Source: Spongiibacter sp. IMCC21906 (GTDB taxonomy: Bacteria; Pseudomonadota; Gammaproteobacteria; Pseudomonadales; Spongiibacteraceae). Taken from it: DNA of 64,000 bases. Shown in pieces: positions 1-64,000 of this stretch (the stretch's first letter is position 1; the number at the start of each line of letters is the position of its first letter). The stretch lies in contig NZ_CP011477.1 of assembly GCF_001010805.1 (NCBI RefSeq), positions 682,001 to 746,000 on the forward strand, written 5' to 3'. The notes below the pieces were generated by a model, which worked only from the letters and a program-made list of their open reading frames with translations, made no database searches and was not told where the DNA came from. Both the position numbers and the translations under genes were made by a program.

Positions 1-3
1 GGA

Positions 4-1128
4 ATGTTTAAACGCGCGCTGGTAATTTTTTTACTCCTGCTTATTGCAGGTTGGGCTTACGTCGAGTTTGGCGGCTTGCCCGACCCACTGCCAAAATCCT
101 CCCAAAGTCGACAGTGGTTAAAAAGTGGCCCTGAAGACAGCAGTTATTTTGATGTTAGTTTAGTTGATAGTACCCGCCCGACACCGGCCAATGGTGATTA
201 TGCGGGCAGCGATCAACGCGTATTAAAAACCCGCATCTGGCATCCCAAGCGTCTGGATCTACCGCATCCACTGGTGATCTATAGCCATGGTTTTATGTCG
301 ATGCGCAGTGGCGGTAGTTATCTGGCTGAGCACCTTGCCAGTCATGGCTATATCGTTGCGGCGATGGATTACCCCCTTAGTCATTTTGGTGCGCCGGGGG
401 GCCCTTCAGTAAATGATGTGGCAAATCAACTGGGTGATATTCGCTTTTTGCTGGATCAGTTTTTGTCTTGGAATCAGCAGCGTGGCCACCAGTTTTTTGC
501 TGCGGTGGACGCAAACCGCATCGCGCTTGTTGGCTTTTCCTTGGGGGGCTTAACAAGCACATTGGCCGGTTACCATCCCCAATTGGGTGACTCTAGAGTA
601 AAGGCCGTCGTGTCGATCGCGGGGCCGAGTTATGGTTTGCCTCATGCCTTTTTTACGGGGCGCCAACTTCCCTTTATGATGATTGCCGCCCCGGATGATG
701 CCATGGTGAACTACCAGCGCAATGCGGCGGATATACCCCAGCGGGTGCCGGGTGCGGTGCTGGTGCGAATGGAGAATGCTTCGCACACAGGTTTCACCGC
801 CTTGAGTCGGTATTTACGTTGGCTGGATAATCCTGACTGGTTAGGTTGCAATCAGTTGCGTAGCGAACTGGCTCAATCTAATAATCCAGCGTGGCAAGAC
901 ACCATGGGCGAGGGGCTGGGTGGCATCCAGGCACCGACAGATTTATGTGAGCAACAAGATTTTGCCAAAGCCATGAACCCTGTGCGCCAGCAATGGCTCA
1001 CCACCTTGGCGGTGTATGCGTTTTTAGAATCGCAATTTGCACTGGGTGTTGGTCGCCAGCAGGATGCGGAGCATTTTCTGCTGAAGGTGTTACCTGAAGA
1101 AATGGCCGAGATTATGGTCAATCGATAA
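4..1128 (+). CDS. Alpha/beta hydrolase, dienelactone-hydrolase or PAF-acetylhydrolase-like, membrane-anchored or exported
   Basis: A 374-residue protein. A hydrophobic N-terminus (residues 4-18) suggests a signal anchor or uncleaved signal peptide, placing the enzyme outside the cytoplasm. The fold is indicated by HGF at residues 95-97 (oxyanion loop) and the nucleophile elbow GFSLGG with Ser179. Candidates for the acid and the histidine are in APDDAM and NASHTG further on. The family cleaves ester or lactone bonds of small lipophilic substrates; nothing here fixes the substrate. Only three bases precede the ATG in the window, so the start and any upstream partner cannot be judged. The gene stands alone, with a MAPEG gene about 125 bp downstream. 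Confidence 0.85.
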   Translation: MFKRALVIFLLLLIAGWAYVEFGGLPDPLPKSSQSRQWLKSGPEDSSYFDVSLVDSTRPTPANGDYAGSDQRVLKTRIWHPKRLDLPHPLVIYSHGFMSMRSGGSYLAEHLASHGYIVAAMDYPLSHFGAPGGPSVNDVANQLGDIRFLLDQFLSWNQQRGHQFFAAVDANRIALVGFSLGGLTSTLAGYHPQLGDSRVKAVVSIAGPSYGLPHAFFTGRQLPFMMIAAPDDAMVNYQRNAADIPQRVPGAVLVRMENASHTGFTALSRYLRWLDNPDWLGCNQLRSELAQSNNPAWQDTMGEGLGGIQAPTDLCEQQDFAKAMNPVRQQWLTTLAVYAFLESQFALGVGRQQDAEHFLLKVLPEEMAEIMVNR

Positions 1129-1254
1129 CAACAGGGAAAGCATGGTTATTCAACACTGAGGCTATTCGTTGTCCCGGCAGCTGTTTATCTTTATGCCGCG
1201 CGGTTTTGGTGCGTGAATGATGAAAACCAAAATAATTTAAAGGAAGGTCTCAGC

Positions 1255-1641
1255 ATGACTATCGCATTTTGGTGTGTTTTTGTTGCCTGCTTACTGCCTG
1301 TTTTAACGGCGTGGCTTAGTAGCTGGTATCGGTATCAGCAGTTTGGATCTATCGATAATAAACACCCGAGAACGCAAAGTGCGGCAATGGAAGGCGCGGG
1401 TGCCCGGGCAGTGGCAGCCCAGCAAAATGCTTGGGAGGCATTGCCTGTTTTTGTTGCTGCGGTGGTAGTGGCTTATCTTGCTGGCCTGGATCAAACTAAA
1501 GCGGATATCGCCGGGGTGATATTTATTGTCGCGCGGTTGCTCTATCCCGTGTTTTATATCTGTAATTTAGACATTTTGCGGTCGCTGAGTTTTATTGTTG
1601 GCTTTTTCTCCTGTGTGTCTTTATTTGTGATGGCGGCTTAA
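1255..1641 (+). CDS. MAPEG family membrane protein
   Basis: A 128-residue membrane protein with about four hydrophobic helices. The motif following helix 1 (NKHPRTQSAAMEGAGARAVA, then AQQNAWEALPVF) is typical of bacterial MAPEG proteins, relatives of microsomal glutathione transferases and leukotriene C4 synthase; the bacterial members mostly have no known substrate. The start is placed at the ATG at 1255 because AAGGAAGG lies about 6 bases upstream. An in-frame ATG at 1213 would add 14 polar residues before the first helix and has no such site. It is followed after 5 bp by the PHP-domain gene, so the two may be co-transcribed. A second MAPEG gene lies at 38.3 kb. Confidence 0.85.
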   Translation: MTIAFWCVFVACLLPVLTAWLSSWYRYQQFGSIDNKHPRTQSAAMEGAGARAVAAQQNAWEALPVFVAAVVVAYLAGLDQTKADIAGVIFIVARLLYPVFYICNLDILRSLSFIVGFFSCVSLFVMAA

Positions 1642-1646
1642 AGCAG

Positions 1647-4409
1647 ATGATGTTGTACCGGATGTTAAAAGTGACCGCTTTGCTGGTTTTGTCTATGCCG
1701 GTTTGGGCTGAGACGCCACAGGAAAGTACGCCGGCCGAATTAAAGGCAAAGCTGGAAGCGTTTCTGACGGCGGTTGATGAGCCTGAGAGCAGCTCGCTGT
1801 TAAGAGCGGAGCAGATTCGAGAAAGGAGGCTGGATAGCTTTCCGAGAGGTGGCCCCGACGCCGTGGCGGGGGTGGGCGACTGGTGGTTGTCCAATGGCAA
1901 GGTTTGCGCTGCGGTCAGTGATATTGGCCACGATGGTGGCATTGTTGGCGGTGGTGGCACCTTGGTCGATGTATTTTCTTGCGATGGGGCTAACGACCAG
2001 TGGACCTACGCGAATATGCTCACCGGCCTTGCCAAAGAAACCGCCATCATTAACCAAAAAATCTCTGCCGAAGTCACCGACGGTTACGCTGAAATCACGA
2101 CAGTAGGCGAGGCGGATGGTTTGCGACAGACCATTCACTACCGGCTCAGAGAAGATAGCGATGCCCTCGATATTGAGGTGCAGATTCTTCGCATTGGCGA
2201 TGGTCGCGCGGTGCGTATGAGTGGCCTGTTTACCCTGTATTCCCAGCGCAGTCTCACTCCTTTCTCGCTGTCTAGTTACACGCCTGAAGCCACCCTGGGC
2301 TTTCAGCATCCGGAAATAGATCGCAGCAGTATCAGTTCTTTAATCAACGGCCTCAAAGCCAGTGACTGGAATATCTTGGTGGGGTCGGACAATTATGAAT
2401 CTGCCATCAGTTACGGGGTGCAGCTACGCTCCGCCGAGTTGATAAAAGCCAATGGCAGCCGGCAAACCTTGCCGCGATTTTTGGCGGTGTTCCCCAATTA
2501 CAGTTTGCACGGTTGGATGAGTCGGCCGCTCTGGCTCAATAGTGACAAATTGAATTGGATGTCCATGCTGCAAAACCAGTTTATGGATATTGAGCAAGGT
2601 GAACGGCTGATTGCGAGCTTTCAAGTCTTGCTGGGTGGTCGTGCCGATGTGGCCAGTGTGACTGATCAGATTTACCGTGGTGCTCAGCTTCGGGGTTATA
2701 GCAACCATCCGGGGGTGAGCTTTGCGGTGTGGGATCAGAACGAGCGGCCTGTCAGTCAGACGAGGGTGGATAAGGACGGCAGTTTTAGTATCCGGTTACC
2801 CAAGGGCACGAGTCGCGTCAGGTTAAAAGCGACGGCCCCCTGGGGGCAGGAGATGACCCGAGAGCTCAATATCAGCGATGCCCGCAACGATAGCGGTCGC
2901 TGGTTCTTTAAAAAGAAAGGTCAGTTGCAATTGCCCCAGGGCAAAGCAATGAGTATGACTTTTTTTGGTATTGGCGATACCCCAAATCCTGAATTTGGCC
3001 GGGACTTGCTGGGCTTTACCGAGAATGCTCTGCCGGTGCATGGGTCGATGTATCGAAATCGGGTTGATTTAGCAGGTGTTGACAGTGATCCGTTGTTATT
3101 GGATTTGCCGCCTGGGCAATATCGGGTTATCGGCAGCCGGGGTATTGAGTACGAAACCCAAGAGTACCTGCTAACCATTATTCCGGGTATGACCAGCGTG
3201 TTGCCGATGGTGGCGCCCAAGCGGATATGGCAAGGGGAAGATTGGTTAAGCGCCGACCTTCATGTGCATAGCGGGGCCAGTTTTGATAGCACGCTGCCAT
3301 TTTCTGAGCGGTTGCGCAGCTTTGTCGCCCAAGGGGCAGAGCTACTGGTAGCCAGTGAGCATAATCGGATTGTGGATTATCAGGATTACCCCGAGAAAAT
3401 GGCACTGACGGATCAGGTTCAGGTCGTGACAGGCACGGAATTGACCGGTTTGGCTCGAAGTGCCTCGGCGCCCTTTACCATTGGTCATAGTAATGTGTTT
3501 CCGGTTAAGGCTGAAGCAAAGGAGTATTCCGGTGGCATTATTCCGGTTGAAAATCAGCGTTTGAGAGAGGTGATTGCCGGGGCTAAACAGCACTGGCCCG
3601 AGGCGGTATTTCAGCTTAATCACCCGCGAGCCATGCCTGGTATCGACGCGGATCTGGCCTTTTTTGATCACCTTTCCATCGGCAGCAACTACGACCCCGA
3701 TCAGCTGTTGGTGGCGGATATTAATCGAAGTTTGCTCGAGGTAGATCAACGCAGCGGCTTTAGAGATATCGATTTTGATGTTATTGAGGTGCTTAATGGC
3801 TCGGAGTTTTCGGTTTATGCGCAATTACGCAAGGATTGGTTTTCGTTATTGAATCAGGGTGCGGTGCGTACCGCCACGGGCAATAGTGACTCGCATGATT
3901 TACACAGTCCGGTGGCCGCGCCTCGAAATTACATTTACATGCCCAGTCATGGAGCGCTGCCGGTTTCCGAGGCTGACTTTACCCAAGCCTTGCTTGAGGG
4001 CCGTAGCTTTTTTACCACGGGCCCGTTAATTGATGTGGTGATGCGCAACGGCGAAGGTGACGAAGCGCGTTTGGGCGATGTGCTCAAGGCGAAACGTGCA
4101 GAGCTACATGTGCAAATTGAAGCGGCAAGCTGGGTGCCGGTAGATACCTTGAATGTTTGGGTTAACGGTGAACTGTATCGCAGCACTGACGCGGCAGCGG
4201 GTGATCACGCGGTTATTGAGCTGATCAGCCAACAAGATGCGTACATCGTGGTTGAGGTTAAAGGTAAAGGAAGTGCAGCTTATAAGCAGCTGCTTCCGGA
4301 GCTGGAACCTTTAGCGGTGAGCAATCCTATTTTTCTTGATGCCGATGGCGACGGGAAGTGGTCACCGCCTATCCCATTAAAACCCGCGTCTTTAAAAGGG
4401 AATGGTTAA
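1647..4409 (+). CDS. CehA/McbA-type PHP-domain metallohydrolase, large exported form
   Basis: A 920-residue protein with a signal peptide ending near residue 22 (VWA-ET). The C-terminal part carries the PHP metal-binding signatures: DLHVHS (Asp537 to Ser542), SEHN about 35 residues later, NHPR near residue 655 and GNSDSHD near residue 747. These match the CehA/McbA branch of PHP metallohydrolases, some of which hydrolyse carbamates or other esters. The N-terminal 500 residues look like beta-rich domains, including a carboxypeptidase-regulatory-like stretch (VDKDGSFSIRLPKG, about residues 370-385). This is long for the family, so the substrate-binding part may be unusual. It directly follows the MAPEG gene. 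The exact reaction is unknown. Confidence 0.8.
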   Translation: MMLYRMLKVTALLVLSMPVWAETPQESTPAELKAKLEAFLTAVDEPESSSLLRAEQIRERRLDSFPRGGPDAVAGVGDWWLSNGKVCAAVSDIGHDGGIVGGGGTLVDVFSCDGANDQWTYANMLTGLAKETAIINQKISAEVTDGYAEITTVGEADGLRQTIHYRLREDSDALDIEVQILRIGDGRAVRMSGLFTLYSQRSLTPFSLSSYTPEATLGFQHPEIDRSSISSLINGLKASDWNILVGSDNYESAISYGVQLRSAELIKANGSRQTLPRFLAVFPNYSLHGWMSRPLWLNSDKLNWMSMLQNQFMDIEQGERLIASFQVLLGGRADVASVTDQIYRGAQLRGYSNHPGVSFAVWDQNERPVSQTRVDKDGSFSIRLPKGTSRVRLKATAPWGQEMTRELNISDARNDSGRWFFKKKGQLQLPQGKAMSMTFFGIGDTPNPEFGRDLLGFTENALPVHGSMYRNRVDLAGVDSDPLLLDLPPGQYRVIGSRGIEYETQEYLLTIIPGMTSVLPMVAPKRIWQGEDWLSADLHVHSGASFDSTLPFSERLRSFVAQGAELLVASEHNRIVDYQDYPEKMALTDQVQVVTGTELTGLARSASAPFTIGHSNVFPVKAEAKEYSGGIIPVENQRLREVIAGAKQHWPEAVFQLNHPRAMPGIDADLAFFDHLSIGSNYDPDQLLVADINRSLLEVDQRSGFRDIDFDVIEVLNGSEFSVYAQLRKDWFSLLNQGAVRTATGNSDSHDLHSPVAAPRNYIYMPSHGALPVSEADFTQALLEGRSFFTTGPLIDVVMRNGEGDEARLGDVLKAKRAELHVQIEAASWVPVDTLNVWVNGELYRSTDAAAGDHAVIELISQQDAYIVVEVKGKGSAAYKQLLPELEPLAVSNPIFLDADGDGKWSPPIPLKPASLKGNG

Positions 4410-4623
4410 AGGATACATTGGGTGCAATAACTGGCTGCACGCATCCACGTCTCAATATCGTTGCAACTGTTGTGTAATATTTTGGTCATAAGCTTAATAA
4501 GATCGGCATAGACTCAGTGACATGATTCAAAAGCTGTGAATAATGCTATGTTTTTTTTAACAGGCGTTGTGTCACTATTGAAGCTATCAGGAAGAAAACT
4601 AAAACCGCACAAGGGGGTTACAC

Positions 4624-5289
4624 ATGAAAGCATTACAAGCCAGCCGTTGGATGGCCGTTCTGGCAGTAGCAGTATTCGCGACTGCGTGTACTATCGATCC
4701 GTACTCTGGTGAGAAGAAAACCAGTAATACGGCTAAAGGTGCTGGATGGGGTGCCTTAGGTGGTGCCGTATTGGGTGCCGCTGTTTCTGATAAAGATCAC
4801 CGCGAGCAAGGCGCTATTATCGGCGCGGCAGCGGGCGCAGCAGCCGGCGGTGGCTACGGTTACTATATGGACCGTCAAGAAGCTAAACTGCGGGCTCGCC
4901 TGGAAGGGACTGGCGTGGGTGTTCAGCGTATTGGCGATACCATTAAGCTGATTATGCCGGGCAATATCACCTTTGATACTGGTAGCTCTGCAGTGAAGGG
5001 CGGCTTTACGTCTGTGCTGGATAGCGTTGTCTTGGTTGCTAAAGAGTTTAATAAAACCCTTATGCAGATTAACGGTTACACCGACTCAACGGGTAGCTTT
5101 CAGACTAACCAGAAATTGTCTGAAGATCGTGCCAGCAGCGTTGGTCGCTACTTTATGAATCAAGGCGTGGCCGCATCGCGTATTCGCACCGTAGGTTATG
5201 GCCCGCGTGATCCGATTGCTGACAACAGTACAGCAAGCGGTCGTGAGCAAAACCGCCGCGTTGAGATTGAAATGCTGCCTGCGCAGTAA
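4624..5289 (+). CDS. OmpA-family outer-membrane lipoprotein (YiaD-like)
   Basis: A 221-residue lipoprotein. The lipobox ATAC gives Cys22 as the lipidated residue. A glycine-zipper segment rich in Gly/Ala (about residues 38-80) is followed by an OmpA C-terminal peptidoglycan-binding domain (about 105-218), with NGYTDSTGS and the closing NRRVEIEM typical of the family. It should tether the outer membrane to peptidoglycan. The start is supported by AAGGGGGT a few bases before the ATG. It is monocistronic: 214 bp of non-coding DNA precedes it and a strong hairpin terminator follows. Confidence 0.93.
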   Translation: MKALQASRWMAVLAVAVFATACTIDPYSGEKKTSNTAKGAGWGALGGAVLGAAVSDKDHREQGAIIGAAAGAAAGGGYGYYMDRQEAKLRARLEGTGVGVQRIGDTIKLIMPGNITFDTGSSAVKGGFTSVLDSVVLVAKEFNKTLMQINGYTDSTGSFQTNQKLSEDRASSVGRYFMNQGVAASRIRTVGYGPRDPIADNSTASGREQNRRVEIEMLPAQ

Positions 5290-5305
5290 TTAGCCTCAAC
5301 CCTTT

Positions 5306-5341
5306 GAGCTGCTCGCTCCTGGCGAGCAGCTCGTTATTTTT
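5306..5341 (+). terminator. Rho-independent terminator of the OmpA lipoprotein gene
   Basis: A perfect 11-bp stem (GAGCTGCTCGC at 5306-5316 with GCGAGCAGCTC at 5322-5332) and a 5-nt loop, followed by GTTATTTTT. It lies 17 bp after the stop codon. Confidence 0.9.
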
Positions 5342-5401
5342 AGGTGAGCTTTATTCTGAAGTTCATTTCTATGTGCCGCTGAATACTGCGGGAGATCTCT
5401 T

Positions 5402-5857
5402 GTGAAAAGACTCTATGCTCTAGCATTGCTGGTGTTGTTGTCAGCCTGTTCTGCACTCAATCCGATTGAAAAGCCCAACGTGGCTATTACCAGCTTAAAT
5501 ATGGGGACGTCCAATGGCTTTCAGCAGCAGCTTCTGGTTGGTTTGCAGTTAGATAACCCCAATGCTTTTGCCCTGAATCTGGGTCGTTTACGCTATACCA
5601 TTAGCTTGGCAGGTAACTCTCTGGCAGGTGGGCGTTTTAATGAGGCGCTGATGATACCGGCCAATGACCGGGCCAATATTGTGGTGCCGGTGGACGTGAA
5701 CTTGCTGAGTGGATTGGGCTTGATTCGCAGCTTGATGTCGACGACGGGAGATCTTGATTACAAACTGAGTCTCACCGCTGCCGTTGAGAATTTTGGTGTG
5801 GGCGATATTACGGTGAACAAATCTGGCAATATTGGCTTGGGTACGCCAGCCCCTTAA
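5402..5857 (+). CDS. LEA type 2 (WHy-domain) family lipoprotein
   Basis: A 151-residue protein with a lipobox LSAC (Cys16), then a single LEA-2/WHy beta-sandwich: the core LLVGLQLDNPNAFALNLGRL and the later strand pattern ANIVVPVDVNL are typical. Bacterial members are periplasm-facing lipoproteins of unknown role, often discussed in desiccation or envelope stress. The start is a GTG at 5402 preceded by GGGAG. It sits after a terminator and converges on the ParA gene, so it is probably its own transcription unit. Confidence 0.85.
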   Translation: MKRLYALALLVLLSACSALNPIEKPNVAITSLNMGTSNGFQQQLLVGLQLDNPNAFALNLGRLRYTISLAGNSLAGGRFNEALMIPANDRANIVVPVDVNLLSGLGLIRSLMSTTGDLDYKLSLTAAVENFGVGDITVNKSGNIGLGTPAP

Positions 5858-5888
5858 TGCTGATCAGAGGCTGGCCTTGGTATTTCGT

Positions 5889-6686
5889 TTAAGCCGATTT
5901 GGCGCGTCTCGCCTCCATGAGTTCGCCCAAGCTATCGTGAAGGGCGCAGAGCTGTTGCGTTAGCTTATGGGATGGGGCCAAGTAGATCAGCGGCGTTTGC
6001 TGGCTGCGTGATTCCTTCATTTTTACTGAGCTGCTCAGGTATTGATCAAAAACGGGCAGCCCCTCTTCAATCATTTCGGCAATCAATTGCTGGGGCAGCT
6101 TGGCCTGGGTTTGAAATTGATTGACGACAATGCCGTCCAAACCCAGCTCTGGGTTGTGATCCTCGCGAATTTCTTCAACCGTTTCTAACAGGCCTATTAG
6201 TGCGACCTTAGAAAAGCTGTCGCAGTCGAAGGGTATCACCAGGGTATCTGCAGCGATTAGCGCCGAGCGGCTGTAAAAATTCAGCGCCGGTGGGGTATCA
6301 ATGTAGATGTGCTCATACTCGCTTTCTAGCTTATTGAGGGCATCTCTGAGTTTGTAAATTTTATGGCGGGATTCCAGCTCCCGTTCGATTACCGCTAGTT
6401 CGGGGTTTGACGGCATGACAAACAGGTTTTCAAACTCGGTTTGGTAAATGAAGTCGCCAGCTTCTTTGGCTTTGCCAAACAAGGACAACTTTTGTTTGAA
6501 GAAGTCGGCAGCGTTGTCTTCAAGGGTTCGATATTGCTCTCCCAGCAAGTATTCGCTGCTATTGCCTTGAATATCCAGGTCAATCACTAGCGTTTTGAAG
6601 CCCTTCGATGCGCTGATAGCGGCAAGGTTGCAGCTGATACTGGTTTTGCCTACGCCCCCTTTTTGATTGAAAATAACCCGTTTCAT
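5889..6686 (-). CDS. Solitary ParA/MinD-family ATPase
   Basis: A 265-residue cytoplasmic ATPase with the deviant Walker A motif KGGVGKTS (Lys9 and Lys14), a Walker A' aspartate in VIDLDIQGN and a Walker B region YIDTPPALN. This is the ParA family that positions plasmids, chromosomes or protein cargo. No parB or centromere-like repeat array is visible beside it, so it is an orphan ParA and its cargo cannot be read from the context. Its neighbours are an LEA-2 lipoprotein (convergent) and ribE (divergent). Confidence 0.88.
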   Translation of the reverse strand: MKRVIFNQKGGVGKTSISCNLAAISASKGFKTLVIDLDIQGNSSEYLLGEQYRTLEDNAADFFKQKLSLFGKAKEAGDFIYQTEFENLFVMPSNPELAVIERELESRHKIYKLRDALNKLESEYEHIYIDTPPALNFYSRSALIAADTLVIPFDCDSFSKVALIGLLETVEEIREDHNPELGLDGIVVNQFQTQAKLPQQLIAEMIEEGLPVFDQYLSSSVKMKESRSQQTPLIYLAPSHKLTQQLCALHDSLGELMEARRAKSA

Positions 6687-6902
6687 TGTACTGCCCTGTT
6701 ATGTCGGTGTGCGGAGTTGCCCTTTGTGGGCAAGCTGAATATACAGAATGCTAGCAGCTCTCATGCCAAGCTGCTATCACCCAGTTATGCACTTTGATGC
6801 GGGGTGGCTGTGGTGGATTCGGTGGCCATAATAATTGGCGGCTAGTGTTATAGTGCGACCCTTAAAGAATGCGGGCAAATTTGCTCAGGAGAACAGAGTT
6901 TA

Positions 6903-7526
6903 ATGTATACCGGAATTGTTCATGGTGCTTATACAGTGACCAAGATTCGTCGTCGTCCGGGCTTGAATAGCCTCTCGCTGACCTTGCCTGCGGTGTTGCT
7001 GGAAGGCTTAGATATTGGCGCTAGCGTGGGTATTGATGGTGTCTGTATGACGGTGACGTCAATTGACGGCGCCTTGGTGAGCTTTGATGCCATGCAGCAA
7101 ACCTTGTCGTTGACCACATTGGGTGACCTTGAAGAGGGGCAGTACGTGAATGTGGAGCGTTCGGCAAAGCAGGGGGCAGAGATAGGTGGGCATTTAATTT
7201 CTGGCCACGTTGATGCCACGGCAGAATTGGTCGCTATAGAGCAGCCAGAGAATAATTGCACGCTACGGTTTAAATTGCCCAGTGACTTAATGAAGTATGT
7301 TTTTGCAAAAGGCTTTATTGGTTTACACGGTTGCAGTCTCACTGTGGCCGAGCTAGAAAAAACAAGCGGAATTATGTCGGTCTGCCTGATTCCTGAGACC
7401 CTGCGCAGTACCAATTTAGGTCGTTTGGGGGTCGGTAGTCGGGTGAATATTGAAGTGGATAGGCAAACCCAGGCCATTGTCGATACGGTGGAACGAGTGT
7501 TGGCTGAGCGCGAGCTTCAAGGATAA
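6903..7526 (+). CDS. ribE: Riboflavin synthase, alpha subunit
   Basis: A 207-residue protein of two tandem lumazine-binding domains. It starts MYTGIVHG, has GGHLISGHVD in the first repeat and LMKYVFAKGFIGLHGCSLTV in the second. The C-terminal run TQAIVDTVERVLAERE closely resembles the E. coli enzyme. It dismutates two 6,7-dimethyl-8-ribityllumazine molecules to riboflavin. AGGAGA lies about 12 bases before the ATG, a rather long spacing, and a possible -10 (TATAGT, 6849-6854) lies upstream. I see no FMN riboswitch in the 216-bp leader. It is not in a rib operon here. Confidence 0.92.
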   Translation: MYTGIVHGAYTVTKIRRRPGLNSLSLTLPAVLLEGLDIGASVGIDGVCMTVTSIDGALVSFDAMQQTLSLTTLGDLEEGQYVNVERSAKQGAEIGGHLISGHVDATAELVAIEQPENNCTLRFKLPSDLMKYVFAKGFIGLHGCSLTVAELEKTSGIMSVCLIPETLRSTNLGRLGVGSRVNIEVDRQTQAIVDTVERVLAERELQG

Positions 7527-7607
7527 ATTTATAAAGGGGCTTGTGCCAAGGTCTGGCAGCAGGTAAAACGGTGACATTGCTAGCAGTGTTGCATAAGGCG
7601 ACCTTAC

Positions 7608-7808
7608 ATGGAATCCCCAACGTCTCTAAGTGCGCGATTGCTGGAATTACAGCGTAAGCATCGCTCATTGGACGAAGAAATAAAGCTACTTTCAGACAAC
7701 CCTTATCAAAATCAGCTGCTGTTGCAGCGGCTTAAAAAAGAAAAGCTGCGGCTGAAAGACAATATCAGCTGGATAAAAAACGCATTGATTCCCGATTTAG
7801 ATGCCTAG
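7608..7808 (+). CDS. DUF465 (YdcH-like) small coiled-coil protein
   Basis: A 66-residue charged protein. The pattern LLELQRKHRSLDEEIKLL followed by QRLKKEKLRLKDNI is the DUF465/YdcH signature, predicted to form a short helical hairpin or coiled coil. The function is unknown. It lies just upstream of the GacA-type box and the small RNA gene at 7.9 kb. Confidence 0.85.
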   Translation: MESPTSLSARLLELQRKHRSLDEEIKLLSDNPYQNQLLLQRLKKEKLRLKDNISWIKNALIPDLDA

Positions 7809-7828
7809 CAGATCAAATAGTGACTGCT

Positions 7829-7846
7829 TGTGAGATATGTCTCACA
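7829..7846 (+). promoter_or_regulatory. GacA/UvrY-type upstream activating box
   Basis: TGTGAG-N6-CTCACA, an 18-bp perfect palindrome in its outer six bases. It matches the GacA box of rsmX/Y/Z and csrB promoters (TGTAAG-N6-CTTACA, with R/Y variation at the fourth position). Its centre is about 65 bp upstream of the predicted RNA start, the usual position for these UAS elements. GacA binding here is inferred. Confidence 0.75.
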
Positions 7847-7889
7847 AGGCCTGTAGGGAATGTCGCCTATTAAGTATTTGTGCCTAGGG

Positions 7890-7895
7890 CATAAT
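7890..7895 (+). promoter_or_regulatory. -10 element of the Rsm-like RNA gene
   Basis: CATAAT, one mismatch from TATAAT, located 7 bases before the predicted start at about 7903. No good -35 box lies 17 bp upstream, as expected of an activator-dependent promoter driven from the palindrome at 7829-7846. Confidence 0.6.
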
Positions 7896-7902
7896 AGCCG
7901 CT

Positions 7903-7991
7903 GTCAGGAAGACCTCGGCGCGCAATGGATTGCGTGCGACACAAGGAAGTCTTAAACATTAAAAGCCAGAGCATTGCTCTGGCTTTTTTTT
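7903..7991 (+). ncRNA. Rsm/Csr-type CsrA-sequestering small RNA, short form
   Basis: An RNA of about 88 nt begins GTCAGGA, like Pseudomonas RsmY. It has three GGA motifs: 7907-7909 in a GTC-AGGAA-GAC mini-hairpin; 7927-7929 in the TGGA tetraloop of an 8-bp stem (7918-7925 with 7930-7937); and 7945-7947 in the single-stranded ACAAGGAAG. It ends in a strong terminator (AAAAGCCAGAGC, loop ATT, GCTCTGGCTTTT plus U-run, 7961-7991). GGA in loops or linkers is the binding signature of CsrA/RsmA/RsmE, which such RNAs titrate. With the upstream GacA box this is a complete Gac/Rsm RNA gene, smaller than most known ones. No CsrA gene lies in this window. Confidence 0.8.
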
Positions 7992-8048
7992 CGCCTGAAT
8001 TCCCCGTATTCTCCGCTGCTCCCTGTTTTGATGCAGCCAGTCTTCCAG

Positions 8049-8852
8049 ATGACCAACAAAGATCGTAGTTTTGACGGATTAAGTCAGCGGTTTCGTAAAA
8101 ATATTTACGATAGCCCCAAGGGACAGCTGCGGCTGGCCTTGTGCTGGCGGGAATTGTTGGAGCAGCTTCCTGGCTTGAAAGGCGAGGCGCCGTTACACAT
8201 TTGGGATGCCGGTGGTGGCTTGGGGCAGATGAGCCTGCGCTTGGCAGAGTTAGGTCATCAATTACTTTACAGTGACCTTTCGGGTGAAATGGCAGACGGC
8301 TTTACACTGGAGCTAGCCAGTCATTCTGCGGCGGAGAGGGTGACGGTTCTTCAGCAATCGATTCAGGACGTGGCTGCACAGCAAGCTATGGCTGGGCGAT
8401 TTGATGTCATCGTCTGTCACGCTGTGTTGGAATGGGTCGAGGACGGGCCGGCTTTGCTGGCAGCGCTCAAACGTTGCCTGAAACCTGGTGGTGTATTGTC
8501 GCTGATGTTTTATAACCTCAATGCCTTGGTGTTGAGCAATATTGGCAAGGGCAATCTCTATAAGCTTCGGGACGAGGCTTTTGCGGGGCATCCGGGGAGT
8601 TTCACGCCGCCTTCGCCCCGGCGACCCCACGAAGTTATTGATCAGCTACAGCAGCTGGGCCTTGAGGTGCAGGCCAAGCGGGGTATACGTTTGGTTTATG
8701 ACCTAATGCCACGGGCCATTCGCGATGCCCGTAGCTACGACGATGTCGAGGCCATCGAATGGCAGTATGGTGCTCAGGAACCCTTTTGGGCCCTTGGTCG
8801 CTATGTGCATGTGTTGTGCAAAAATACGCTGCACAAAACGAGCAGCGACTAA
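8049..8852 (+). CDS. cmoM: tRNA 5-carboxymethoxyuridine methyltransferase CmoM
   Basis: A 267-residue class I SAM methyltransferase. The N-terminus DRSFDGLSQRFRKNIYDSPKGQLR closely follows E. coli CmoM (formerly SmtA). The SAM-binding glycine loop is WDAGGGLGQM and the acidic strand end is YSDLS. CmoM methylates the cmo5U34 carboxyl group in tRNA wobble positions. The start at 8049 is chosen by homology; an in-frame ATG at 8031 is possible. The reading frame stays open upstream into the sRNA terminator, but that part cannot be coding. It probably depends on terminator read-through or an unseen promoter. Confidence 0.88.
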   Translation: MTNKDRSFDGLSQRFRKNIYDSPKGQLRLALCWRELLEQLPGLKGEAPLHIWDAGGGLGQMSLRLAELGHQLLYSDLSGEMADGFTLELASHSAAERVTVLQQSIQDVAAQQAMAGRFDVIVCHAVLEWVEDGPALLAALKRCLKPGGVLSLMFYNLNALVLSNIGKGNLYKLRDEAFAGHPGSFTPPSPRRPHEVIDQLQQLGLEVQAKRGIRLVYDLMPRAIRDARSYDDVEAIEWQYGAQEPFWALGRYVHVLCKNTLHKTSSD

Positions 8853-9308
8853 CTAGTGGTAGCGCATCCCCAATCGTTGCATAAGCGCCGCTAATATCCA
8901 CAATGGACCAATTAATAAAAATAAAACGTCGGTGAAAAAAGACGGCTGTTTGGCCTCGGCCTTGTGGCCCACAAACTGAAAATACCACGCAATCAACCAA
9001 ATAACGCCTGCGGGAATCCATAGCGCCAGCTCGATATGCGCCTGATACGCCATAATGCCCACAGCGATGGCGAGCATAAAAGGTAGCATTGCAAGGGCTA
9101 GTCTGAGCGACAATAGGCCATAAAAACCCATCGCAAAAATCAGCAGTAGCTGACCGATATTGGCGTCAGTGTAGGGAAGGGGTATCAGCCACAGTAGCGC
9201 CACAGTGCAGACGACAATTGCCGGAACACACCAGTAATGAATACGCTTGTTGCGCGGATTTTGGTGGGACTCGCTATACTCGTCCAGCCACTGCTGCAGA
9301 TCGCGCAT
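8853..9308 (-). CDS. Mpo1-like (DUF962) membrane dioxygenase
   Basis: A 151-residue membrane protein with about four hydrophobic segments. It carries the DUF962/YGL010w signatures: an N-terminal YSESHQNPRNKRIHYWCVP and a later WYFQFVGHKAEAKQPSFF with conserved histidines. Yeast Mpo1 is an Fe(II)-dependent dioxygenase that shortens 2-hydroxy fatty acids by one carbon; bacterial homologues are presumed similar. The histidines needed for metal binding look present. It converges on cmoM with no intergenic space, so the two 3' ends abut. Confidence 0.85.
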   Translation of the reverse strand: MRDLQQWLDEYSESHQNPRNKRIHYWCVPAIVVCTVALLWLIPLPYTDANIGQLLLIFAMGFYGLLSLRLALAMLPFMLAIAVGIMAYQAHIELALWIPAGVIWLIAWYFQFVGHKAEAKQPSFFTDVLFLLIGPLWILAALMQRLGMRYH

Positions 9309-9441
9309 GGGCCATTTCCTCTCACGGTGTTGTTATTTTAGCTAACAAAATAACGCCCACCGTTGTGAGGAGCAATGGCCGTCTTGCCACTGACCTGCTG
9401 GCGTATCGGTCAGTGGTGTGCCGGGCAGCTGGTCTTCGGTG

Positions 9442-9567
9442 TTAAACGAGGCTGATCAAGCAGGCCGCGACCACGACGGTAACACCTAGAAATAGGCTGA
9501 ATCTAGCAGCGATTTCGGCGGCAACGTCGGAATTCTGTGCGTAAGTAAGCAGTTTCTCTTGTGACAT
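9442..9567 (-). CDS. Small single-helix membrane protein, 41 residues
   Basis: A short gene: ATG at 9567 (reading leftwards) with TAGGAG 8 bases upstream, ending TAA at 9442. The product begins MSQEKLLTYAQNSDVAAEIA and ends in one hydrophobic helix, FLGVTVVVAACLISLV. The ribosome-binding site, a clean hydrophobic tail and its own space between neighbours support real coding. I do not recognise a family. A TATACT sequence about 45 bp upstream could be a -10 box. It may be a small membrane-stress or regulator-type peptide; this is only a guess. Confidence 0.6.
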   Translation of the reverse strand: MSQEKLLTYAQNSDVAAEIAARFSLFLGVTVVVAACLISLV

Positions 9568-9740
9568 AATGTAACTCCTAGGTTTTGTGCTTCACTGGTA
9601 TCCAGTATACGGGGATAAAGTGTTACCTATGGTTACGTAAAATTTATGTATTGGTGTGGGCCAGAAGCCATTGCTGCGGATTTTGGATGGGGTGGATTTA
9701 GATTATATCTATTTAAATCAATAGCTTAATAATATTTTTT

Positions 9741-9799
9741 GGCGGGATCACCGCCTTTTAATAGAAAGTAAACAAGCTTTTCCATTATTAAAAGGCGGT
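9741..9799. repeat. Long inverted repeat with competing hairpin, downstream of the GlpD-like gene
   Basis: ACCGCCTTTTAATA (9750-9763) pairs perfectly over 14 bp with TATTAAAAGGCGGT (9786-9799) across a 22-nt loop. The CCGCC at 9751-9755 can alternatively pair with GGCGG at 9741-9745. There is no U-run on either strand, so it is not a standard terminator. It lies 15 bp beyond the stop of the GlpD-like gene and may protect the 3' end, or it may be a mobile palindromic unit. Confidence 0.6.
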
Positions 9800-9813
9800 A
9801 ACATTTGCTGCCG

Positions 9814-11016
9814 CTAGCTGCTTTGTTCGCTGCTTTGGGGCAAGGGGCTCAACGGCAATGTGCGGGTATCAGCTACATTCTCTCTTTTGCCAAGGCTTTT
9901 GATAATGTAGTCCATCACTCGCTCTGCCGTGTGGCGGTAGCTGGTGAGCTTGCCACCGTAGACGGCAATGAGAGAGGCCTGCTTGGGGTCGTCGCACAAA
10001 AAGAACGTATCTCGGTCACGTTTATTGGCGAGCTCGTCGGATTTGGCAAGCACCCGTAAGCCTGCCCAGCTGTCAACAATCGTGGCGTCGTCATTTTTGA
10101 AAAAGTGCCCGAAGGTTTCTTGCAGGTAACTAAGCTCTTCGTTGCTGGGGGTGACAGCATCCGCGCTTTCTTGGTGAACCACTTCGGTGGTGCCTATCAG
10201 TGCTTTGTCGCCCCAGGGCATCGCAAAGACGGCTCGACCATCTTTGGGCGACTCCATATAGAACACGCCGTTATCCAGCTTTTTATTCACTAGAATATGG
10301 CTTCCCCTGACTAAATCGATGGCTTTGGGGGTGGTGTCAGATTCTATGCGTTTGGCAATATCGTTAATCCAGGGACCGCCAGCATTCACCAAACATTTGC
10401 AGCGGCAGTTTATTTTTCCTTCCAGCGTGCGAATATTGAGCAGGTAGCCATCGTCAGTTTTGCTGGCTTCCATCAGTTCTGCGCTGGCCAAGGTGGTCAC
10501 GCCCATTTCCTGGGCGGAGCGAATGACCGCTTCGGTGAGAAGTTTATCGTTGGTCTGGCCATCCCAGTATTGAAAAACCGCTTGCAAGCCATCGGTGCTT
10601 AAACCGTCCAGCTGTTCCCACTCGGCCTTGGGCAAACTGCGGAAACGCGCCAGCGGGCCGCCACCGCTGAGAATGTAGTAAAGGCTCAGGCCCGCGCGGA
10701 TTTGCCAGGGACGACGGCTGGTGTCTTTGTAGATAGGAATAAAAAATTTCACGGGTTTAACCAGTTCTGGCGCATTCTTCAGTAGGCGCGCGCGTTCCCG
10801 CAAGCTGTGGTACACCAAGGGGATTTGCCCGGTTTCCAGGTAGCGCAAGCCGCCATGAATCAGTTTGCTGGAGCGTTGAGAGGTGCCTGCGGCCCAGTGG
10901 TGACGTTCAAATATCGTCACTTTGTAGCCGGCGGCAGCGGCAGCTTGTGCAATTCCTGCGCCTTGAACACCGCCGCCAATGACGGCTACTTCGGTTTCAA
11001 TATGCTGCTCAGACAA
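9814..11016 (-). CDS. Short GlpD-like FAD-dependent glycerol-3-phosphate oxidase/dehydrogenase
   Basis: A 400-residue flavoprotein. The N-terminal FAD-binding motif VIGGGVQGAGIA and the stretch SSKLIHGGLRYLE match GlpD. A C-terminal glycine-rich FAD contact is VYGGKLTSYR. GlpD oxidises sn-glycerol-3-phosphate to dihydroxyacetone phosphate at the membrane. This protein ends soon after that motif and lacks the C-terminal domain that makes classical GlpD about 500 residues. The start is placed at TTG 11016 because AGGAG lies 7 bases upstream; it overlaps the last codons of the phosphodiesterase gene, so the two are translationally coupled. The preceding gene would supply its substrate. Confidence 0.82.
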   Translation of the reverse strand: MSEQHIETEVAVIGGGVQGAGIAQAAAAAGYKVTIFERHHWAAGTSQRSSKLIHGGLRYLETGQIPLVYHSLRERARLLKNAPELVKPVKFFIPIYKDTSRRPWQIRAGLSLYYILSGGGPLARFRSLPKAEWEQLDGLSTDGLQAVFQYWDGQTNDKLLTEAVIRSAQEMGVTTLASAELMEASKTDDGYLLNIRTLEGKINCRCKCLVNAGGPWINDIAKRIESDTTPKAIDLVRGSHILVNKKLDNGVFYMESPKDGRAVFAMPWGDKALIGTTEVVHQESADAVTPSNEELSYLQETFGHFFKNDDATIVDSWAGLRVLAKSDELANKRDRDTFFLCDDPKQASLIAVYGGKLTSYRHTAERVMDYIIKSLGKRENVADTRTLPLSPLPQSSEQSS

Positions 11017-11743
11017 GATTAAACTCCTGTAGTAATTCTCCAATAAGATAGGTCTCAACGGCGCTGGCGCCGCGATCAAACCACGTTTTTGCCTCTACGC
11101 CAGTGCCCACTTCATAGACCACAATGGGCCAGGGAAGTGCGCGGAGGTCGGCGTCGGTGGGTATGCAGTTGCGATCGCAATACACCACTTCGGGATTAAG
11201 CTTGGCCAGCGAGGCTAATTGCCAATCTGGCCAATAATCAAAAACAGCGCCGAGTCGCTGCCAGCCTTGGTTTTTTGCTAGCAATAATGCGTCCAGCTCA
11301 AAGCTGATCAGCACACATTGCTGGGCAACTGGTTTTAAAATCCGACATACCGCCGCCACGACAGTGCTCACATTAAAGTGGCGAATACTTTCGGCCTTCA
11401 GTTCTACAAACGCTGTGACCTTGGGAAACTCTTGCAACAGTGATACCACTTCACTCAGTGGGCACATCGGGTTGTTAGCAAATTGATCGCCAAAACGGAT
11501 GGCCTCACCCGCTCGAAAGCTGAGCAGGGTGTCCGCTGGGTAATCCCAAATCATGCCGGGTTGCTGGCAGAGTCGTTCTAGGCTGGCGTCGTGAAAAACA
11601 AAAACATCTTGGTCTGCGCTGAGCTGCACGTCCAGTTCAATATTTACCGCGCCAGCACGAATAGCCTGACGCAAAGCGAGTAAGGTATTTTCTGGGTAGT
11701 GCTGGCGCCAGCCGCGGTGTGCAACAAAATTATCGGCGAGCAT
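11009..11743 (-). CDS. Glycerophosphodiester phosphodiesterase
   Basis: A 244-residue cytoplasmic GDPD-family enzyme. Catalytic signatures: AHRGW near residue 8, PENT with the following A, the metal-binding IELDVQLSADQDVFVFHD (Glu/Asp pair and second His) and FVELK further on. It hydrolyses glycerophosphodiesters (lipid headgroup remnants) to glycerol-3-phosphate and an alcohol. It is the first gene of a two-gene operon with the overlapping GlpD-like oxidase, a coherent route from phospholipid headgroups into central metabolism. There is no signal peptide, so an uptake system elsewhere must supply the substrate. Confidence 0.9.
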   Translation of the reverse strand: MLADNFVAHRGWRQHYPENTLLALRQAIRAGAVNIELDVQLSADQDVFVFHDASLERLCQQPGMIWDYPADTLLSFRAGEAIRFGDQFANNPMCPLSEVVSLLQEFPKVTAFVELKAESIRHFNVSTVVAAVCRILKPVAQQCVLISFELDALLLAKNQGWQRLGAVFDYWPDWQLASLAKLNPEVVYCDRNCIPTDADLRALPWPIVVYEVGTGVEAKTWFDRGASAVETYLIGELLQEFNLV

Positions 11744-11930
11744 GAGAGGTCCAAAAGTGTCGGGGCCGTGACTACTGTAGTCTTTATCGCGCGACGCTTA
11801 AAGTCGGCGGCGGGGTATTTATGTTGAGCTACCCTAAAGTTGCTGCGCTCATGCTTATTCATAAGCCGTTACCATGGCTATAATGCCGACTAATTTTGAA
11901 AGCGCGATGACAGTTTTTAAGGGGAGGGAT

Positions 11931-13325
11931 ATGACCGTATATTCGATCAAGGCGCTATTAGCTGGCGAAGCGGAGATAGGTTCAGCGGTTACGGTTAAAG
12001 GCTGGGTGCGTAGCCGACGTGACTCTAAGGGCGGGTTCTCTTTTTTGGCCGTGCACGATGGCTCTTGCCACGCTGCCATTCAGGCTGTCTTGCCCGGTGA
12101 GTTAGAAAACTATCAGCGCGAACTGCTGCAGCTTACTGCGGGTTGCTCCGTTATTGTTGAGGGCGAGCTGGTTGCGTCCCAAGGCAAGGGGCAGGCGGTG
12201 GAGATTCAAGCTGCCAAGGTCGAGGTAGTGGGCTTGGTGGATGACCCTGATAGTTATCCGGTGGCCAAAAAACGCCACAGCTTTGAGTATTTGCGCAGCG
12301 TGGCCCATTTGCGCCCGCGAACCAATACCTTTGGCGCGATCACTCGGGTGCGCACGGTCTTGGCTAATGCCGTTCATCGTTATTTCTTTGAGCGGGGTTT
12401 TCAGTGGATTAACAGTCCGCTTATCACCGCCAGTGATTGCGAGGGTGCTGGAGAGCTGTTTAGGGTATCGACGCTGGATTTTATGAATTTGCCCAGAGAC
12501 GAAAAAGGCGGGGTGGATTTCGGTGAAGACTTTTTTGGCCGGGAGGCATTTTTAACCGTGTCGGGCCAGCTCAACGCCGAGGCTTATGCGCTGGCGATGT
12601 CGAAGGTCTATACCTTTGGTCCTACGTTTCGGGCGGAAAACTCCAATACCAGTCGCCACTTGGCAGAATTTTGGATGGTAGAGCCGGAAATTGCGTTTGC
12701 CGATTTAAATGACGATGCCGCATTGGCCGAAGATTTTCTCCGCTATTTGTTGGGGCAGGTTCTGGAGCAGTGTCAGGAGGATTTGGCATTCTTTAATGAG
12801 TTTATCGACAAGGGCGTATTGGCGCGATTGCAGCAAGTGGCGGAAACAGGCTTTGCGCGCATGACCTATACCGAGGCGGTAAAAATCCTCGAGACCTCGG
12901 GGCAAAAATTTGAGTATCCGGTGAAGTGGGGCGCCGATTTGCAATCGGAACATGAGCGTTTTCTCTGCGAGCAGCATATAGGCGGCCCGCTAGTGGTGAC
13001 CGACTATCCCAAAGAGATTAAAGCGTTTTATATGCGCATGAATGATGACGGTAAAACCGTTGCCGCCATGGACGTGCTGGCGCCGGGAATTGGCGAAATT
13101 ATTGGTGGCAGTCAGCGGGAAGAGCGTTTAGATGTGTTGGATGCCCGCATGGCTGAGCAGAATGTACACGGTTTGGGCTGGTATCGGGATTTGCGCCGTT
13201 ACGGCACGGTGCCCCATGCGGGGTTTGGCTTGGGCTTTGAGCGCTTGCTCAATTATATAACCGGTATGGAAAACGTGCGGGATGCGATTCCTTTTCCAAG
13301 GGTACCCCGGCACGCTGAGTTTTAA
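11931..13325 (+). CDS. asnS: Asparaginyl-tRNA synthetase
   Basis: A 464-residue class IIb aminoacyl-tRNA synthetase, close to the usual length. The N-terminal OB-fold anticodon-binding domain (residues 1-105, [17 protein letters not shown]) is followed by the catalytic core: motif 2 region [22 protein letters not shown] and motif 3 [10 protein letters not shown]. The run SNTSRH favours Asn over Asp specificity. The start at 11931 is supported by AGGGGAGGG directly upstream; an upstream in-frame ATG would add 19 unconserved residues. Confidence 0.95.
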
Positions 13326-13334
13326 GGACGGCAG

Positions 13335-13364
13335 CCTTGCCTCTTTCGGCTGGAAAGGGCAAGG
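13335..13364. terminator. Hairpin between convergent asnS and rnb
   Basis: CCTTGCC-T-CTTTC (13335-13347) pairs with GAAAGGGCAAGG (13353-13364), with one bulged T and a 5-nt loop. It lies between two convergent stop codons. The U-rich tail is weak on both sides, so termination is likely but not certain. Confidence 0.5.
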
Positions 13365-13386
13365 GCCTTAGCTTCGTTCTTCTGTT

Positions 13387-15339
13387 TTAGCTGCTTTCTT
13401 TCGTGTTTGTGGCGGCTTCTGCCGGGTCGCTTGGCGTTGTCGCTTCGTCTTCGACGACATTGAACAATAGCTTGCCTGCAAAGGGATCGAGCTCAGCGAC
13501 TTTCACTGTAACCGGCGTTTCCAGCTGGAACAGGCGCTTGTCATTGAATAGACGCAGGCTATTGGCGTCAAAGCTGAGTTTCTCGGGAATGGAGCGCGCT
13601 TCGACAAAACCGTTAATGCCAGTGTCGTCCAGTTCGACTGTAAAGCCGCCACCGTTTAAGTGGGCGATATGGCCTTGGTAGACCTGATCCTTTGGCTGCT
13701 TGGCCAAAAACTGGTAATGCAGCCAGCGTTCCATATTGCGGCTGGCCTGACGAGCGTTGCGGAGAGTGTCTTGTAATGCCTGCAGTGCGTCACTGCTGGG
13801 TAAGCTGGCTTGGGTGTTGTCGAGCTTGGCGCGAATGCAGCGCTGGGCAATTAAGTCATTGTATTTGCGCAGCGGCGACGTAAATGTGCTGTAGCGTTCC
13901 AGTCCCAGGCCAAAATGCGGTTTTGCCTCCAGGCTAAGTTCGCCGGGTTGTAGCATTCTGGCGAAAATACTCCGCAGCGGCAGGTTTGAGCTGCTGGTGC
14001 TGGTTGCATTGATCAGCTGGCGATAGCCGTCTAAGGTGCTGATGTCGCAATCCTGTAGCTCGGGCAGCGCCTCGGCCATCACCGCGCGAACATTCGCTAA
14101 TCGGTCTTCCCGTAAACCAGCATGACTACTAAATATGGCTGGACCGTCGGCAAACCACTCAGCGACGCTACGGTTTGCCGCCAACATGCATTCTTCGACT
14201 AGGCGGTGAGCATCGTTGCGTAAAACCTTGGTAATGGCTGCAATCTGGCCGGCATCGTCTAATTCATAACGGAAGTCGGCTTGCTCGGGCATGATCAACG
14301 CATGTTCGGTCCGGTAGCTATTGAGTGCTTTGCTGACCGCTTCAAGTGTTTTGAGCTGCGGGTGCTCTAGCGTTTCATCGCCATTTAGCTGGGCTTGCAC
14401 GCCGTTATAGCTGAGCTTGGCATGGGAGCGGATCAGTGCTTCACAAAAGCTGACTTGGCTAATTTCGCCGTGTTCGCTGACTTGCATTGTGCAAACAAGG
14501 GCGGCTCGATCTTGTTCTGGCAGCAGCGAGCACAGGTCTTTGGTAATGGCTTCGGGAAACATGACCTGGGTTTTGCCGGGCAGATAGACGCTAGTGCCTC
14601 TTGCGGCGGCAGCTTTATCTAATGCGCTGCCAGGCAGGATGTAGGCACCGGGGTCTGCCACTGCGACTTGTAGACGCCAGCCTTGCTCATTGGCTTCAGC
14701 CCACAGCGCGTCATCGATGTCCCGGGTTTCTGCAGAGTCGATGGTGACAAAGGGTGTCGCTCTAAGATCGTCACGCTTGTCTGCGCGCTGATCGTTCAGT
14801 GTCTCTGTGCCTTTGGGCCACTCTCTGGGCAGGTTGAATTTGTACTGGGTGTAGCGGGCCTCGACCCCCGGCTCGTTCAGGCTGCCAATGCGTGCCAGCA
14901 CGTTGACTTGTGATTTGCCGTCACGGAAGGGGTGGCGGCTGACCTTGCAATGCAGCAAATCACCCTCGGCGGCTTTTTTGCGTTGCGAAGGGGGAATGAA
15001 TAACAGCTTATTGAAACGCGGCAGATCGGGCTCTACAAAATGGCCTTGGCCGCGAATAACGTAACGGCCGGTAAAGGTATCCAGCGGGCTTTTGAGCAGT
15101 TTTTCCAGCTCGGCTTTGAATTTGCCCTTGTCGTCGGTGTGGACGGTTATTTTTACTCGATCGCCAGGGAATACGCGCTGCATATCATCCGGCGCAAGAA
15201 ATACATCGCGACCATCGTCGAGCTTGACAAAGCCAAAGCGCCTTTGGCTACCCCTGACCTCGCCTTCGCCTTGATCCTTAGATTCGATGATGTCGGTCTT
15301 TAACTGATTAAGTTGCGCCAGCGAATTTGGGTCTAGCAT
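13387..15339 (-). CDS. rnb: Exoribonuclease II family (RNB-domain 3'-5' exonuclease)
   Basis: A 650-residue protein. The N-terminal cold-shock-like OB folds (GSQRRFGFVKLDDGRDVFL) are followed by the RNB catalytic domain with VTIDSAETRDIDDALW, carrying the four aspartates that bind magnesium, and a C-terminal S1 domain (VYQGHIAHLNGGGFTVEL). Length and domain order fit RNase II rather than the longer RNase R. It degrades single-stranded RNA processively from the 3' end. Convergent with asnS. Confidence 0.85.
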   Translation of the reverse strand: MLDPNSLAQLNQLKTDIIESKDQGEGEVRGSQRRFGFVKLDDGRDVFLAPDDMQRVFPGDRVKITVHTDDKGKFKAELEKLLKSPLDTFTGRYVIRGQGHFVEPDLPRFNKLLFIPPSQRKKAAEGDLLHCKVSRHPFRDGKSQVNVLARIGSLNEPGVEARYTQYKFNLPREWPKGTETLNDQRADKRDDLRATPFVTIDSAETRDIDDALWAEANEQGWRLQVAVADPGAYILPGSALDKAAAARGTSVYLPGKTQVMFPEAITKDLCSLLPEQDRAALVCTMQVSEHGEISQVSFCEALIRSHAKLSYNGVQAQLNGDETLEHPQLKTLEAVSKALNSYRTEHALIMPEQADFRYELDDAGQIAAITKVLRNDAHRLVEECMLAANRSVAEWFADGPAIFSSHAGLREDRLANVRAVMAEALPELQDCDISTLDGYRQLINATSTSSSNLPLRSIFARMLQPGELSLEAKPHFGLGLERYSTFTSPLRKYNDLIAQRCIRAKLDNTQASLPSSDALQALQDTLRNARQASRNMERWLHYQFLAKQPKDQVYQGHIAHLNGGGFTVELDDTGINGFVEARSIPEKLSFDANSLRLFNDKRLFQLETPVTVKVAELDPFAGKLLFNVVEDEATTPSDPAEAATNTKESS

Positions 15340-15768
15340 GATGCCGTCTTACCTGTCTGTGCTGCGAAAAATGGGGCTACAGGGTAGCGGAAAACAGCGG
15401 TGGCGTCTTCCGTTAAAGACCATGTAGCGCGAATATGGTGCGTATTCGTGGGCGTTCGCCCCAGCGTAATGCAAAATGCGATCTAAGCGAGGATTCCTAT
15501 AAAGTTTGGTTGACAAGTTGCGCCTTGGCTCCCAATAATCAAGACACATCTCGCTTTTGGACTGGTCGATTGTTTTCAGTGCAAATTTGCCTTTTGGCTA
15601 ACAGCAAGACATATACCCCCGACTGTGCTTTAACGCGACGGCCGCAGTCCCCTACGATTCAGTTCAAATCTTCGTGTACCTCAAATTTCGGGCAGCTTCG
15701 CCCCCATGCTCTATCAATAAAAACGGCCGCTGGCCGACTTACACTTCCCTGCCTGCAGAGAGAGCCTT
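15340..15768 (+). other. Non-coding interval upstream of the PIN-PhoH gene, with a possible promoter
   Basis: Four hundred bases without a convincing gene between two divergent genes. The best feature is a sigma-70-like promoter: TTGACA at 15510-15515, an 18-bp spacer and AATAAT at 15534-15539, reading towards the PIN-PhoH gene 230 bp away. An open frame across 15435-15791 has poor codon character and no ribosome site. No tRNA fold found. Confidence 0.45.
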
Positions 15769-17154
15769 ATGGAAAAAATCTTTGTTCTTGATACCAATGT
15801 ATTGCTGCACGATCCCATGGCAATTAGCGCATTTAAGGAACACCGGGTGGTTATTCCGATGACGGTGTTAGAAGAGTTGGATCATATCAAGGACAGGCGA
15901 GATAAAGACGTGAGCCGGGAGGCTCGAATAGCCATTAATGCCATCGATAAAATTCTGTTTAATGCCAGCCCTCGGGCAATTCAAGAAGGGGTGGAAATTC
16001 CCAACAGTCTGGAGGGAGATAAAAACGGCTTGTTGGCTATTTTTCCCGACCAGCTTATTAATCACGATACGGCTGCGGCGTATCTGGATGGCAGTCAGCA
16101 GCAGGCCAACGATAACCGCATTATCAATGTTGCCTTGCATTTGCAGGTTAAAAACCCGGGAGCTTATGTATGTCTGGTCACAAAAGACATTAATATGCGC
16201 TTGAAGGCTAAAGGGTCCGGACTGGAAAATGTTGAGGACTATCGGCGGGACCGAGTGCTGGATGATATTCAGTATATGGCCAAGGGCTATGAGCATTTGC
16301 CGGGGCGTTTTTGGGATCAGGTGGATACCGTTGACACCATTCGTGAAGGCAGTCAAACGGTGCATGTGTTGAGCCGAAACGTGTTGCCCCATGCCCATGT
16401 TAATCAGTTTATTTTCGACGATAGTGGCTTTGTGGGACAGGTGCGATCGGTAGAGGGCGAACGCATTGAGCTGTTGGACCTCTGCAAAGAGCAGATGATG
16501 AATCAACATATGTGGGGGCTAAAACCCCGTAACTTTGAACAAGCCATGGCTTTTTTTATGGTGTCGCGGCCTAATATTGATATGACCGTGTTAACTGGTC
16601 CGGCCGGGTCGGGTAAAACCTTGATAGCGCTAGCTTACGGGCTTCACGCGATTTTGGAAGAAAAACGTTACGACAAGTTAATTGTAGCTCGCTCCACGCC
16701 GCCAATTGCAGAAGACATCGGCTTTCTGCCCGGGACCGAAGAAGAGAAAATGGCGCCGTGGCTTGCCGCATTTGACGACAATCTTGAAGTGCTGCATGGC
16801 AGCGATGAGTCACCGTTTAGTAGCATTGAATATGTAAAAGACAAAGCTAACATTCAATTTAAATCGCTAAACTTTATGCGAGGAAGGTCGTTTAATAACG
16901 CGTATATTGTAATTGATGAATCTCAGGGTTTAACGCAGTTTCAGTTAAAGTCTATTATTACTAGGGTAGGTTCTAATTCAAAAATTGTGGTGTTGGGTAA
17001 CTTGGCCCAGATTGATAACAAATATATTTCGCCGTTGACGTCAGGCTTAACGTATCTGGTAGAAAAGAGTAAGCATTTTCCCCATGCGGGCATCATGCAT
17101 GTGAACGGTATTGAGCGTTCGCGATTGGCGGCATTTGCGGAAGAAAACTTATAA
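15769..17154 (+). CDS. PIN-PhoH protein (YlaK-type RNA helicase/nuclease)
   Basis: A 461-residue cytoplasmic protein with an N-terminal PIN ribonuclease domain (LDTNVLLHDP, Asp8; then EELDHIKD and later acidic residues to about 150) and a C-terminal PhoH-type P-loop ATPase (GPAGSGKTLIALAYGLHA, about 277-294; Walker B YIVIDESQ). PIN-PhoH proteins act as ATP-driven RNA unwinding nucleases, related to VapC-type toxins but not paired with an antitoxin here. The ATG is the start fixed by the conserved N-terminus. Monocistronic by layout. Confidence 0.9.
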   Translation: MEKIFVLDTNVLLHDPMAISAFKEHRVVIPMTVLEELDHIKDRRDKDVSREARIAINAIDKILFNASPRAIQEGVEIPNSLEGDKNGLLAIFPDQLINHDTAAAYLDGSQQQANDNRIINVALHLQVKNPGAYVCLVTKDINMRLKAKGSGLENVEDYRRDRVLDDIQYMAKGYEHLPGRFWDQVDTVDTIREGSQTVHVLSRNVLPHAHVNQFIFDDSGFVGQVRSVEGERIELLDLCKEQMMNQHMWGLKPRNFEQAMAFFMVSRPNIDMTVLTGPAGSGKTLIALAYGLHAILEEKRYDKLIVARSTPPIAEDIGFLPGTEEEKMAPWLAAFDDNLEVLHGSDESPFSSIEYVKDKANIQFKSLNFMRGRSFNNAYIVIDESQGLTQFQLKSIITRVGSNSKIVVLGNLAQIDNKYISPLTSGLTYLVEKSKHFPHAGIMHVNGIERSRLAAFAEENL

Positions 17155-17293
17155 GGTAAAGGCGTTGACCCTCGGGGTTGCTTATGAGTAACAACTAACG
17201 CCGGGGGTTTGTCAATAGGGTTAACTCACGCTGTATTGCAGAGTTGTTGAGGTGCTAAATTACCCTCACCCAATTACTGTACCTGTCGCAGCC

Positions 17294-17536
17294 ATGATTT
17301 TTGAAAAACGATTTAAAAAGCCACCCGTTCCCGGCAACCTTGAAGCCTTGCTGACTGATGGTCAGGTTAAAAGTTTACGCCGTGTTGAGAATTTTGGCTG
17401 GACGCTTAAATTTGTCAGGCAACCGCATTTTGAGCCGCCCACTGTGGTGGTAGAGAATGCCTCAGGCTTGCGCTTGGGTTTGCTGGAAGAAAATGGTGAT
17501 TTAAAGTTTGACCCTATTCTCAATATGCGGAGTTAA
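17294..17536 (+). CDS. Conserved hypothetical protein, about 80 residues
   Basis: A small soluble protein starting MIFEKRFKKPPVPGNLEALL, with a later core RVENFGWTLKFVRQPHFEPP and an end resembling LGLLEENGDLKFDP. It resembles small uncharacterised gammaproteobacterial proteins (FGWxLKFVRxP), but I cannot name a family. The ATG at 17294 is preferred because the conserved part begins there; a GTG at 17252 would add 14 residues. There is no clear Shine-Dalgarno sequence at either. It lies between the PhoH gene and the convergent DUF971 gene. Confidence 0.65.
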   Translation: MIFEKRFKKPPVPGNLEALLTDGQVKSLRRVENFGWTLKFVRQPHFEPPTVVVENASGLRLGLLEENGDLKFDPILNMRS

Positions 17537-17610
17537 GCAAAAGCCCGTTTTTGTGATGATGCCCTCTGGCTAAGCGCTTCTGTTTTGCAAATTCCCCAGC
17601 AAAAAACAGC

Positions 17611-17988
17611 CTAGCCAAAAAATTTAACCACCTGCTCGTCGGGGTCGCGGCTGGCACCTGCTGCGTCCAGCTCTTGTAAATACTGCTCCCACTTAGACTC
17701 TTGGTTCTGGCACAGCTCGTATAAATACGTCCAGGAATAAATACCACTATCGTGTTCGTCGCTAAATACCAGCTGTAAGGCGTAATTGCCTACTGGGATC
17801 AGGTCTTTGATCTCAACATGCAGTTTTCCGGTTTGAAGCTTTTCCTGGCCGCTACCGTGGCCCCGCACTTCCGCAGACGGGGAGTAGACCCGTAACAATT
17901 CCGCGCTCAGACGATAGCTGCTGCCATTGGCGTATTGCAGCTCTAGCTCGCGGGTTTTTTTGTGAAGGGTAATGTCGCTGGGTATCAT
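17611..17988 (-). CDS. DUF971 / GBBH-like N-terminal domain protein
   Basis: A 125-residue protein with the DUF971 fold: an N-terminal strand ITLHKKTRELELQYANGSSYRLSAELLRVYSPSAEV and a later DLIPVGNYALQLVFSDEHDSGIYSWTYL. This is the small domain found at the N-terminus of gamma-butyrobetaine hydroxylases and as stand-alone bacterial proteins; some members occur with Fe-S carriers. It follows hslU on the same strand, an arrangement seen in many gammaproteobacteria, separated by a perfect hairpin (18003-18030). Confidence 0.85.
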   Translation of the reverse strand: MIPSDITLHKKTRELELQYANGSSYRLSAELLRVYSPSAEVRGHGSGQEKLQTGKLHVEIKDLIPVGNYALQLVFSDEHDSGIYSWTYLYELCQNQESKWEQYLQELDAAGASRDPDEQVVKFFG

Positions 17989-18002
17989 GTTGCTGCCCTA
18001 TT

Positions 18003-18030
18003 GTAGGGTCGGTGCTGGCACCGACCCTAC
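18003..18030. repeat. Perfect intercistronic palindrome between hslU and the DUF971 gene
   Basis: GTAGGGTCGGTGC (18003-18015) and GCACCGACCCTAC (18018-18030) are perfect reverse complements separated by two bases. In RNA this gives a very stable GC-rich hairpin. It lacks a U-run on the minus strand, so it is more likely an RNA stability element, a partial terminator or a dispersed palindromic unit. Confidence 0.6.
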
Positions 18031-18074
18031 TGTGACGTGCCATGGGGTTTGAGGCACTGATAACGTTGATGTGC

Positions 18075-19391
18075 TTACAGTATAAACCGGCTTAGATCTT
18101 CATTTTTTGCCAGTTCACCCAACTGGGTTTCGACATAGGCGGCATCGACTACCAGCTTCTGCTGGCTGTTGCTGGCTTCATAAGACAGCTCTTCCAGCAA
18201 GCGCTCCATGACAGTATGCAGGCGGCGGGCACCAATATTCTCGGTGCGCTCATTTACTTCCCAAGCGGTTTCGGCAATGCGACTAATGCCTTCGGCAGCA
18301 AATTCTATCTCGGTGCCTTCGGTGGCTAGCAGGGCTTGATACTGCTCAGTTAGCGACGCGCGGGGCTCGGTTAAAATGCGTTCAAAATCATTGGGCGTCA
18401 GCGCTGCCAGTTCTACCCGGATTGGCAGACGACCCTGAAGTTCAGGAATCAAGTCTGAGGGTTTGCTGAGGTGAAAAGCACCAGAGGCAATAAACAAAAT
18501 ATGGTCTGTTTTGATCATGCCGTGTTTAGTGCTGACCGTACAGCCTTCTATCAGCGGTAGTAAATCCCGTTGCACCCCTTCGCGTGAAACGTCACCGCCA
18601 CTGCCTTCCTGGCGTTTGGCGACTTTGTCTATTTCATCGATAAAGACAATACCATTTTGTTCCACTGCGTGGACGGCGCGCGCCTTAAGCTCTTCTTCAT
18701 TAACGAGTTTGGCGGCTTCTTCGTCTTGAATTTGTTTGTAGGCGGCTTTAATTGTCAGGCGGCGGGATTTTTTACGATCATTGCCCATTTTTGAAAACAT
18801 GCCTTGGAGTTGATTGGTCATCTCCTCCATTCCCGGTGGCGCCATAATTTCTATACCCGCGGGAGCCATGTTTAGTTCAACGTCGATTTCCCGGTCGTCC
18901 AGTTCGCCTTCCCGGAGTTTTTTACGAAATATTTGCCGGGTATTGCTGCCTTGCTCTGTTTCACTTTCGCCGCGGGCCTGGGGAAGCAGCGCGTCAAGAA
19001 TCCGCTCTTCGGTGGCATCCTGGGCGCGATGGGACACTTGCTCCATCGCTTCCTCACGGTGGAGCTTGATAGAGGCGTCAACCAAATCACGAATAATCGA
19101 TTCTACGTCTCGGCCAACATAACCGACTTCGGTAAATTTAGTGGCTTCTACCTTGATGAACGGCGCTTTAGCTAATTTTGCCAGACGGCGGGCAATCTCC
19201 GTTTTACCTACCCCGGTGGGGCCGATCATCAGGATGTTCTTGGGGGTAATTTCGTTGCGTAGCGACTCATCCAGCTGCATGCGACGCCAGCGGTTGCGCA
19301 GGGCAATGGCCACGGCGCGTTTGGCATCTTGCTGGCCAATAATATGTTTATCCAGTTCGTGAACAATTTCACGGGGTGTCATGTTGGACAT
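18075..19391 (-). CDS. hslU: HslU, ATPase subunit of the HslVU protease
   Basis: A 438-residue AAA+ unfoldase. Walker [16 protein letters not shown] (about residues 56-70), Walker [16 protein letters not shown], the I-domain between them, sensor-2 [23 protein letters not shown] and the C-terminal tail LSRFIL, which docks into HslV. It unfolds substrates and feeds them into the HslV chamber. CGGAG precedes the ATG. It lies 35 bp after hslV in the same operon under the sigma-32-like promoter at 20.0 kb. Confidence 0.97.
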
Positions 19392-19426
19392 GCGGACTCC
19401 GGTATCTCTGGCCTGGGGGCAGGCCG

Positions 19427-19966
19427 CTAATATTCGAGGGACTCAATGGTCCGGTTGTGATTGGTGTAAATGCAGATGTCACCGGCAATGTTCAGGCCTT
19501 TTTCGACAATATCCAAGGCGCTTAACTCGGTGTTATCCATGAGTGCCCGAGCGGCGGCAGTGGCAAAGGCGCCGCCGCTGCCGATGGCAATCATATTGTC
19601 TTCTGGCTCTATCACATCACCGTTGCCGCTGATCACCAGGGTGGTTTCGGTGTCGGCGACGATCAGTAGTGCTTCCAGTTGGCGCAGCGAGCGTTCGCTG
19701 CGCCAGGCCTTGGCCAGCTCCACGGCGGCACGGGTGAGTTTGCCCTGGTGTTTGCTGAGTTCTTTTTCAAATAACTCAAACAGCGTGAAGGCGTCGGCAG
19801 TGCCTCCGGCAAAGCCGGCGATAACGGTGCCGTTATGCAGGCGGCGTACCTTGCGGGCATTGCCTTTCATAACGGTGTTGCCCATGGTGACCTGTCCGTC
19901 ACCGCCAACGACAACTTGGCCTTGGCGGCGTACAGAAAGAATGGTGGTGCCGCGAAACTGTTCCAC
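19427..19966 (-). CDS. hslV: HslV, peptidase subunit of the HslVU protease
   Basis: A 179-residue N-terminal nucleophile hydrolase, related to proteasome beta subunits. The mature protein should begin at the Thr after MEQFRG (TTILSVRR), so a six-residue N-terminal extension must be removed; E. coli HslV loses only the initiator Met. The conserved runs [25 protein letters not shown] and [18 protein letters not shown] are present. The GTG start has AAGGAG 7 bases upstream. First gene of the heat-shock operon hslV-hslU. Confidence 0.97.
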
Positions 19967-20015
19967 GCGGGGCTCCTTTTGATTTTCTGAGGATAAAGTT
20001 CTATGGATTCCCTTT

Positions 20016-20045
20016 TAAATGGTGGCTGCAAGTGCGTATTTCAAG
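20016..20045 (-). promoter_or_regulatory. Sigma-32-like heat-shock promoter of hslVU
   Basis: Reading on the minus strand: CTTGAA (20040-20045), 15-bp spacer, CACCATTTA (20016-20024). The sigma-32 consensus is CTTGAA and CCCCATNTA, so only one mismatch in the -10. The predicted start is near 20008, giving about 42 bases of leader before hslV. hslVU is a classical sigma-32 operon in other proteobacteria. Confidence 0.7.
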
Positions 20046-20105
20046 GGCGAAGTTGCGGATTCATATTGCTTGCTGTGAAGTGGTGAGGCCAAAGGGGAGG
20101 GGCGC

Positions 20106-20134
20106 CTCCCTATCGTGAGAACAACGATAGGGAG
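20106..20134. repeat. Inverted repeat between hslV promoter and the SPOR gene
   Basis: CTCCCTATCGT (20106-20116) pairs with ACGATAGGGAG (20124-20134), loop GAGAACA. Three further outer pairs form if one C is bulged. It lies 49 bp after the stop of the SPOR gene (minus strand). No U-run follows, so it would terminate only weakly, but it marks the boundary between the argS-SPOR and hslVU units. Confidence 0.5.
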
Positions 20135-20182
20135 CGCTAACTTACGGTATTTTTTGAGATGTGTTTTGGCGATGCGGACTGA

Positions 20183-20776
20183 CTATGGTTTCTTTTGTCT
20201 GACCACCAAGGTGTCAATGCTTTCGTCAATGAGTTTGGCGCGGGCATCGGACAAGGTGTTGTGAGACGTGAAGGGGCCAACGTAAACCCGGTGCCAGCGA
20301 TCACCATTGGCTTCTACGGCCTCAACCTTGGCGTCTAAGCCCAGCAATAAGATCTGAGCTCGGCGTCTATCGGCATCGGCTGATTGGCGGAAGGAGCCAG
20401 CTTGTAGAATGTATTTTTCACCGTCTGGCAAAGCGGGCTTCTGTGGCTGGGGTTTATTGTCGGGTGCCGGTTTGCTGGCCACGGCTTTTGCAGCGGAGGC
20501 TTCATCGGGGACAATAACTTCCCGCTCGGGCAGGAGGGTAAAGAAATCAAATTTGGTACTGGTTGTAACGGGCTTTTCGTCTGCTTTTTTCTTTGTGGCT
20601 GGCGCAGGTTTAGCGACAGTGGCCACCGCGGGTGAGCTGTCATTGCCCATTTGGAAAACCAATACCGAGCAGATAACACCGGCGATAAAGCCGACCCCCA
20701 GCAATACGGAGGCAGGTACGCCCTGTTTTTGTGGCGCGCGGGAGGCGCCTCGGGTGGTTCGCTTTCCTTGAGCCAT
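20183..20776 (-). CDS. SPOR-domain membrane protein (FtsN-like)
   Basis: A 197-residue bitopic inner-membrane protein with a basic N-terminus (KRTTRGASRAPQKQ), one transmembrane helix (about residues 23-40), a Pro/Lys-rich periplasmic linker and a C-terminal SPOR domain (KYILQAGSFRQSADADRRRAQ to about residue 195) that binds denuded peptidoglycan at the division septum. The arrangement is that of FtsN, and the position next to argS and hslV is conserved in gammaproteobacteria. It starts 2 bp after the argS stop. Confidence 0.87.
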   Translation of the reverse strand: MAQGKRTTRGASRAPQKQGVPASVLLGVGFIAGVICSVLVFQMGNDSSPAVATVAKPAPATKKKADEKPVTTSTKFDFFTLLPEREVIVPDEASAAKAVASKPAPDNKPQPQKPALPDGEKYILQAGSFRQSADADRRRAQILLLGLDAKVEAVEANGDRWHRVYVGPFTSHNTLSDARAKLIDESIDTLVVRQKKP

Positions 20777-20778
20777 GC

Positions 20779-22533
20779 TTACATTTCCTCTGGTGCTGTT
20801 ACGCCCAGTAAGTGCAGCCCGTTGCGTAGTACTTGTTGTACCGCCACGGACAGGGCGAGTCGGGCATCCCGAAGCTGCTTGTCTTCGCCCAACATCTTAT
20901 GGGCGTTGTAATAGGTGTGGAAATCCCCTGCCAGCTCACGCAAGTAGTGGGCCAGTGTGTGTGGCTCAAATTGCTCGGCTGCTCCGGATAAGACTTCTGG
21001 GTAGCGGCTGAGTTTCACTAACAGCGCTTTTTCTGTGTCTTCGGTCAGCAGCGGCAATTGTGCTAGTCCTGCTTCTTGGGACCAAGCCTGGCCGGATTCT
21101 GCCAGTTTGCGAAGAATGCTGGCAACCCGAGCGTGGGCGTACTGGATGTAATATACCGGGTTATCTTTACTTTCTGATTTCGCCAACTCCAGATCGAAGT
21201 CGGTGGCTTGGTCGGCTTTGCGCATAATATAGAAAAACCGCGCCGCATCGTTGCCAACGTCGTCCCGTAATTCTCGAAGCGTCACAAAAGACCCGGAGCG
21301 GGTGGACATTTGTACTTGCTGGTCGCCGCGAAATAGCGACACAAATTGCACCAGTCGCACCACAAGTTTGTTCTGGTCAATTTTTAAAGCCTGAAGGGCT
21401 GCTTTAACCCGGGCAATATAACCGTGGTGGTCGGCACCCCAGATATTAATGACCTTATCAAAGCCCCGCTCGAATTTATTCTTGTGATAAGCAATGTCAG
21501 AGGCAAAGTAGGTGGTTTGGCCATTTTCGCGTTTCACCACCCGATCTTTGTCGTCGCCAAACTGGGTAGACAGAAACCACAGCGCGCCGTCCCGCTCTTC
21601 GATAAAGCCGTTTTCTTGCAGCTTGCTGATAGCTGCTTCGACTTGATTGGGGTTTTCCGTGAGGCTGCGCTCAGAAAACCACTCTTGGTAGTTGACGCCA
21701 AATTCAGCCAAATCGACCCGAATACCGCTAAGAATGGCATTCAAGCCCTTGTCGAAAACGATTTGATAATCGTCACCAAGCAGGTTTTTGGCTTTGTTGA
21801 TCAGCTCGTCGATATGGGTTTCTTTGTCGCCTTCTGGGGCGTCGGCGCAGATGCCGCTAAATACCTCAGCCGCACTGTGGCGGAGTTTTTCGCCTTCGGC
21901 GGCCAGTAGCTCTCGGCCGTAATCTTCGATGTAATCGCCCTGATACGCATTTGAAGGAAAGGACAGTTCTTCGCCGCAGGCCTGCAAATAGCGTAGCCAA
22001 ACGCTGGTGCCAAGAATATCCATCTGGCGGCCAGCGTCATTAACATAGTATTCCCGGCAGACTTCGTAACCTGTCGCTTCCAGCATATCGGCAACACAGG
22101 CACCGTAGGCTGCACCGCGACCGTGGCCGACGTGCAGCGGCCCGGTGGGATTGGCCGACACAAATTCGACTTGGACTTTTTGGCCGTTGGCGGGCAGGCG
22201 TCCAAAGTCGTCGCCCTTGGCGAAAATATCGTGAATTACCTGGTAGGCGCTGGCTTCATTGAGAAAGAAGTTGATAAAGCCGGGGCCAGCAATCTCTACT
22301 TTAACTACCGCGTCGCTGGCGGGGAGGGCATCAATAATTTGCTGGGCGATGACTCTGGGGTTGCTGCGCAGGGGTTTGGCCAGGGTCATGGCAATATTGC
22401 AGGCGAGGTCGCCGTGGGTTTTGTCCCGGGTGCGCTCAATTTGAATATTGATGGGCAGGTCTTCGGGCCAATCGGCGCGGCTACGCAGACTTTGCACGGC
22501 CTGGTTAATAAGGTCGGCGACGGTGTCTTTCAT
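20779..22533 (-). CDS. argS: Arginyl-tRNA synthetase
   Basis: A 584-residue class Ia synthetase. The N-terminal additional domain is followed by the HIGH motif as HVGHGRG (in [17 protein letters not shown]) and the weak KMSKS-like MSTRSG typical of ArgRS. A DALR anticodon-binding domain closes the protein ([21 protein letters not shown]). It charges tRNA-Arg, needing the tRNA itself for arginine activation. First gene of a unit with the SPOR protein. Confidence 0.96.
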
Positions 22534-22695
22534 GGTTAGTTTGATGCTCTCTTACTTGGCAGTCATCCGCCATTTGTAGTGGGCGGAGCAGGGTGCCGTT
22601 TTAAGTGCCCGCTGGGATTAAAAAATACGGGGCCGCATATTATGGCGGCTTAGCTTTAAAAATGCACCAGCTGGGCGGCGCGTGTGCCAAGCCTT

Positions 22696-24870
22696 TTAAA
22701 ACATCTCAATGGGATCGACATCGATAGACCAGCGCAGGTCGCCAAGGCGCCGCTGTTGTTCCGCGACGTGGCAGGCTTGGTTTAAGGCCGTGTGAAGTTG
22801 ACTGCGTTTTGCGGCCTGAAAGAGCAGGCTGCAACGAAAGCGCCCCGCCCGCCGGGCCATTGGCGCGGGCAGAGGGCCGATAATATCGCATTGCTTGTGA
22901 TTTTGAAGACCTTGACTCACGGTGGTGAGAAATTGCTCGGCACTGCTGAGTTGCTTGGCGTCGCAACGCATCACCGCCATAAAACTACAGGGCGGCAAGC
23001 CCATCAATTCCCTCTCGGCCATTAAAGTGTTGGCAAAACCGGCATATCCGCTGTGTACCAGTTGTTGCAATACGGGATGGTCGGGGCAGTGGGTTTGAAT
23101 CAGCACCGTGCCAGGTTTGTCACCTCGCCCGGCCCGGCCAGCGACTTGTAACAGTAATTGCCCGGTGCGTTCTCCCGCCCGAAAGTCCGGGCTGAACAGA
23201 CCGCCATCGATATCGACAACGGCGACGAGGGTAACATCGGGAAAGTGATGACCTTTGGCCAGCATTTGGGTGCCTACCAATACCGCAGGATCGCCATTGT
23301 GAATACGGTCCACCAAGGTTTGCATGCTGCCTTTGTTGGAGGTGGTGTCCCGGTCAATGCGAATAACAGGCGTGTCGGCAAAGCGCCTTTTTAACGCCAT
23401 TTCTAAACGCTCGGTGCCGGGGCCCTGAAACGTCAGGCTGCTGTTCTGGCATTGGGGACAGTGGCTGGGCAGTGCCCCTCGGGCGTCGCAGTGGTGGCAG
23501 CGCAGTTCCCGCCGATTAAAATGCACAGTCATGCGGGCATCGCAGGATTCACATTCGGCCATCCAGCCGCAACTGTGGCACTGCACCAGCGGCGCAAACC
23601 CCCGGCGGTTGAGAAATACCAGCGCTTGATTGCCGGCGTTGAGGGTGTCCTCTATTTGCTTGAACAGCAGCGGACTTAAGCCTTCGTCTAAGGGTTGTTG
23701 GCGAATATCGATGAGCCGTTGGCTGGGCGGCTTGGCGTCCCCGGCCCGTTGCTGCAGTACCAATTGTTGATAGCGGCCCTGCTTGACGTTATAGAGGCTG
23801 TCCAAACTTGGTGTGGCGCTCGCCAGCAGCACCGGGCAAGACCAGTCCGCGGCGCGTTTAACGGCGATGTCTCTGGCCGAATAATGCCAGCCGTCTTGTT
23901 GTTTGTAAGAGGCATCGTGCTCTTCGTCGACAATGATCAATCCGAGTTCGGCAAAGTCGCAAAGCACCGCGGAGCGGGTGCCGAGAACGATAGCGGCTTT
24001 TCCGTGTTTGATTGCCTGCCAATTGCGGTAGCGCTCGTTGTCATTGAGGCCGGAATGCAGCGCGACTACCTGGCCGGGGTAGCGTTGTTCAAAGCGGGCC
24101 AGGGTTTGGGGCGTCAGGCCGATTTCGGGGACCAGCACCAGCGCCTGTTGGCCGCGTTGCAATACGCTGTGAATTGCTTGCAGGTAGACCTCGGTCTTGC
24201 CGCTGCCTGTTACACCTTCTAAAAGGAAACGCTCAAATCGGCCCAGTGCTGCCGTAAGTGTATTTACGGCGGCCGCTTGCTCTGGGTTGGGGGTGAGTGG
24301 TGGTTGAGGCGCTGGCGGCGCTGGAGTAGTTTCTGCACAGGGGCTTAAATAATGTCCTTTGATTAGGGCGTTGAGGACGCTGTTGCTAAAACCCATGTCT
24401 TTAATTTGGCGCCGACTGAGCTGACCGTTTTGCTGAATGGCCTTGAGTAGCGCACGTTGCTGGTGAGCCTGCTTGGGTAACGGAGCCAGTTCGTCTGTAT
24501 TGCCATGTGCCTGCCAGGCGGTGGTGGCGATTTTGGGTGGTGTGGCTTTGCGCAGGGCGACTGGCAGTATCTGTTGCAGGCACTCACCTATGGGGTGGTG
24601 ATAGTAGCTCGCTGCCCAGCGCGCCAGTGCGAGCAGATCCTTGCTGATGGCGGGTTCGCCTTGATCCAGTCGCTCTAATACGCTTTTGAGTTGCTTGGTC
24701 GGAACATCGCTGCTGGCCAGTGAATCGAGTACGGTGGCAACAAGGCGGCGGTTGCCAAAGGGCACGAGTACCCGTTCGCCGGGTCTGGGCGCAGTCAGTT
24801 CCGCTGGCCACAGGTAGTCAAAGTGGCGGCGCAGAGGGCTGGGAATGGCAATGGAAACCAGTGTATTCAT
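22696..24870 (-). CDS. priA: Primosomal replication-restart helicase PriA
   Basis: A 724-residue superfamily 2 DNA helicase. The N-terminal 3'-DNA-binding domain (LVSIAIPSPLRRHFDYLWP) is followed by the Walker A GVTGSGKTEVY, the DEEH box VDEEHDASYKQ and a zinc-binding region with eight cysteines between CHSCGWMAECESC and CPQCQ. It reloads the replisome at stalled forks. The start at 24870 aligns with the family; the frame continues another 31 codons upstream without conserved sequence. Divergent from rpmE. Confidence 0.95.
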   Translation of the reverse strand: MNTLVSIAIPSPLRRHFDYLWPAELTAPRPGERVLVPFGNRRLVATVLDSLASSDVPTKQLKSVLERLDQGEPAISKDLLALARWAASYYHHPIGECLQQILPVALRKATPPKIATTAWQAHGNTDELAPLPKQAHQQRALLKAIQQNGQLSRRQIKDMGFSNSVLNALIKGHYLSPCAETTPAPPAPQPPLTPNPEQAAAVNTLTAALGRFERFLLEGVTGSGKTEVYLQAIHSVLQRGQQALVLVPEIGLTPQTLARFEQRYPGQVVALHSGLNDNERYRNWQAIKHGKAAIVLGTRSAVLCDFAELGLIIVDEEHDASYKQQDGWHYSARDIAVKRAADWSCPVLLASATPSLDSLYNVKQGRYQQLVLQQRAGDAKPPSQRLIDIRQQPLDEGLSPLLFKQIEDTLNAGNQALVFLNRRGFAPLVQCHSCGWMAECESCDARMTVHFNRRELRCHHCDARGALPSHCPQCQNSSLTFQGPGTERLEMALKRRFADTPVIRIDRDTTSNKGSMQTLVDRIHNGDPAVLVGTQMLAKGHHFPDVTLVAVVDIDGGLFSPDFRAGERTGQLLLQVAGRAGRGDKPGTVLIQTHCPDHPVLQQLVHSGYAGFANTLMAERELMGLPPCSFMAVMRCDAKQLSSAEQFLTTVSQGLQNHKQCDIIGPLPAPMARRAGRFRCSLLFQAAKRSQLHTALNQACHVAEQQRRLGDLRWSIDVDPIEMF

Positions 24871-25091
24871 GCCGGTGGCGATAAAATTCAGGGTAAAATT
24901 AAAGCCAGCAGTGTATAAGAAAAGTGTGGCGACGTCTGATGGCTTGATAAACCGAGACGGCAAGGGGCCAAACTCTTGCTTCTGGCTAATATTCTGTTAA
25001 TATTCGCCGCCTAATTTTTAACCACGTCATTACCCGGCGCGGTGCCCGGCAAAGAGAGATCGGGTTAGCGGCGCACTATGAGGAACGACCC

Positions 25092-25310
25092 ATGAGAGCG
25101 GATATCCATCCAAAATACGAAGCAATGAACGTCACTTGTAGCTGCGGCAACAAGTTTGAAACACGTTCTACACTGGCTGAAGACCTGCACGTTGATGTGT
25201 GCTCGGCTTGCCACCCTTTTTACACTGGCAAGCAGAAAATGCTGGATACCGGTGGTCGCGTGGATCGCTTCCGCAAACGTTTCGGTAGCCGCGGCAGCGT
25301 TAAATCCTGA
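25092..25310 (+). CDS. rpmE: Ribosomal protein L31 (zinc-binding form)
   Basis: A 72-residue ribosomal protein. Cys16, Cys18, Cys37 and Cys40 (CSCG and CSAC) form the zinc site of the C+ form, so this is rpmE rather than the zinc-free ykgM paralogue expressed under zinc starvation. It heads a short run with the nuclease gene; a hairpin terminator follows 47 bp after the stop. Confidence 0.96.
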
Positions 25311-25312
25311 TT

Positions 25313-26149
25313 GTGACTTTTTTAGAGTGGCGAGGTTTTGCCGCTCTGAAACGCAGAATGCCCGGCCTTTATCCGCCGGGCATTTTTGTTTTTATCGTTT
25401 GCTTCCTAATGACCGCTTGGGCTCAGGCCGAATGTTTGCCGGGTACTGCTAGTCTTAAGTCTGCTCAAGTGTCTGTGGTGACAGATGGTGATAGCCTGCG
25501 CTTACGGGATGGTCGACGAGTGCGTCTGCTCTCGGTGAACGCCCCGGAGCTGGGCAAAGATGGCAAGGCCGATGAGGCCCATGCTGTCATGGCTAAGCAA
25601 ACATTGGCGGCTATGCTAAGCCCAGGTCAGCGGGTGTATCTGCAAGAGCAGGGTCTGGATCGCTATGGTCGCAGCTTGGCCACTGTGTTTTTACGCCGGG
25701 AGGGTGGTCATCTTGGCGAAGCACTGCTGAAGGCCGGAGCGGCTTGGCATATTGCTGTGCCACCCAGTCCGCAGCCATATCGACAGTGTTTGCGTGCCGC
25801 AGAGTCTGAGGCGAAGTCGAAGGGTCTTGGCGTGTGGTCGCAAGCAAGCTTGTCGACGACAGCGCTGACAGCGGCGGATCAAGGCTTTCGCCTTGTACGG
25901 GGACAGCTCCAGTCCATCGGCAATAGCCGTTCGGCATTGTGGTTGAGGCTGGACGGTGATTTAGTGTTGCGGTTGGCAAAATCAGAGCTAAGATATTTTT
26001 CGGTGCCGTTAGACAGTTATATAGGGCACCAGATTGAAGTCCGGGGATGGCTGCGCAAAAGAACGCCGCCGCGGACGGGGATGGCAGGTTTTAAAATGGA
26101 CTTACGCCACCCCGATATGCTGGTCTGCAATGATTGCAGAGCGCATTAA
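25313..26149 (+). CDS. Exported thermonuclease (SNase-like) family protein
   Basis: About 278 residues. The SNase core shows VSVVTDGDSLRLRDGRRVRLLSVNAPELG, with Arg and Asp of the active site, then GQRVYLQEQGLDRYGRSLATVFL and a C-terminal domain rich in strands. A signal peptide ends near AWAQA-EC, so the enzyme is periplasmic or secreted. The start is a GTG only 2 bp after the rpmE stop (translational coupling), which gives a basic n-region; an ATG at 25358 would start inside the hairpin and give an uncharged signal peptide. The same gene follows rpmE in Pseudomonas. Confidence 0.8.
   Translation: MTFLEWRGFAALKRRMPGLYPPGIFVFIVCFLMTAWAQAECLPGTASLKSAQVSVVTDGDSLRLRDGRRVRLLSVNAPELGKDGKADEAHAVMAKQTLAAMLSPGQRVYLQEQGLDRYGRSLATVFLRREGGHLGEALLKAGAAWHIAVPPSPQPYRQCLRAAESEAKSKGLGVWSQASLSTTALTAADQGFRLVRGQLQSIGNSRSALWLRLDGDLVLRLAKSELRYFSVPLDSYIGHQIEVRGWLRKRTPPRTGMAGFKMDLRHPDMLVCNDCRAH
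25357..25393 (+). terminator. Rho-independent terminator after rpmE, overlapping the nuclease coding start
   Basis: AATGCCCGGC (25357-25366) pairs with GCCGGGCATT (25375-25384), 8-nt loop, followed by TTTGTTTTT. It is the natural terminator of rpmE but lies within the 5' coding part of the nuclease frame. Confidence 0.75.
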
Positions 26150-26328
26150 TACAGGCCCAGAGAAGGCCGCAGTGCGAAGCGCAAAAAAGCCGACATATGA
26201 CATACTGACATGTAATGTGGTGGGCTTTGCACAGGGGAGCTACCCGGGCGGGTAGTTTATTGGTCCCCGTTCATTTATTTAAGCCGCCTTCCCCTTAGGG
26301 GAAGTGGCGCAATAACTGGGAATTGAGC
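26150..26328 (+). other. Structured leader of the malic enzyme gene
   Basis: Two hairpins: CTACCC-GGGC-GGGTAG near 26240-26255 and CTTCCCC-TTA-GGGGAAG near 26288-26304. No known riboswitch class recognised. GGGAA lies before the ATG at 26329. Confidence 0.35.
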
Positions 26329-27576
26329 ATGTCCAAAGATGTAAAACAAGCGGCTCTGGATTATCACGCATTGCCTACACCGGGCAAAATTGCAATCTCC
26401 ATTACCAAACCCGCTGAAACTCAGCGCGATTTATCACTGGCTTACAGCCCCGGTGTTGCGGAACCTGTGCGGGAAATTGCCAGAGATCCGGTCAATGTTT
26501 ACAAGTACACCAGCAAAGGCAATCTGGTGGCGGTCATCTCTAATGGCACGGCCATTCTTGGTTTGGGTGATCTGGGCCCGCTGGCCAGTAAGCCGGTGAT
26601 GGAAGGGAAGGCTCTGCTTTTTAAGCGTTTTGCCGACATCGATTCGATTGATATCGAAGTTGATGCTGAAGACAGCGATGCATTTGTCGATACGGTGAAA
26701 CGTATTGCCGGCACCTTTGGTGGTATTAATCTGGAAGATATCAAAGCCCCTGAATGCTTTGAAATTGAACGGGTTTTAATTGAGCAGTGCAATATCCCCG
26801 TGTTTCATGACGATCAGCACGGCACGGCCATTGTTACCGCTGCAGGCATGATCAATGCGCTTGAGATTCAAGGCAAAAACATTGAGACCGCAAAAATTGT
26901 TTGCTTAGGTGCTGGCTCTGCGGCTATCGCCTGTATGCGCCTGTTAGTTTCTTTGGGTGCAAGCTACGACAATATTTATATGATCGATCGTCGCGGGGTG
27001 ATTTACCCTGGCCGCGAAGGTCTTAATAAATACAAAAAAGAATTTCAAAACGATACGGGTGCGCGCACTTTGAGCGATGCTATTAACGGCGCCGATGTCT
27101 TTGTTGGCTTGTCTGGCGCCAATCTTCTCAGCGAAGAGATGCTGCGTACAATGGCGCCCAAGCCTATTGTTTTTGCCTGCTCCAACCCTGATCCCGAGAT
27201 CGAACCCGAGCTGGCACTGTCGATACGGGATGACTTGATTGTCGCTACCGGTCGTTCGGACTACCCTAACCAGGTGAACAATGTATTGGGCTTTCCGTTT
27301 ATTTTTCGGGGTGCGCTAGATGTTCGCGCCACCGCGATTAATGAAGAAATGAAAGTGGCTGCGGTGCACGCTATTCGTGAGCTGGCAAAAGAAGCGGTTC
27401 CTCAAGTGGTGATCGATGCCTGCGGAGTAGAGAGCCTGAGCTTTGGTCCAGACTACATCATTCCCAAGCCGGTGGACCGCCGTTTGCTGGGTGTGGTCTC
27501 GGCAGCTGTCGCCCAGGCGGCAGTTGATAGCGGCGTGGCCATGCTGCCGTACCCTTCCCACTACCCACTAAGTTAA
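26329..27576 (+). CDS. maeB: Malic enzyme, short form without phosphotransacetylase domain
   Basis: A 415-residue oxidative decarboxylase converting malate to pyruvate with NAD(P)+. The N-terminal malic domain contains [13 protein letters not shown] and the metal-site strand [22 protein letters not shown] holds further catalytic acids. The Rossmann motif is [13 protein letters not shown]. coli MaeB is about 760 residues because of a C-terminal phosphotransacetylase-like domain; that domain is absent here, as in Pseudomonas. ATG 26329 is preferred to TTG 26323. The symbol refers to the family, not to proven NADP preference. Confidence 0.88.
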
Positions 27577-27590
27577 GCGCATTGCTTGAT

Positions 27591-27622
27591 AACCTGGCTC
27601 AATATTCCTATTGGGTCAGGTT
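27591..27622 (+). terminator. Hairpin after the malic enzyme gene
   Basis: AACCTGGCTCAATA (27591-27604) pairs over 14 positions (including three G-U pairs) with TATTGGGTCAGGTT (27609-27622), tetraloop TTCC. It is 14 bp after the stop codon. The U-run is poor, so it is a likely but not certain terminator. Confidence 0.5.
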
Positions 27623-27706
27623 AATGTGTCTTCTCCCTCGATTCTAAATCGCCTCTATTTGTCGTTTGACCTGCTATTGTCGCCCTGTTAATGTTGCGGC
27701 CTCTTT

Positions 27707-27905
27707 CAGGTGTCCTGCTTGTGGTTCTTCGCAGTGGGATTAAACGGGAAGTTGGTGAGCGGCTGTTATGCAGCGCAAATCCAACGCTGCCCCCGCAACG
27801 GTAAGTGAGTGCAGGGTGATCTCATGCCACTGTATCTTCGGATATGGGAAGGTGATCACCTCGGGTTTTTTGCCCACTCATAAGCCCGGAGACCGGCCTG
27901 ATATT
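27707..27905 (+). promoter_or_regulatory. Cobalamin (AdoCbl) riboswitch
   Basis: Hallmarks in order: an AGGTGTC opening, TTAAACGGGAAGTTGGTG, AATCCAACGCTGCCCCCGCA followed by ACGGTAAG (the B12 box region) and the closing AAGCCCGGAGACCGGCCTG. The last part (GACCGGCCTG, ending near 27900) can pair with CAGGCCGGTT near 27929-27940, a plausible expression platform. It precedes cbiD by about 230 bp and should shut off the corrin-ring operon when cobalamin is plentiful. Confidence 0.93.
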
Positions 27906-28133
27906 AAGCCGAGCGTTGCGGTGGGCGACGACAGGCCGGTTGGATTCTTCACTGGTGCTTGTTCCGCTTCGTCCGCCGCCTGTTATCCCTGTTTACCGCA
28001 CGCCTGTATTTAGTTTCGCCAAAGCGCGAGCTAACAGGGAGTTGTACATCGTGTGTAAACAGTATTCTCTTAACTTGGTTTATCCCACGTTTCACTTTTC
28101 GCCGCTGTCTTTTTGTTAGGGTTGCTGGCGAAT

Positions 28134-29249
28134 ATGTCTGCCCCCAGCTTGCGCCCAGAAACAACAGAAAATAATGGCACACTACGAACGGGTTTAACCA
28201 CTGGCGCCTGCGCAACGGCGGCGTCGTTGGCGGCTGCACGCTTGCTGCTTCAAGGCCAGCATACCGAGGCCGCGCGAATTCGCCTGCCCAGAGGTGAGTT
28301 TAGAGAGTTACTTATCGCTGACTTGCAGTTAACGGCTAATGCCGCACTGGCTGCGGTAATTAAAGATGCCGGTGACGATCCCGATGCGACGCATGGCGCC
28401 CGGCTGTGGGTAAAACTCCAGCTAAAAGCGGAACCCGGCGTGGCGTTCTTGGCTGGCCAAGGGGTGGGAACGGTCACCCGTAAAGGATTGGTATTGCCGG
28501 TAGGCGAGCCCGCGATAAACCCGGTGCCTCGACAGATGATAGTGGCGCATTTGCAGCAACAGGCGATGGACGCCGATTACCAAGGCGGATTTTTGGTGAC
28601 GGTGGGTATCGACAACGGCGAGCGTATTGCGCTGCGAACCATGAATGGTCGCCTGGGCATCGTCGGTGGTTTGTCGGTGTTGGGGACCACGGGCATTGTT
28701 CGTCCTTTTTCCTGTTCGGCCTATATCGCCTCAATCCACCAGTCCATCGATGTTGCTAACGCAAATAAGCTGCAAAGAATTGCGGCTTGTACGGGCGGCA
28801 CGAGCGAGGCTTACGCTCAGCAAAGATTTAATTTATGTGATGCCGCTATTGTGGAAATGGGCGACCTGTTTGGTGCCGTGCTCAAGTATCTGCGCCGTCA
28901 CCCTGTACCCGCGCTTATCCTGGCGGCGGGCTTTGGCAAACTCACTAAATTCGCCGCCGGACATCTGGATACCCACAGCCGCCGGTGCGCGATTGATTTT
29001 CCGTGGCTGGCGGAGCAGGCCATGTTGCTGAACGGTGACGAGGTTCTCCGAGAACAAATTCTGCAATCCAATACCAGTTTGCAAGCCCTGAATTATTGCC
29101 AGCAACAGGGTGTGCCGTTGGCAGAGCATATCGCCTTGAAGGCTGTCCAGGTGGCGCGTCGCTATCTTCCCCAGTCTATTGCCTTAGAGGTGTGTGCTGT
29201 CGATCGGCAAGGCAAATTGCTTGCCTATGTCGGTGAGGCATGTCAGTGA
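28134..29249 (+). CDS. cbiD: Cobalt-precorrin-5B / precorrin C1-methyltransferase CbiD
   Basis: A 371-residue methyltransferase whose N-terminal LRTGLTTGACATAASLAAA is the CbiD signature; GIVGGLSVLGTTGIVRPFS lies in mid-protein. It adds the C1 methyl group of the corrin ring. In the classical aerobic pathway this step is done by CobF; here CbiD appears with the aerobic enzyme CobG, as in Pseudomonas. The ATG at 28134 is preferred to TTG 28113 by alignment. First gene behind the cobalamin riboswitch. Confidence 0.93.
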   Translation: MSAPSLRPETTENNGTLRTGLTTGACATAASLAAARLLLQGQHTEAARIRLPRGEFRELLIADLQLTANAALAAVIKDAGDDPDATHGARLWVKLQLKAEPGVAFLAGQGVGTVTRKGLVLPVGEPAINPVPRQMIVAHLQQQAMDADYQGGFLVTVGIDNGERIALRTMNGRLGIVGGLSVLGTTGIVRPFSCSAYIASIHQSIDVANANKLQRIAACTGGTSEAYAQQRFNLCDAAIVEMGDLFGAVLKYLRRHPVPALILAAGFGKLTKFAAGHLDTHSRRCAIDFPWLAEQAMLLNGDEVLREQILQSNTSLQALNYCQQQGVPLAEHIALKAVQVARRYLPQSIALEVCAVDRQGKLLAYVGEACQ

Positions 29250-29270
29250 CCAATCATGTTTGGAGAAATA

Positions 29271-30203
29271 ATGCATAGCGCGGCGATTGAAATCCAGCAG
29301 CTTTATAAGCGCTACGGTGATGGCGAGCCGGTGATCTCGGGTATTGATCTACGTATTCCCCAGGGGGCGTTTTTTGGTTTGTTGGGCCGAAACGGCGCAG
29401 GCAAAAGTACCTTGATCGGCTTGATAAGTGGCCTGCTCAATATGCAGCAGGGCAAAATTTTTGTGCAGGGCTTTGATAATCAGCGTCAGGCTATGCGAGC
29501 CAGACGCTGTGTTGGTGTGGTGCCCCAAGAGGTCAATTTTAATAGCTTTGAGCCGGTCCGGGAAATTATTGAAAGCCAGGCAATGTATTACGGATTGTCG
29601 CTGAAAAAATCACGCCAACGCAGCGCTGAATTGCTCGACAAGGTTGGACTCAGTCATCGCGCTGACAAAAAAGCATGGGGTTTATCCGGGGGCATGAAGC
29701 GTCGATTGATGCTCGCCAGGGCGCTGGTGCATCAACCCCAAGTGTTAATTCTGGACGAGCCCAGCGCGGGCTTAGATGTGGAAGCCAAGCAACAAACCTG
29801 GGCATTACTTAAAGATTTGAATCGTGACGGCACCACCATTTTGCTAACCACGCATTACCTGGAAGAAGCAGAATCGCTGTGTCGGGATATCGCCATTATT
29901 GACGAGGGAAAAATCATCGCCAGAGATGCGCCGCAACAATTGTTATCAGGCCTGCAATCTCGAAAGTTAACGCTCAATTTACACCGCGAAATTGCCGGGC
30001 CTCCGGTGTTGAACTATGGCCAGTTGTTGGCATGGCGAGCAATGGAGCTGGAAGTAGATTGGCCTTTGAAACTACCGCTAGCGCCGCTGTTTGAAAAGCT
30101 ATCCGAGCAGGGGGTGGAGGTAGCCAGTGTGCAAGATGGTGGTAAGCGTTTGGAGTCTCGGTTTTTAGAGTTGTTGGCCGCAGATCAGCAGGTGGCGAAA
30201 TGA
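29271..30203 (+). CDS. ABC transporter ATP-binding protein (ABC-2/NodI-like)
   Basis: A 310-residue ATPase: Walker A GRNGAGKSTL, signature LSGGMKRRLM and Walker B VLILDEPSAGLD with H-loop TTHYLEEAE. The sequence is of the drug/polysaccharide export class (NodI, CcmA-like), not of the BtuD or CbiO importer class. TGGAGA precedes ATG 29271. It is 21 bp after cbiD and overlaps the permease gene by 4 bp, so it belongs to the riboswitch-controlled operon. The cargo is unknown; a role in handling corrinoid intermediates or cobalt is only a contextual guess. Confidence 0.88.
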   Translation: MHSAAIEIQQLYKRYGDGEPVISGIDLRIPQGAFFGLLGRNGAGKSTLIGLISGLLNMQQGKIFVQGFDNQRQAMRARRCVGVVPQEVNFNSFEPVREIIESQAMYYGLSLKKSRQRSAELLDKVGLSHRADKKAWGLSGGMKRRLMLARALVHQPQVLILDEPSAGLDVEAKQQTWALLKDLNRDGTTILLTTHYLEEAESLCRDIAIIDEGKIIARDAPQQLLSGLQSRKLTLNLHREIAGPPVLNYGQLLAWRAMELEVDWPLKLPLAPLFEKLSEQGVEVASVQDGGKRLESRFLELLAADQQVAK

Positions 30204-30976
30204 GTATGGCAAGTGTGTATTGGTATGCATATCAAGGTCTTTTAATAAAACAGCTTAGGCGCTTTCTGCGGAGCTGGGTGCAAAGCCTGCTGCCGTCGCT
30301 GGTGACGGCGGGATTGTTCTTGCTGATATTCGGGCATTTGATGGGCAAGGACTTGCCCGCCAGAGACGGCGTCGCCTATGTCGAATTTTTAATGCCGGGG
30401 TTGATCATGTTTGCAGTGATTAGTAATGCCTACAGTAATTGCACCTTGGCTTTTTATGGCGCGCGCTTGCAGCGACATATCGAAGAAATGCTCATTGCTC
30501 CCATGCCAGCTTGGATCATTGTGGCAGGCTTTGTCAGTGCGGGGGTAATACGCGGTTTACTTGCCGGCAGTTTAGTGGCGCTAATGGCAATGCCCTTTAC
30601 CTCTTTACAGCTACATCATGCAGGGTTTGCTGTCGGGGTGGCAGTCATGAGTGCGCTGTTATTTTCATTGGCCGGGGTGATCAACGGCGTCTACGCCCGC
30701 AGTTTTGATGATACCTCGTTGATTAGTACCTTCATCCTCACACCCTTAATTTATTTGGGCGGCGTTTTTTATCCGGTGGAATCCTTAGCTGCTCCCTGGG
30801 CAGATATTTCTATGATCAATCCCATGCTCTACGTTGTGGATGGTTTTCGTTATGGCTTATTAGGGATTCCGGGTCATGGCGGCACGATCACCTTTGTCGT
30901 GCTGACATTATTAACGCTGCTAATGGCAGGACTCGCTTGGTTTTTAATAGATCGTGGTGTGCGAATTAAATCGTAG
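30200..30976 (+). CDS. ABC-2 type transporter permease (NodJ-like)
   Basis: A 258-residue membrane protein with six predicted helices and the ABC-2 motif near the end (LIYLGGVFYPVESL). It begins at an ATGA overlap with its ATPase gene. Permease plus ATPase would form a 2+2 exporter. It sits between cbiD and cobH inside the corrin operon. Confidence 0.88.
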   Translation: MSMASVYWYAYQGLLIKQLRRFLRSWVQSLLPSLVTAGLFLLIFGHLMGKDLPARDGVAYVEFLMPGLIMFAVISNAYSNCTLAFYGARLQRHIEEMLIAPMPAWIIVAGFVSAGVIRGLLAGSLVALMAMPFTSLQLHHAGFAVGVAVMSALLFSLAGVINGVYARSFDDTSLISTFILTPLIYLGGVFYPVESLAAPWADISMINPMLYVVDGFRYGLLGIPGHGGTITFVVLTLLTLLMAGLAWFLIDRGVRIKS

Positions 30977-31026
30977 TGGCCCGAAGTTTTTGCTTGGGGT
31001 TTTAAGGAATTTATGGAGAAGGAATA

Positions 31027-31662
31027 TTGAAAGAGCGACATGATTATATTCGTAATGGGCAAGAAATCTATAAGGCCTCATTCGCCACCATTCGCAAAGA
31101 GGCTGAGCTAAGCCGCTTTCCGCCGGATATGGAAAGCTGTGCGGTACGGATAATTCACGCATCAGGCATGATTGATATTGCAGAGGATATCGATTTTTCT
31201 GACAGTGCTGGCAGCTTGGCCAGAATGGCGCTGGCCGCAGGAACCCCGATATTTTGTGATAGCGAAATGCTGGCCCACGGTATTACCCGAGCGAGATTGC
31301 CAGCAGAGAATCCAGTGCTCTGCACCTTGCGGGACCCTCGGGTACCTGCGATGGCAGCGGCGATAAATAACACCCGCAGTGCCGCTGCATTGGGTTTGTG
31401 GCATGAGCAGTTAGAAGGCGCCATCGTGGCGATAGGCAATGCCCCTACGGCACTTTTTCATTTGTTAAATCTGATTGCCAAGGGCGGTCCAAAACCCGCT
31501 GTGGTGCTGGGTTTTCCAGTGGGTTTTATCGGTGCGGCAGAAAGTAAGTTGGCGCTGTCACAAACAGAAAATTTACCTTTTATTACTGTTCACGGTCGCC
31601 GTGGCGGCAGTGCAATGGCGGCTGCGGCTATTAACGCCTTGGCAACAGAGCGAGAAATTTAA
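31027..31662 (+). CDS. cobH: Precorrin-8X methylmutase
   Basis: A 211-residue enzyme moving the C11 methyl to C12 to give hydrogenobyrinate. The catalytic histidine lies in VRIIHASGMID. Later conserved runs are DPRVPAMAAAINNTRSAAALGLW, IGNAPTALFHLLNLI and TVHGRRGGSAMAAAA. The TTG start at 31027 has GGAGAAGGAAT just upstream. Followed after 1 bp by cobI. Named cobH because the cluster uses CobG; the anaerobic equivalent is CbiC. Confidence 0.92.
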   Translation: MKERHDYIRNGQEIYKASFATIRKEAELSRFPPDMESCAVRIIHASGMIDIAEDIDFSDSAGSLARMALAAGTPIFCDSEMLAHGITRARLPAENPVLCTLRDPRVPAMAAAINNTRSAAALGLWHEQLEGAIVAIGNAPTALFHLLNLIAKGGPKPAVVLGFPVGFIGAAESKLALSQTENLPFITVHGRRGGSAMAAAAINALATEREI

Positions 31663-31663
31663 T

Positions 31664-32401
31664 ATGGAAATTAAACAGCGTGGACATCTCTACGGTATTG
31701 GCGTTGGTCCCGGAGATCCTGAGCTGCTTACCTTAAAAGCTGTCAGGTTAATTGGTGAGTCTCCGGTGGTGGCCTACTTTTGCAAACGTGGCAGCTTGGG
31801 ACGAGCAAGAAACAACTGTGCTGCACACCTATCAATTCAGCATAAAGAACTGCCGTTAGTGTACCCGCTTACCACCGAGCTATCTCATCACAGTCAAGAG
31901 TACCGTGACCGCATAGAACAATTTTTTGATGAGGCGGCAGAGATGGTGGCCGTTGAATTAGATGCCGGTAGAAATGTGGCGCTGCTGAATGAAGGTGATG
32001 CTTTTTTCTACGGCTCGTTTATGCATGTGTTTCTGCGCTTAAAAGAGCGTTTTGATATTACCGTGGTTCCCGGTGTGAACTCGGTGATGGCCTGTGGTGC
32101 GCTGCTGCCCCAGCCTTTGGTGATGCGCGACGACGTGCTTACCGTTATCCCCGGTACCCTGGACGACAGCGCGATGGAAGCGGCGATGGCGGCCAGCAAG
32201 GCAACGGTGATAATGAAGGTGGGTAGTAATTTGGCGCGGATCTGCAACGCTGCCAAAAAGCTTGGTGTGGATGATCGGGCGTGGTATGTGGAAAAGGCGA
32301 GTTTACCCGACCAAAAAGTGCAGCGTTTATCCGAGGTGGGGGTGACAAAAGCACCTTACTTTTCAATGGTGCTTATTCCCGGTGTAGGAGAGCGGGTATG
32401 A
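31664..32401 (+). CDS. cobI: Precorrin-2 C20-methyltransferase
   Basis: A 245-residue tetrapyrrole methylase. The N-terminal YGIGVGPGDPELLTLKAVRLI is the family glycine-rich loop, and VALLNEGDAFFYGSF is the SAM-binding GDP-like motif of CobI/CbiL. It makes precorrin-3A. The start lies just after the cobH stop; the frame is open further upstream inside cobH but that part overlaps another gene. It ends in an ATGA overlap with cobJ. Confidence 0.93.
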   Translation: MEIKQRGHLYGIGVGPGDPELLTLKAVRLIGESPVVAYFCKRGSLGRARNNCAAHLSIQHKELPLVYPLTTELSHHSQEYRDRIEQFFDEAAEMVAVELDAGRNVALLNEGDAFFYGSFMHVFLRLKERFDITVVPGVNSVMACGALLPQPLVMRDDVLTVIPGTLDDSAMEAAMAASKATVIMKVGSNLARICNAAKKLGVDDRAWYVEKASLPDQKVQRLSEVGVTKAPYFSMVLIPGVGERV

Positions 32402-33183
32402 CTGGCGCCGTGTGGGTCGTAGGAACCGGTCCTGCGGGGGCGGCGTGGCTGAGTCCCGAGACCCGAGAAATTTTAGCGCAGGCGACGGACTTGGTGGGTT
32501 ATGGCCCTTATATCAACCGAGTGGCCGAATCACATCACTGCTGTCATATTTCGGATAACCGTCAAGAATTAGCAAGAGCAGAAGTGGCGCTGGATATGGC
32601 TGAGTCTGGTCGTCAGGTTGCTGTGGTGTCTGGCGGTGACCCCGGTATTTTTGCAATGGCGGCGGCGGTATGCGAATGCATTGCCTCGGCACCCGAGGGG
32701 CGTTGGCAGAATGTTGAGTTGGCTGTGTTTCCTGGTATTTCCGCTTTGCAGGCCGCAGCGGCCCGAATCGGTGCGCCACTCGGACACGACTTCTGTGTTA
32801 TATCGCTATCGGACGTGCTTAAGCCTTGGTCAGTTATTTTTAATCGCCTGCGCCTTGCCGCACAGGCGGATTTTGCCATGGTCTTTTATAACCCCCGATC
32901 CTCTCAGCGATCGTGGCAGCTTGGTGAAGCGCTTAATTTGCTGGCTCAAGAACAAGCGCCAGACACGCCAGTGGTGTTTGCCCGGGCTATCGGTCGCGAG
33001 GATGAAAAGTTGCATTTTACAAGTTTGGCAGAGGCTGACCCCAGTCTAGTGGATATGAGCACCTTGGTGTTGGTGGGCAATTCTCAGAGCCGATATTTTA
33101 ACCACGGGGGTCGGCAGTGGATGTATAGCCCCAGAGATTACCCCGCTGATTTACGTTCTAAACAAACGATGACATCCCGGTAG
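32398..33183 (+). CDS. cobJ: Precorrin-3B C17-methyltransferase
   Basis: A 261-residue tetrapyrrole methylase. VGTGPAGAAWLSPETREIL, GYGPYI and VVSGGDPGIFAMAAAV are CobJ/CbiH hallmarks. It methylates C17 with ring contraction, making precorrin-4 from CobG product. The start overlaps cobI by 4 bp. Its last 46 bp overlap the 3' end of cobK, which is on the other strand. Confidence 0.93.
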   Translation: MTGAVWVVGTGPAGAAWLSPETREILAQATDLVGYGPYINRVAESHHCCHISDNRQELARAEVALDMAESGRQVAVVSGGDPGIFAMAAAVCECIASAPEGRWQNVELAVFPGISALQAAAARIGAPLGHDFCVISLSDVLKPWSVIFNRLRLAAQADFAMVFYNPRSSQRSWQLGEALNLLAQEQAPDTPVVFARAIGREDEKLHFTSLAEADPSLVDMSTLVLVGNSQSRYFNHGGRQWMYSPRDYPADLRSKQTMTSR

Positions 33184-33893
33184 TGAAAATACTCGATGTC
33201 GGCTGGGGGTATTTCTGGACGATTAACGATAATCACCGGCAAGCCCAACTCTCGAGCGGCGGTGAATTTTGCTTCGGCCGCCTTACCACCAGAATTTTTA
33301 CAGACCAAAATATGAATGTTTTCTGCACGAAGCAGCTGGCGTTCATCGGCTAACAGGAAGGGGCCGCGCTGAGTGAGTAAGGTCCAGCTGTCAAAATTAG
33401 GTGGAGGTTGCGGAGGATCGACACAACGCACAATTAAATGTCGTTCGCTAATGTCTTCAAAATGCTGCAGAGAGCGGCCGCCGGTAGCCAACAACACCCG
33501 GTCGCCAGCCTTGCTGTGTTGTTTAAGTAGCATTGCAGCATGGGGTAAATCCTGGGCGGCAAGCCAATTGTCACCGTTAATTGCAGCCCAAGGCTGGCGG
33601 CTTAAACGCACTAGCGGGAGTTGATTTTTACTGCAGGCGGCAACGGCATTGGCGGACATTTGCGCGGCAAAGGGATGAGTGGCATCTACCACGACATCGA
33701 CTTTATGTTGTTTGAGATAGTTGCAAAGACCGTCGACGCCGCCAAAGCCGCCTCGGCGGGTTGGCAGGCCAGAGGGCAGAGGTCGACGAGTTCGTCCTGC
33801 CAGTGAGTAAGTGGCGCTGAACTTTGGGTGATCAAGCAAGGCCCCGGCAAGGTTCATTGCATCTCGGGTGCCGCCCAAAATTAGAACATGCAT
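33138..33893 (-). CDS. cobK: Precorrin-6A reductase
   Basis: A 251-residue NADPH-dependent reductase. The N-terminal VLILGGTRDAMNLA and VDATHPFAAQMSANAV are CobK/CbiJ signatures, and DERQLLRAENIHILVCKNSGG is the C-terminal conserved segment. It reduces precorrin-6A to 6B. The ATG at 33893 starts at the conserved strand. It is on the minus strand, overlapping the 3' end of cobJ and leaving 38 bp to divergent cobL. Confidence 0.9.
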   Translation of the reverse strand: MHVLILGGTRDAMNLAGALLDHPKFSATYSLAGRTRRPLPSGLPTRRGGFGGVDGLCNYLKQHKVDVVVDATHPFAAQMSANAVAACSKNQLPLVRLSRQPWAAINGDNWLAAQDLPHAAMLLKQHSKAGDRVLLATGGRSLQHFEDISERHLIVRCVDPPQPPPNFDSWTLLTQRGPFLLADERQLLRAENIHILVCKNSGGKAAEAKFTAARELGLPVIIVNRPEIPPADIEYFHYRDVIVCLERKSAG

Positions 33894-33931
33894 TACAAGC
33901 ACTCATCGATGAAAAGGAGCAGCATTTTACA

Positions 33932-35218
33932 ATGAGAAAAGAGCAAAATGCGTTGTCGATATCAAAATTTCAGCAACCTTGGTTGAGTTTGGTTGGGCTA
34001 ACAGAGGCGGGCTGGCAAGGATTGGCCGCCGATGCAAAACAGGCAGTTGAGCAAGCCTCGTTGTTAGTGGGTAGTGCGCGACAGCTTGGTCTTATTCCAG
34101 AGATAAGCGGTCAGCAGCGATTGCAGTGGTCATCACCTCTTCAAGACGGTATTGATGAAGTTTTGCAGCACTCAACAGAAATGGTCTGTGTATTGGCCAG
34201 TGGCGACCCTTTTTGGTTTGGTATTGGTGCTACCTTGAGTCGGCAATTACCGGCTTCTGCCATGCGTTGTTTTCCTGGTCCGTCAGCTTTTTCATTAGCC
34301 GCTGCGCGGCAGTCGTGGCCACTTCAGGACTGTCTTTGTCTTTCCGTGGTAGCAAGAGATGTTGACCGCTTGCGCAGTGTTTTGGCACCGGGGCAAAAAC
34401 TGCTGGTGTTAAGTGAAGATGGCAGCAGTCCATCAGTGGTGGCCAAAACCCTGTGTGCTGTCGGCTACGGCGCCAGCCTGATAAGTGCGTGGCAACGCTT
34501 GGGAGGCAGCGAAGAAAGTCGTTACTCAGCGGTGGCTAATCAATGGGGTGATGTTCAGGTTGATGCGCTAAACACACTAGCTATAGAGTGTATACGCGAT
34601 CACTCAGACAATATTTTACCCAAGCTTGCTGGGCGAAATGAGTCTCTTTTTGTGCACGATGGTCAGATCTCTAAGCGAGAAGTCCGGGCGGCTATTATTG
34701 CGTATCTTGCACCACAGGGGGCTGAGGTTTTGTGGGATTTAGGCTCAGGCTCGGGAGCTATTGCTGTTGAGTGGCTGTTGGCTGATAACCGCAATACGGC
34801 CTACAGCGTCGAGCAGAAGGAATCGCGTTGTCACAATATAAAAGAAAACGCCCGGCGTTTTGGCGTGAGTTCTTCATTGCATTGTTTTCACGCTGCCAAC
34901 ATGGATGTGCTTGCTGACTTGCCTCAGCCTGACGCCATTTTTATTGGGGGTGGTATTAGCGCTCCGGGGTTGTTGGCTTGCTGCTGGGCGGCATTAGCTG
35001 ACAATGGCCGATGTGTGGCCAGCGCCGTTAGTGTAGAAGGTGAAGCTGCACTCTATGCTGCCAGAGAGCGTTATGGTGGTGAGTTGACTCGTATTGGCGT
35101 TGAGCGCAGTGAGGCTTTGGGTCGCTTTACTGGGTGGCAGACATTGCGCACCGTTACGGTGTGGCATGCGCAAAAAATTGTGGACTCAAAAAGCTTGAAC
35201 TCAAAAGGCGAACACTAG
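33932..35218 (+). CDS. cobL: Precorrin-6Y C5,15-methyltransferase (decarboxylating), CbiE-CbiT fusion
   Basis: A 428-residue two-domain enzyme. The N-terminal CbiE-type tetrapyrrole methylase (about residues 10-215, with LASGDPFWFGIGATL) is followed by a CbiT-type Rossmann methyltransferase (about 230-425, WDLGSGSGAIAVEWLL). It adds methyls at C5 and C15 and removes the C12 acetate carboxyl. AAGGAGC lies about 14 bases before the ATG. Longer upstream frame overlaps cobK and is unlikely to be coding. Ends at the cobM start. Confidence 0.92.
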   Translation: MRKEQNALSISKFQQPWLSLVGLTEAGWQGLAADAKQAVEQASLLVGSARQLGLIPEISGQQRLQWSSPLQDGIDEVLQHSTEMVCVLASGDPFWFGIGATLSRQLPASAMRCFPGPSAFSLAAARQSWPLQDCLCLSVVARDVDRLRSVLAPGQKLLVLSEDGSSPSVVAKTLCAVGYGASLISAWQRLGGSEESRYSAVANQWGDVQVDALNTLAIECIRDHSDNILPKLAGRNESLFVHDGQISKREVRAAIIAYLAPQGAEVLWDLGSGSGAIAVEWLLADNRNTAYSVEQKESRCHNIKENARRFGVSSSLHCFHAANMDVLADLPQPDAIFIGGGISAPGLLACCWAALADNGRCVASAVSVEGEAALYAARERYGGELTRIGVERSEALGRFTGWQTLRTVTVWHAQKIVDSKSLNSKGEH

Positions 35219-35995
35219 ATGACCGTTCACTTTATTGGCGCCGGGCCAGGCGCGGCAGACTTAATTACCCTGCGGGCCCGAGACTTGTTGGCGAGTTGCC
35301 CGGTGTGTTTATACGCCGGTTCTATTATTCCCGAACCAATTTTGCAGCATTGCCCTAAAGATGCTCGCTTAGTGAATACCGCGGGTATGGCCTTGGATGA
35401 CATTATAGAGGCGTTCCGACAAGCCGAGGGGCAGGGACAAGATGTGACTCGTTTACACTCGGGTGATCTATCTATTTATTCTGCCTTGGCAGAACAACTC
35501 CGTCGCTTAAGAGCTGAAGGCATTCCTTACACCTTGTGTCCGGGGGTGCCTGCTTTTGCTGCTGCCGCAGCAGTATTAGGGCAGGAACTAACACTGCCTG
35601 AAGTTGCTCAGTCGCTGGTGATAACCCGCACCCAAGGCCGGGCTTCAGCCATGCCGGATAAAGAGTCTTTAGAGATGTTTGCCCAGACAGGCACAACACT
35701 GGCGATACATTTATCACTGCATGGAATCGAGAAGGTCGTGGCACGACTGCGGCCTTTTTACGGCGACTGCTGCCCTGTTGCGGTGGTGTTTAGGGCGAGC
35801 CACACAGATGAAAAAATACTGCGTGGTAGCCTGACAACGATAGTGGCTGCGGTAGAGGTGTTAACTGAAAAACGCTCGGCATTGATTTTTGTCGGCCCGG
35901 CGCTGGGTGAGACAGGCTTTCGTGACAGTGCGCTTTACGATGCTACACATCAGCGCATGTTCAGGCCCAGTGGCGGAGAGAATGTTTGGACTTAA
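35219..35995 (+). CDS. cobM: Precorrin-4 C11-methyltransferase
   Basis: A 258-residue tetrapyrrole methylase: [29 protein letters not shown] and [15 protein letters not shown] are CobM/CbiF signatures. It makes precorrin-5. It starts directly after the cobL stop, so it is co-translated with it. Convergent with cobG, 2 bp apart. Confidence 0.94.
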
Positions 35996-35997
35996 GT

Positions 35998-37323
35998 TTA
36001 AGACGATAAGGTGAGTCGATTCAGTATGGCGGGCACTTCTTCTGGTGCAATATTCTTGGCAAGACAGTGATCGTCGTCAATCGGGTCGGCGCAGTCATTT
36101 ATAATAATATCGTAGCGTCCTTGCCTGGCGGTAAGGGTTAACGGGCTGGGGCGGGGGTGCGCGCAGCCTTTACCGCAGCCTGAGATGTGGATGTTAGCGG
36201 TGGTCGAGAACAGCTCGGGACAGGCTTTGGCCCAACGCAGTGCATCCCCTCTTGTGTCGCTACTGCCAGAAAGACAGGAGGGCGAACCCGGGCAGGCGTG
36301 AAGTGAGAGGCGGGGGTCTTCTGCAGTAATAATCATATCCAGCTGTTTGAGTGCTGGCCCCAGTGCGGCGCTGCCATTGGGAAAAACGAGCTGTTTGTTT
36401 GGGGTAATGCGTAGCTCGGTAATATTATTGGCAAGAGCCAGTGCGACGATTGCTTTGGCGTTGTCACTGCTTAACACGCCAAACGTCGGCGCGCAGGCAA
36501 ACCAATTTTTGTGCTTGCCGAGCACTGCGTTGTGCGGATTTTGCGTTATCGCAGATGGGCTAATCTCTTGCTTGTTAATATTGTCGGCTTGTTGAGCCTT
36601 TATTGTTGTCGATAATAAAGATGCTTTAAAAGCTGCAGTGCTTTGTGCATCGATCAAAACATCTTTCAGACGTTGAGCATGATTACCCTGTTGTTTGTTT
36701 AAAGCGATGAAACAACGCAATAAGGCCTCAATAGCTTCTGAACATTCCCTGGCGGCGCAAAGCCCCAAGTTAATAGCCTTGGGTGTTGCGGTTGCGAGCA
36801 GTATTTCAAAGTGTAAGCCTTGAGGTGTGTCGATTGCTCGGCAGCAAATATCTGCCTTGAGCTGAGATAAAGACGAAACGCCACCCCCATCCAAAACAAG
36901 TAAAAACTTACTGGGTAATTGCCACAGCGAGGCTTGGTTAACAATGCGGTTTTCCAGTTGTTTGGCAATGGGGTAGGGATCCGTTATCGCGAGGGGGTCG
37001 AGGTCTGCCAGCGGGGAGCAAAGTACTTTTCGGGCGGCTTCTGCCGCTGGGGTTGCAGAAGCCAAGCCTTGCTGTTGCAGCTGTTGGGTAAATTGTGCCT
37101 CGCTGATTTCAGAAAATCCCCGTAGCTGCAGCTTGCCTCGGCTGGTAATTTCAATAATGGGCTGTGCCAGCGTCTCGGCCCACTCTGCTAATCGCTGCAA
37201 GTCTTTTACTTGAAGTCGGCCGCCAAGAAGTTGCACCCGGCTCAGCAAGCCATCGCCACTTTGCATAGGTTTGCCCGCGCTAGGGCAAAAACCACGTCGG
37301 TAAGTGTTTGAAGCGGATGACAT
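35998..37323 (-). CDS. cobG: Precorrin-3B synthase (CobG)
   Basis: A 441-residue sulfite/nitrite-reductase-like protein. It has two ferredoxin-like halves (first GDGLLSRVQLLGGRLQVKDL) and the 4Fe-4S/siroheme-type cysteines in CPGSPSC and SGCGKGCAHP. CobG uses molecular oxygen to make precorrin-3B before ring contraction, so it identifies the aerobic pathway. Alone on the minus strand at the right edge of the cobalamin cluster. Confidence 0.9.
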   Translation of the reverse strand: MSSASNTYRRGFCPSAGKPMQSGDGLLSRVQLLGGRLQVKDLQRLAEWAETLAQPIIEITSRGKLQLRGFSEISEAQFTQQLQQQGLASATPAAEAARKVLCSPLADLDPLAITDPYPIAKQLENRIVNQASLWQLPSKFLLVLDGGGVSSLSQLKADICCRAIDTPQGLHFEILLATATPKAINLGLCAARECSEAIEALLRCFIALNKQQGNHAQRLKDVLIDAQSTAAFKASLLSTTIKAQQADNINKQEISPSAITQNPHNAVLGKHKNWFACAPTFGVLSSDNAKAIVALALANNITELRITPNKQLVFPNGSAALGPALKQLDMIITAEDPRLSLHACPGSPSCLSGSSDTRGDALRWAKACPELFSTTANIHISGCGKGCAHPRPSPLTLTARQGRYDIIINDCADPIDDDHCLAKNIAPEEVPAILNRLTLSS

Positions 37324-37492
37324 AAGACACTCGTTGCATAGATAGAACGGATAAGCTTTCTAGCTTAAAGATGGATGGCGAATGTTGAAAGCGCAGTGTG
37401 ATGTTATTTGGCTAAATGGTCGTGTTGTCAGCAGCTTGTGATGCGTCGTGGCATTAGCCACAATGAGGGGAAAGTCGACGAGGAAAATAATA

Positions 37493-38305
37493 ATGACTAA
37501 ACGGGTTTTTATCACCGGAGGTGCTTCGGGCTTGGGCTTAGCATTGGCGCACTGTTTTGCCGAGGTGGGCTATCTGGTATGCATTGCCGATATTAACGAT
37601 GGTCGCGGCGAAATTGCCGAAGCCGACCTGGCTAAAAAAACCACTACCCAGTATTTGCACTGCGATGTACAAAAAGAAGCAGACTTGCAAGCCGCTGCCA
37701 ATTGGCTGGAGGTGAACTGGGACGGGGTCGACGTGGTAATTAACAATGCCGGTATTGCCAGCGCGGGTAATATTGATGCTTTTAGCCTTGAAGACTGGCA
37801 GGGTGTGGTGAATGTTAATCTGTTGGGTGTCGTGCGTGGTTGCAAGGTGTTTACGCCGCTGCTAAAGCGTTTGGGCGGGGGTCATATTGTCAATGTTGCT
37901 TCGCTGGCTGGTTTGATTCATCCGCCCAAAATGGCTTCTTACTGCGCCACAAAAGCGGCGGTGGTGGCCTTGTCTGAGTCTATGAGTGTAGAGCTTGATC
38001 GCGACAATATTAACGTTTCGGTAGTGTGCCCGTCGTTTTTTAGAACCAATCTATTCGAGTCGGTGAAAGCTTCTGATGCGGATTCAAAAGCCTTGGCAGA
38101 AAAGCTGGTCAGTAAGGCAAAGGTTGGCGCTGACGAAATTGCCAGCCGGGTCTTTGCAGGCATTCGAAAAGGAGATTTTTACATTCTTCCCCATGCGGAG
38201 GCTCGCCGTTTATGGCGCTTAAAGCGCTGTCTGCCTTACCGCTTATATCGTGGCTTAATGCTGAAAGCTAGTTCGTCGATGATGAAAGGTCGTTTACCTG
38301 CGTAA
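37493..38305 (+). CDS. Short-chain dehydrogenase/reductase
   Basis: A 270-residue classical SDR. The NAD(P)-binding TGGASGLG (residues 8-15), NNAG and the catalytic YCATK are intact. Substrate unknown; it resembles many lipid- or alcohol-acting SDRs. AGGA lies before the ATG at 37493. Its last codons form one arm of a 13-bp hairpin (38286-38298 with 38307-38319). Convergent with a MAPEG gene. Confidence 0.87.
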   Translation: MTKRVFITGGASGLGLALAHCFAEVGYLVCIADINDGRGEIAEADLAKKTTTQYLHCDVQKEADLQAAANWLEVNWDGVDVVINNAGIASAGNIDAFSLEDWQGVVNVNLLGVVRGCKVFTPLLKRLGGGHIVNVASLAGLIHPPKMASYCATKAAVVALSESMSVELDRDNINVSVVCPSFFRTNLFESVKASDADSKALAEKLVSKAKVGADEIASRVFAGIRKGDFYILPHAEARRLWRLKRCLPYRLYRGLMLKASSSMMKGRLPA

Positions 38306-38333
38306 CGGTAGACGACCTTCACCCGTTCTGTGG

Positions 38334-38759
38334 TTACAGTGCCGCGAGTAAACCATTTACCGCCATAATTAACAGCGCAAAGGTGCCCAGCATAAAGACT
38401 GAGAAGCGCAGCATAACGATATTGGCAGTACAATGAATTAAGCTGTGCACAATGCGGCTGGCAGTATAAAACCACGCTAAATAAAGATTTAATCCACTGT
38501 CCATGCCTGTGAGCGCAAATGCCAGCGCCATGGCATAAAAGATAGTCGGTTGCTCTAAAAGGTGGTTGTAGTTGTCAGCTTTAAATTGCACTTTGCGATC
38601 AAGCTGTGTGGCTAGCTCTGCGGTGCGCTCGCCAGCACTGGGACCAAGCCGCGCTTTTTTGATGGCTGGCAGGCGGACTGAGCCCATCCAGAACAAGATC
38701 AATATGGTCCAAATGACCAGTAGAAACACGGGGGCGAGGATGGGGGAAATTTCTGTCAT
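38334..38759 (-). CDS. MAPEG family membrane protein
   Basis: A 141-residue protein with four predicted helices and the MAPEG pattern after helix 1 (FKADNYNHLLEQPTIFYAMALAFALTG). Relatives are membrane glutathione transferases/peroxidases; bacterial function is mostly untested. It lies between two SDR genes, convergent with the first and divergent from the second. Confidence 0.83.
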   Translation of the reverse strand: MTEISPILAPVFLLVIWTILILFWMGSVRLPAIKKARLGPSAGERTAELATQLDRKVQFKADNYNHLLEQPTIFYAMALAFALTGMDSGLNLYLAWFYTASRIVHSLIHCTANIVMLRFSVFMLGTFALLIMAVNGLLAAL

Positions 38760-38838
38760 AGTTGTGGCTCCATATCTTGTTATCTTGAATGTTTACATAG
38801 TAGCAGCTGATACTTAAAACGATAATATTGGAGGTCTC

Positions 38839-39594
38839 TTGAGCGTGTTTCGTAAAAATATTCTTATTACCGGTGCCAGCTCTGGATTGGGTGAAGGCAT
38901 GGCCCGTGCCTATGCGGCTAAGGGCCATAATCTGGCGCTGTGTGCTCGCCGCCTAGAGAACCTTGAGTCACTTAAGACGGAACTGCAAGTACAGCACCCT
39001 CGTATTACGGTAAGTATCAAAGCATTGGATGTTTGCCAGTACGATCAGGTGTTTGAGGTTTTTCATATCTTTGCCGAAGAACTGGGCAGTCTCGATAGAA
39101 TTATCGTTAACGCGGGAATGGGTAAAGGGGCGTCGGTAGGCACTGGGTATTTCCACGCCAATAGGCAAACAGCGGAAACCAATTTTGTTGCAGCGCTGGC
39201 CCAGTGCGAGGCGGCGATGGCCATTTTTCGGGCTCAAAACAGCGGCCATTTAGTCACCGTGTCATCGATGAGTGCGCTGCGGGGGCTACCGCGTTCGGTG
39301 TCAATCTATGCCGCAACAAAGGCAGGTCTGCGTACCTTAACAGAAGGCATTCGCGCAGATGTGCATGGCACGCCGATAAGCGTCAGCTGTATTTTGCCCG
39401 GCTTTATTCTCACTCCTATCAATGAAAATTTAAAACGCGCTCCATTAAGAGTGGATCTTGATACCGGGGTGCGGGCTATTGTGAAGGCCATTGATAGAGA
39501 AAAAGGTGAGGCATGGGTGCCCGCGTGGCCGTGGCTGCCGGTCGGCTTGTTGATGAAAGTACTGCCATTGCGGCTGATTGCTAAAATGACCTAG
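38839..39594 (+). CDS. Short-chain dehydrogenase/reductase
   Basis: A 251-residue classical SDR with TGASSGLG (residues 11-18), an NAG motif and catalytic YAATK. C-terminal hydrophobic end (WPWLPVGLLMKVLPL) suggests membrane association. The start is TTG at 38839 behind GGAGG; a GTG 6 bases on is equally possible. Substrate unknown. Confidence 0.85.
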   Translation: MSVFRKNILITGASSGLGEGMARAYAAKGHNLALCARRLENLESLKTELQVQHPRITVSIKALDVCQYDQVFEVFHIFAEELGSLDRIIVNAGMGKGASVGTGYFHANRQTAETNFVAALAQCEAAMAIFRAQNSGHLVTVSSMSALRGLPRSVSIYAATKAGLRTLTEGIRADVHGTPISVSCILPGFILTPINENLKRAPLRVDLDTGVRAIVKAIDREKGEAWVPAWPWLPVGLLMKVLPLRLIAKMT

Positions 39595-39648
39595 CAGTCA
39601 CTATAAATGGCGGCGTGATTGGCTGGGTCAGATCGATAGTGTGGGGAG

Positions 39649-39692
39649 AAAAAACGCACCACCCAGAAATGAGGTTTGGGCCGGTGGTGCGT
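39649..39692 (-). terminator. Terminator of the flavin oxidoreductase operon
   Basis: On the minus strand ACGCACCACC (39683-39692) pairs with GGTGGTGCGT (39654-39663) and is followed by TTTTTT (39649-39654). It lies 15 bp after the stop of the nitronate monooxygenase-like gene. Confidence 0.75.
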
Positions 39693-39706
39693 GTGGTAAA
39701 AGGTGA

Positions 39707-40672
39707 TTACAGCTTGGCAATAAAGGCTTTTTTCGCGGCTTGATATTGCTCAATGAGTTCGGCAACCAGCTCGGCGGTTGGCCGAATTTTCTTCACCGCA
39801 TTGATGCCTTGGCCACAGCCCCAGATATCCTTCCAGGTGTTAAAGCTTTGGCTGCTTTCGCTAATATCAATAGCCTTATCTTCTTCGCGCTTCAGCTTGT
39901 TAGGGTCGAGTCCGGCACGGGTAATTGACCCCACTAAGAAATTAGCCGGTACTCCACTAAAGGCGTCAGAGGTAATAATGTCTTTGGCCGTGCTGGCAAC
40001 AACCATGTCTTTGTATTCTGGAACTGCATTGGCTTCGTCGGTGGCAATAAAGGGTGAGCCGATATAGGCCAAGTCGGCACCGGTGGCCAGGGCGGCCAAC
40101 ACGTTTTGGCCGGTGGCGATGCAGCCGGACAGTGCCAGTGGGCCGTCCCACCATTCGCGAATTTCTGATACCAGCGCAAAAGGTGAGATAGTGCCAGTGT
40201 GGCCGCCCGCGCCTGCCGCCACGGCGATCAGGCCATCTACGCCGCCTTCAACCGATTTTTTGGCTTGGCGGTTAGAGATAATGTCGTTAAACACGACGCC
40301 GCCATAGCTGTGTACTACCTCGCAGATTTTCGGCGCCACATACAGGCTGACAATCACGATGGGCACTTTGTGTTTGGCAATAATATCCAAGTCGCCCATC
40401 AAGCGATCGTTGCTGGGGTGGGATATCTGGTTAATGGCAAAGGGCGCAGCGGGTTTATCTGGATTTTCTGCGTCGTACTTGGCCAGCTCTTCCTTAATAT
40501 AAGTAATCCATTCATCCAGCTGGCTTTGGGGGCGGGCATTAAGCGCGGGGATGGAGCCGATCATGCCAGCTTTACATTGTTCAACCACCAACTCAGGGGT
40601 AGAGGCGATAAACATGGGCGCGGCCATCGCTGGCAGGCGCAGATTTTGGGTCATAAATTTGGGGAGAGACAT
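39707..40672 (-). CDS. Nitronate monooxygenase-like NAD(P)H-dependent flavin oxidoreductase
   Basis: A 321-residue FMN-binding TIM barrel of the 2-nitropropane dioxygenase family. APMFIAS at the N-terminus and GAGGHTGTISP with the characteristic histidine are present. Family members oxidise nitronates or reduce quinones and lipid-like enones, so the reaction cannot be fixed. It lies 19 bp downstream of the acyl-CoA dehydrogenase in the same operon, suggesting a joint catabolic role. Confidence 0.85.
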   Translation of the reverse strand: MSLPKFMTQNLRLPAMAAPMFIASTPELVVEQCKAGMIGSIPALNARPQSQLDEWITYIKEELAKYDAENPDKPAAPFAINQISHPSNDRLMGDLDIIAKHKVPIVIVSLYVAPKICEVVHSYGGVVFNDIISNRQAKKSVEGGVDGLIAVAAGAGGHTGTISPFALVSEIREWWDGPLALSGCIATGQNVLAALATGADLAYIGSPFIATDEANAVPEYKDMVVASTAKDIITSDAFSGVPANFLVGSITRAGLDPNKLKREEDKAIDISESSQSFNTWKDIWGCGQGINAVKKIRPTAELVAELIEQYQAAKKAFIAKL

Positions 40673-40691
40673 CGTATAAGCTCCTTGTTCT

Positions 40692-41828
40692 TTAAATAGA
40701 CCGGCTGATCAGGTCTTTCATGATTTCGGATGTGCCGCCATAGATCCGCATTACGCGAGCGTCTCTCCACAACCGAGCAATTTCATATTCTTCGATATAG
40801 CCGTAGCCACCAAACATTTGCAGACAGTCGTCCACCACCTTGCAGCGCAGTTCGCTATGCCAGAGCTTGGCGGCCGCGGCTTCATTGGTGCTTAATTTCT
40901 TTTCTACCAGCGCTTCAATACAGGCGTCCAGGTGGGCCCAGCCCACTTGCAGTTGGGCCTTCAGATTGGCTAATACAAACTTGGTGTTTTGAAAGTCGAA
41001 TACCGCTTTGCCAAAAGCCCGACGTTCCTTGACGTAGTCAACGGCAATGTCGTAAGCGTGTTGTGCCGCCGCCTGGCAGGAGATAGCAATGGAAAGACGC
41101 TCTTGGGGCAGTTCCTGCATCATGTAAATAAAGCCTTCGCCCTGTTTACCGAGCATGTTTTCGGTAGGGACGAACATATCTTCAAAAAACAGCTCGGCGG
41201 TGTCAGAGGAGCGATTGCCTACTTTGTCCAGCTTGCGACCTTTGGTGAAGCCGTCGACATCACAGCCAGTAACAAACAGTGAGATAGATTTGGCGCCACT
41301 GTCGTCACCCACCCGAGCGGCAATGACGGCAACATCAGCGTTAATGCCGTTGGTAATAAACGTCTTGGAGCCATTCAGGATAAAACCGCCGTCAACGGGG
41401 GTGGCTTTGGTTCTGACTTCTTTCAGATCGCTGCCGGTGCTGGGCTCACTCATGCAAATGGCACCAATGGCTTCGCCGGTGGCCATTTTGGGCAGCCATT
41501 CGTGTTTCACTTTTTCGCTACCATAGTTATGGATATAGTGGGCAACGATATCGTTGTGCACACCAAAGGCGGGGCCGGTGGTGCCAGCCAGCGCGGTTTC
41601 TTCAAGAATGATGGCGTTAAATTTAAAGTCCAGTCCCATGCCGCCGTATTGCTCTGGAATATCGGGAAGCAGCATGCCGTTGTCGCCACAGGCACGCCAA
41701 AATTCTCGGCTGACAAGGCCTTCGGTTTCCCACTGTTCGACAAAGGGGACCAGTTCTTTGTCATACATTTTTTTAACGCTCTCTCTAAAGAGCTGATGAT
41801 CTTCGTTGTAAAGTGAGCGTGCTAGCAT
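40692..41828 (-). CDS. Acyl-CoA dehydrogenase, LCAD-like
   Basis: A 378-residue FAD-dependent acyl-CoA dehydrogenase. CMSEPSTGSDL and FITNG bind flavin, and IYGGTSEIMK near the C-terminus is LCAD-like. In the helix corresponding to LCAD LPQERL...SASEFMF, where the catalytic glutamate sits, this protein has LPQERLSIAISCQAAAQHA, with Gln256 at the expected Glu position. The usual base may therefore be replaced or supplied elsewhere. Divergent from the LysR gene and in operon with the flavin oxidoreductase. Confidence 0.88.
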   Translation of the reverse strand: MLARSLYNEDHQLFRESVKKMYDKELVPFVEQWETEGLVSREFWRACGDNGMLLPDIPEQYGGMGLDFKFNAIILEETALAGTTGPAFGVHNDIVAHYIHNYGSEKVKHEWLPKMATGEAIGAICMSEPSTGSDLKEVRTKATPVDGGFILNGSKTFITNGINADVAVIAARVGDDSGAKSISLFVTGCDVDGFTKGRKLDKVGNRSSDTAELFFEDMFVPTENMLGKQGEGFIYMMQELPQERLSIAISCQAAAQHAYDIAVDYVKERRAFGKAVFDFQNTKFVLANLKAQLQVGWAHLDACIEALVEKKLSTNEAAAAKLWHSELRCKVVDDCLQMFGGYGYIEEYEIARLWRDARVMRIYGGTSEIMKDLISRSI

Positions 41829-41985
41829 CGAGCTTCCCCTAGGTTAAGTCGTTGTGTTTGCTGTCCTTAAGGCCAAAAATAGTGAGGCTGTGAGGATCAG
41901 GTCTTGTAGACTATCGCTAGACTGACAAATGCACGGCATTCCGTCTAATGATATTATTTCAGCATTATTCATTTTAGGAATAGCT

Positions 41986-42903
41986 ATGAACCCGGCAAAG
42001 TTGAAGCATATCGTCGCGGTTGATCGTTTTGGTTCCTTCACCGGGGCGGCAAAAGCGGTGCATATCACCCAGTCGGCACTCACCAAGTCGGTTGCAGAAA
42101 TAGAAGCAGAAGTAGGCTTTGCGTTGTTTGAGCGTCACGCCAAAGGCGTGTTCACTACCAGCGAGGGGCGAACCTTTATTGATCGCGCTGCAAGAATCGT
42201 CGCGGACATTGACCAATTATCTGCAGACACCAAAGCAGGGCGTCAGTTGAGTGGGTCGCGTATTCGGGTTGGGGTGTGTCCGCCGTCACTGGTGTCGTTG
42301 CTGAATATGGCTATGCCCCAATTAATTTTACAATTTCCTGAGCTGCGGCTAGAGCAAACTGCGGGTTGGATAGATCAAAGCGTGCAGTATCTTAAAAATC
42401 GCGATATCGATTTGCTGGTGGGGCCCGCTCCGTCGATTCTTCAGCAGTCCCAATTTACCGTGCATCCGCTGGCGGACTTTGCCATCTGCTTTTTTGTTCG
42501 AAAGGGGCATCCCTTAGAAAAAAAAGCGCGGCCCCAAGCCAAAGACCTCAATCGTTACCCCATGGCGCTGGCCGATAAAAGTGTCGCCACCCCGGAGTTA
42601 ACCCGACAGCTATTTGGTGCGCCAGAGGTGCCCCCAGAGCAGCGCTTGCATATCATTGGCCACTTTCCGTCTGCCTGCAAAATTGTGGCGGCCACCGATA
42701 CCATTGGCACCGTCGGCGCTAATTACCGCAACAACGAGGCGTTTCAGCAAAGTTTTACTATTCTTGATATCGATACAATCGAGCCTATTCCACTGGCGAT
42801 TGCCTACCATTCTAAGTGGCTTCCAAGCCCGCCAATGCTGAGTTTAATCCGTATTTTGGAGAGTGAGCCGCACTGGGCTGCAGGTAATCAAGGCGATAGC
42901 TGA
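41986..42903 (+). CDS. LysR-family transcriptional regulator
   Basis: A 305-residue LTTR: N-terminal helix-turn-helix (FTGAAKAVHITQSALTKSVAEIEAEVGFALFER) and a C-terminal periplasmic-binding-like effector domain. AGGA precedes the ATG at 41986. It is divergent from the acyl-CoA dehydrogenase operon with 157 bp between, so it most likely controls that operon. The effector is unknown. Confidence 0.88.
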   Translation: MNPAKLKHIVAVDRFGSFTGAAKAVHITQSALTKSVAEIEAEVGFALFERHAKGVFTTSEGRTFIDRAARIVADIDQLSADTKAGRQLSGSRIRVGVCPPSLVSLLNMAMPQLILQFPELRLEQTAGWIDQSVQYLKNRDIDLLVGPAPSILQQSQFTVHPLADFAICFFVRKGHPLEKKARPQAKDLNRYPMALADKSVATPELTRQLFGAPEVPPEQRLHIIGHFPSACKIVAATDTIGTVGANYRNNEAFQQSFTILDIDTIEPIPLAIAYHSKWLPSPPMLSLIRILESEPHWAAGNQGDS

Positions 42904-43048
42904 GTTAGGCTTTTCTTGGCTTGTGATTCAGTGGAATAAATTTTTCGTATTAAATAACAATAATTATTGACTTCATAACTCTTTGTAATAAAAGAATTTT
43001 TAGCTGAAGCAGCGAAAATAGATTCACGATGTGTCCTCAATATGAAGC

Positions 43049-43061
43049 TGAGTCAGACTCA
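43049..43061. promoter_or_regulatory. Palindromic operator A (TGAGT-N3-ACTCA)
   Basis: TGAGTCAGACTCA, perfect five-base arms. It belongs to the same TGAG-N5-CTCA family as the operator in the nearby promoter, whose centre is 51 bp downstream, and as two sites upstream of the reductase-like operon. No promoter boxes flank it, so it is probably an auxiliary operator. Confidence 0.6.
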
Positions 43062-43090
43062 CATTTTATGGTTTTTACACATTGTTTTTG

Positions 43091-43120
43091 TTGACATGGT
43101 GAGTAGCCCTCAGCTATCGT
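43091..43120 (+). promoter_or_regulatory. Promoter with embedded operator B, SDR-TonB receptor-acyl-CoA synthetase-TetR operon
   Basis: -35 TTGACA (43091-43096), spacer of 18 bp TGGTGAGTAGCCCTCAGC with TGAG-N5-CTCA at 43100-43112, and -10 TATCGT (43115-43120). The predicted start is about 54 bp before the first gene. The same geometry and 22 of 30 bases recur in the promoter at 52375-52404. Repression by the TetR protein of this operon is inferred. Confidence 0.72.
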
Positions 43121-43180
43121 GGTCCAAAATTACAGCCGTAAGTGTTAGCGCTGGTGAAATAAAAGCGGAGAAAGAAGCCA

Positions 43181-43972
43181 ATGGCGAAGCAGGTTTTTCA
43201 GAAAGAAATTAATGAGTGCGCGGTGGTCATCGTGGGTGGAACATCCGGCGTCGGCTTGGCGACTGCCGTGCAGTTTGTGGAGGCAGGAGCGACTCGCATT
43301 GCTTTGGTTGGTCGAAATAGTGAGCGTGGTAACGCTGCTGTTGAGGTGCTTCGCAAGCAGAATGCGGATATTACGGTCGTGTTTATCTCGGCAGATGCCA
43401 ATGTTCCCAGCGAGGCTGAGCGTGTTGCTGAGCAGGCGCATCAAGATTTGGCCGGTTTGGATATTTTGGTTAATACCACCGCGGCATCCTATGTTCCCAA
43501 ATTGTTATTCAAAACAGATATCAATGAGATTCCAGGCATACTTAATCAGCAGGCATTGGCTCCGTTGCTGATGAGTCGAGCTGTACTGCCTTATATGCGC
43601 GAGCAGAAATTTGGTGTGATCACAAATATTGCATCGGACGCTGCCAAAGTGCCTACCCCAGGTGAGACCATTATTGGTGCGGCGATGTCTGCGATCACGC
43701 TGTTCAGTCGGACGCTGGCGGTAGAGGCTAAGCGTGACGGTATTCGGGTCAATACACTGACACCTTCGCTTATTGACGGCACTCCGGTGTATGACCGGGT
43801 GATGGATGATCCTTTTAGTGCCAAACTTTTTGAAAATGCAGCTAAGCTGGCAAGTTTGGGTGTGGCAGATCCTGAAGATTTGGCGGCGATGATTGTGTTT
43901 TTGTCGGGTCCGGGAGCAAAACGGGTTACCGGCCAAACGATAAGCGTCAATGGTGGTATTTCAGCTGGGTAA
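43181..43972 (+). CDS. SDR-fold protein lacking the catalytic Tyr-Lys pair
   Basis: A 263-residue SDR-fold protein. The dinucleotide loop is VGGTSGVG (residues 18-25), NNAG is degenerate (VNTTAAS) and Ser152 is kept. The YxxxK catalytic pair is replaced: Ile165 and Met169 in TIIGAAMSAI. Normal SDR chemistry is therefore doubtful; it may catalyse another reaction, such as hydration or isomerisation, or act as a binding protein. First gene of the operon behind operator B, with GGAGAAAG before the ATG. Confidence 0.85.
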   Translation: MAKQVFQKEINECAVVIVGGTSGVGLATAVQFVEAGATRIALVGRNSERGNAAVEVLRKQNADITVVFISADANVPSEAERVAEQAHQDLAGLDILVNTTAASYVPKLLFKTDINEIPGILNQQALAPLLMSRAVLPYMREQKFGVITNIASDAAKVPTPGETIIGAAMSAITLFSRTLAVEAKRDGIRVNTLTPSLIDGTPVYDRVMDDPFSAKLFENAAKLASLGVADPEDLAAMIVFLSGPGAKRVTGQTISVNGGISAG

Positions 43973-43981
43973 TCATTCTGG

Positions 43982-44001
43982 CTTTCTCTTTAAAGAGAAA
44001 G
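43982..44001. repeat. Perfect 20-bp palindrome between the SDR-like and TonB receptor genes
   Basis: CTTTCTCTTTAAAGAGAAAG, ten-base perfect arms, 10 bp after the SDR-like stop. As RNA it gives an 8-bp hairpin with a TTAA loop. There is no U-run, so it may tune expression between the two genes rather than end transcription. Confidence 0.6.
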
Positions 44002-44069
44002 GGTCGAGGGACGGTTTGTAAATTAAACGGAATTTTTACAACCATAAGTTAAAAATAACGGTGATAAAA

Positions 44070-46280
44070 ATGAAGAATAGTTCAACGTTGGTGCTCGGCA
44101 CTTCAAAGTTTTCATTGCGGTACATTTTGGCACTGCCTAGTGTCATTCTTCTGGGGTTGGGCGCTAGCAGCACTTACGCTGCTGGCGGTGCGGCCAGTGC
44201 CATGATGGAAGAGGTTGTCGTTACGGCTCGTAAGAAAGGGGTGGAAGATGTACAAGACGTTCCATTAACCCTTAAGGCCTTTGGTGAGAGTCAGCTTGAA
44301 GCGCTTAATTTCAAGAATATTAGTTCTCTGGGATTTACCATTCCCAATGTGGCATTAGATACCAATGGTGCCACAGTCGGTTTTCAAAACTTTGCGATTC
44401 GTGGTTTGGGTGTGAATAGCGGTAGCCCATCTATTGATCCCACTGTCGGTGTGTTTATAGATGGTGTTTATTTAGGGACTAACGCCGGTGTCTTGCTGGA
44501 TAACTTTGATTTAGAAGCGGTAGAAGTGCTGCGGGGTCCGCAAGGGGTGCTGTTTGGTCGTAATGTGACGGGTGGCGCTGTTTTGGTAAGAACCAAGCGG
44601 CCGACGGATGAGTTTAGCTTTGATGCGCGTTTTACTGCAGAGACGGGTTTGCAGACTACGTCTGATTTCACAGTGTCTGGCCCACTTGGAGAGAGTGGCT
44701 GGAAGGGCAAGCTGGCCATGTATTATACCGATGACGATGGCTGGTATACCAACGACTTTGATGGCTCTGATCACGGTGCCGCACACCAGTTAACCGTGCG
44801 TCCGGCATTAGCTTGGGATATCAATGACGATGCAGAGTTGTTGATTCGATATGAACATACCACTGCCGCCAGTGATGGTTCTATTGGTCAAAACCGCGCA
44901 CTGTTTGATCGTGATAGCTTTGACTTTGCGATGAATGAATCAGGTTTTAGTGAGCTGGAAGTGGACGGTCTTACCACCGAGCTTAACTGGAACGTGGGCT
45001 TTGGTACCTTTACCAATATCCTCGCTTGGCGTGAGCTGACTAATGATGCCTTGGGCGATATTGATAGCACGCCTATGACATCTTTCCATTTTTATCAAAT
45101 TACCGAACAAGAGCAGTTCAGTAATGAGTTTCGTTTTACCGGTAGCTTTGGTGACTTTGATGTGACCAGTGGTCTTTATTACTTTACCCAGTCACTGCTG
45201 TATATCGAAGAGCGGATACTGGCTGGCGGGGATGTGATTCGCGGCGGTGGCGGCGAAGGTGATACCGATGTGCTGGGGATTTTTAATTCGGTAGATTGGC
45301 ATGTAAATGATAAGTTGACCTTGAACTTTGGTCTGCGCTACACCGAAGAAGAAAAAGACGTCGATATCGGTACAATTAGAACGGATGGGGGAAGTTACGC
45401 GAGTCGGGACTTTATACCAGACTTTAACGACGATGAATCATGGCATGACCTTTCGCCCCGCATTGGTTTTCAGTACTTTGTAAATGATGATATCAATCTG
45501 TACGGTGCGTTTTCCCGGGGTTTCCGTAGTGGCGGTTATAACTTCCGTTCTACTGTACCTGGTGCACCTCCTGGACCTTTTGACTCGGAAGAGCAGGATT
45601 CATTTGAGCTTGGCCTTAAGTCCAAGTTCTTGGGTGGCCGGGGCCAATTGAATGCAGCGATTTTTCACAATACGATCAAAGATATTCAGCGTGAAGTTCA
45701 GGTGCCTATCGAAGGCGCGGGTATTGCGCAGCTTATTCAAAATGTCGGCGAAGTTGAGATTCAAGGTATTGAGTTAGATGGGCAGGTGGCTATTACAGAC
45801 TACATCATCGTTGGTGGTTTCGTGGGTTATCTAGACGATCAATACAAGTCGCTACGTTTTGATATTGATGGTGATGGCGAGATAAACTCAAAAGATAAAA
45901 ACTTGCATTTGCCACGAGCGTCCAAACTGACTTATGGCGCACATGTAATAGTCGATACGCCGGTGAAAAATTTCGGTATGGTGTCTTCACGCTTGTCTTA
46001 TAGCCACCGAGATAAAGCCTATCACTTAGAAAATAATTTGGGGTATTACAACCCGGTAGATATGTTGGATCTCAATATTTCTATCCTCCCTGATGACAGC
46101 AAGTTCCGCTATGCAATTTTTGCGAGAAACTTGTTAGACGAAGTGAACAGCACCAACGATTCATTGCTGCCGGATATTGAAAGCTTTGGTGGTGATGGCG
46201 ATGGTCCGCTACCCACTCCCAGTTTTACCTCCTTTAACGAAGGTCGGGTGATTGGTGTAGAAGTTCGGTATCAATTTTAA
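44070..46280 (+). CDS. TonB-dependent outer-membrane receptor
   Basis: A 736-residue receptor with a signal peptide (to about Ala38), TonB box EEVVVTAR (residues 47-54), a plug domain (IRGLGVNSGSPSIDPTVGVFIDGVYLG, then EVLRGPQGVLFGRNVTGGAV) and a 22-strand barrel ending in the aromatic residue of VEVRYQF. It imports a substrate across the outer membrane using TonB energy. The plug is of the type common in marine and sphingomonad catabolic receptors rather than siderophore receptors. ATG 44070 is preferred over GTG 44061 because GGTGA lies at proper spacing. Confidence 0.92.
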   Translation: MKNSSTLVLGTSKFSLRYILALPSVILLGLGASSTYAAGGAASAMMEEVVVTARKKGVEDVQDVPLTLKAFGESQLEALNFKNISSLGFTIPNVALDTNGATVGFQNFAIRGLGVNSGSPSIDPTVGVFIDGVYLGTNAGVLLDNFDLEAVEVLRGPQGVLFGRNVTGGAVLVRTKRPTDEFSFDARFTAETGLQTTSDFTVSGPLGESGWKGKLAMYYTDDDGWYTNDFDGSDHGAAHQLTVRPALAWDINDDAELLIRYEHTTAASDGSIGQNRALFDRDSFDFAMNESGFSELEVDGLTTELNWNVGFGTFTNILAWRELTNDALGDIDSTPMTSFHFYQITEQEQFSNEFRFTGSFGDFDVTSGLYYFTQSLLYIEERILAGGDVIRGGGGEGDTDVLGIFNSVDWHVNDKLTLNFGLRYTEEEKDVDIGTIRTDGGSYASRDFIPDFNDDESWHDLSPRIGFQYFVNDDINLYGAFSRGFRSGGYNFRSTVPGAPPGPFDSEEQDSFELGLKSKFLGGRGQLNAAIFHNTIKDIQREVQVPIEGAGIAQLIQNVGEVEIQGIELDGQVAITDYIIVGGFVGYLDDQYKSLRFDIDGDGEINSKDKNLHLPRASKLTYGAHVIVDTPVKNFGMVSSRLSYSHRDKAYHLENNLGYYNPVDMLDLNISILPDDSKFRYAIFARNLLDEVNSTNDSLLPDIESFGGDGDGPLPTPSFTSFNEGRVIGVEVRYQF

Positions 46281-46316
46281 TAAACAATAACAGTTCAAGC
46301 TTAAAAGGTGATCGAC

Positions 46317-47960
46317 ATGGCGCAGACGTTTCCGTTAACGCAATCCTATTGGCAAGCGGATAAATCTGAGGATTTATGGGAATTAACGATGGGAGATTTG
46401 CTGCGAAAAGCCGCAGCTGAATGCCCGGATCGTGTCGCCTTGGTCGATGGTGTCGCTGATATACATCAGCGACGTCGCTGGACATATCGAGAACTGTTGG
46501 CAACCGCTGAAGCGCTTGCCCGGTCGCTGCTTACAGAGTTTGACGTGGGTGACCGGGTTGCCATCATCTCTGCTAACAGTGCGGAATGGATTTTGTTACA
46601 GCATGCCATGAGTTTGGCGGGGATTGTTTTGGTTTCTGTTAATCCTGCCTATGGTGAGCAGGAAGTAGAAACGATTTTAAGTCGCTGTGGTGCCAAGGGT
46701 GTTTTCTATCAGCCGGAATACCGGGGCCGAAACCTTGGTGATTTATTGAAAAAGGTGGGTGAGAAGCATCCCTGCTTGTGTTTTTCTATGGAAGAGCTGG
46801 AAGGCTTTGCAGGCAAGGCCGATGGGTCTGTGGCGCTGCCTGAAATCCGCCCTGAATCTATTTTACAAATTCAGTTTACCTCAGGTACTACCGGTGTCCC
46901 CAAAGGGGCTTGCTTGCATCATCTTGGCGCGGTTAATACCTCGCGCTTTGTGGCAAAGCGGGCGGGGTTTCCTCCCGGTGGGGTTTGTGTGAATGCCATG
47001 CCTATGTTTCATATTGCCGGTACGGTGGTGACCTCCTTGGGAACGCTGTCTCAGCAGGGCACCTACGTTATTGTGCCGGGCTTTGAGCCAGAGTTAATAC
47101 TGGATTTATTTGAGACCGAGAAAGGCAATATCTCATTGCTGGTGCCGACCATGATTTTGGCGATGATGGAGAGTCCGTCATTTTCCAAGCGCAATCTTTC
47201 TTCGGTAACGACGCTGCTTACTGGCGCTGCCGATGTACCGAAAGAGTTGGTATACCGCACGAAAGAGGCTTTTGACTGTAATCTGGTTATCTTATTTGGC
47301 CAAACCGAAGTGAATGGCGTTGTGAGTCAAACTCGGGTTGAGGATACGGCAGAAGATCAAAGCAGCACATTAGGTTTGCCTCTTCCCCATGCCGAGGTTT
47401 GCATCAGCGATCCTGAAACGGGAGAGATACAGCCTATTGGTGAACCCGGCGAAATTTATGTTCGGGGCTATCAGAATATGCATGGTTACTTTAATGCCGA
47501 GGAAGCCACCCAAAAAACCATTCGTGAAGACGGCTGGCTTTGTACTGGCGATGCCGGAATTATGGACGAGCGGGGCTATATTAAAATTACCGGTCGTTTG
47601 AAAGATATGATTATTCGCGGTGGTATGAATATATATCCCCGTGAAATTGAAGAAGTGCTGTTTAATCACCCCGCAGTGAATCAGGCCAGCGTTATCGGTA
47701 TTCCCGATCCGTATTGGGGCGAGGTGATTGCGGCGGTGATTATTCCTGAAAAAGGGTTGGCAGTGCCTGGCTTTGATGAGCTGTTCGCCTATTGTCGGGC
47801 GCATTTGTCACCCCATAAATCACCTATAAAATGGGCTGTTGTCGAAGAGTTCCCGTTGACACCAACTGGAAAAGTGCAGAAGTTTGCTTTGCGTGATGCC
47901 GTCACCAAGGGTGATTTAACACTGCAGGATATCGATAAAAAAGCAGCGGTGAAGTCGTAA
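46317..47960 (+). CDS. AMP-dependent acyl-CoA synthetase (FadD-like)
   Basis: A 547-residue ANL-superfamily ligase. The P-loop is FTSGTTGVPKG; the hinge and adenylate motifs are GWLCTGDAGIMDERGYIKITGR and GGMNIYPREIEE; the catalytic lysine lies in LTPTGKVQKF. It forms acyl-AMP and then acyl-CoA, providing the CoA ester that CoA-dependent enzymes of the 48-52 kb operon would need. The start follows AAGGTGA. Third gene of the operon. Confidence 0.9.
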   Translation: MAQTFPLTQSYWQADKSEDLWELTMGDLLRKAAAECPDRVALVDGVADIHQRRRWTYRELLATAEALARSLLTEFDVGDRVAIISANSAEWILLQHAMSLAGIVLVSVNPAYGEQEVETILSRCGAKGVFYQPEYRGRNLGDLLKKVGEKHPCLCFSMEELEGFAGKADGSVALPEIRPESILQIQFTSGTTGVPKGACLHHLGAVNTSRFVAKRAGFPPGGVCVNAMPMFHIAGTVVTSLGTLSQQGTYVIVPGFEPELILDLFETEKGNISLLVPTMILAMMESPSFSKRNLSSVTTLLTGAADVPKELVYRTKEAFDCNLVILFGQTEVNGVVSQTRVEDTAEDQSSTLGLPLPHAEVCISDPETGEIQPIGEPGEIYVRGYQNMHGYFNAEEATQKTIREDGWLCTGDAGIMDERGYIKITGRLKDMIIRGGMNIYPREIEEVLFNHPAVNQASVIGIPDPYWGEVIAAVIIPEKGLAVPGFDELFAYCRAHLSPHKSPIKWAVVEEFPLTPTGKVQKFALRDAVTKGDLTLQDIDKKAAVKS

Positions 47961-48041
47961 ATCGTAAATGTGACTAAATGGCATCGGCGCGTTTCCTGCT
48001 GCTTGTGATAATATTTGCGCTTGCGTAGTAAGGAGCACCAA

Positions 48042-48746
48042 GTGGCGGAAAAGAAGTTAAGTAGTAATACCCGGATGTCCAAGGATGAGCGGGTTGCCAG
48101 TATTTTGCTGAAGGCGAAGCAGCATCTTCGGCAGGTAGGACATGAAAATTTTTCGCCCGTTGAAGTGGCTCAGGATTGTGGCGTGTCAGAAGCGACAATC
48201 TATCGCTATTTTGCCAGCAAGCAGGACTTGCTGGTGAGGGTGGCAGAATTCTGGGTTGAGGAGCTGCTGGCAGGATCGCCAGTACTGAATAAGAACGACA
48301 GTATTTATGACCGTCTTCGTCAGGTCGTGCGGTATAGCCTTTGGGTTATTCATTCCGAGCCCGCTTTGTCCAAATTTGTACTTATCGTAATCCGGCGTGA
48401 GCCGGGCTTCCGAGCCTCCCGAATCTACTCGCTTAATAAGCGTTTTACCTCAAACACCACGCTTGTTGTTCAAGAAGCGATTGACCAAGGGGTCTTTCGC
48501 AATGATGTGCCTCCGACTATGGTCCGCAATATGATCTTTGGCACCATTGAGCACGAGGTGTGGTCTTATCTTTTGGCCGACGGTGATTTTTCCTTGGATG
48601 AGTCAGCCAGGCTGATCGCCGATATTGTTTTTAAGGGTTTGGCGGTAGAGCCAACGATAAATGTCGAGACTTTCAATCGTTCCTTAGAGGCGATTGAAAA
48701 AGGGGTTAGAGATATAGACGCCGCGGTTGCTAAGCTGCGAGATTAG
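48042..48746 (+). CDS. TetR-family transcriptional repressor
   Basis: A 234-residue TetR protein: helix-turn-helix FSPVEVAQDCGVSEATIYRYFASKQDLLVRV near the N-terminus and a ligand-binding alpha-helical C-terminal part. The start is GTG 48042 behind AAGGAG. Last gene of the operon from 43.1 kb and convergent with the reductase-like operon. Palindromes of the same family in both promoters make it the obvious candidate repressor of both, presumably released by a CoA ester or the substrate (inferred). Confidence 0.88.
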   Translation: MAEKKLSSNTRMSKDERVASILLKAKQHLRQVGHENFSPVEVAQDCGVSEATIYRYFASKQDLLVRVAEFWVEELLAGSPVLNKNDSIYDRLRQVVRYSLWVIHSEPALSKFVLIVIRREPGFRASRIYSLNKRFTSNTTLVVQEAIDQGVFRNDVPPTMVRNMIFGTIEHEVWSYLLADGDFSLDESARLIADIVFKGLAVEPTINVETFNRSLEAIEKGVRDIDAAVAKLRD

Positions 48747-48780
48747 CCTTGGTGTAGTGCTCGCGGCGGCGACTTGGGTG

Positions 48781-49680
48781 CTATAAATCGCACTTAATAC
48801 AGTCGGGTACGCTGCGATTTTGAGGCTTAAACGCAGCTTCTACTTTGCTTTCCAGCGCGTCTATTTTTGCGGGATCATATTCAGTGACTTGGCGACCCGT
48901 GGATAACTCCAACGCTAGCAAGGCTGCGCCGTAGGCACCCATAATTTGAGGATCATGGGGAACCTGCATGGGCTGTTTTAATGCGGTTTCCAAAAAATGC
49001 ACCGCTGCAGGGTTTTTGGCTACGCCCCCCGTCATGATAATGGAATCCCGTTTTCCGACTTGTGCAACCAGGCCCAAGGCTCGATGGGCAATGGCGCGAT
49101 GTACCGAGGCTGCCACATCGGCGGGATCTGCCCCTTCTGCCAGTAGCGATATAATCTCGGTCTCTGCAAAGGTGGCGCACATGGTGCTCACTTCCAAATC
49201 CTTGCCGCCTTGCATGGCTAATGCACCAACGTCACTAATATCACATTCCAATGCCCGGGCCAGTACTTCATAAAAGCGGCCCGTGCCGCTGGCGCAGCGA
49301 TCATTCATGGCAAAGTTATCTACCAGGCCTTGTTCATCCAGGGCGATGACTTTGCTGTCTTGGCCGCCAATATCGATAACCAGTTTTGCATCGGGAAATA
49401 GCGCAGCCACGCCTCGGGCGTGGCAGGTGATTTCCGTAAAAGTGCGGCCGACACCGGGCACCAGCCGCCGACCATACCCTGTGCCAATAATATAGCTAAG
49501 GTCTTGCTGGCTAATGCCCGCGCTGTCAAGGGCGCTCTCCACGGCCTGCTCCATACCCCGTCGACTGACCGCGCCCATCTGTACAATGCGAGCGCTCAGG
49601 ACTTTGGCGTTGTCGTCCAGTATCACCGCTTTAGCGGTGGTGGAGCCAAGGTCGACACCCATAAAATACGCGGTGCTCAT
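48781..49680 (-). CDS. ATP-dependent activase of a 2-hydroxyacyl-CoA dehydratase / benzoyl-CoA reductase system
   Basis: A 299-residue ASKHA-fold ATPase (HgdC/BcrA-BadG family). Phosphate loops GVDLGSTTAK (from Gly8) and IDIGGQDSK; adenosine motif TGGVAKN; Cys129 (in MNDRCASGTG) and Cys168 (in STMCATF) are the two cysteines that hold the inter-subunit [4Fe-4S] cluster in HgdC. It hydrolyses ATP to inject a low-potential electron into the partner enzyme. Only one activase gene is present, so a homodimer is expected, as in 2-hydroxyacyl-CoA dehydratases and unlike BcrAD. Start at 49680 has AAGGAATC upstream; 49 bp after the B-type subunit. Confidence 0.92.
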   Translation of the reverse strand: MSTAYFMGVDLGSTTAKAVILDDNAKVLSARIVQMGAVSRRGMEQAVESALDSAGISQQDLSYIIGTGYGRRLVPGVGRTFTEITCHARGVAALFPDAKLVIDIGGQDSKVIALDEQGLVDNFAMNDRCASGTGRFYEVLARALECDISDVGALAMQGGKDLEVSTMCATFAETEIISLLAEGADPADVAASVHRAIAHRALGLVAQVGKRDSIIMTGGVAKNPAAVHFLETALKQPMQVPHDPQIMGAYGAALLALELSTGRQVTEYDPAKIDALESKVEAAFKPQNRSVPDCIKCDL

Positions 49681-49729
49681 AGTAGATTCCTTTTGTTCTG
49701 GCGCGGGTCCCGGAGTGTGGTTAGACGGC

Positions 49730-51073
49730 TTAGGCCGAAGCAATAAAGTCTCGAGACCGGCGCACGTCAATGGTTTCTAACATGGCTTCTAAGCGGCTTT
49801 CCAGCAGTTCGCCTTTGTAAAAAGATTCATCGGCCACATCGCCTTCAAAGAAGATAGATGGTATGCCCATTTCTTTTTGCATGGCGCGGGCCAGCATTTG
49901 CTGGGGACCGGTAAAGGCGCGACAGGTACGGGTGGAGTGGAAGACAATGCCGTCCAGGCCGTAAAACTCGCAGTCGTTTTTAGTGAATTCTTTAATGGTC
50001 TGAAAGCCGTGGTTAGTCGGGCACAGCAAATAATGTTGAGCCATGCCGCGGATTGGGTCATCGGTATCTATTAGCTGGGGCTCTTGCCAAAAGGCGTTGT
50101 GGGTGTAGCGCCCGGCAACAATGGCGACCTTGCGTTCGGCAAACACTCTGGCAAGGGTGCCCAGTTTGTTCCAGTTCATAATGCCGTCAAAGTAGAGCCG
50201 ATATTTTTCATCTTTAATCGCGCTCTCGTTATTCGCGACACGGGCAGCCACTTCGTCGCGGATATTGCTGAAGTACTCCACCAACTCAGGGCCTGCAGGC
50301 AAAAAGTTAATATGGGCAACGCTGGCAATCCAGTCCCAAAAGGTCGCGGGTGCGGGCTTGTTGGCACACATGGCCATGGCTTCCCGGCGGATTTCCGAGG
50401 CTTGTTTAATGTAGGTCATGCCTTCGCGCAGAGCGTCCCAGTCAAAAGGTCGGCCAGTTTGTCCTTCGATAAAATCAATCAGTTTGTAAAGTTGGTCGGC
50501 CACATAATCAGAGGCCTCTTCCCACTCTTTGCCTTTTAGATAGCCAGCGTCGTCGCCGTTGCCCCAGAGATAGGGCAGCGACACATTAAAAATGGGCGTG
50601 TCTTTACCCAGTACCCGGTGGGTAATGTCATCCCATTGCTGGCCGGTGCTGCAACCGGCATAGCAATTAACAATAAAGTTGGGCATCGGGAGGCGGCTGG
50701 CGAGATCATCGCGGTCGGCCTCATCAACTATTCCTTGCTTGGACTTCTCTCTGGCCTGTTTGGCTAGCAGTGCTGTTCCTAAATGGGTGCGGGCGTAAGA
50801 GCATAGTTCGCCCACATAGCCGTATTCCTGGGCCGCTAGTTGAGCAGATTTTTCCAGTTTTTGTGCAGAAAGGCGGGCGGCAAAGGCTTCGCCGTGGGCC
50901 CATTCAAGCCCCGCTGCCTGAAAAATGGGGTTTAAGGCCGCGCCGTTGTACCACACCAGTTGGGCGTCGCGCTCATTGGCAGAAAAAATACGATCCCAGT
51001 AATCGCTGATCATATGGCGTCCAGCATCGTTGCTTTTTAAGCGGTTTACACTGCTTTGTGTTGGCTTGCTCAT
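49730..51073 (-). CDS. Benzoyl-CoA reductase subunit B / 2-hydroxyacyl-CoA dehydratase subunit-like protein
   Basis: A 447-residue protein of the HgdB/BcrB family. Candidate cluster-ligand cysteines are Cys137 and Cys141 (VNCYAGCSTGQQWDD) and Cys384 (STRTCRAFTGPQQMLA). Partners with the downstream activase and the C-type subunit to do one-electron (ketyl-radical) chemistry on a CoA ester: dehydration of a 2-hydroxyacyl-CoA or ATP-driven ring reduction. Which of the two cannot be told from sequence alone. Its ATG shares a base with the preceding stop (TAATG). Confidence 0.88.
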   Translation of the reverse strand: MSKPTQSSVNRLKSNDAGRHMISDYWDRIFSANERDAQLVWYNGAALNPIFQAAGLEWAHGEAFAARLSAQKLEKSAQLAAQEYGYVGELCSYARTHLGTALLAKQAREKSKQGIVDEADRDDLASRLPMPNFIVNCYAGCSTGQQWDDITHRVLGKDTPIFNVSLPYLWGNGDDAGYLKGKEWEEASDYVADQLYKLIDFIEGQTGRPFDWDALREGMTYIKQASEIRREAMAMCANKPAPATFWDWIASVAHINFLPAGPELVEYFSNIRDEVAARVANNESAIKDEKYRLYFDGIMNWNKLGTLARVFAERKVAIVAGRYTHNAFWQEPQLIDTDDPIRGMAQHYLLCPTNHGFQTIKEFTKNDCEFYGLDGIVFHSTRTCRAFTGPQQMLARAMQKEMGIPSIFFEGDVADESFYKGELLESRLEAMLETIDVRRSRDFIASA

Positions 51074-52254
51074 TACGCTGACTCCTGAGTAGTTTGGCGG
51101 CTGGGTGATTTACGACGAATTCGTTCGATCATCGCTTCGACCCGGGTGCGAATGGTTTCCACCGGCATGCCTTCGTGTTCGGTTTCGATGAGTAGGTGGG
51201 GAATGTTTTGGCTGTTTAGGGCCTTGCGTAACTCCGGGTAATAAAACATATGGGCTTCGCAGAACTTGGCCATTAGCACAATAACGCCCTCGGCGCCGTT
51301 GTTGTTCAAAACGTTGAGCAGGTAACTGTCCCAGTTCACGGATTTTTGCACGCGGGTCGGGCAGGGAATATTTTCGTTTCTGGCAAAGTACCAGTCTGCC
51401 ATTGCGATTCTGGGGTCTTGTGATTCGTTGATATCGGTAGAGATGTAGCGGGCGCCGGTGTACAGGTCGTCATCGACAATAACCGCGCCGCAGTCTTCGA
51501 GTAAATCAAACAGTTCCACTCGGGGCGCGTGGCAGAAATGGCCAGACAGATGCAGGCGAATGCGATTATCTCGGGGTTTGCTGGCGGCATCAGCCAAAAT
51601 GGTTTCTAGCAGGGCGGTATGTTCGTCTTTGTCCATAATCATGCTGGAGACAATCATGGTTTGCAGTTCTGCGGGGGTGAATTGAGCGTCGCCGTTGCGG
51701 CGTGCCTCAAAAACCTGTCTTAGCAGCTGCCGGTTTCTGTTGTTGGACTTGATGCAGCGCGCCAGAGCTTCATTGCTAATGGCTTGGCCTGTGACACGTT
51801 CGGCTTCGGCTATAAATGCGTCGATTTTTTCCTGCACCTGAACCTTGGTCCAGGAATCGTCCATGGCCGCTATCAGGTGTTCAAAATAAACCGGCTTGTC
51901 AGACAGCATTTCTCGAACCACGTCCACTGACCCCAATAACTGAATGCAGTGATCGGCATTCATAAAGGCGTCAAAAATATCCAGCTGGCCCTTCATGGCT
52001 TGATCCGCAATGCTGCGGGTGTAGCCACAATAGAACTCGGCAAGAATGGTGTTGCCTTCTGAGATGGGCTCTCGGCTATCTTGGATAATGACAGGTAGGG
52101 CGCCCGTGGCGGCAATGATTTCCACGGGGAAATTCATTGGGAAAATGCCAATAATGGGCTTTTGGTGTTTGGCTTTCCACTCGGCGAGATAGGCGTCGGG
52201 GTGGTTTGCGATATTTTCCAGAATTAGAAGCGCATCGGCGCTGTGCTTGCTCAT
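51073..52254 (-). CDS. Benzoyl-CoA reductase subunit C / 2-hydroxyacyl-CoA dehydratase subunit-like protein
   Basis: A 393-residue HgdB/BcrC-family protein. The characteristic N-terminal GIFPMNFPVEIIAATGALPV, candidate cluster cysteine Cys76 (EFYCGYTRS), a His/Cys-rich LSGHFCHAPRVELFD and the conserved MAKFCEAH near the C-terminus are present. Paired with the B-type subunit it forms the catalytic heterodimer with two Fe-S clusters. First gene of the minus-strand operon, starting about 115 bp from the promoter at 52375-52404. Confidence 0.88.
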   Translation of the reverse strand: MSKHSADALLILENIANHPDAYLAEWKAKHQKPIIGIFPMNFPVEIIAATGALPVIIQDSREPISEGNTILAEFYCGYTRSIADQAMKGQLDIFDAFMNADHCIQLLGSVDVVREMLSDKPVYFEHLIAAMDDSWTKVQVQEKIDAFIAEAERVTGQAISNEALARCIKSNNRNRQLLRQVFEARRNGDAQFTPAELQTMIVSSMIMDKDEHTALLETILADAASKPRDNRIRLHLSGHFCHAPRVELFDLLEDCGAVIVDDDLYTGARYISTDINESQDPRIAMADWYFARNENIPCPTRVQKSVNWDSYLLNVLNNNGAEGVIVLMAKFCEAHMFYYPELRKALNSQNIPHLLIETEHEGMPVETIRTRVEAMIERIRRKSPSRQTTQESA

Positions 52255-52374
52255 AAATCGGTTGCTCTTGTTTGTAATGCAGCAGGCGCACCATTTGGGG
52301 CTGCTGTTGCTGGTAGCGCGGCGTTGTGCGAGCAGCTTGCCGAGGCGCTACGCTTGTTTCTCTATGGAAATTTC

Positions 52375-52404
52375 AGATTAGCTGAGTATTGCTCAGCATG
52401 TCAA
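52375..52404 (-). promoter_or_regulatory. Promoter with embedded operator C, reductase-like operon
   Basis: Minus strand: -35 TTGACA (52399-52404), 18-bp spacer TGCTGAGCAATACTCAGC, -10 TAATCT (52375-52380). The spacer contains a 17-bp palindrome (GCTGAG-N5-CTCAGC, plus strand 52381-52397). It matches the promoter of the divergent-end operon at 43091-43120 at 22 of 30 positions with the same geometry. Confidence 0.75.
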
Positions 52405-52503
52405 TAGGCTGTGGGCTTTATTGCATCGGGCCTAATAGTTTGATTTGCTTTGTTACTAATTAAATCTCTTTAAAAACAGTAATTTATCGGTATTTATGTG
52501 TTT

Positions 52504-52533
52504 TTGTATTTGGTGAGCGATGCTCACTAGATT
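52504..52533 (+). promoter_or_regulatory. Operator D, a third TGAGC-N3-GCTCA palindrome
   Basis: GTGAGC-GAT-GCTCAC (52513-52527), perfect six-base arms. Read on the plus strand it sits in the same 18-bp frame between a weak -35 (TTGTAT, 52504-52509) and a -10-like TAGATT (52528-52533). Its centre is 131 bp from operator C. It could be an auxiliary operator for looping or a weak promoter pointing right. Confidence 0.5.
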
Positions 52534-52844
52534 GTTTTTTTAGCGGTTTGAAAAACTGCGGCTTATCTGCAAAGGCCGCTTGTTAGGTGGGAGAAGTATA
52601 GGGGTGAGGGGGAAGAGAAGGGCGGAATAAGTTGAGGTGCCTTGCCAGCAGTGAGCTTGGCAGGGGCTGTCGACAAATGTGTGACTGGGATTGCGCTACT
52701 GACGAACTCTATCGAGAGTTAAGCACCTTGCCAAAGGTTTGCTGCTTGGCGGTTCGGCCTCTGTCGAGGCATAGATGCTGCCTGCTTTTCGCAGGCAGTG
52801 TTAGCGGATAGATTAAGGCAGGCGGTTTGTGCCAAAAGGCTTAT
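52534..52844. other. Hairpin-rich non-coding interval
   Basis: No convincing gene between the reductase-like operon and the Mrp operon. Several hairpins occur in a row: CTTGCCA/TGGCAGG (about 52640-52665), ACTCT-ATCG-AGAGT, GCCTC-TGTC-GAGGC, and CTGCCTGC-TTTTC-GCAGGCAG (52778-52798), the last near the 3' end of the Mrp operon and a possible terminator without U-run. Confidence 0.4.
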
Positions 52845-54539
52845 TTAAATATGCCGCAGCAATAAAAATACGGCCAGCAGTGCGCACATCCAGGCCACCA
52901 TGCTGCTGGTGGATATGGTCCGGGACAGCAGACCATTGTTTTGATGCAGCTTGCTCAGCCGTTGTTCAAAAGCTGTCAGCGCCGACATTGCCCCGCCCCG
53001 CAGTCGAGCATCCGTTGTCCACAGTATTCGACTCAGGGTGTTCATCAGTCGTGGCAGCGGGCGGCGGTAGAACCAGTCGCTATCGAGGTTGGTGGAGGGC
53101 AGCTCCGGGGGGTACATGCCTTTCAGATTGAGCCACACAAAGGCCAGCGCCGAGAAAAACAGCAGTTGGGTCTGGGTCAGCACATGGGTCACGTCATAGG
53201 CGCTATAGGTGGTGGCAAAGGGCAGATTGCGGTACAGCAGCTCGGGGAAACAGCCAATACCAATACACAAGGCCGCGGCAATGCTCATTGCCACCAGCAT
53301 ATTGGTGGGGGCTTCCTTGCAGCGGATACCTGAGTCGTGGGCAAAAAACGCAAAGTAGGGAATCTTGATACCGGCGTGGTGGAACACCCCCGCTGAAGCA
53401 AACAGCAGTAGCAACCAGATGATGTTGTAGTGCTCTTCCAGGGCTGCCGACATGATCATTGATTTGCTGACAAAGCCGCTGAACAGTGGGAAAGCCGAGA
53501 TCGAGGCCGCGCCGACGATGCACAGGATGGTGGTCTTGGGCATGGATTTATAGAGCCCGCCCAGCTCCGAGCCGTTGATCCGACCGGTACGGTAGAGCAC
53601 CGCGCCCATGGACATAAACAGCAGGCCTTTGAAAATAACGTCATTAAAGGCGTGGGCCACGGCGCCATTGATGGCGAGTTCGGTGCCAATGCCAATCCCG
53701 ACAATCATAAAGCCCAGCTGGTTGATCAGGCTGTAGGCCAGCACGCGGCGCAAGTCGTTTTCGATCACCGCGTAAAAGATGGGGAAGCAGGCCATGGTGG
53801 CGCCGATATAAATCAGCAGCTCGGTGCCGGGAAAGCCCCGGGCCATCGCGTAGATCGCTACCTTGGTAGTGAAGGCACTGAGAAAAACCGTACCGCTGGG
53901 GGTGGATTCGGGGTAGGCGTCGGTTAGCCAGGTGTGCATGGTTGGGAAGGCGCATTTGATACCGAAGGCGATGAACATCAGCCAAGCGGCAGTCCCTTCC
54001 AGGCCAATATAGTTAAAGGCCAGTGAGCCAGTTGCCCGGTAGTGAAGAATGATCCCCGCTAGCAGTAACAGTCCCGAAATGACCTGTATCAGCAGATAGC
54101 GCATGGCAGCTGAGTAGGCCTGCTCACTGCGCCGGGCCCAGACCAGAAACGCCGAGGTGAGGGCCAGCATTTCCCAGAATACGAACAGGGTCAGCAGGTC
54201 CCCGGCGAATACGGCGCCCAGGGCGCTGCCTGCGTAGAGCATGGCGGCCGACTGCTGCAGGGTGTCTTTTAGGTGGAGGGAGTAGATCACCCCGATCAGC
54301 GCGGCGATGTGGAACAGATAGCCAAACAGTATGTTGAGTCGATCCAGGCGCACTGGCTCCAAGTCCATCCCCAGTAGCGATGACTGGATGGTGAAATCGG
54401 TAGGTAGCAGCCACAGGTTGGCCGCACTCAGTGCAATGGTGGCCAGCAACAGAACGGTCCGCAGTGGCCCGCGACTGAAGACGGCTAGCACGCCGCCGAG
54501 GTAGAGCAGCAGAAAAGGCGGTAATTCAGTGATTGGCAC
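52845..54539 (-). CDS. Third proton-translocating antiporter subunit (MrpD/NuoL-like)
   Basis: A 564-residue polytopic membrane protein of the NuoL/M/N and MrpA/D family. The core DAYPESTPSGTVFLSAFTTKVAIYAMAR and VLAYSLINQLGFMIVGIGIG carries the conserved lysines of the proton channel. It is the last gene of the operon, and longer than the other two MrpD-like subunits owing to a C-terminal extension (from about residue 470). It may take the place of the missing MrpA core. Overlaps the 91-residue gene. Confidence 0.87.
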   Translation of the reverse strand: MPITELPPFLLLYLGGVLAVFSRGPLRTVLLLATIALSAANLWLLPTDFTIQSSLLGMDLEPVRLDRLNILFGYLFHIAALIGVIYSLHLKDTLQQSAAMLYAGSALGAVFAGDLLTLFVFWEMLALTSAFLVWARRSEQAYSAAMRYLLIQVISGLLLLAGIILHYRATGSLAFNYIGLEGTAAWLMFIAFGIKCAFPTMHTWLTDAYPESTPSGTVFLSAFTTKVAIYAMARGFPGTELLIYIGATMACFPIFYAVIENDLRRVLAYSLINQLGFMIVGIGIGTELAINGAVAHAFNDVIFKGLLFMSMGAVLYRTGRINGSELGGLYKSMPKTTILCIVGAASISAFPLFSGFVSKSMIMSAALEEHYNIIWLLLLFASAGVFHHAGIKIPYFAFFAHDSGIRCKEAPTNMLVAMSIAAALCIGIGCFPELLYRNLPFATTYSAYDVTHVLTQTQLLFFSALAFVWLNLKGMYPPELPSTNLDSDWFYRRPLPRLMNTLSRILWTTDARLRGGAMSALTAFEQRLSKLHQNNGLLSRTISTSSMVAWMCALLAVFLLLRHI

Positions 54540-54801
54540 GGCCGTCCTCCTCGCTGGTTTCCTGGTAGTAATCTTCGGGGCGCATTAGCCCCCGGCGCAT
54601 CAGTCTGGCCACAAGCACTAACACCACGCAGCCGACAAAGCCATACAGGGGATAAAATCCGTACAGCCCCTCCCAGGGGTGCTTAGTGTGACGATGGATA
54701 ATAAAGTCCAGCGCCACCAGCAGGCCGCAGATAAGGTAAAGGCTGCGCAGAATCCATTTGATGGTTTCCGGTCTGTCGAAAAAGTCCTGGGAATGGCTCA
54801 T
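54526..54801 (-). CDS. Small two-helix membrane protein of the Mrp operon
   Basis: A 91-residue protein with two transmembrane helices (SLYLICGLLVALDFIIH and GFVGCVVLVLVARLM). I do not recognise a named family, but its overlap with both flanking antiporter genes (4 and 14 bp) shows it belongs to the complex or its assembly. Confidence 0.75.
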   Translation of the reverse strand: MSHSQDFFDRPETIKWILRSLYLICGLLVALDFIIHRHTKHPWEGLYGFYPLYGFVGCVVLVLVARLMRRGLMRPEDYYQETSEEDGRANH

Positions 54802-56270
54802 GGTGTTGGGCTCTCAGGGAAAATACTGCTGGCCAGGTTGAAAAGAAAATCTGGGCAGATGAATAGTGCGATACAGGCGAGGCTGGTCACGCCCATGGCA
54901 ATCAGAGACGGCAGTGGCGCCTCTTTGATCTGCCAAGGCTCGCCGCCTCGGGCGGGGAAAAAGCCCCGCAACGGAATGGGGAGCAGGTAGGCAATATTGA
55001 GCAGAGAGCTGATCAGCAGTACGCCCATCAGCGCCAGTTCGCTGGCATCCAGGGTGGCGGTCAGCAACAGCCACTTACTCCAGGTGCCGCCGGTGGGCGG
55101 CAGGCCAATAATACTGAGGGAGCCGATAAAAAAGGCCGCCATTGTGAATGGCATCTGGCGGCCAAGTCCCCGCATCTGACTGATTTCGCTCTTGTGGGCC
55201 GCTACCAGAATGGCGCCGGCACAGAAGAACAGCGTGATTTTGCCCACTGCATGCATGGCGATGTGCATGGCGCTGCCCACCACCCCACTTTGGGTGGCCA
55301 GTAACACCCCGAGGCTGATATAGCCCAGTTGGCTGACGGTGGAATAGGCCAGTCGGGCCTTGAGGTTGTCCTGACGCATGGCCACCAGTGAGGCCAGCAG
55401 AATTCCCGCTCCTGCCAGATATAACAGGTAGTCGGCGATGGCGATGCTCTGCAGGCGTTCAATGCCAACAATAAACACCAGGATTTTTACCAGGCTGAAG
55501 ACCCCGGCCTTTACCACCGCCACGGCATGCAACAACGCGCTCACCGGGGTGGGGGCAACCATGGCCGCTGGCAACCAGCGGTGAAAGGGCATCATCGCCG
55601 CCTTGGCGACGCCAAACACGAACAGGGCCAGTAGCAGCGACAGCATCGGGCCGGACAGCTTGTCTGGCAAAATGCCGCCGAGGTGGAAGTCCAGGGTGCC
55701 GCTGACGACCCAGGTAATCACCATGGCCGGCAGTAGGAAGGCAATGGAGGTGCCCATTAGAATGCCCAGATAGACCCGGCCGCCCCGGCGGGCCTTGTCG
55801 GTGCCGGCATGGGTCACCAGCGGGTAGGTGCACAGCGACAGCACTTCGTAGAACACAAACAAGGTGAAGAGGTTAGCGGCAAAGGCAATGGCCATTACAG
55901 CGGCGATGGCCACCGCAAAACAGGCATAGAAGCGGGTCTGATTAACTTCGCCGTGACCTCGCATATAGCCGATGGCGTAGACAATGGTGACCGGCCATAG
56001 ACTGCTGGCAACCAGGGCGAAAATCATTCCCAGCGCCTCTACCTTGAAGCTCAGGCCCAGTCCGGGCAGCACATCGAGCCAATGGACGTCGAGGTTAACC
56101 CCGGCCTGCCACTGACGGTAGATGGCGATGTTGACCAGTATCAGCAAGACGCCGATAAGAATGGAACAGGCTTCCCGCAGGTTGGGGAAGCGGCCGCTAA
56201 TGGCAATGCCCATTGCTGCCAAGAGGGGGAGGGCAATAGCCAGATTGATCAGGATGCCGGGACTCATCAT
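54798..56270 (-). CDS. Second MrpD-like antiporter subunit
   Basis: A 490-residue membrane protein of the NuoL/M/N-MrpD family with about 14 helices. Channel motifs include FRHWLPAAMVAPTPVSALLHAVAVVKAG-type sequence (here MMPFHRWLPAAMVAPTPVS and VAVVKAGVFSLVK) and ARLAYSTVSQLGYISLG. Overlaps the preceding MrpD gene by 4 bp. Confidence 0.9.
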   Translation of the reverse strand: MMSPGILINLAIALPLLAAMGIAISGRFPNLREACSILIGVLLILVNIAIYRQWQAGVNLDVHWLDVLPGLGLSFKVEALGMIFALVASSLWPVTIVYAIGYMRGHGEVNQTRFYACFAVAIAAVMAIAFAANLFTLFVFYEVLSLCTYPLVTHAGTDKARRGGRVYLGILMGTSIAFLLPAMVITWVVSGTLDFHLGGILPDKLSGPMLSLLLALFVFGVAKAAMMPFHRWLPAAMVAPTPVSALLHAVAVVKAGVFSLVKILVFIVGIERLQSIAIADYLLYLAGAGILLASLVAMRQDNLKARLAYSTVSQLGYISLGVLLATQSGVVGSAMHIAMHAVGKITLFFCAGAILVAAHKSEISQMRGLGRQMPFTMAAFFIGSLSIIGLPPTGGTWSKWLLLTATLDASELALMGVLLISSLLNIAYLLPIPLRGFFPARGGEPWQIKEAPLPSLIAMGVTSLACIALFICPDFLFNLASSIFPESPTP

Positions 56271-57742
56271 TGCACGGCCTCCAGCAGACTGCGGGCGGCG
56301 TCGGCGGTAATCGCCAGTGGCAGTCGGGTATCAATGCCGAAATACAGGTTGGCGGTAATCATCAGCCACAGGGGCAGCAGCACCAGCAGCGGTGCTTCGC
56401 CAGTGGCGCTGCCAGTGGGCGCGGCCTTGAAGTACATGGCTTCTACCACCCGCCAGATATAGGCGATGGCCAGCAGCGAGCCCAGTACCACCAGCAGGGC
56501 CAGCGGCCAGCGGCCGTCGGCGATAGCTGCAGTCACCAGATACCATTTGCTGATAAAACCCACGGTCAGGGGGACACCGATCAGACTCAGTCCACCGACT
56601 ACAAAACTGAAGGCGGTTATCGGCATGCGCTTGCCCAGCCCGTGGAGATCGGCAAGCTGGGTGCTACCCAACCGCAGGGCCATGGCCGCCAGCGATAAAA
56701 ACAGGGCCGATTTCATCAATGCGTGGTTGAACAGGTGCAGCAGGGTGGCTTGCAGGCCCAGCAGGCCACCGATGCCAAGGCCCACAACCATATAGCCGAT
56801 CTGGCCAATACTGGAGTAGGCGATGGCGCGTTTGATATCCGCCTGATAGATGGCCGCTGTTGAGGCGGAGAATACCGCGATAATCCCCAGCCCAATTAAA
56901 ATATCTGGCAGAGGTAAACCCGCGCTGCGCAGGTCGCCACCAAAAACGGTATAGCTAAAGCGAATCAGCAGGTAAATGGCAACCTTGGTCGAGCTGGCGG
57001 CCAGAAAGGCGGTGACTATTGAGGGGGCGTAGGTATAGGCATTGGGCAGCCAGAAGTGCAGCGGGAACAGCGCCAGCTTCAGGCCGATGCCCACCACGAT
57101 AAAGGCGTAGGCAGCAAACACCGTATGGGAACTGCTGGCGTCGGGCAGGCGCTCTGCCAGGTCCGCCAGGTTAAGAGTGCCGGTCATCATATACATGAAG
57201 CCGATGCCGATCAGGATAAAGGTCGCGCCGATGGTGCCCATAATCAGGTAGCGAAAGGCGGCCCACAGCGCTTGGCGTTTTTGCCCCAGCGAGATCAGGG
57301 TGTACGTGGAGAGGGAGGAAATCTCCAGAAACACGAATATATTGAAGGCGTCGCCAGTGGCCAGAATTCCCAACAAACCGGCAAGGCACAGCAGCCAAGC
57401 CACGTAAAAATACAGCTGTTTGTCGTCAGCAATTTCGCGGCTGATGCTGGTGTGGGCGGCAATCAGGCTCGCGGTGCTACTGAGGCTGACAATAAATAGC
57501 AGCCAGCCGTTGAGGAGGTCGATGCGGTACTCGATCCCCCAGGGCGCTGCCCAGCCGCCCAGTTCATAGCTTAGGGTGCCAAGGCTGTAGACCTGATTCA
57601 GTAGCAAGGCAGAAATAACCAGCGCCAGGGCGCTGACCAGCAGGGCAAAAACCCAAGCTAGTTTTGCCCGGCCCAGTATCAGACAGGCAGGGGCGCCCAA
57701 TAAGGGCAAAATAACCTGAAGAATGGCGAGGTGGCTTAACAC
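56267..57742 (-). CDS. mrpD: MrpD (MnhD) antiporter subunit
   Basis: A 491-residue NuoL/M/N-family membrane protein. FPLHFWLPNAYTYAPSIVT and AIAYSSIGQIGYMVVGLGIG are the family channel motifs. It follows MrpC directly, as in canonical Mrp operons, so this is the best candidate for the true MrpD. It exchanges protons for sodium or other cations within the complex. Overlaps mrpC by 7 bp. Confidence 0.92.
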   Translation of the reverse strand: MLSHLAILQVILPLLGAPACLILGRAKLAWVFALLVSALALVISALLLNQVYSLGTLSYELGGWAAPWGIEYRIDLLNGWLLFIVSLSSTASLIAAHTSISREIADDKQLYFYVAWLLCLAGLLGILATGDAFNIFVFLEISSLSTYTLISLGQKRQALWAAFRYLIMGTIGATFILIGIGFMYMMTGTLNLADLAERLPDASSSHTVFAAYAFIVVGIGLKLALFPLHFWLPNAYTYAPSIVTAFLAASSTKVAIYLLIRFSYTVFGGDLRSAGLPLPDILIGLGIIAVFSASTAAIYQADIKRAIAYSSIGQIGYMVVGLGIGGLLGLQATLLHLFNHALMKSALFLSLAAMALRLGSTQLADLHGLGKRMPITAFSFVVGGLSLIGVPLTVGFISKWYLVTAAIADGRWPLALLVVLGSLLAIAYIWRVVEAMYFKAAPTGSATGEAPLLVLLPLWLMITANLYFGIDTRLPLAITADAARSLLEAVQ

Positions 57743-58092
57743 GTTTGATCCTGTTGCTGAATGTTTGGTTCTTCTATACTGCCGTAGGCTTTATTGATGC
57801 GAATAATCAGCGCCAGGCCTAAGGCGGTGGTGGCGATCCCCACCACGATGGCGGTCAGAATAAGTACGTGGGGTAGCGGGTTTGAGTAGAGATTGAATGA
57901 CTCGTTGAGAATGGGCGCGGTGCCCCCCGCCACTTTACCGGCGCTGATATAAAGGATGAACACCGAGGTCTGGAAAATATTCAGGCCGACCAGTTTTTTG
58001 ACCAAATTGCGCTGGGCGATGACCACAAAGAAACCGATCATCATCAGGGCGATCACCACCCAATAGTTATAGTGAGAAAAGATCAGGCTCAT
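57736..58092 (-). CDS. mrpC: MrpC (MnhC), NuoK-like antiporter subunit
   Basis: A 118-residue protein with three helices, homologous to NuoK; the segment GLNIFQTSVFILYISAGKV and the later ATTALGLALIIRI fit MrpC. It overlaps its neighbours by 4 and 7 bp. Confidence 0.92.
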   Translation of the reverse strand: MSLIFSHYNYWVVIALMMIGFFVVIAQRNLVKKLVGLNIFQTSVFILYISAGKVAGGTAPILNESFNLYSNPLPHVLILTAIVVGIATTALGLALIIRINKAYGSIEEPNIQQQDQTC

Positions 58093-59105
58093 TGCCCATC
58101 CTCCTGCGCAGGTGCGAGCTGGCTAACGAAGCAGTAAAAGATCAGTATCATGACCGCCGCCACCGTAATGCCGACGCCGAGTTCAATCGCGATAATGCCA
58201 ATGTGTTGGCCCGCTGTGGCCGACTGGGCCAGCACTGAATAGTCGAGGAAGTTGCCGCCATTAAGCATCGACACCACCCCTACCGAGCCGTATAGCAGCA
58301 CGCCGCATGCGGCCAGCACCCTAAGCAGAGTAGACCCCATTACCCGACGGGCCATATCCACGCCAAAGAACATGGTGTAGAGAATGATTGCTGCGGCGAA
58401 AATCACCCCGGCCTGAAAGCCGCCCCCTGGGCCGTAGTCGCCATGGAATTGCACATAGAGAGCAAAAATCAGGATGGGCGGAATCAGAATCTTACTGACC
58501 ACCCGCAGTATTTTGTGGTCGTGGGCGCCTTTTGCCTTGGGCGTGGCCGGTACTGGGCGCAGGGCTAACAGCGATAACACACCGATCCCTGCGGTAAAAA
58601 TCACCACTACTTCGCCAAAGGTGTCAAAGCCCCGGTAGCTGGCCAGCACCGAGGTCACCATGTTGGGAATGCCAATCTCGGCGCCCGAGTCGTTAATGTA
58701 GCGGGGCCCCACATGCTGATGGGCTGGCGCAGTTGCATCGCCGAAGGCTGGCATATCAAGAGTGCCGATAATAAGCAGGGCACCGGTAATGCTCACCAAT
58801 GTCAGTGCTGGCAGAGTCCGGGAACGGGGGCCGGATTCGTAGCGGCCAACCAGGGCCAGGGTCAGCAGCATTAGCAATGGTGATATCCCTGAGCCCACCG
58901 CAGCTTCGGTAAAAGCGACATCCACCGCATCCATTAATACAAAGAAACTGGCCGATAGAAAACCGTAAATGCCAGATAGCATCACCACCGCCAGCAAGTC
59001 GCGACTCAGTACAATACCAAGCGCGGTGGCCAGCAGCAGGCTTAACAGACTAATGTTGATAAACAGTTCTATGACGCTACCCTCCTTGGCTGTTTCACTT
59101 GCCAT
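58089..59105 (-). CDS. Fused MrpA C-terminal (DUF4040) and MrpB protein
   Basis: A 338-residue membrane protein. The N-terminal third resembles the DUF4040 part of MrpA (LLAVVMLSGIYGFLSASFFVLMDAVDVAFTEAAVG). The C-terminal half is MrpB (MnhB) with FHGDYGPGGGFQAGVIFAAAIILY. The classical MrpA N-terminal NuoL-like part is missing, so MrpA is split and its remains are joined to MrpB. The start at 59105 overlaps mrpG by 11 bp. An internal AAGGAGG near codon 7 is not followed by a normal start codon. Confidence 0.87.
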   Translation of the reverse strand: MASETAKEGSVIELFINISLLSLLLATALGIVLSRDLLAVVMLSGIYGFLSASFFVLMDAVDVAFTEAAVGSGISPLLMLLTLALVGRYESGPRSRTLPALTLVSITGALLIIGTLDMPAFGDATAPAHQHVGPRYINDSGAEIGIPNMVTSVLASYRGFDTFGEVVVIFTAGIGVLSLLALRPVPATPKAKGAHDHKILRVVSKILIPPILIFALYVQFHGDYGPGGGFQAGVIFAAAIILYTMFFGVDMARRVMGSTLLRVLAACGVLLYGSVGVVSMLNGGNFLDYSVLAQSATAGQHIGIIAIELGVGITVAAVMILIFYCFVSQLAPAQEDGQ

Positions 59106-59394
59106 CCTCTTGTTGATTGCGCCAGGTGGCTTTGGCCAGGGCGTAACTGGCTGTAGGGCTGGTGAACAGAATGAACAGCAGAATCATCAACAGCTTGAGC
59201 AATACCAAACTCCAGCCTGCCAGCAGCATAAGTCCCGCCAGCAGCAGCGTAGTGGCCAGGGTTTCGGTGACCCCGGCGGCATGCATCCGGCTGAGGGTAT
59301 CGGGAAAACGCAATACGCCTAAGGCGCCGGTAAAAATCAGAAAGCAGCCACTCAGCAGCAATAAGGCGCTCATTATTTGGATAAGATCGTTCAC
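59095..59394 (-). CDS. mrpG: MrpG (MnhG) antiporter subunit
   Basis: A 99-residue protein with three helices and the MrpG signature GALGVLRFPDTLSRMHAAGVTETLA. Overlaps both mrpF (4 bp) and the MrpB fusion gene (11 bp). Confidence 0.93.
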   Translation of the reverse strand: MNDLIQIMSALLLLSGCFLIFTGALGVLRFPDTLSRMHAAGVTETLATTLLLAGLMLLAGWSLVLLKLLMILLFILFTSPTASYALAKATWRNQQEDGK

Positions 59395-59669
59395 TCGGAT
59401 TGCCTACCCTGGTCAGGTTTACGGGTGTGTTCGAAATAACGCAGTAGGGCGATAACGCTGATAAAATTCATCAATGCATATACTAGGGCAATGTCGAGAA
59501 ATTCTGGTCGTCCAAACAAAAATCCAAGTACGGCTATTAGCAGCACCGTCTTGGTGCCAAACAGGTTGGCGGCCAGTACTCGGTCAAATACCGTGGGGCC
59601 AGCCAGGGCTCGAATAATGGCCATGGCCATCACGACAAGTAGGGTGATAGCGGTAATAGCGAGAATCAT
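59391..59669 (-). CDS. mrpF: MrpF (MnhF) antiporter subunit
   Basis: A 92-residue protein with three helices; RALAGPTVFDRVLAANLFGTKT is the MrpF signature, and a conserved Asp lies in the last helix (FLDIALVYALM). Overlaps mrpE by 4 bp. Confidence 0.93.
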   Translation of the reverse strand: MILAITAITLLVVMAMAIIRALAGPTVFDRVLAANLFGTKTVLLIAVLGFLFGRPEFLDIALVYALMNFISVIALLRYFEHTRKPDQGRQSE

Positions 59670-60136
59670 TGTTCCAACTCACAGATTCTGCGGCTCATTT
59701 CGCCTTGCTCCAGCTCGTCGATATTAGCGGGCACCAACGCATGAACCAGCACGGTGTCGTTGCCCAGCTCTATTGATACCGTACCCGGGGTCAGGTTAAT
59801 AGAATTAGCGTAAATAACCCGGCCGATATCCGTGGTTTGGGCCACGGGCAAAATTTTCACGGTCGGTTCGATAGCGCTGTTGCCTCGCCACACCCGCTTG
59901 GCAACATCAATATTGCTCAGCAGGATTTGCCAGGCCAGCCAGGCGTAATAGCTGGGAATGCGGCGAGTGAGATGTATGGGTTGGGATTCGTGGTCAACAA
60001 CGTCCATCCGATGACAAATCCATACCACAAGCACCACTGATAGCAGGCCAAACCCAAGAAGCAGCGGGTTGTAATGCCCGGAATTGGCCAGCCATATTGT
60101 GGCCAGTAGTGCAAAAACACTCAGTGTGTGGCGCAT
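59666..60136 (-). CDS. mrpE: MrpE (MnhE) antiporter subunit
   Basis: A 156-residue protein with an N-terminal pair of helices and the MrpE signature INLTPGTVSIELGNDTVLVHAL. It is the first gene of the operon, which thus runs E-F-G-(A'B)-C-D-D-small-D, the reverse of the usual A-to-G order of blocks. The whole operon is linked by 4-14 bp overlaps, so it is one translationally coupled unit. Confidence 0.92.
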   Translation of the reverse strand: MRHTLSVFALLATIWLANSGHYNPLLLGFGLLSVVLVVWICHRMDVVDHESQPIHLTRRIPSYYAWLAWQILLSNIDVAKRVWRGNSAIEPTVKILPVAQTTDIGRVIYANSINLTPGTVSIELGNDTVLVHALVPANIDELEQGEMSRRICELEQ

Positions 60137-60198
60137 AGGTCTCCCTCAGCGATGGGGTAAGGTGTCGAGCGTAAAACAAGTGCTCTGTTATTCTGGTG

Positions 60199-60636
60199 TT
60201 AACAGGGGTAGTGGCTTTTCAGAACTTGTTGCATCAGCGACGTGGCTGCGCCGCGGTAGGCGTCCCCAGCTTCCTGCACAATACGCTGCGCCAACTCTCT
60301 GGAGTCGGTGTTGTTGGGAAGACAATACCTGGCATTTTTAAGCGCCGCTATTCCTGGTGATACGCTCGACCCGCGGGTAGCCATTGCTTGCTCAGTGAAT
60401 GTCATCTCAGCCTTGTCAGTGATACGAACAGCAGGACTGGCACTCACATAGCCATTAATGTAAGCGTCACAAGCCGACTTTTCAGCGCTGCTTTCAAGTT
60501 GCAAACCTTTTTCACAAATTAAATGTAACTGGGCACCGCTCATTATTTCAAGGGCCTGACTGTGTTGTGTCATGGCAAAAGTTGTCAAAAATGTAATGAG
60601 CAATGGGGAGTTAAGTGCCGATTTTATATTTTTCAT
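60199..60636 (-). CDS. Rap1a/Tai-family-like periplasmic protein
   Basis: A 145-residue protein with a signal peptide (to about Ala29) and four or so cysteines. The pattern SGAQLHLICEKG, then CDAYINGYVSA, then a Cys-Leu-Pro turn and an end in HYPC matches the Rap1a/Tai fold, known from type VI amidase immunity proteins but also as stand-alone proteins. No toxin or T6SS gene is beside it, so immunity is not implied. Start ATG 60636 chosen to fit the signal peptide. Divergent from the response regulator. Confidence 0.7.
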   Translation of the reverse strand: MKNIKSALNSPLLITFLTTFAMTQHSQALEIMSGAQLHLICEKGLQLESSAEKSACDAYINGYVSASPAVRITDKAEMTFTEQAMATRGSSVSPGIAALKNARYCLPNNTDSRELAQRIVQEAGDAYRGAATSLMQQVLKSHYPC

Positions 60637-60834
60637 AAGCCTATCCGCTGCCAAGTTCCTCAATAAATTTACTTTGGCACTGCATTTGTGAAATGTATTG
60701 TCAGATTTGTAAAAAAGTGTGTGATGGTGTGCGAAGGTGTTGCGCGCGTGAATTTGCGTGAGAAGTCTTGGAATTTAGTTTGAAATTTGTAGAGACTATG
60801 GCGGGATTTACTTTTTTGTAGTGGTGGGAGTTCT

Positions 60835-61554
60835 GTGAGCAACGACAATAAATCATGCATTTTGCTTGTTGATGACAACGAAGATATTTTGCAATTAGTG
60901 TCAGGCTTGCTGATAGCCGAAGGCTTCTCTGTTGTCACTGCGACTCAGGGCGAGCAAATGTACGCCCGGCTATCCCAGTCCCGGCCAGATCTGATTTTGC
61001 TTGATGTGATGTTGCCGGGTCAGGATGGTTTTGTACTGTGTCGTCAGCTTCTGGCGGACCCAGGAATGCCGCCGGTAATCATGCTTAGCGCAAAAGATGA
61101 AGAAATTGATCGGGTTGTCGGTTTAGAACTGGGGGCTGACGACTATGTGGTAAAGCCCTTCGGTCGTCGGGAACTGGTTGCGAGAATTAAAGCCGTTTTA
61201 CGTCGTGTCGGCCAGCAATCACATCAGCGAGCCAGTGGCGACTATTGCTTTAGCGGATGGCGCTTTAAGCCGACAAGAATGGAGTTACTGGATCCGGAGG
61301 GGACCTTGATCCCGCTGTCTTCCAGTGAAAATGAGCTGCTGCTGGTCTTTGTCCAAAACCCCCGGCTTCCCATGTCTAGGGACCGGCTGCTGGCACTGAC
61401 CAAGGGGCGAAACAGTACGGCTTTTGATCGCAGTATCGACTCCCACATCAGTCGATTGAGACGCAAATTGTGTGAAGACGCCAAACACCCCGAGATTATC
61501 AAAACCGCATGGGGCTCGGGTTATTTGTTTACCCCCTCAGTAGAAGTTCTGTGA
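60835..61554 (+). CDS. OmpR/PhoB-family response regulator
   Basis: A 239-residue two-component regulator. The receiver has Asp13-Asp14, phospho-acceptor Asp57 (LILLDVMLPG) and Lys87 (MLSAKD); the C-terminal winged helix contains SSSENELLLVFVQNPRLPMSRDRLLALTKGRN and a final RLRRKLC recognition helix. GTG start behind GGGAG. Overlaps the kinase gene by 4 bp. Targets unknown. Confidence 0.92.
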   Translation: MSNDNKSCILLVDDNEDILQLVSGLLIAEGFSVVTATQGEQMYARLSQSRPDLILLDVMLPGQDGFVLCRQLLADPGMPPVIMLSAKDEEIDRVVGLELGADDYVVKPFGRRELVARIKAVLRRVGQQSHQRASGDYCFSGWRFKPTRMELLDPEGTLIPLSSSENELLLVFVQNPRLPMSRDRLLALTKGRNSTAFDRSIDSHISRLRRKLCEDAKHPEIIKTAWGSGYLFTPSVEVL

Positions 61555-62945
61555 TCGTTCTCCCCGAGAGTCTCAAGGCCCGCAGCCTTCTTATGCTGTC
61601 CTTGATCTTTGTGCTATCCCACGGTTTAAGTATTTTTATTTATGAGAGTAATCGGGAGCGATCAATTCTGCTAACCGAGGCCGCGGATTTGGCGGCAAGA
61701 ATCAGCGGTATTGTGGATTTGGCGTTTGGTTTTGCCCCCAATGTGAGGCAGGGTATTTTAGACGCTGCTCAAACCCAGTTCATTGTCACTTCGCCCGATA
61801 TCGTGCCGTTGAACACATTCGATTGTCTTGATAATGATTTTGCGGGGGAGGTTAAGACAAGAATTGAAAACGCTTTTGCGCATCATCCAGATTATCGTGT
61901 TGAAGTGTGTGTGATGAGTTTTGACAGCCCGGCCTTGTTGGTTGGGCTTGGTTCTGAAAATACGCGGGACCTGTTGGTAAACATCCAATTTCCAGATGGC
62001 GAGACGGCGTCGTTCCGCGCCACGCTGCCGTTGCCCAATTCCTTGTACGGCGAAGCTATTTTGCTTTATTTAATCGTGGTGACGATTGCTGCGGTGCTGC
62101 TTGCCTGGTTCTTGATTCTGAGGCTGATCGAACCGATTCATCTTTTGGGCAAGGCGGCTGAAGATATCGGTAGCAACCTCAAAGTCCCACCTCTGCCAGA
62201 AACCGGGCCCCGGGAACTGAGAGTGACCTCGGCGGCGTTTAATGTGATGCAGAGTCGCTTGCAGCGACTGATGCAAAGTCAGACTGAAATGGTGGCGGCA
62301 ATCTCTCACGATCTCAAATCCGCCATTACAAGGTTGCAGTTGCGCGCAGAAATGCTGGCCGATGAACATGAGCGTCAGGGGATGGAGCGGGTGGTGGCCG
62401 ACATTCAGAAAATGGTCGCCTCAATTGTCACGTTTGTGCGGGGAGGCGCTAGTCGTGAGCCGCTTCAAAAAACTAATTTAAGCTATCTTATTGAGAGTGT
62501 TGCGGAGGATTTTCGCGATGAGGGCAAGGCGGTTAAAGATGATGTTGAAGACGGCATACAGCTGCTATGTCAGCCCAGCGAGTTGCGGCGGGCTATTCAC
62601 AATCTGCTTGAAAATTCGCTGATCTATGCCGGTTCAGTAGAGATTTCGCTAACAAAAAAAGACGGTAACGTGATTATCGCAGTGCAGGATAATGGTCCGG
62701 GTATTCCAGAGGCACATTTGAAAAATGTTCTGCGCCCCTTTTTTCGCTGTGAGCCTTCACGAAGTGATTCGACTGGCGGTCAAGGGCTGGGTTTGGCCAT
62801 TGTTAACAGTGTGGCCCAGTTTCATGCTGGCAGTCTTGAATTGAAAAATCGCTCTTCAGGGGGGCTGTTGGCGGAGCTGCGATTGCCCCTTAAAGTTTCA
62901 CCAAACTCTCAACATCGCGCCAAAAAAATTGACCCGCTAGCTTGA
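61551..62945 (+). CDS. Sensor histidine kinase
   Basis: A 464-residue membrane kinase: helix 1 (about residues 10-28), a periplasmic sensor of about 135 residues (about 30-168), helix 2, HAMP linker, phospho-acceptor in AISHDLKSAITRLQLR, N-box HNLLENSLIYA, G1 DNGPGIP and G2 GQGLGLAIV. The start is GTG 61551, sharing GTGA with the regulator's stop. The sensor domain shows no recognisable ligand fold. Confidence 0.92.
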   Translation: MIVLPESLKARSLLMLSLIFVLSHGLSIFIYESNRERSILLTEAADLAARISGIVDLAFGFAPNVRQGILDAAQTQFIVTSPDIVPLNTFDCLDNDFAGEVKTRIENAFAHHPDYRVEVCVMSFDSPALLVGLGSENTRDLLVNIQFPDGETASFRATLPLPNSLYGEAILLYLIVVTIAAVLLAWFLILRLIEPIHLLGKAAEDIGSNLKVPPLPETGPRELRVTSAAFNVMQSRLQRLMQSQTEMVAAISHDLKSAITRLQLRAEMLADEHERQGMERVVADIQKMVASIVTFVRGGASREPLQKTNLSYLIESVAEDFRDEGKAVKDDVEDGIQLLCQPSELRRAIHNLLENSLIYAGSVEISLTKKDGNVIIAVQDNGPGIPEAHLKNVLRPFFRCEPSRSDSTGGQGLGLAIVNSVAQFHAGSLELKNRSSGGLLAELRLPLKVSPNSQHRAKKIDPLA

Positions 62946-63047
62946 GCATTTTCCTCAAGGGCTGCCTATTCGGTGAGTCGAGTCAGTTGAAAAGCGATGG
63001 CGTTAAATTAATCAGAGGTGCCTTAACTGCACAAAAAACATGGGAAT

Positions 63048-63083
63048 AAAAATGAGCTGCAGAACATATGCTCTGCAGCTCAT
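63048..63083 (-). terminator. Rho-independent terminator of ettA
   Basis: A perfect 12-bp stem (ATGAGCTGCAGA 63052-63063 with TCTGCAGCTCAT 63072-63083) and an 8-nt loop; on the minus strand it is followed by TTTTTA. It lies 18 bp beyond the ettA stop. Confidence 0.88.
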
Positions 63084-63101
63084 CTCATAACGGTATAAAA
63101 A

Positions 63102-64000
63102 TTATTTAAGTTTCTTGTACTTCATTCTTTGCGGTCCGGCGTTTTTGCCTTTGCGCTGCACAAAATCCTCGTGATATTCCGTGTAGTTGCCTTCAAAGAA
63201 CACCACTTCGCTGTCACCTTCGTAGGCGAGGATATGGGTGGCGATACGGTCGAGAAACCAGCGATCGTGAGAGATCACCATGGCGCAGCCGGGGAAGTCC
63301 AACATGGCATCTTCCAGCGCCCGTAGGGTTTCTACATCCAAATCGTTTGAGGGTTCATCCAGCAGCAACACATTGCCGCCTTCTTTTAGCGTGCAGGCCA
63401 GTTGCAACCGGCCGCGCTCACCACCAGACAGTTCGCCAACCCGTTTTTGCTGGTCGCTGCCTTTAAAGTTAAAGCGGCCAAGATAAGCCCGAGAGGGAAT
63501 TTCGTAACCGCCAATTTGCAATATATCTCTGCCGTCAGATACGGCTTCCCATACGGTTTGCTTGTCATCCAATGCATCGCGCATCTGTTCAACAGAGACC
63601 AATTTAACGGTGTCGCCAATATCAATGTTGCCGCTGTCGGGTTGCTCTTTGCCGGTGATCATTCTGAACAGGGTAGATTTACCCGCACCGTTACCGCCGA
63701 CAATACCGACGATGGCGCCCTTGGGAATAGAGAAGCTCAGATCGCTAATCAGCAGGCGGTCGCCGTAGCTTTTATTGAGATTGTTTACCTCAATCACTTT
63801 GTCACCAAGCCGGGGGCCGGGCGGAATATAAATTTCGTTGGTTTCGCTGCGGCTTTGAAATTCTTGAGACTGCATTTCTTCAAAGCGTGCCAGCCGTGCC
63901 TTACTTTTGCTTTGGCGACCTTTGGCATTACTACGTACCCATTCCAGCTCGGTAGAAATGGCTTTTTTGCGGGAGGCTTCTGACTTGGCTTCTTGTGCTA
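63102..64000 (-). CDS. ettA: EttA, energy-dependent translational throttle protein, 3' part
   Basis: The C-terminal 299 codons of an ABC-F ATPase; the frame runs past the window end. Visible: the end of the inter-domain linker with its coiled helices (KKAISTELEWVRSNAKGRQSKSKARLARFEEM), a second ABC domain with Walker A GGNGAGKST, signature LSGGERGRLQ and Walker B VLLLDEPSNDLD, and the C-terminal YKKLK. EttA binds the ribosomal E-site and gates the first peptide bond when ATP is low. Convergent with the histidine kinase gene, with a terminator between. Confidence 0.93.
   Translation of the reverse strand, partial: AQEAKSEASRKKAISTELEWVRSNAKGRQSKSKARLARFEEMQSQEFQSRSETNEIYIPPGPRLGDKVIEVNNLNKSYGDRLLISDLSFSIPKGAIVGIVGGNGAGKSTLFRMITGKEQPDSGNIDIGDTVKLVSVEQMRDALDDKQTVWEAVSDGRDILQIGGYEIPSRAYLGRFNFKGSDQQKRVGELSGGERGRLQLACTLKEGGNVLLLDEPSNDLDVETLRALEDAMLDFPGCAMVISHDRWFLDRIATHILAYEGDSEVVFFEGNYTEYHEDFVQRKGKNAGPQRMKYKKLK

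Follow-up and report, generated by a model that had tools for sequence, protein, structure and literature searches.

RNAs of the Rsm/Csr type are sponges for CsrA, which binds GGA in hairpin loops, one dimer bridging sites that lie 10–63 nt apart; ANGGAN is the loop type bound by RsmE, and the SELEX consensus for CsrA reads RUACARGGAUGU (PMC7652899; partial text, here and below). In the same source, McaS and GadY are described as base-pairing RNAs. RsmX-type RNAs carry six GGA motifs, two to four of which are exposed, and RsmX-2 works with three predicted exposed GGA (PMC7911923, partial text). RgsA, with one GGA, did not titrate RsmA, and its control by GacA was judged to be indirect (PMC2375449). 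The csrB gene of E. coli has a UvrY-bound sequence, TGTGAGAGATCTCTTACA (PMC4682653, partial text). A machine-learning prediction set for RsmA-binding RNAs has also been published (PMC5568370, partial text).

Here, we describe a locus of Spongiibacter sp. IMCC21906 that very probably specifies another such sponge: an 89-nt RNA, predicted to be activated by GacA and to sequester CsrA. It lies in a stretch of 64 kb, the whole of which is called the window.

A Putative 89-nt RNA Gene behind a GacA-Type Box

The features of the locus are collected in Table 1. A search of the 64 kb with TGTRAGN6CTYACA returned TGTGAGATATGTCTCACA as the sole match (shuffling the sequence 100 times gave 0.00 matches on average); this is the perfect palindrome, TGTGAG-N6-CTCACA, to which the initial sequence-only reading had drawn attention. 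The putative RNA starts with GUCAGGA, 56 bases past the box, which places the box centre some 66 bases from +1. That reading had also put a −10 element 65 bp on: CATAAT is indeed present, but a distance of about 65 fits the interval from box centre to +1 and not that from the box to the −10. The tetranucleotide TAAT occupies the −10 place in 17 of the 18 genomes of the genus, with TTAAAT in the other (G001). We saw no good −35 upstream of the RNA, as expected for an activator-dependent promoter, and a simple promoter/terminator scanner called neither a sigma-70 promoter nor a terminator at the locus.

Table 1. Features of the RNA locus and its surroundings (positions in the window)
Feature	Position	Strand	Evidence
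DUF465 gene, upstream context	7608..7808	+	Pfam PF04325, 48.8 bits
GacA/UvrY-type palindromic box TGTGAGATATGTCTCACA	7829..7846	.	sole match in the window, 0 expected
Putative −10 element CATAAT	7890..7895	+	sequence
Rsm/Csr-type small RNA (putative), 89 nt	7903..7991	+	predicted 5′ end; model R1, 90.3 bits
Hairpin 1, GUC-AGGAA-GAC, GGA 7907–7909	7903..7913	+	covariation, RNAalifold consensus
Hairpin 2, 8-bp stem, loop UGGA, GGA 7927–7929	7918..7937	+	covariation
Hairpin 3, GAC-ACAAGGAA-GUC, weak, GGA 7945–7947	7938..7951	+	alignment, fold
Predicted intrinsic terminator, 12-bp stem into U run	7961..7991	+	fold, compensatory changes; scanner silent
CmoM-like methyltransferase gene, downstream context	8031..8852	+	NCBIfam CmoM NF008264, 223.7 bits

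The location between a DUF465 gene and cmoM, as first read, is well kept: the DUF465 gene lies 5′ of the RNA in all 18 genus genomes and a CmoM-like gene lies 3′ in 16 of them (exceptions: G004 and G010). NF008264 is the best NCBIfam match of the CmoM-like protein, with a score under the cut-off of 366. In G004, the ORF in the place of cmoM (L008 1850–3175) encodes a protein with a long run of GGATDD-type repeats. Elsewhere in the window, a cobalamin riboswitch (27691–27915, + strand, 100.4 bits) is found ahead of ORF 28113–29249, which we take to resemble a CbiD-type cobalamin gene.

The segment folds as four hairpins, the last of which is the predicted terminator. The stem of hairpin 1 consists of only three pairs. 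The first description, an RNA of about 88 nt starting with GTCAGGA and ending in a strong terminator, agrees with the length and start found here and with the 12-bp stem running into a U tract in the fold. All three of the GGA motifs that it listed are present, one in the UGGA loop on the 8-bp stem and one in a mini-hairpin, but the GGA that it took to be single-stranded also lies in a mini-hairpin: the first GGA is enclosed within GUC-AGGAA-GAC, so that all three are in loops. The GGA-to-GGA distances, 20 and 18 nt, fall inside the bridging range of 10–63 nt (PMC7652899). Folding of positions 7890–8000 beats all 200 shuffles (z = −3.34); with these flanks, the 5′ end pairs past the terminator and hairpin 1 is not formed. 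A coding reading was discarded: the sole ATG within the RNA (AUGGA) appears as AUGGA in five, ACGGA in 11 and AAGGA in two of the 18 sequences.

Conservation across the Genus

With a DNA search, 16 of 38 relative genomes gave any match at all, several of them in the terminator only. Fourteen sequences were then used to build a covariance model (R1), which finds one strong place per genome in 18 out of 18 (Zhongshania/Spongiibacter/Neomelitea), with 81.9–105.9 bits, the next-best matches reaching at most 41.1 bits. The four genomes outside the training set (G001, G002, G007 and G010) score 81.9–92.7 bits. The conservation of GGA motifs, stem and palindrome in relatives, on which the sequence-only reading had staked its case, was found on each count: the three GGA are invariant in 18/18 sequences while adjacent loop bases vary (alignment columns 4, 8, 25, 42 and 43), the structure shows compensatory changes, and the box stands 56–57 nt before +1 in all 18 genomes. 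Twelve of these have an exact box, and the remaining six keep 9–11 of its 12 defined bases. The gap to +1 was chosen freely between 50 and 63, the best score being taken; it came out as 56 in 14 genomes and 57 in four.

In the 18-sequence alignment, 98.4% of 448 structure cells are paired and eight of 25 pairs have changed on both sides; none of 500 shuffles reached as high a value on any of five measures. RNAalifold, run on the 14-sequence alignment without a supplied structure, arrived at these four hairpins too, giving three pairs to hairpin 3. Hairpin 1 is paired in 100% of its cells, and one of its pairs has changed on both sides, from GC to AU in G001. Hairpin 2 (97.9% of cells paired, two doubly changed pairs) reads ANGGAN in 18/18. 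Hairpin 3 is paired in 94.4% of cells; none of its pairs has changed on both sides, and four of the 18 sequences have a broken top pair. Of the 18, 14 have ACANNGGAUGU in this hairpin, the source-genome copy being among those that do not. The terminator stem has five doubly changed pairs among the 10 tested.

A scan of named genomes with an alignment-derived pattern gave 15 stretches. Nine belong to Zhongshania, Spongiibacter and Neomelitea and score 86.6–105.9 bits with R1; the other six (Actinomycetes, Lachnospiraceae, Bacteroides and similar) have no R1 match up to an E of 1, and we consider them chance. Among 11 loci with weak R1 matches (at most 41.1 bits), eight looked like terminators, four of them behind tRNA genes (by eye), and were rejected; one is a paralogue (L044) and one a sister-genus RNA (L042), both described below. 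One R1 match in the window, of 27.6 bits on the opposite strand, overlaps the terminator palindrome.

Relation to Rfam Families and RsmY

None of the 4227 families of Rfam release 15 reached its gathering score in 7829–7991. Permissive matches (MicC, 20.9 bits where 90 are required, and four others) were taken as chance. In the comparison with Rfam models proposed at the outset, no family, RsmY included, matches the 89-nt RNA; the RsmY model does match in three relatives of the order. These came to light in a search of 390 order genomes, 17 of them of the genus, for the box followed 45–70 nt on by GTCAGG. The pattern occurs in 16 genomes, with control columns at zero: 11 are of this genus, three have RsmY and two something else. 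Genus genomes were missed where box or start is not exact. The three RsmY score 91.1–95.2 bits with Rfam (gathering score, 57), and their gap from box to GUCAGGA is 59. On reading, the order-level matches L071 and L072 did not resemble RNAs of this kind.

A Second Putative Small RNA on the FKBP Side

A second RNA was traced from the weak R1 match in G014 (41.1 bits). A DNA query from that genome located it in the source genome at C1:244833–244960 (L121 1510–1637; 128 nt), between an SDR-type gene and a convergent FKBP-type gene (names by eye). We read this place in 21 family genomes and, among the 18 that belong to the genus, saw the RNA in 14 (L126–L143); the contig of G003 breaks off too close to the FKBP-like gene for reading. 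A model built from the 14 sequences, R2, finds it in 15 of the 18, including G003, where it lies on another contig and outside the model. At an E of 0.01, R2 has no match in G004, G009 and G010, nor in any of the three sister-genus genomes.

The second RNA starts with GU(C/U)A(A/G)GGAUG(A/G)C, which folds into a GGA-bearing hairpin; another, GGUGC...ACANGGA(U/C)GU...GCACC, comes after it. Both GGA are kept in 14/14. In G002, the second hairpin has AUACAAGGAUGU, in agreement with the SELEX consensus given above at 12 of 12 positions. The best-scoring box-like sequence lies 55–56 nt before the start in all 14 (gap free between 50 and 63), with 6–11 of the 12 defined bases. The case for the second RNA is weaker in the source genome, where the box has six of these bases, with no more than its right half preserved, and where the first hairpin is missing from the minimum-energy fold. 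No double change was seen in the second RNA: its stems hardly vary, and its structure is thus without support from covariation. R2 gives a marginal match on the 89-nt RNA (13.5 bits, E 0.031), in keeping with a shared design.

Putative RNAs of the Sister Genus and Other Palindromes

In the sister genus, the same locus appears to encode longer RNAs. An exact box precedes cmoM in G019 and is followed, after 53 nt, by a 158-nt RNA (L042 1431–1588) with six GGA before its terminator, five of them within GAACGGA or GAATGGA repeats; four of the six are unpaired in the minimum-energy fold. In G018, a box with one departure stands before cmoM, and the RNA, its 5′ end guessed, is about 150 nt (L113 ~1284–1433), and carries four GGA ahead of its terminator, of which three are unpaired. 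The third genome, G020 (70% complete), gave no cmoM match. No Csr-type Rfam family was named for the RNA of G018 in a gathering search or for that of G019 in a permissive one, and the G019 RNA as a DNA query had no match in the other genomes of the 21. Loci of cmoM-like genes from five other families of the order were each searched with a pattern, and none showed a box.

The family genomes hold 11 further TGTRAGN6CTYACA palindromes outside the RNA locus. Seven of these were read, including C1:1928289 of the source genome, and were set aside, as no GGA-rich RNA was seen behind them; the other four have 18 bases identical to those of two that were read. An identical palindrome, TGTAAGTTCATCCTTACA, occurs on either strand in six genus genomes (G003, G005, G006, G009, G016 and G017), and the places read (L058, G009:C1:1689371; L091, G017:C18:90439) look coding by eye, with no GGA-rich RNA.

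CsrA, GacA and the Proposed Switch

Both protein partners are encoded in the source genome. The GacA gene adjoins uvrC, and its product scores 293.1 bits with the UvrY/SirA/GacA family model (cut-off 280). CsrA scores 116.2 bits with NCBIfam CsrA (cut-off 73), and the gene before csrA is aspartokinase-like by eye. The protein aligns over 57 residues with chain 1y00, and both L4, which we take to be an RNA-binding residue, and R44 are identical in the two. R44 is described as an RNA-binding residue of CsrA (PMC7652899). A second csrA-like frame, with one in-frame TAG, is present on contig C2 (L088 5719–5868, + strand); this small contig of 12,685 bases is plasmid-like, and ORFs resembling ParA, resolvase and TraD by eye lie close to the frame.

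The comparison of genomes establishes the gene with its hairpins and invariant GGA, the near-fixed spacing of the box, and that CsrA and GacA are both encoded; from these sequence data, we infer that the RNA is transcribed in dependence on GacA and that it binds and titrates CsrA. In the proposed course of events, GacA-P would bind the palindrome at about −66 and switch on an otherwise weak promoter, so that the 89-nt RNA is made. Its three GGA hairpin loops would hold CsrA dimers, CsrA would be drawn off mRNA leaders and its control relieved, and the second, smaller RNA of this design would add two more sites. With the single GGA of RgsA insufficient and three exposed GGA working in RsmX-2, three sites are plausible for a sponge by analogy, near the lower end.

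Since cmoM comes next in 16 of the 18 genus genomes, as well as in both sister-genus genomes where it was found, the RNA could instead be a cis-acting leader or attenuator that uses its terminator and GGA sites to govern how far transcription continues into the methyltransferase gene. We hold this to be very unlikely, however, given the strong terminator stem and the paralogue, which precedes the convergent FKBP-like gene and not cmoM. Moreover, the next gene in G010 is a convergent globin-like ORF (named by eye) and in G004 another ORF, while the RNA there still scores 86.6 and 90.3 bits, respectively, with R1, so that a role as a mere leader of cmoM does not fit.

A U-tailed terminator also suits Hfq, and the RNA might be a GacA-regulated, base-pairing small RNA of the Hfq type, with GGA as its seed in place of CsrA sites. 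RNAs under GacA control that leave RsmA untitrated are known, RgsA among them (PMC2375449). We nevertheless give this reading just as slight a chance, as the GGA triplets are invariant in three loops while neighbouring bases vary, and recur in dissimilar hairpins of the paralogue as well as in the RNAs of the sister genus. Least likely of all, and close to negligible, is that no RNA is made, the palindrome being the site of a cmoM regulator and the stem merely the terminator of a DUF465 operon: the pattern scanner finds no promoter, but conservation spans the whole 89 nt with compensatory changes, and at two unlinked loci the spacing between box and +1 motif hardly changes.

A CsrA sponge under GacA control, as we propose the 89-nt RNA to be, would be a putative Gac/Rsm output RNA for a marine family in which we saw none described among the open-licence full texts listed; these showed no such RNA for Spongiibacter or Zhongshania. 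It would be near the lower limit for a dedicated CsrA sponge. The suggestion that it is a minimal, undescribed member is upheld as to its small size and the lack of an Rfam match, but it does not stand alone, as the genome has a further small RNA built on the same plan. We see roughly even chances that the Gac/Rsm switch of the genus runs on these two very small sponges, with some five GGA hairpins together (3 + 2), and not on many-site RNAs like those of Pseudomonas and the enterics, the sister genus having a longer, GGA-richer RNA at the same locus. The genus may have further RNAs without a recognisable box. If the switch does work with two tiny sponges, it would put to a natural test the minimum number of sites for a dedicated CsrA sponge: 15 of the 18 genus genomes have the natural pair and, given also the size difference from the sister-genus RNAs, natural variants are at hand for finding out how many GGA titration requires. 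Wherever they were compared with Rfam, both small RNAs stayed below the gathering scores; Rfam-based annotation will thus miss both, while R1 and R2 find them in 18/18 and 15/18 genus genomes, respectively.

Comparison with Known Systems

RsmY (RF00195) shares with the 89-nt RNA the GacA box, the GUCAGGA start, GGA motifs and a terminator (predicted here), as well as a similar gap (59, compared with 56 here). It differs in that its model has 121 positions, whereas the RNA described here has 89 nt and three GGA and is not matched by that model.

RsmX-1 and RsmX-2 of Pseudomonas are likewise short, GacA-dependent RNAs (a dependence predicted here), RsmX-2 having 110 nt and three exposed GGA (PMC7911923, partial text). 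They have six GGA in total against three here.

CsrB and CsrC resemble the present system in having upstream a palindrome with a TGTGAG half-site, to which UvrY binding was shown (PMC4682653, partial text), and in their CAGGA-type loops (PMC7652899). They carry 22 and 14 GGA motifs (PMC11882849, partial text), in contrast to three, and the palindrome of csrB is far upstream, at −183, compared with about −66 here.

McaS, GadY and similar CsrA binders also have few GGA motifs; they are reported to have one, two or none and to bind CsrA much more weakly (PMC11882849, partial text). That the RNA is smaller than RsmX/Y/Z or CsrB and has fewer GGA, as first noted, is borne out: with 89 nt and three GGA, it has the fewest among the described members cited. 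It combines the same parts as known Rsm/Csr RNAs and would presumably work in the same way, at the small end of their range.
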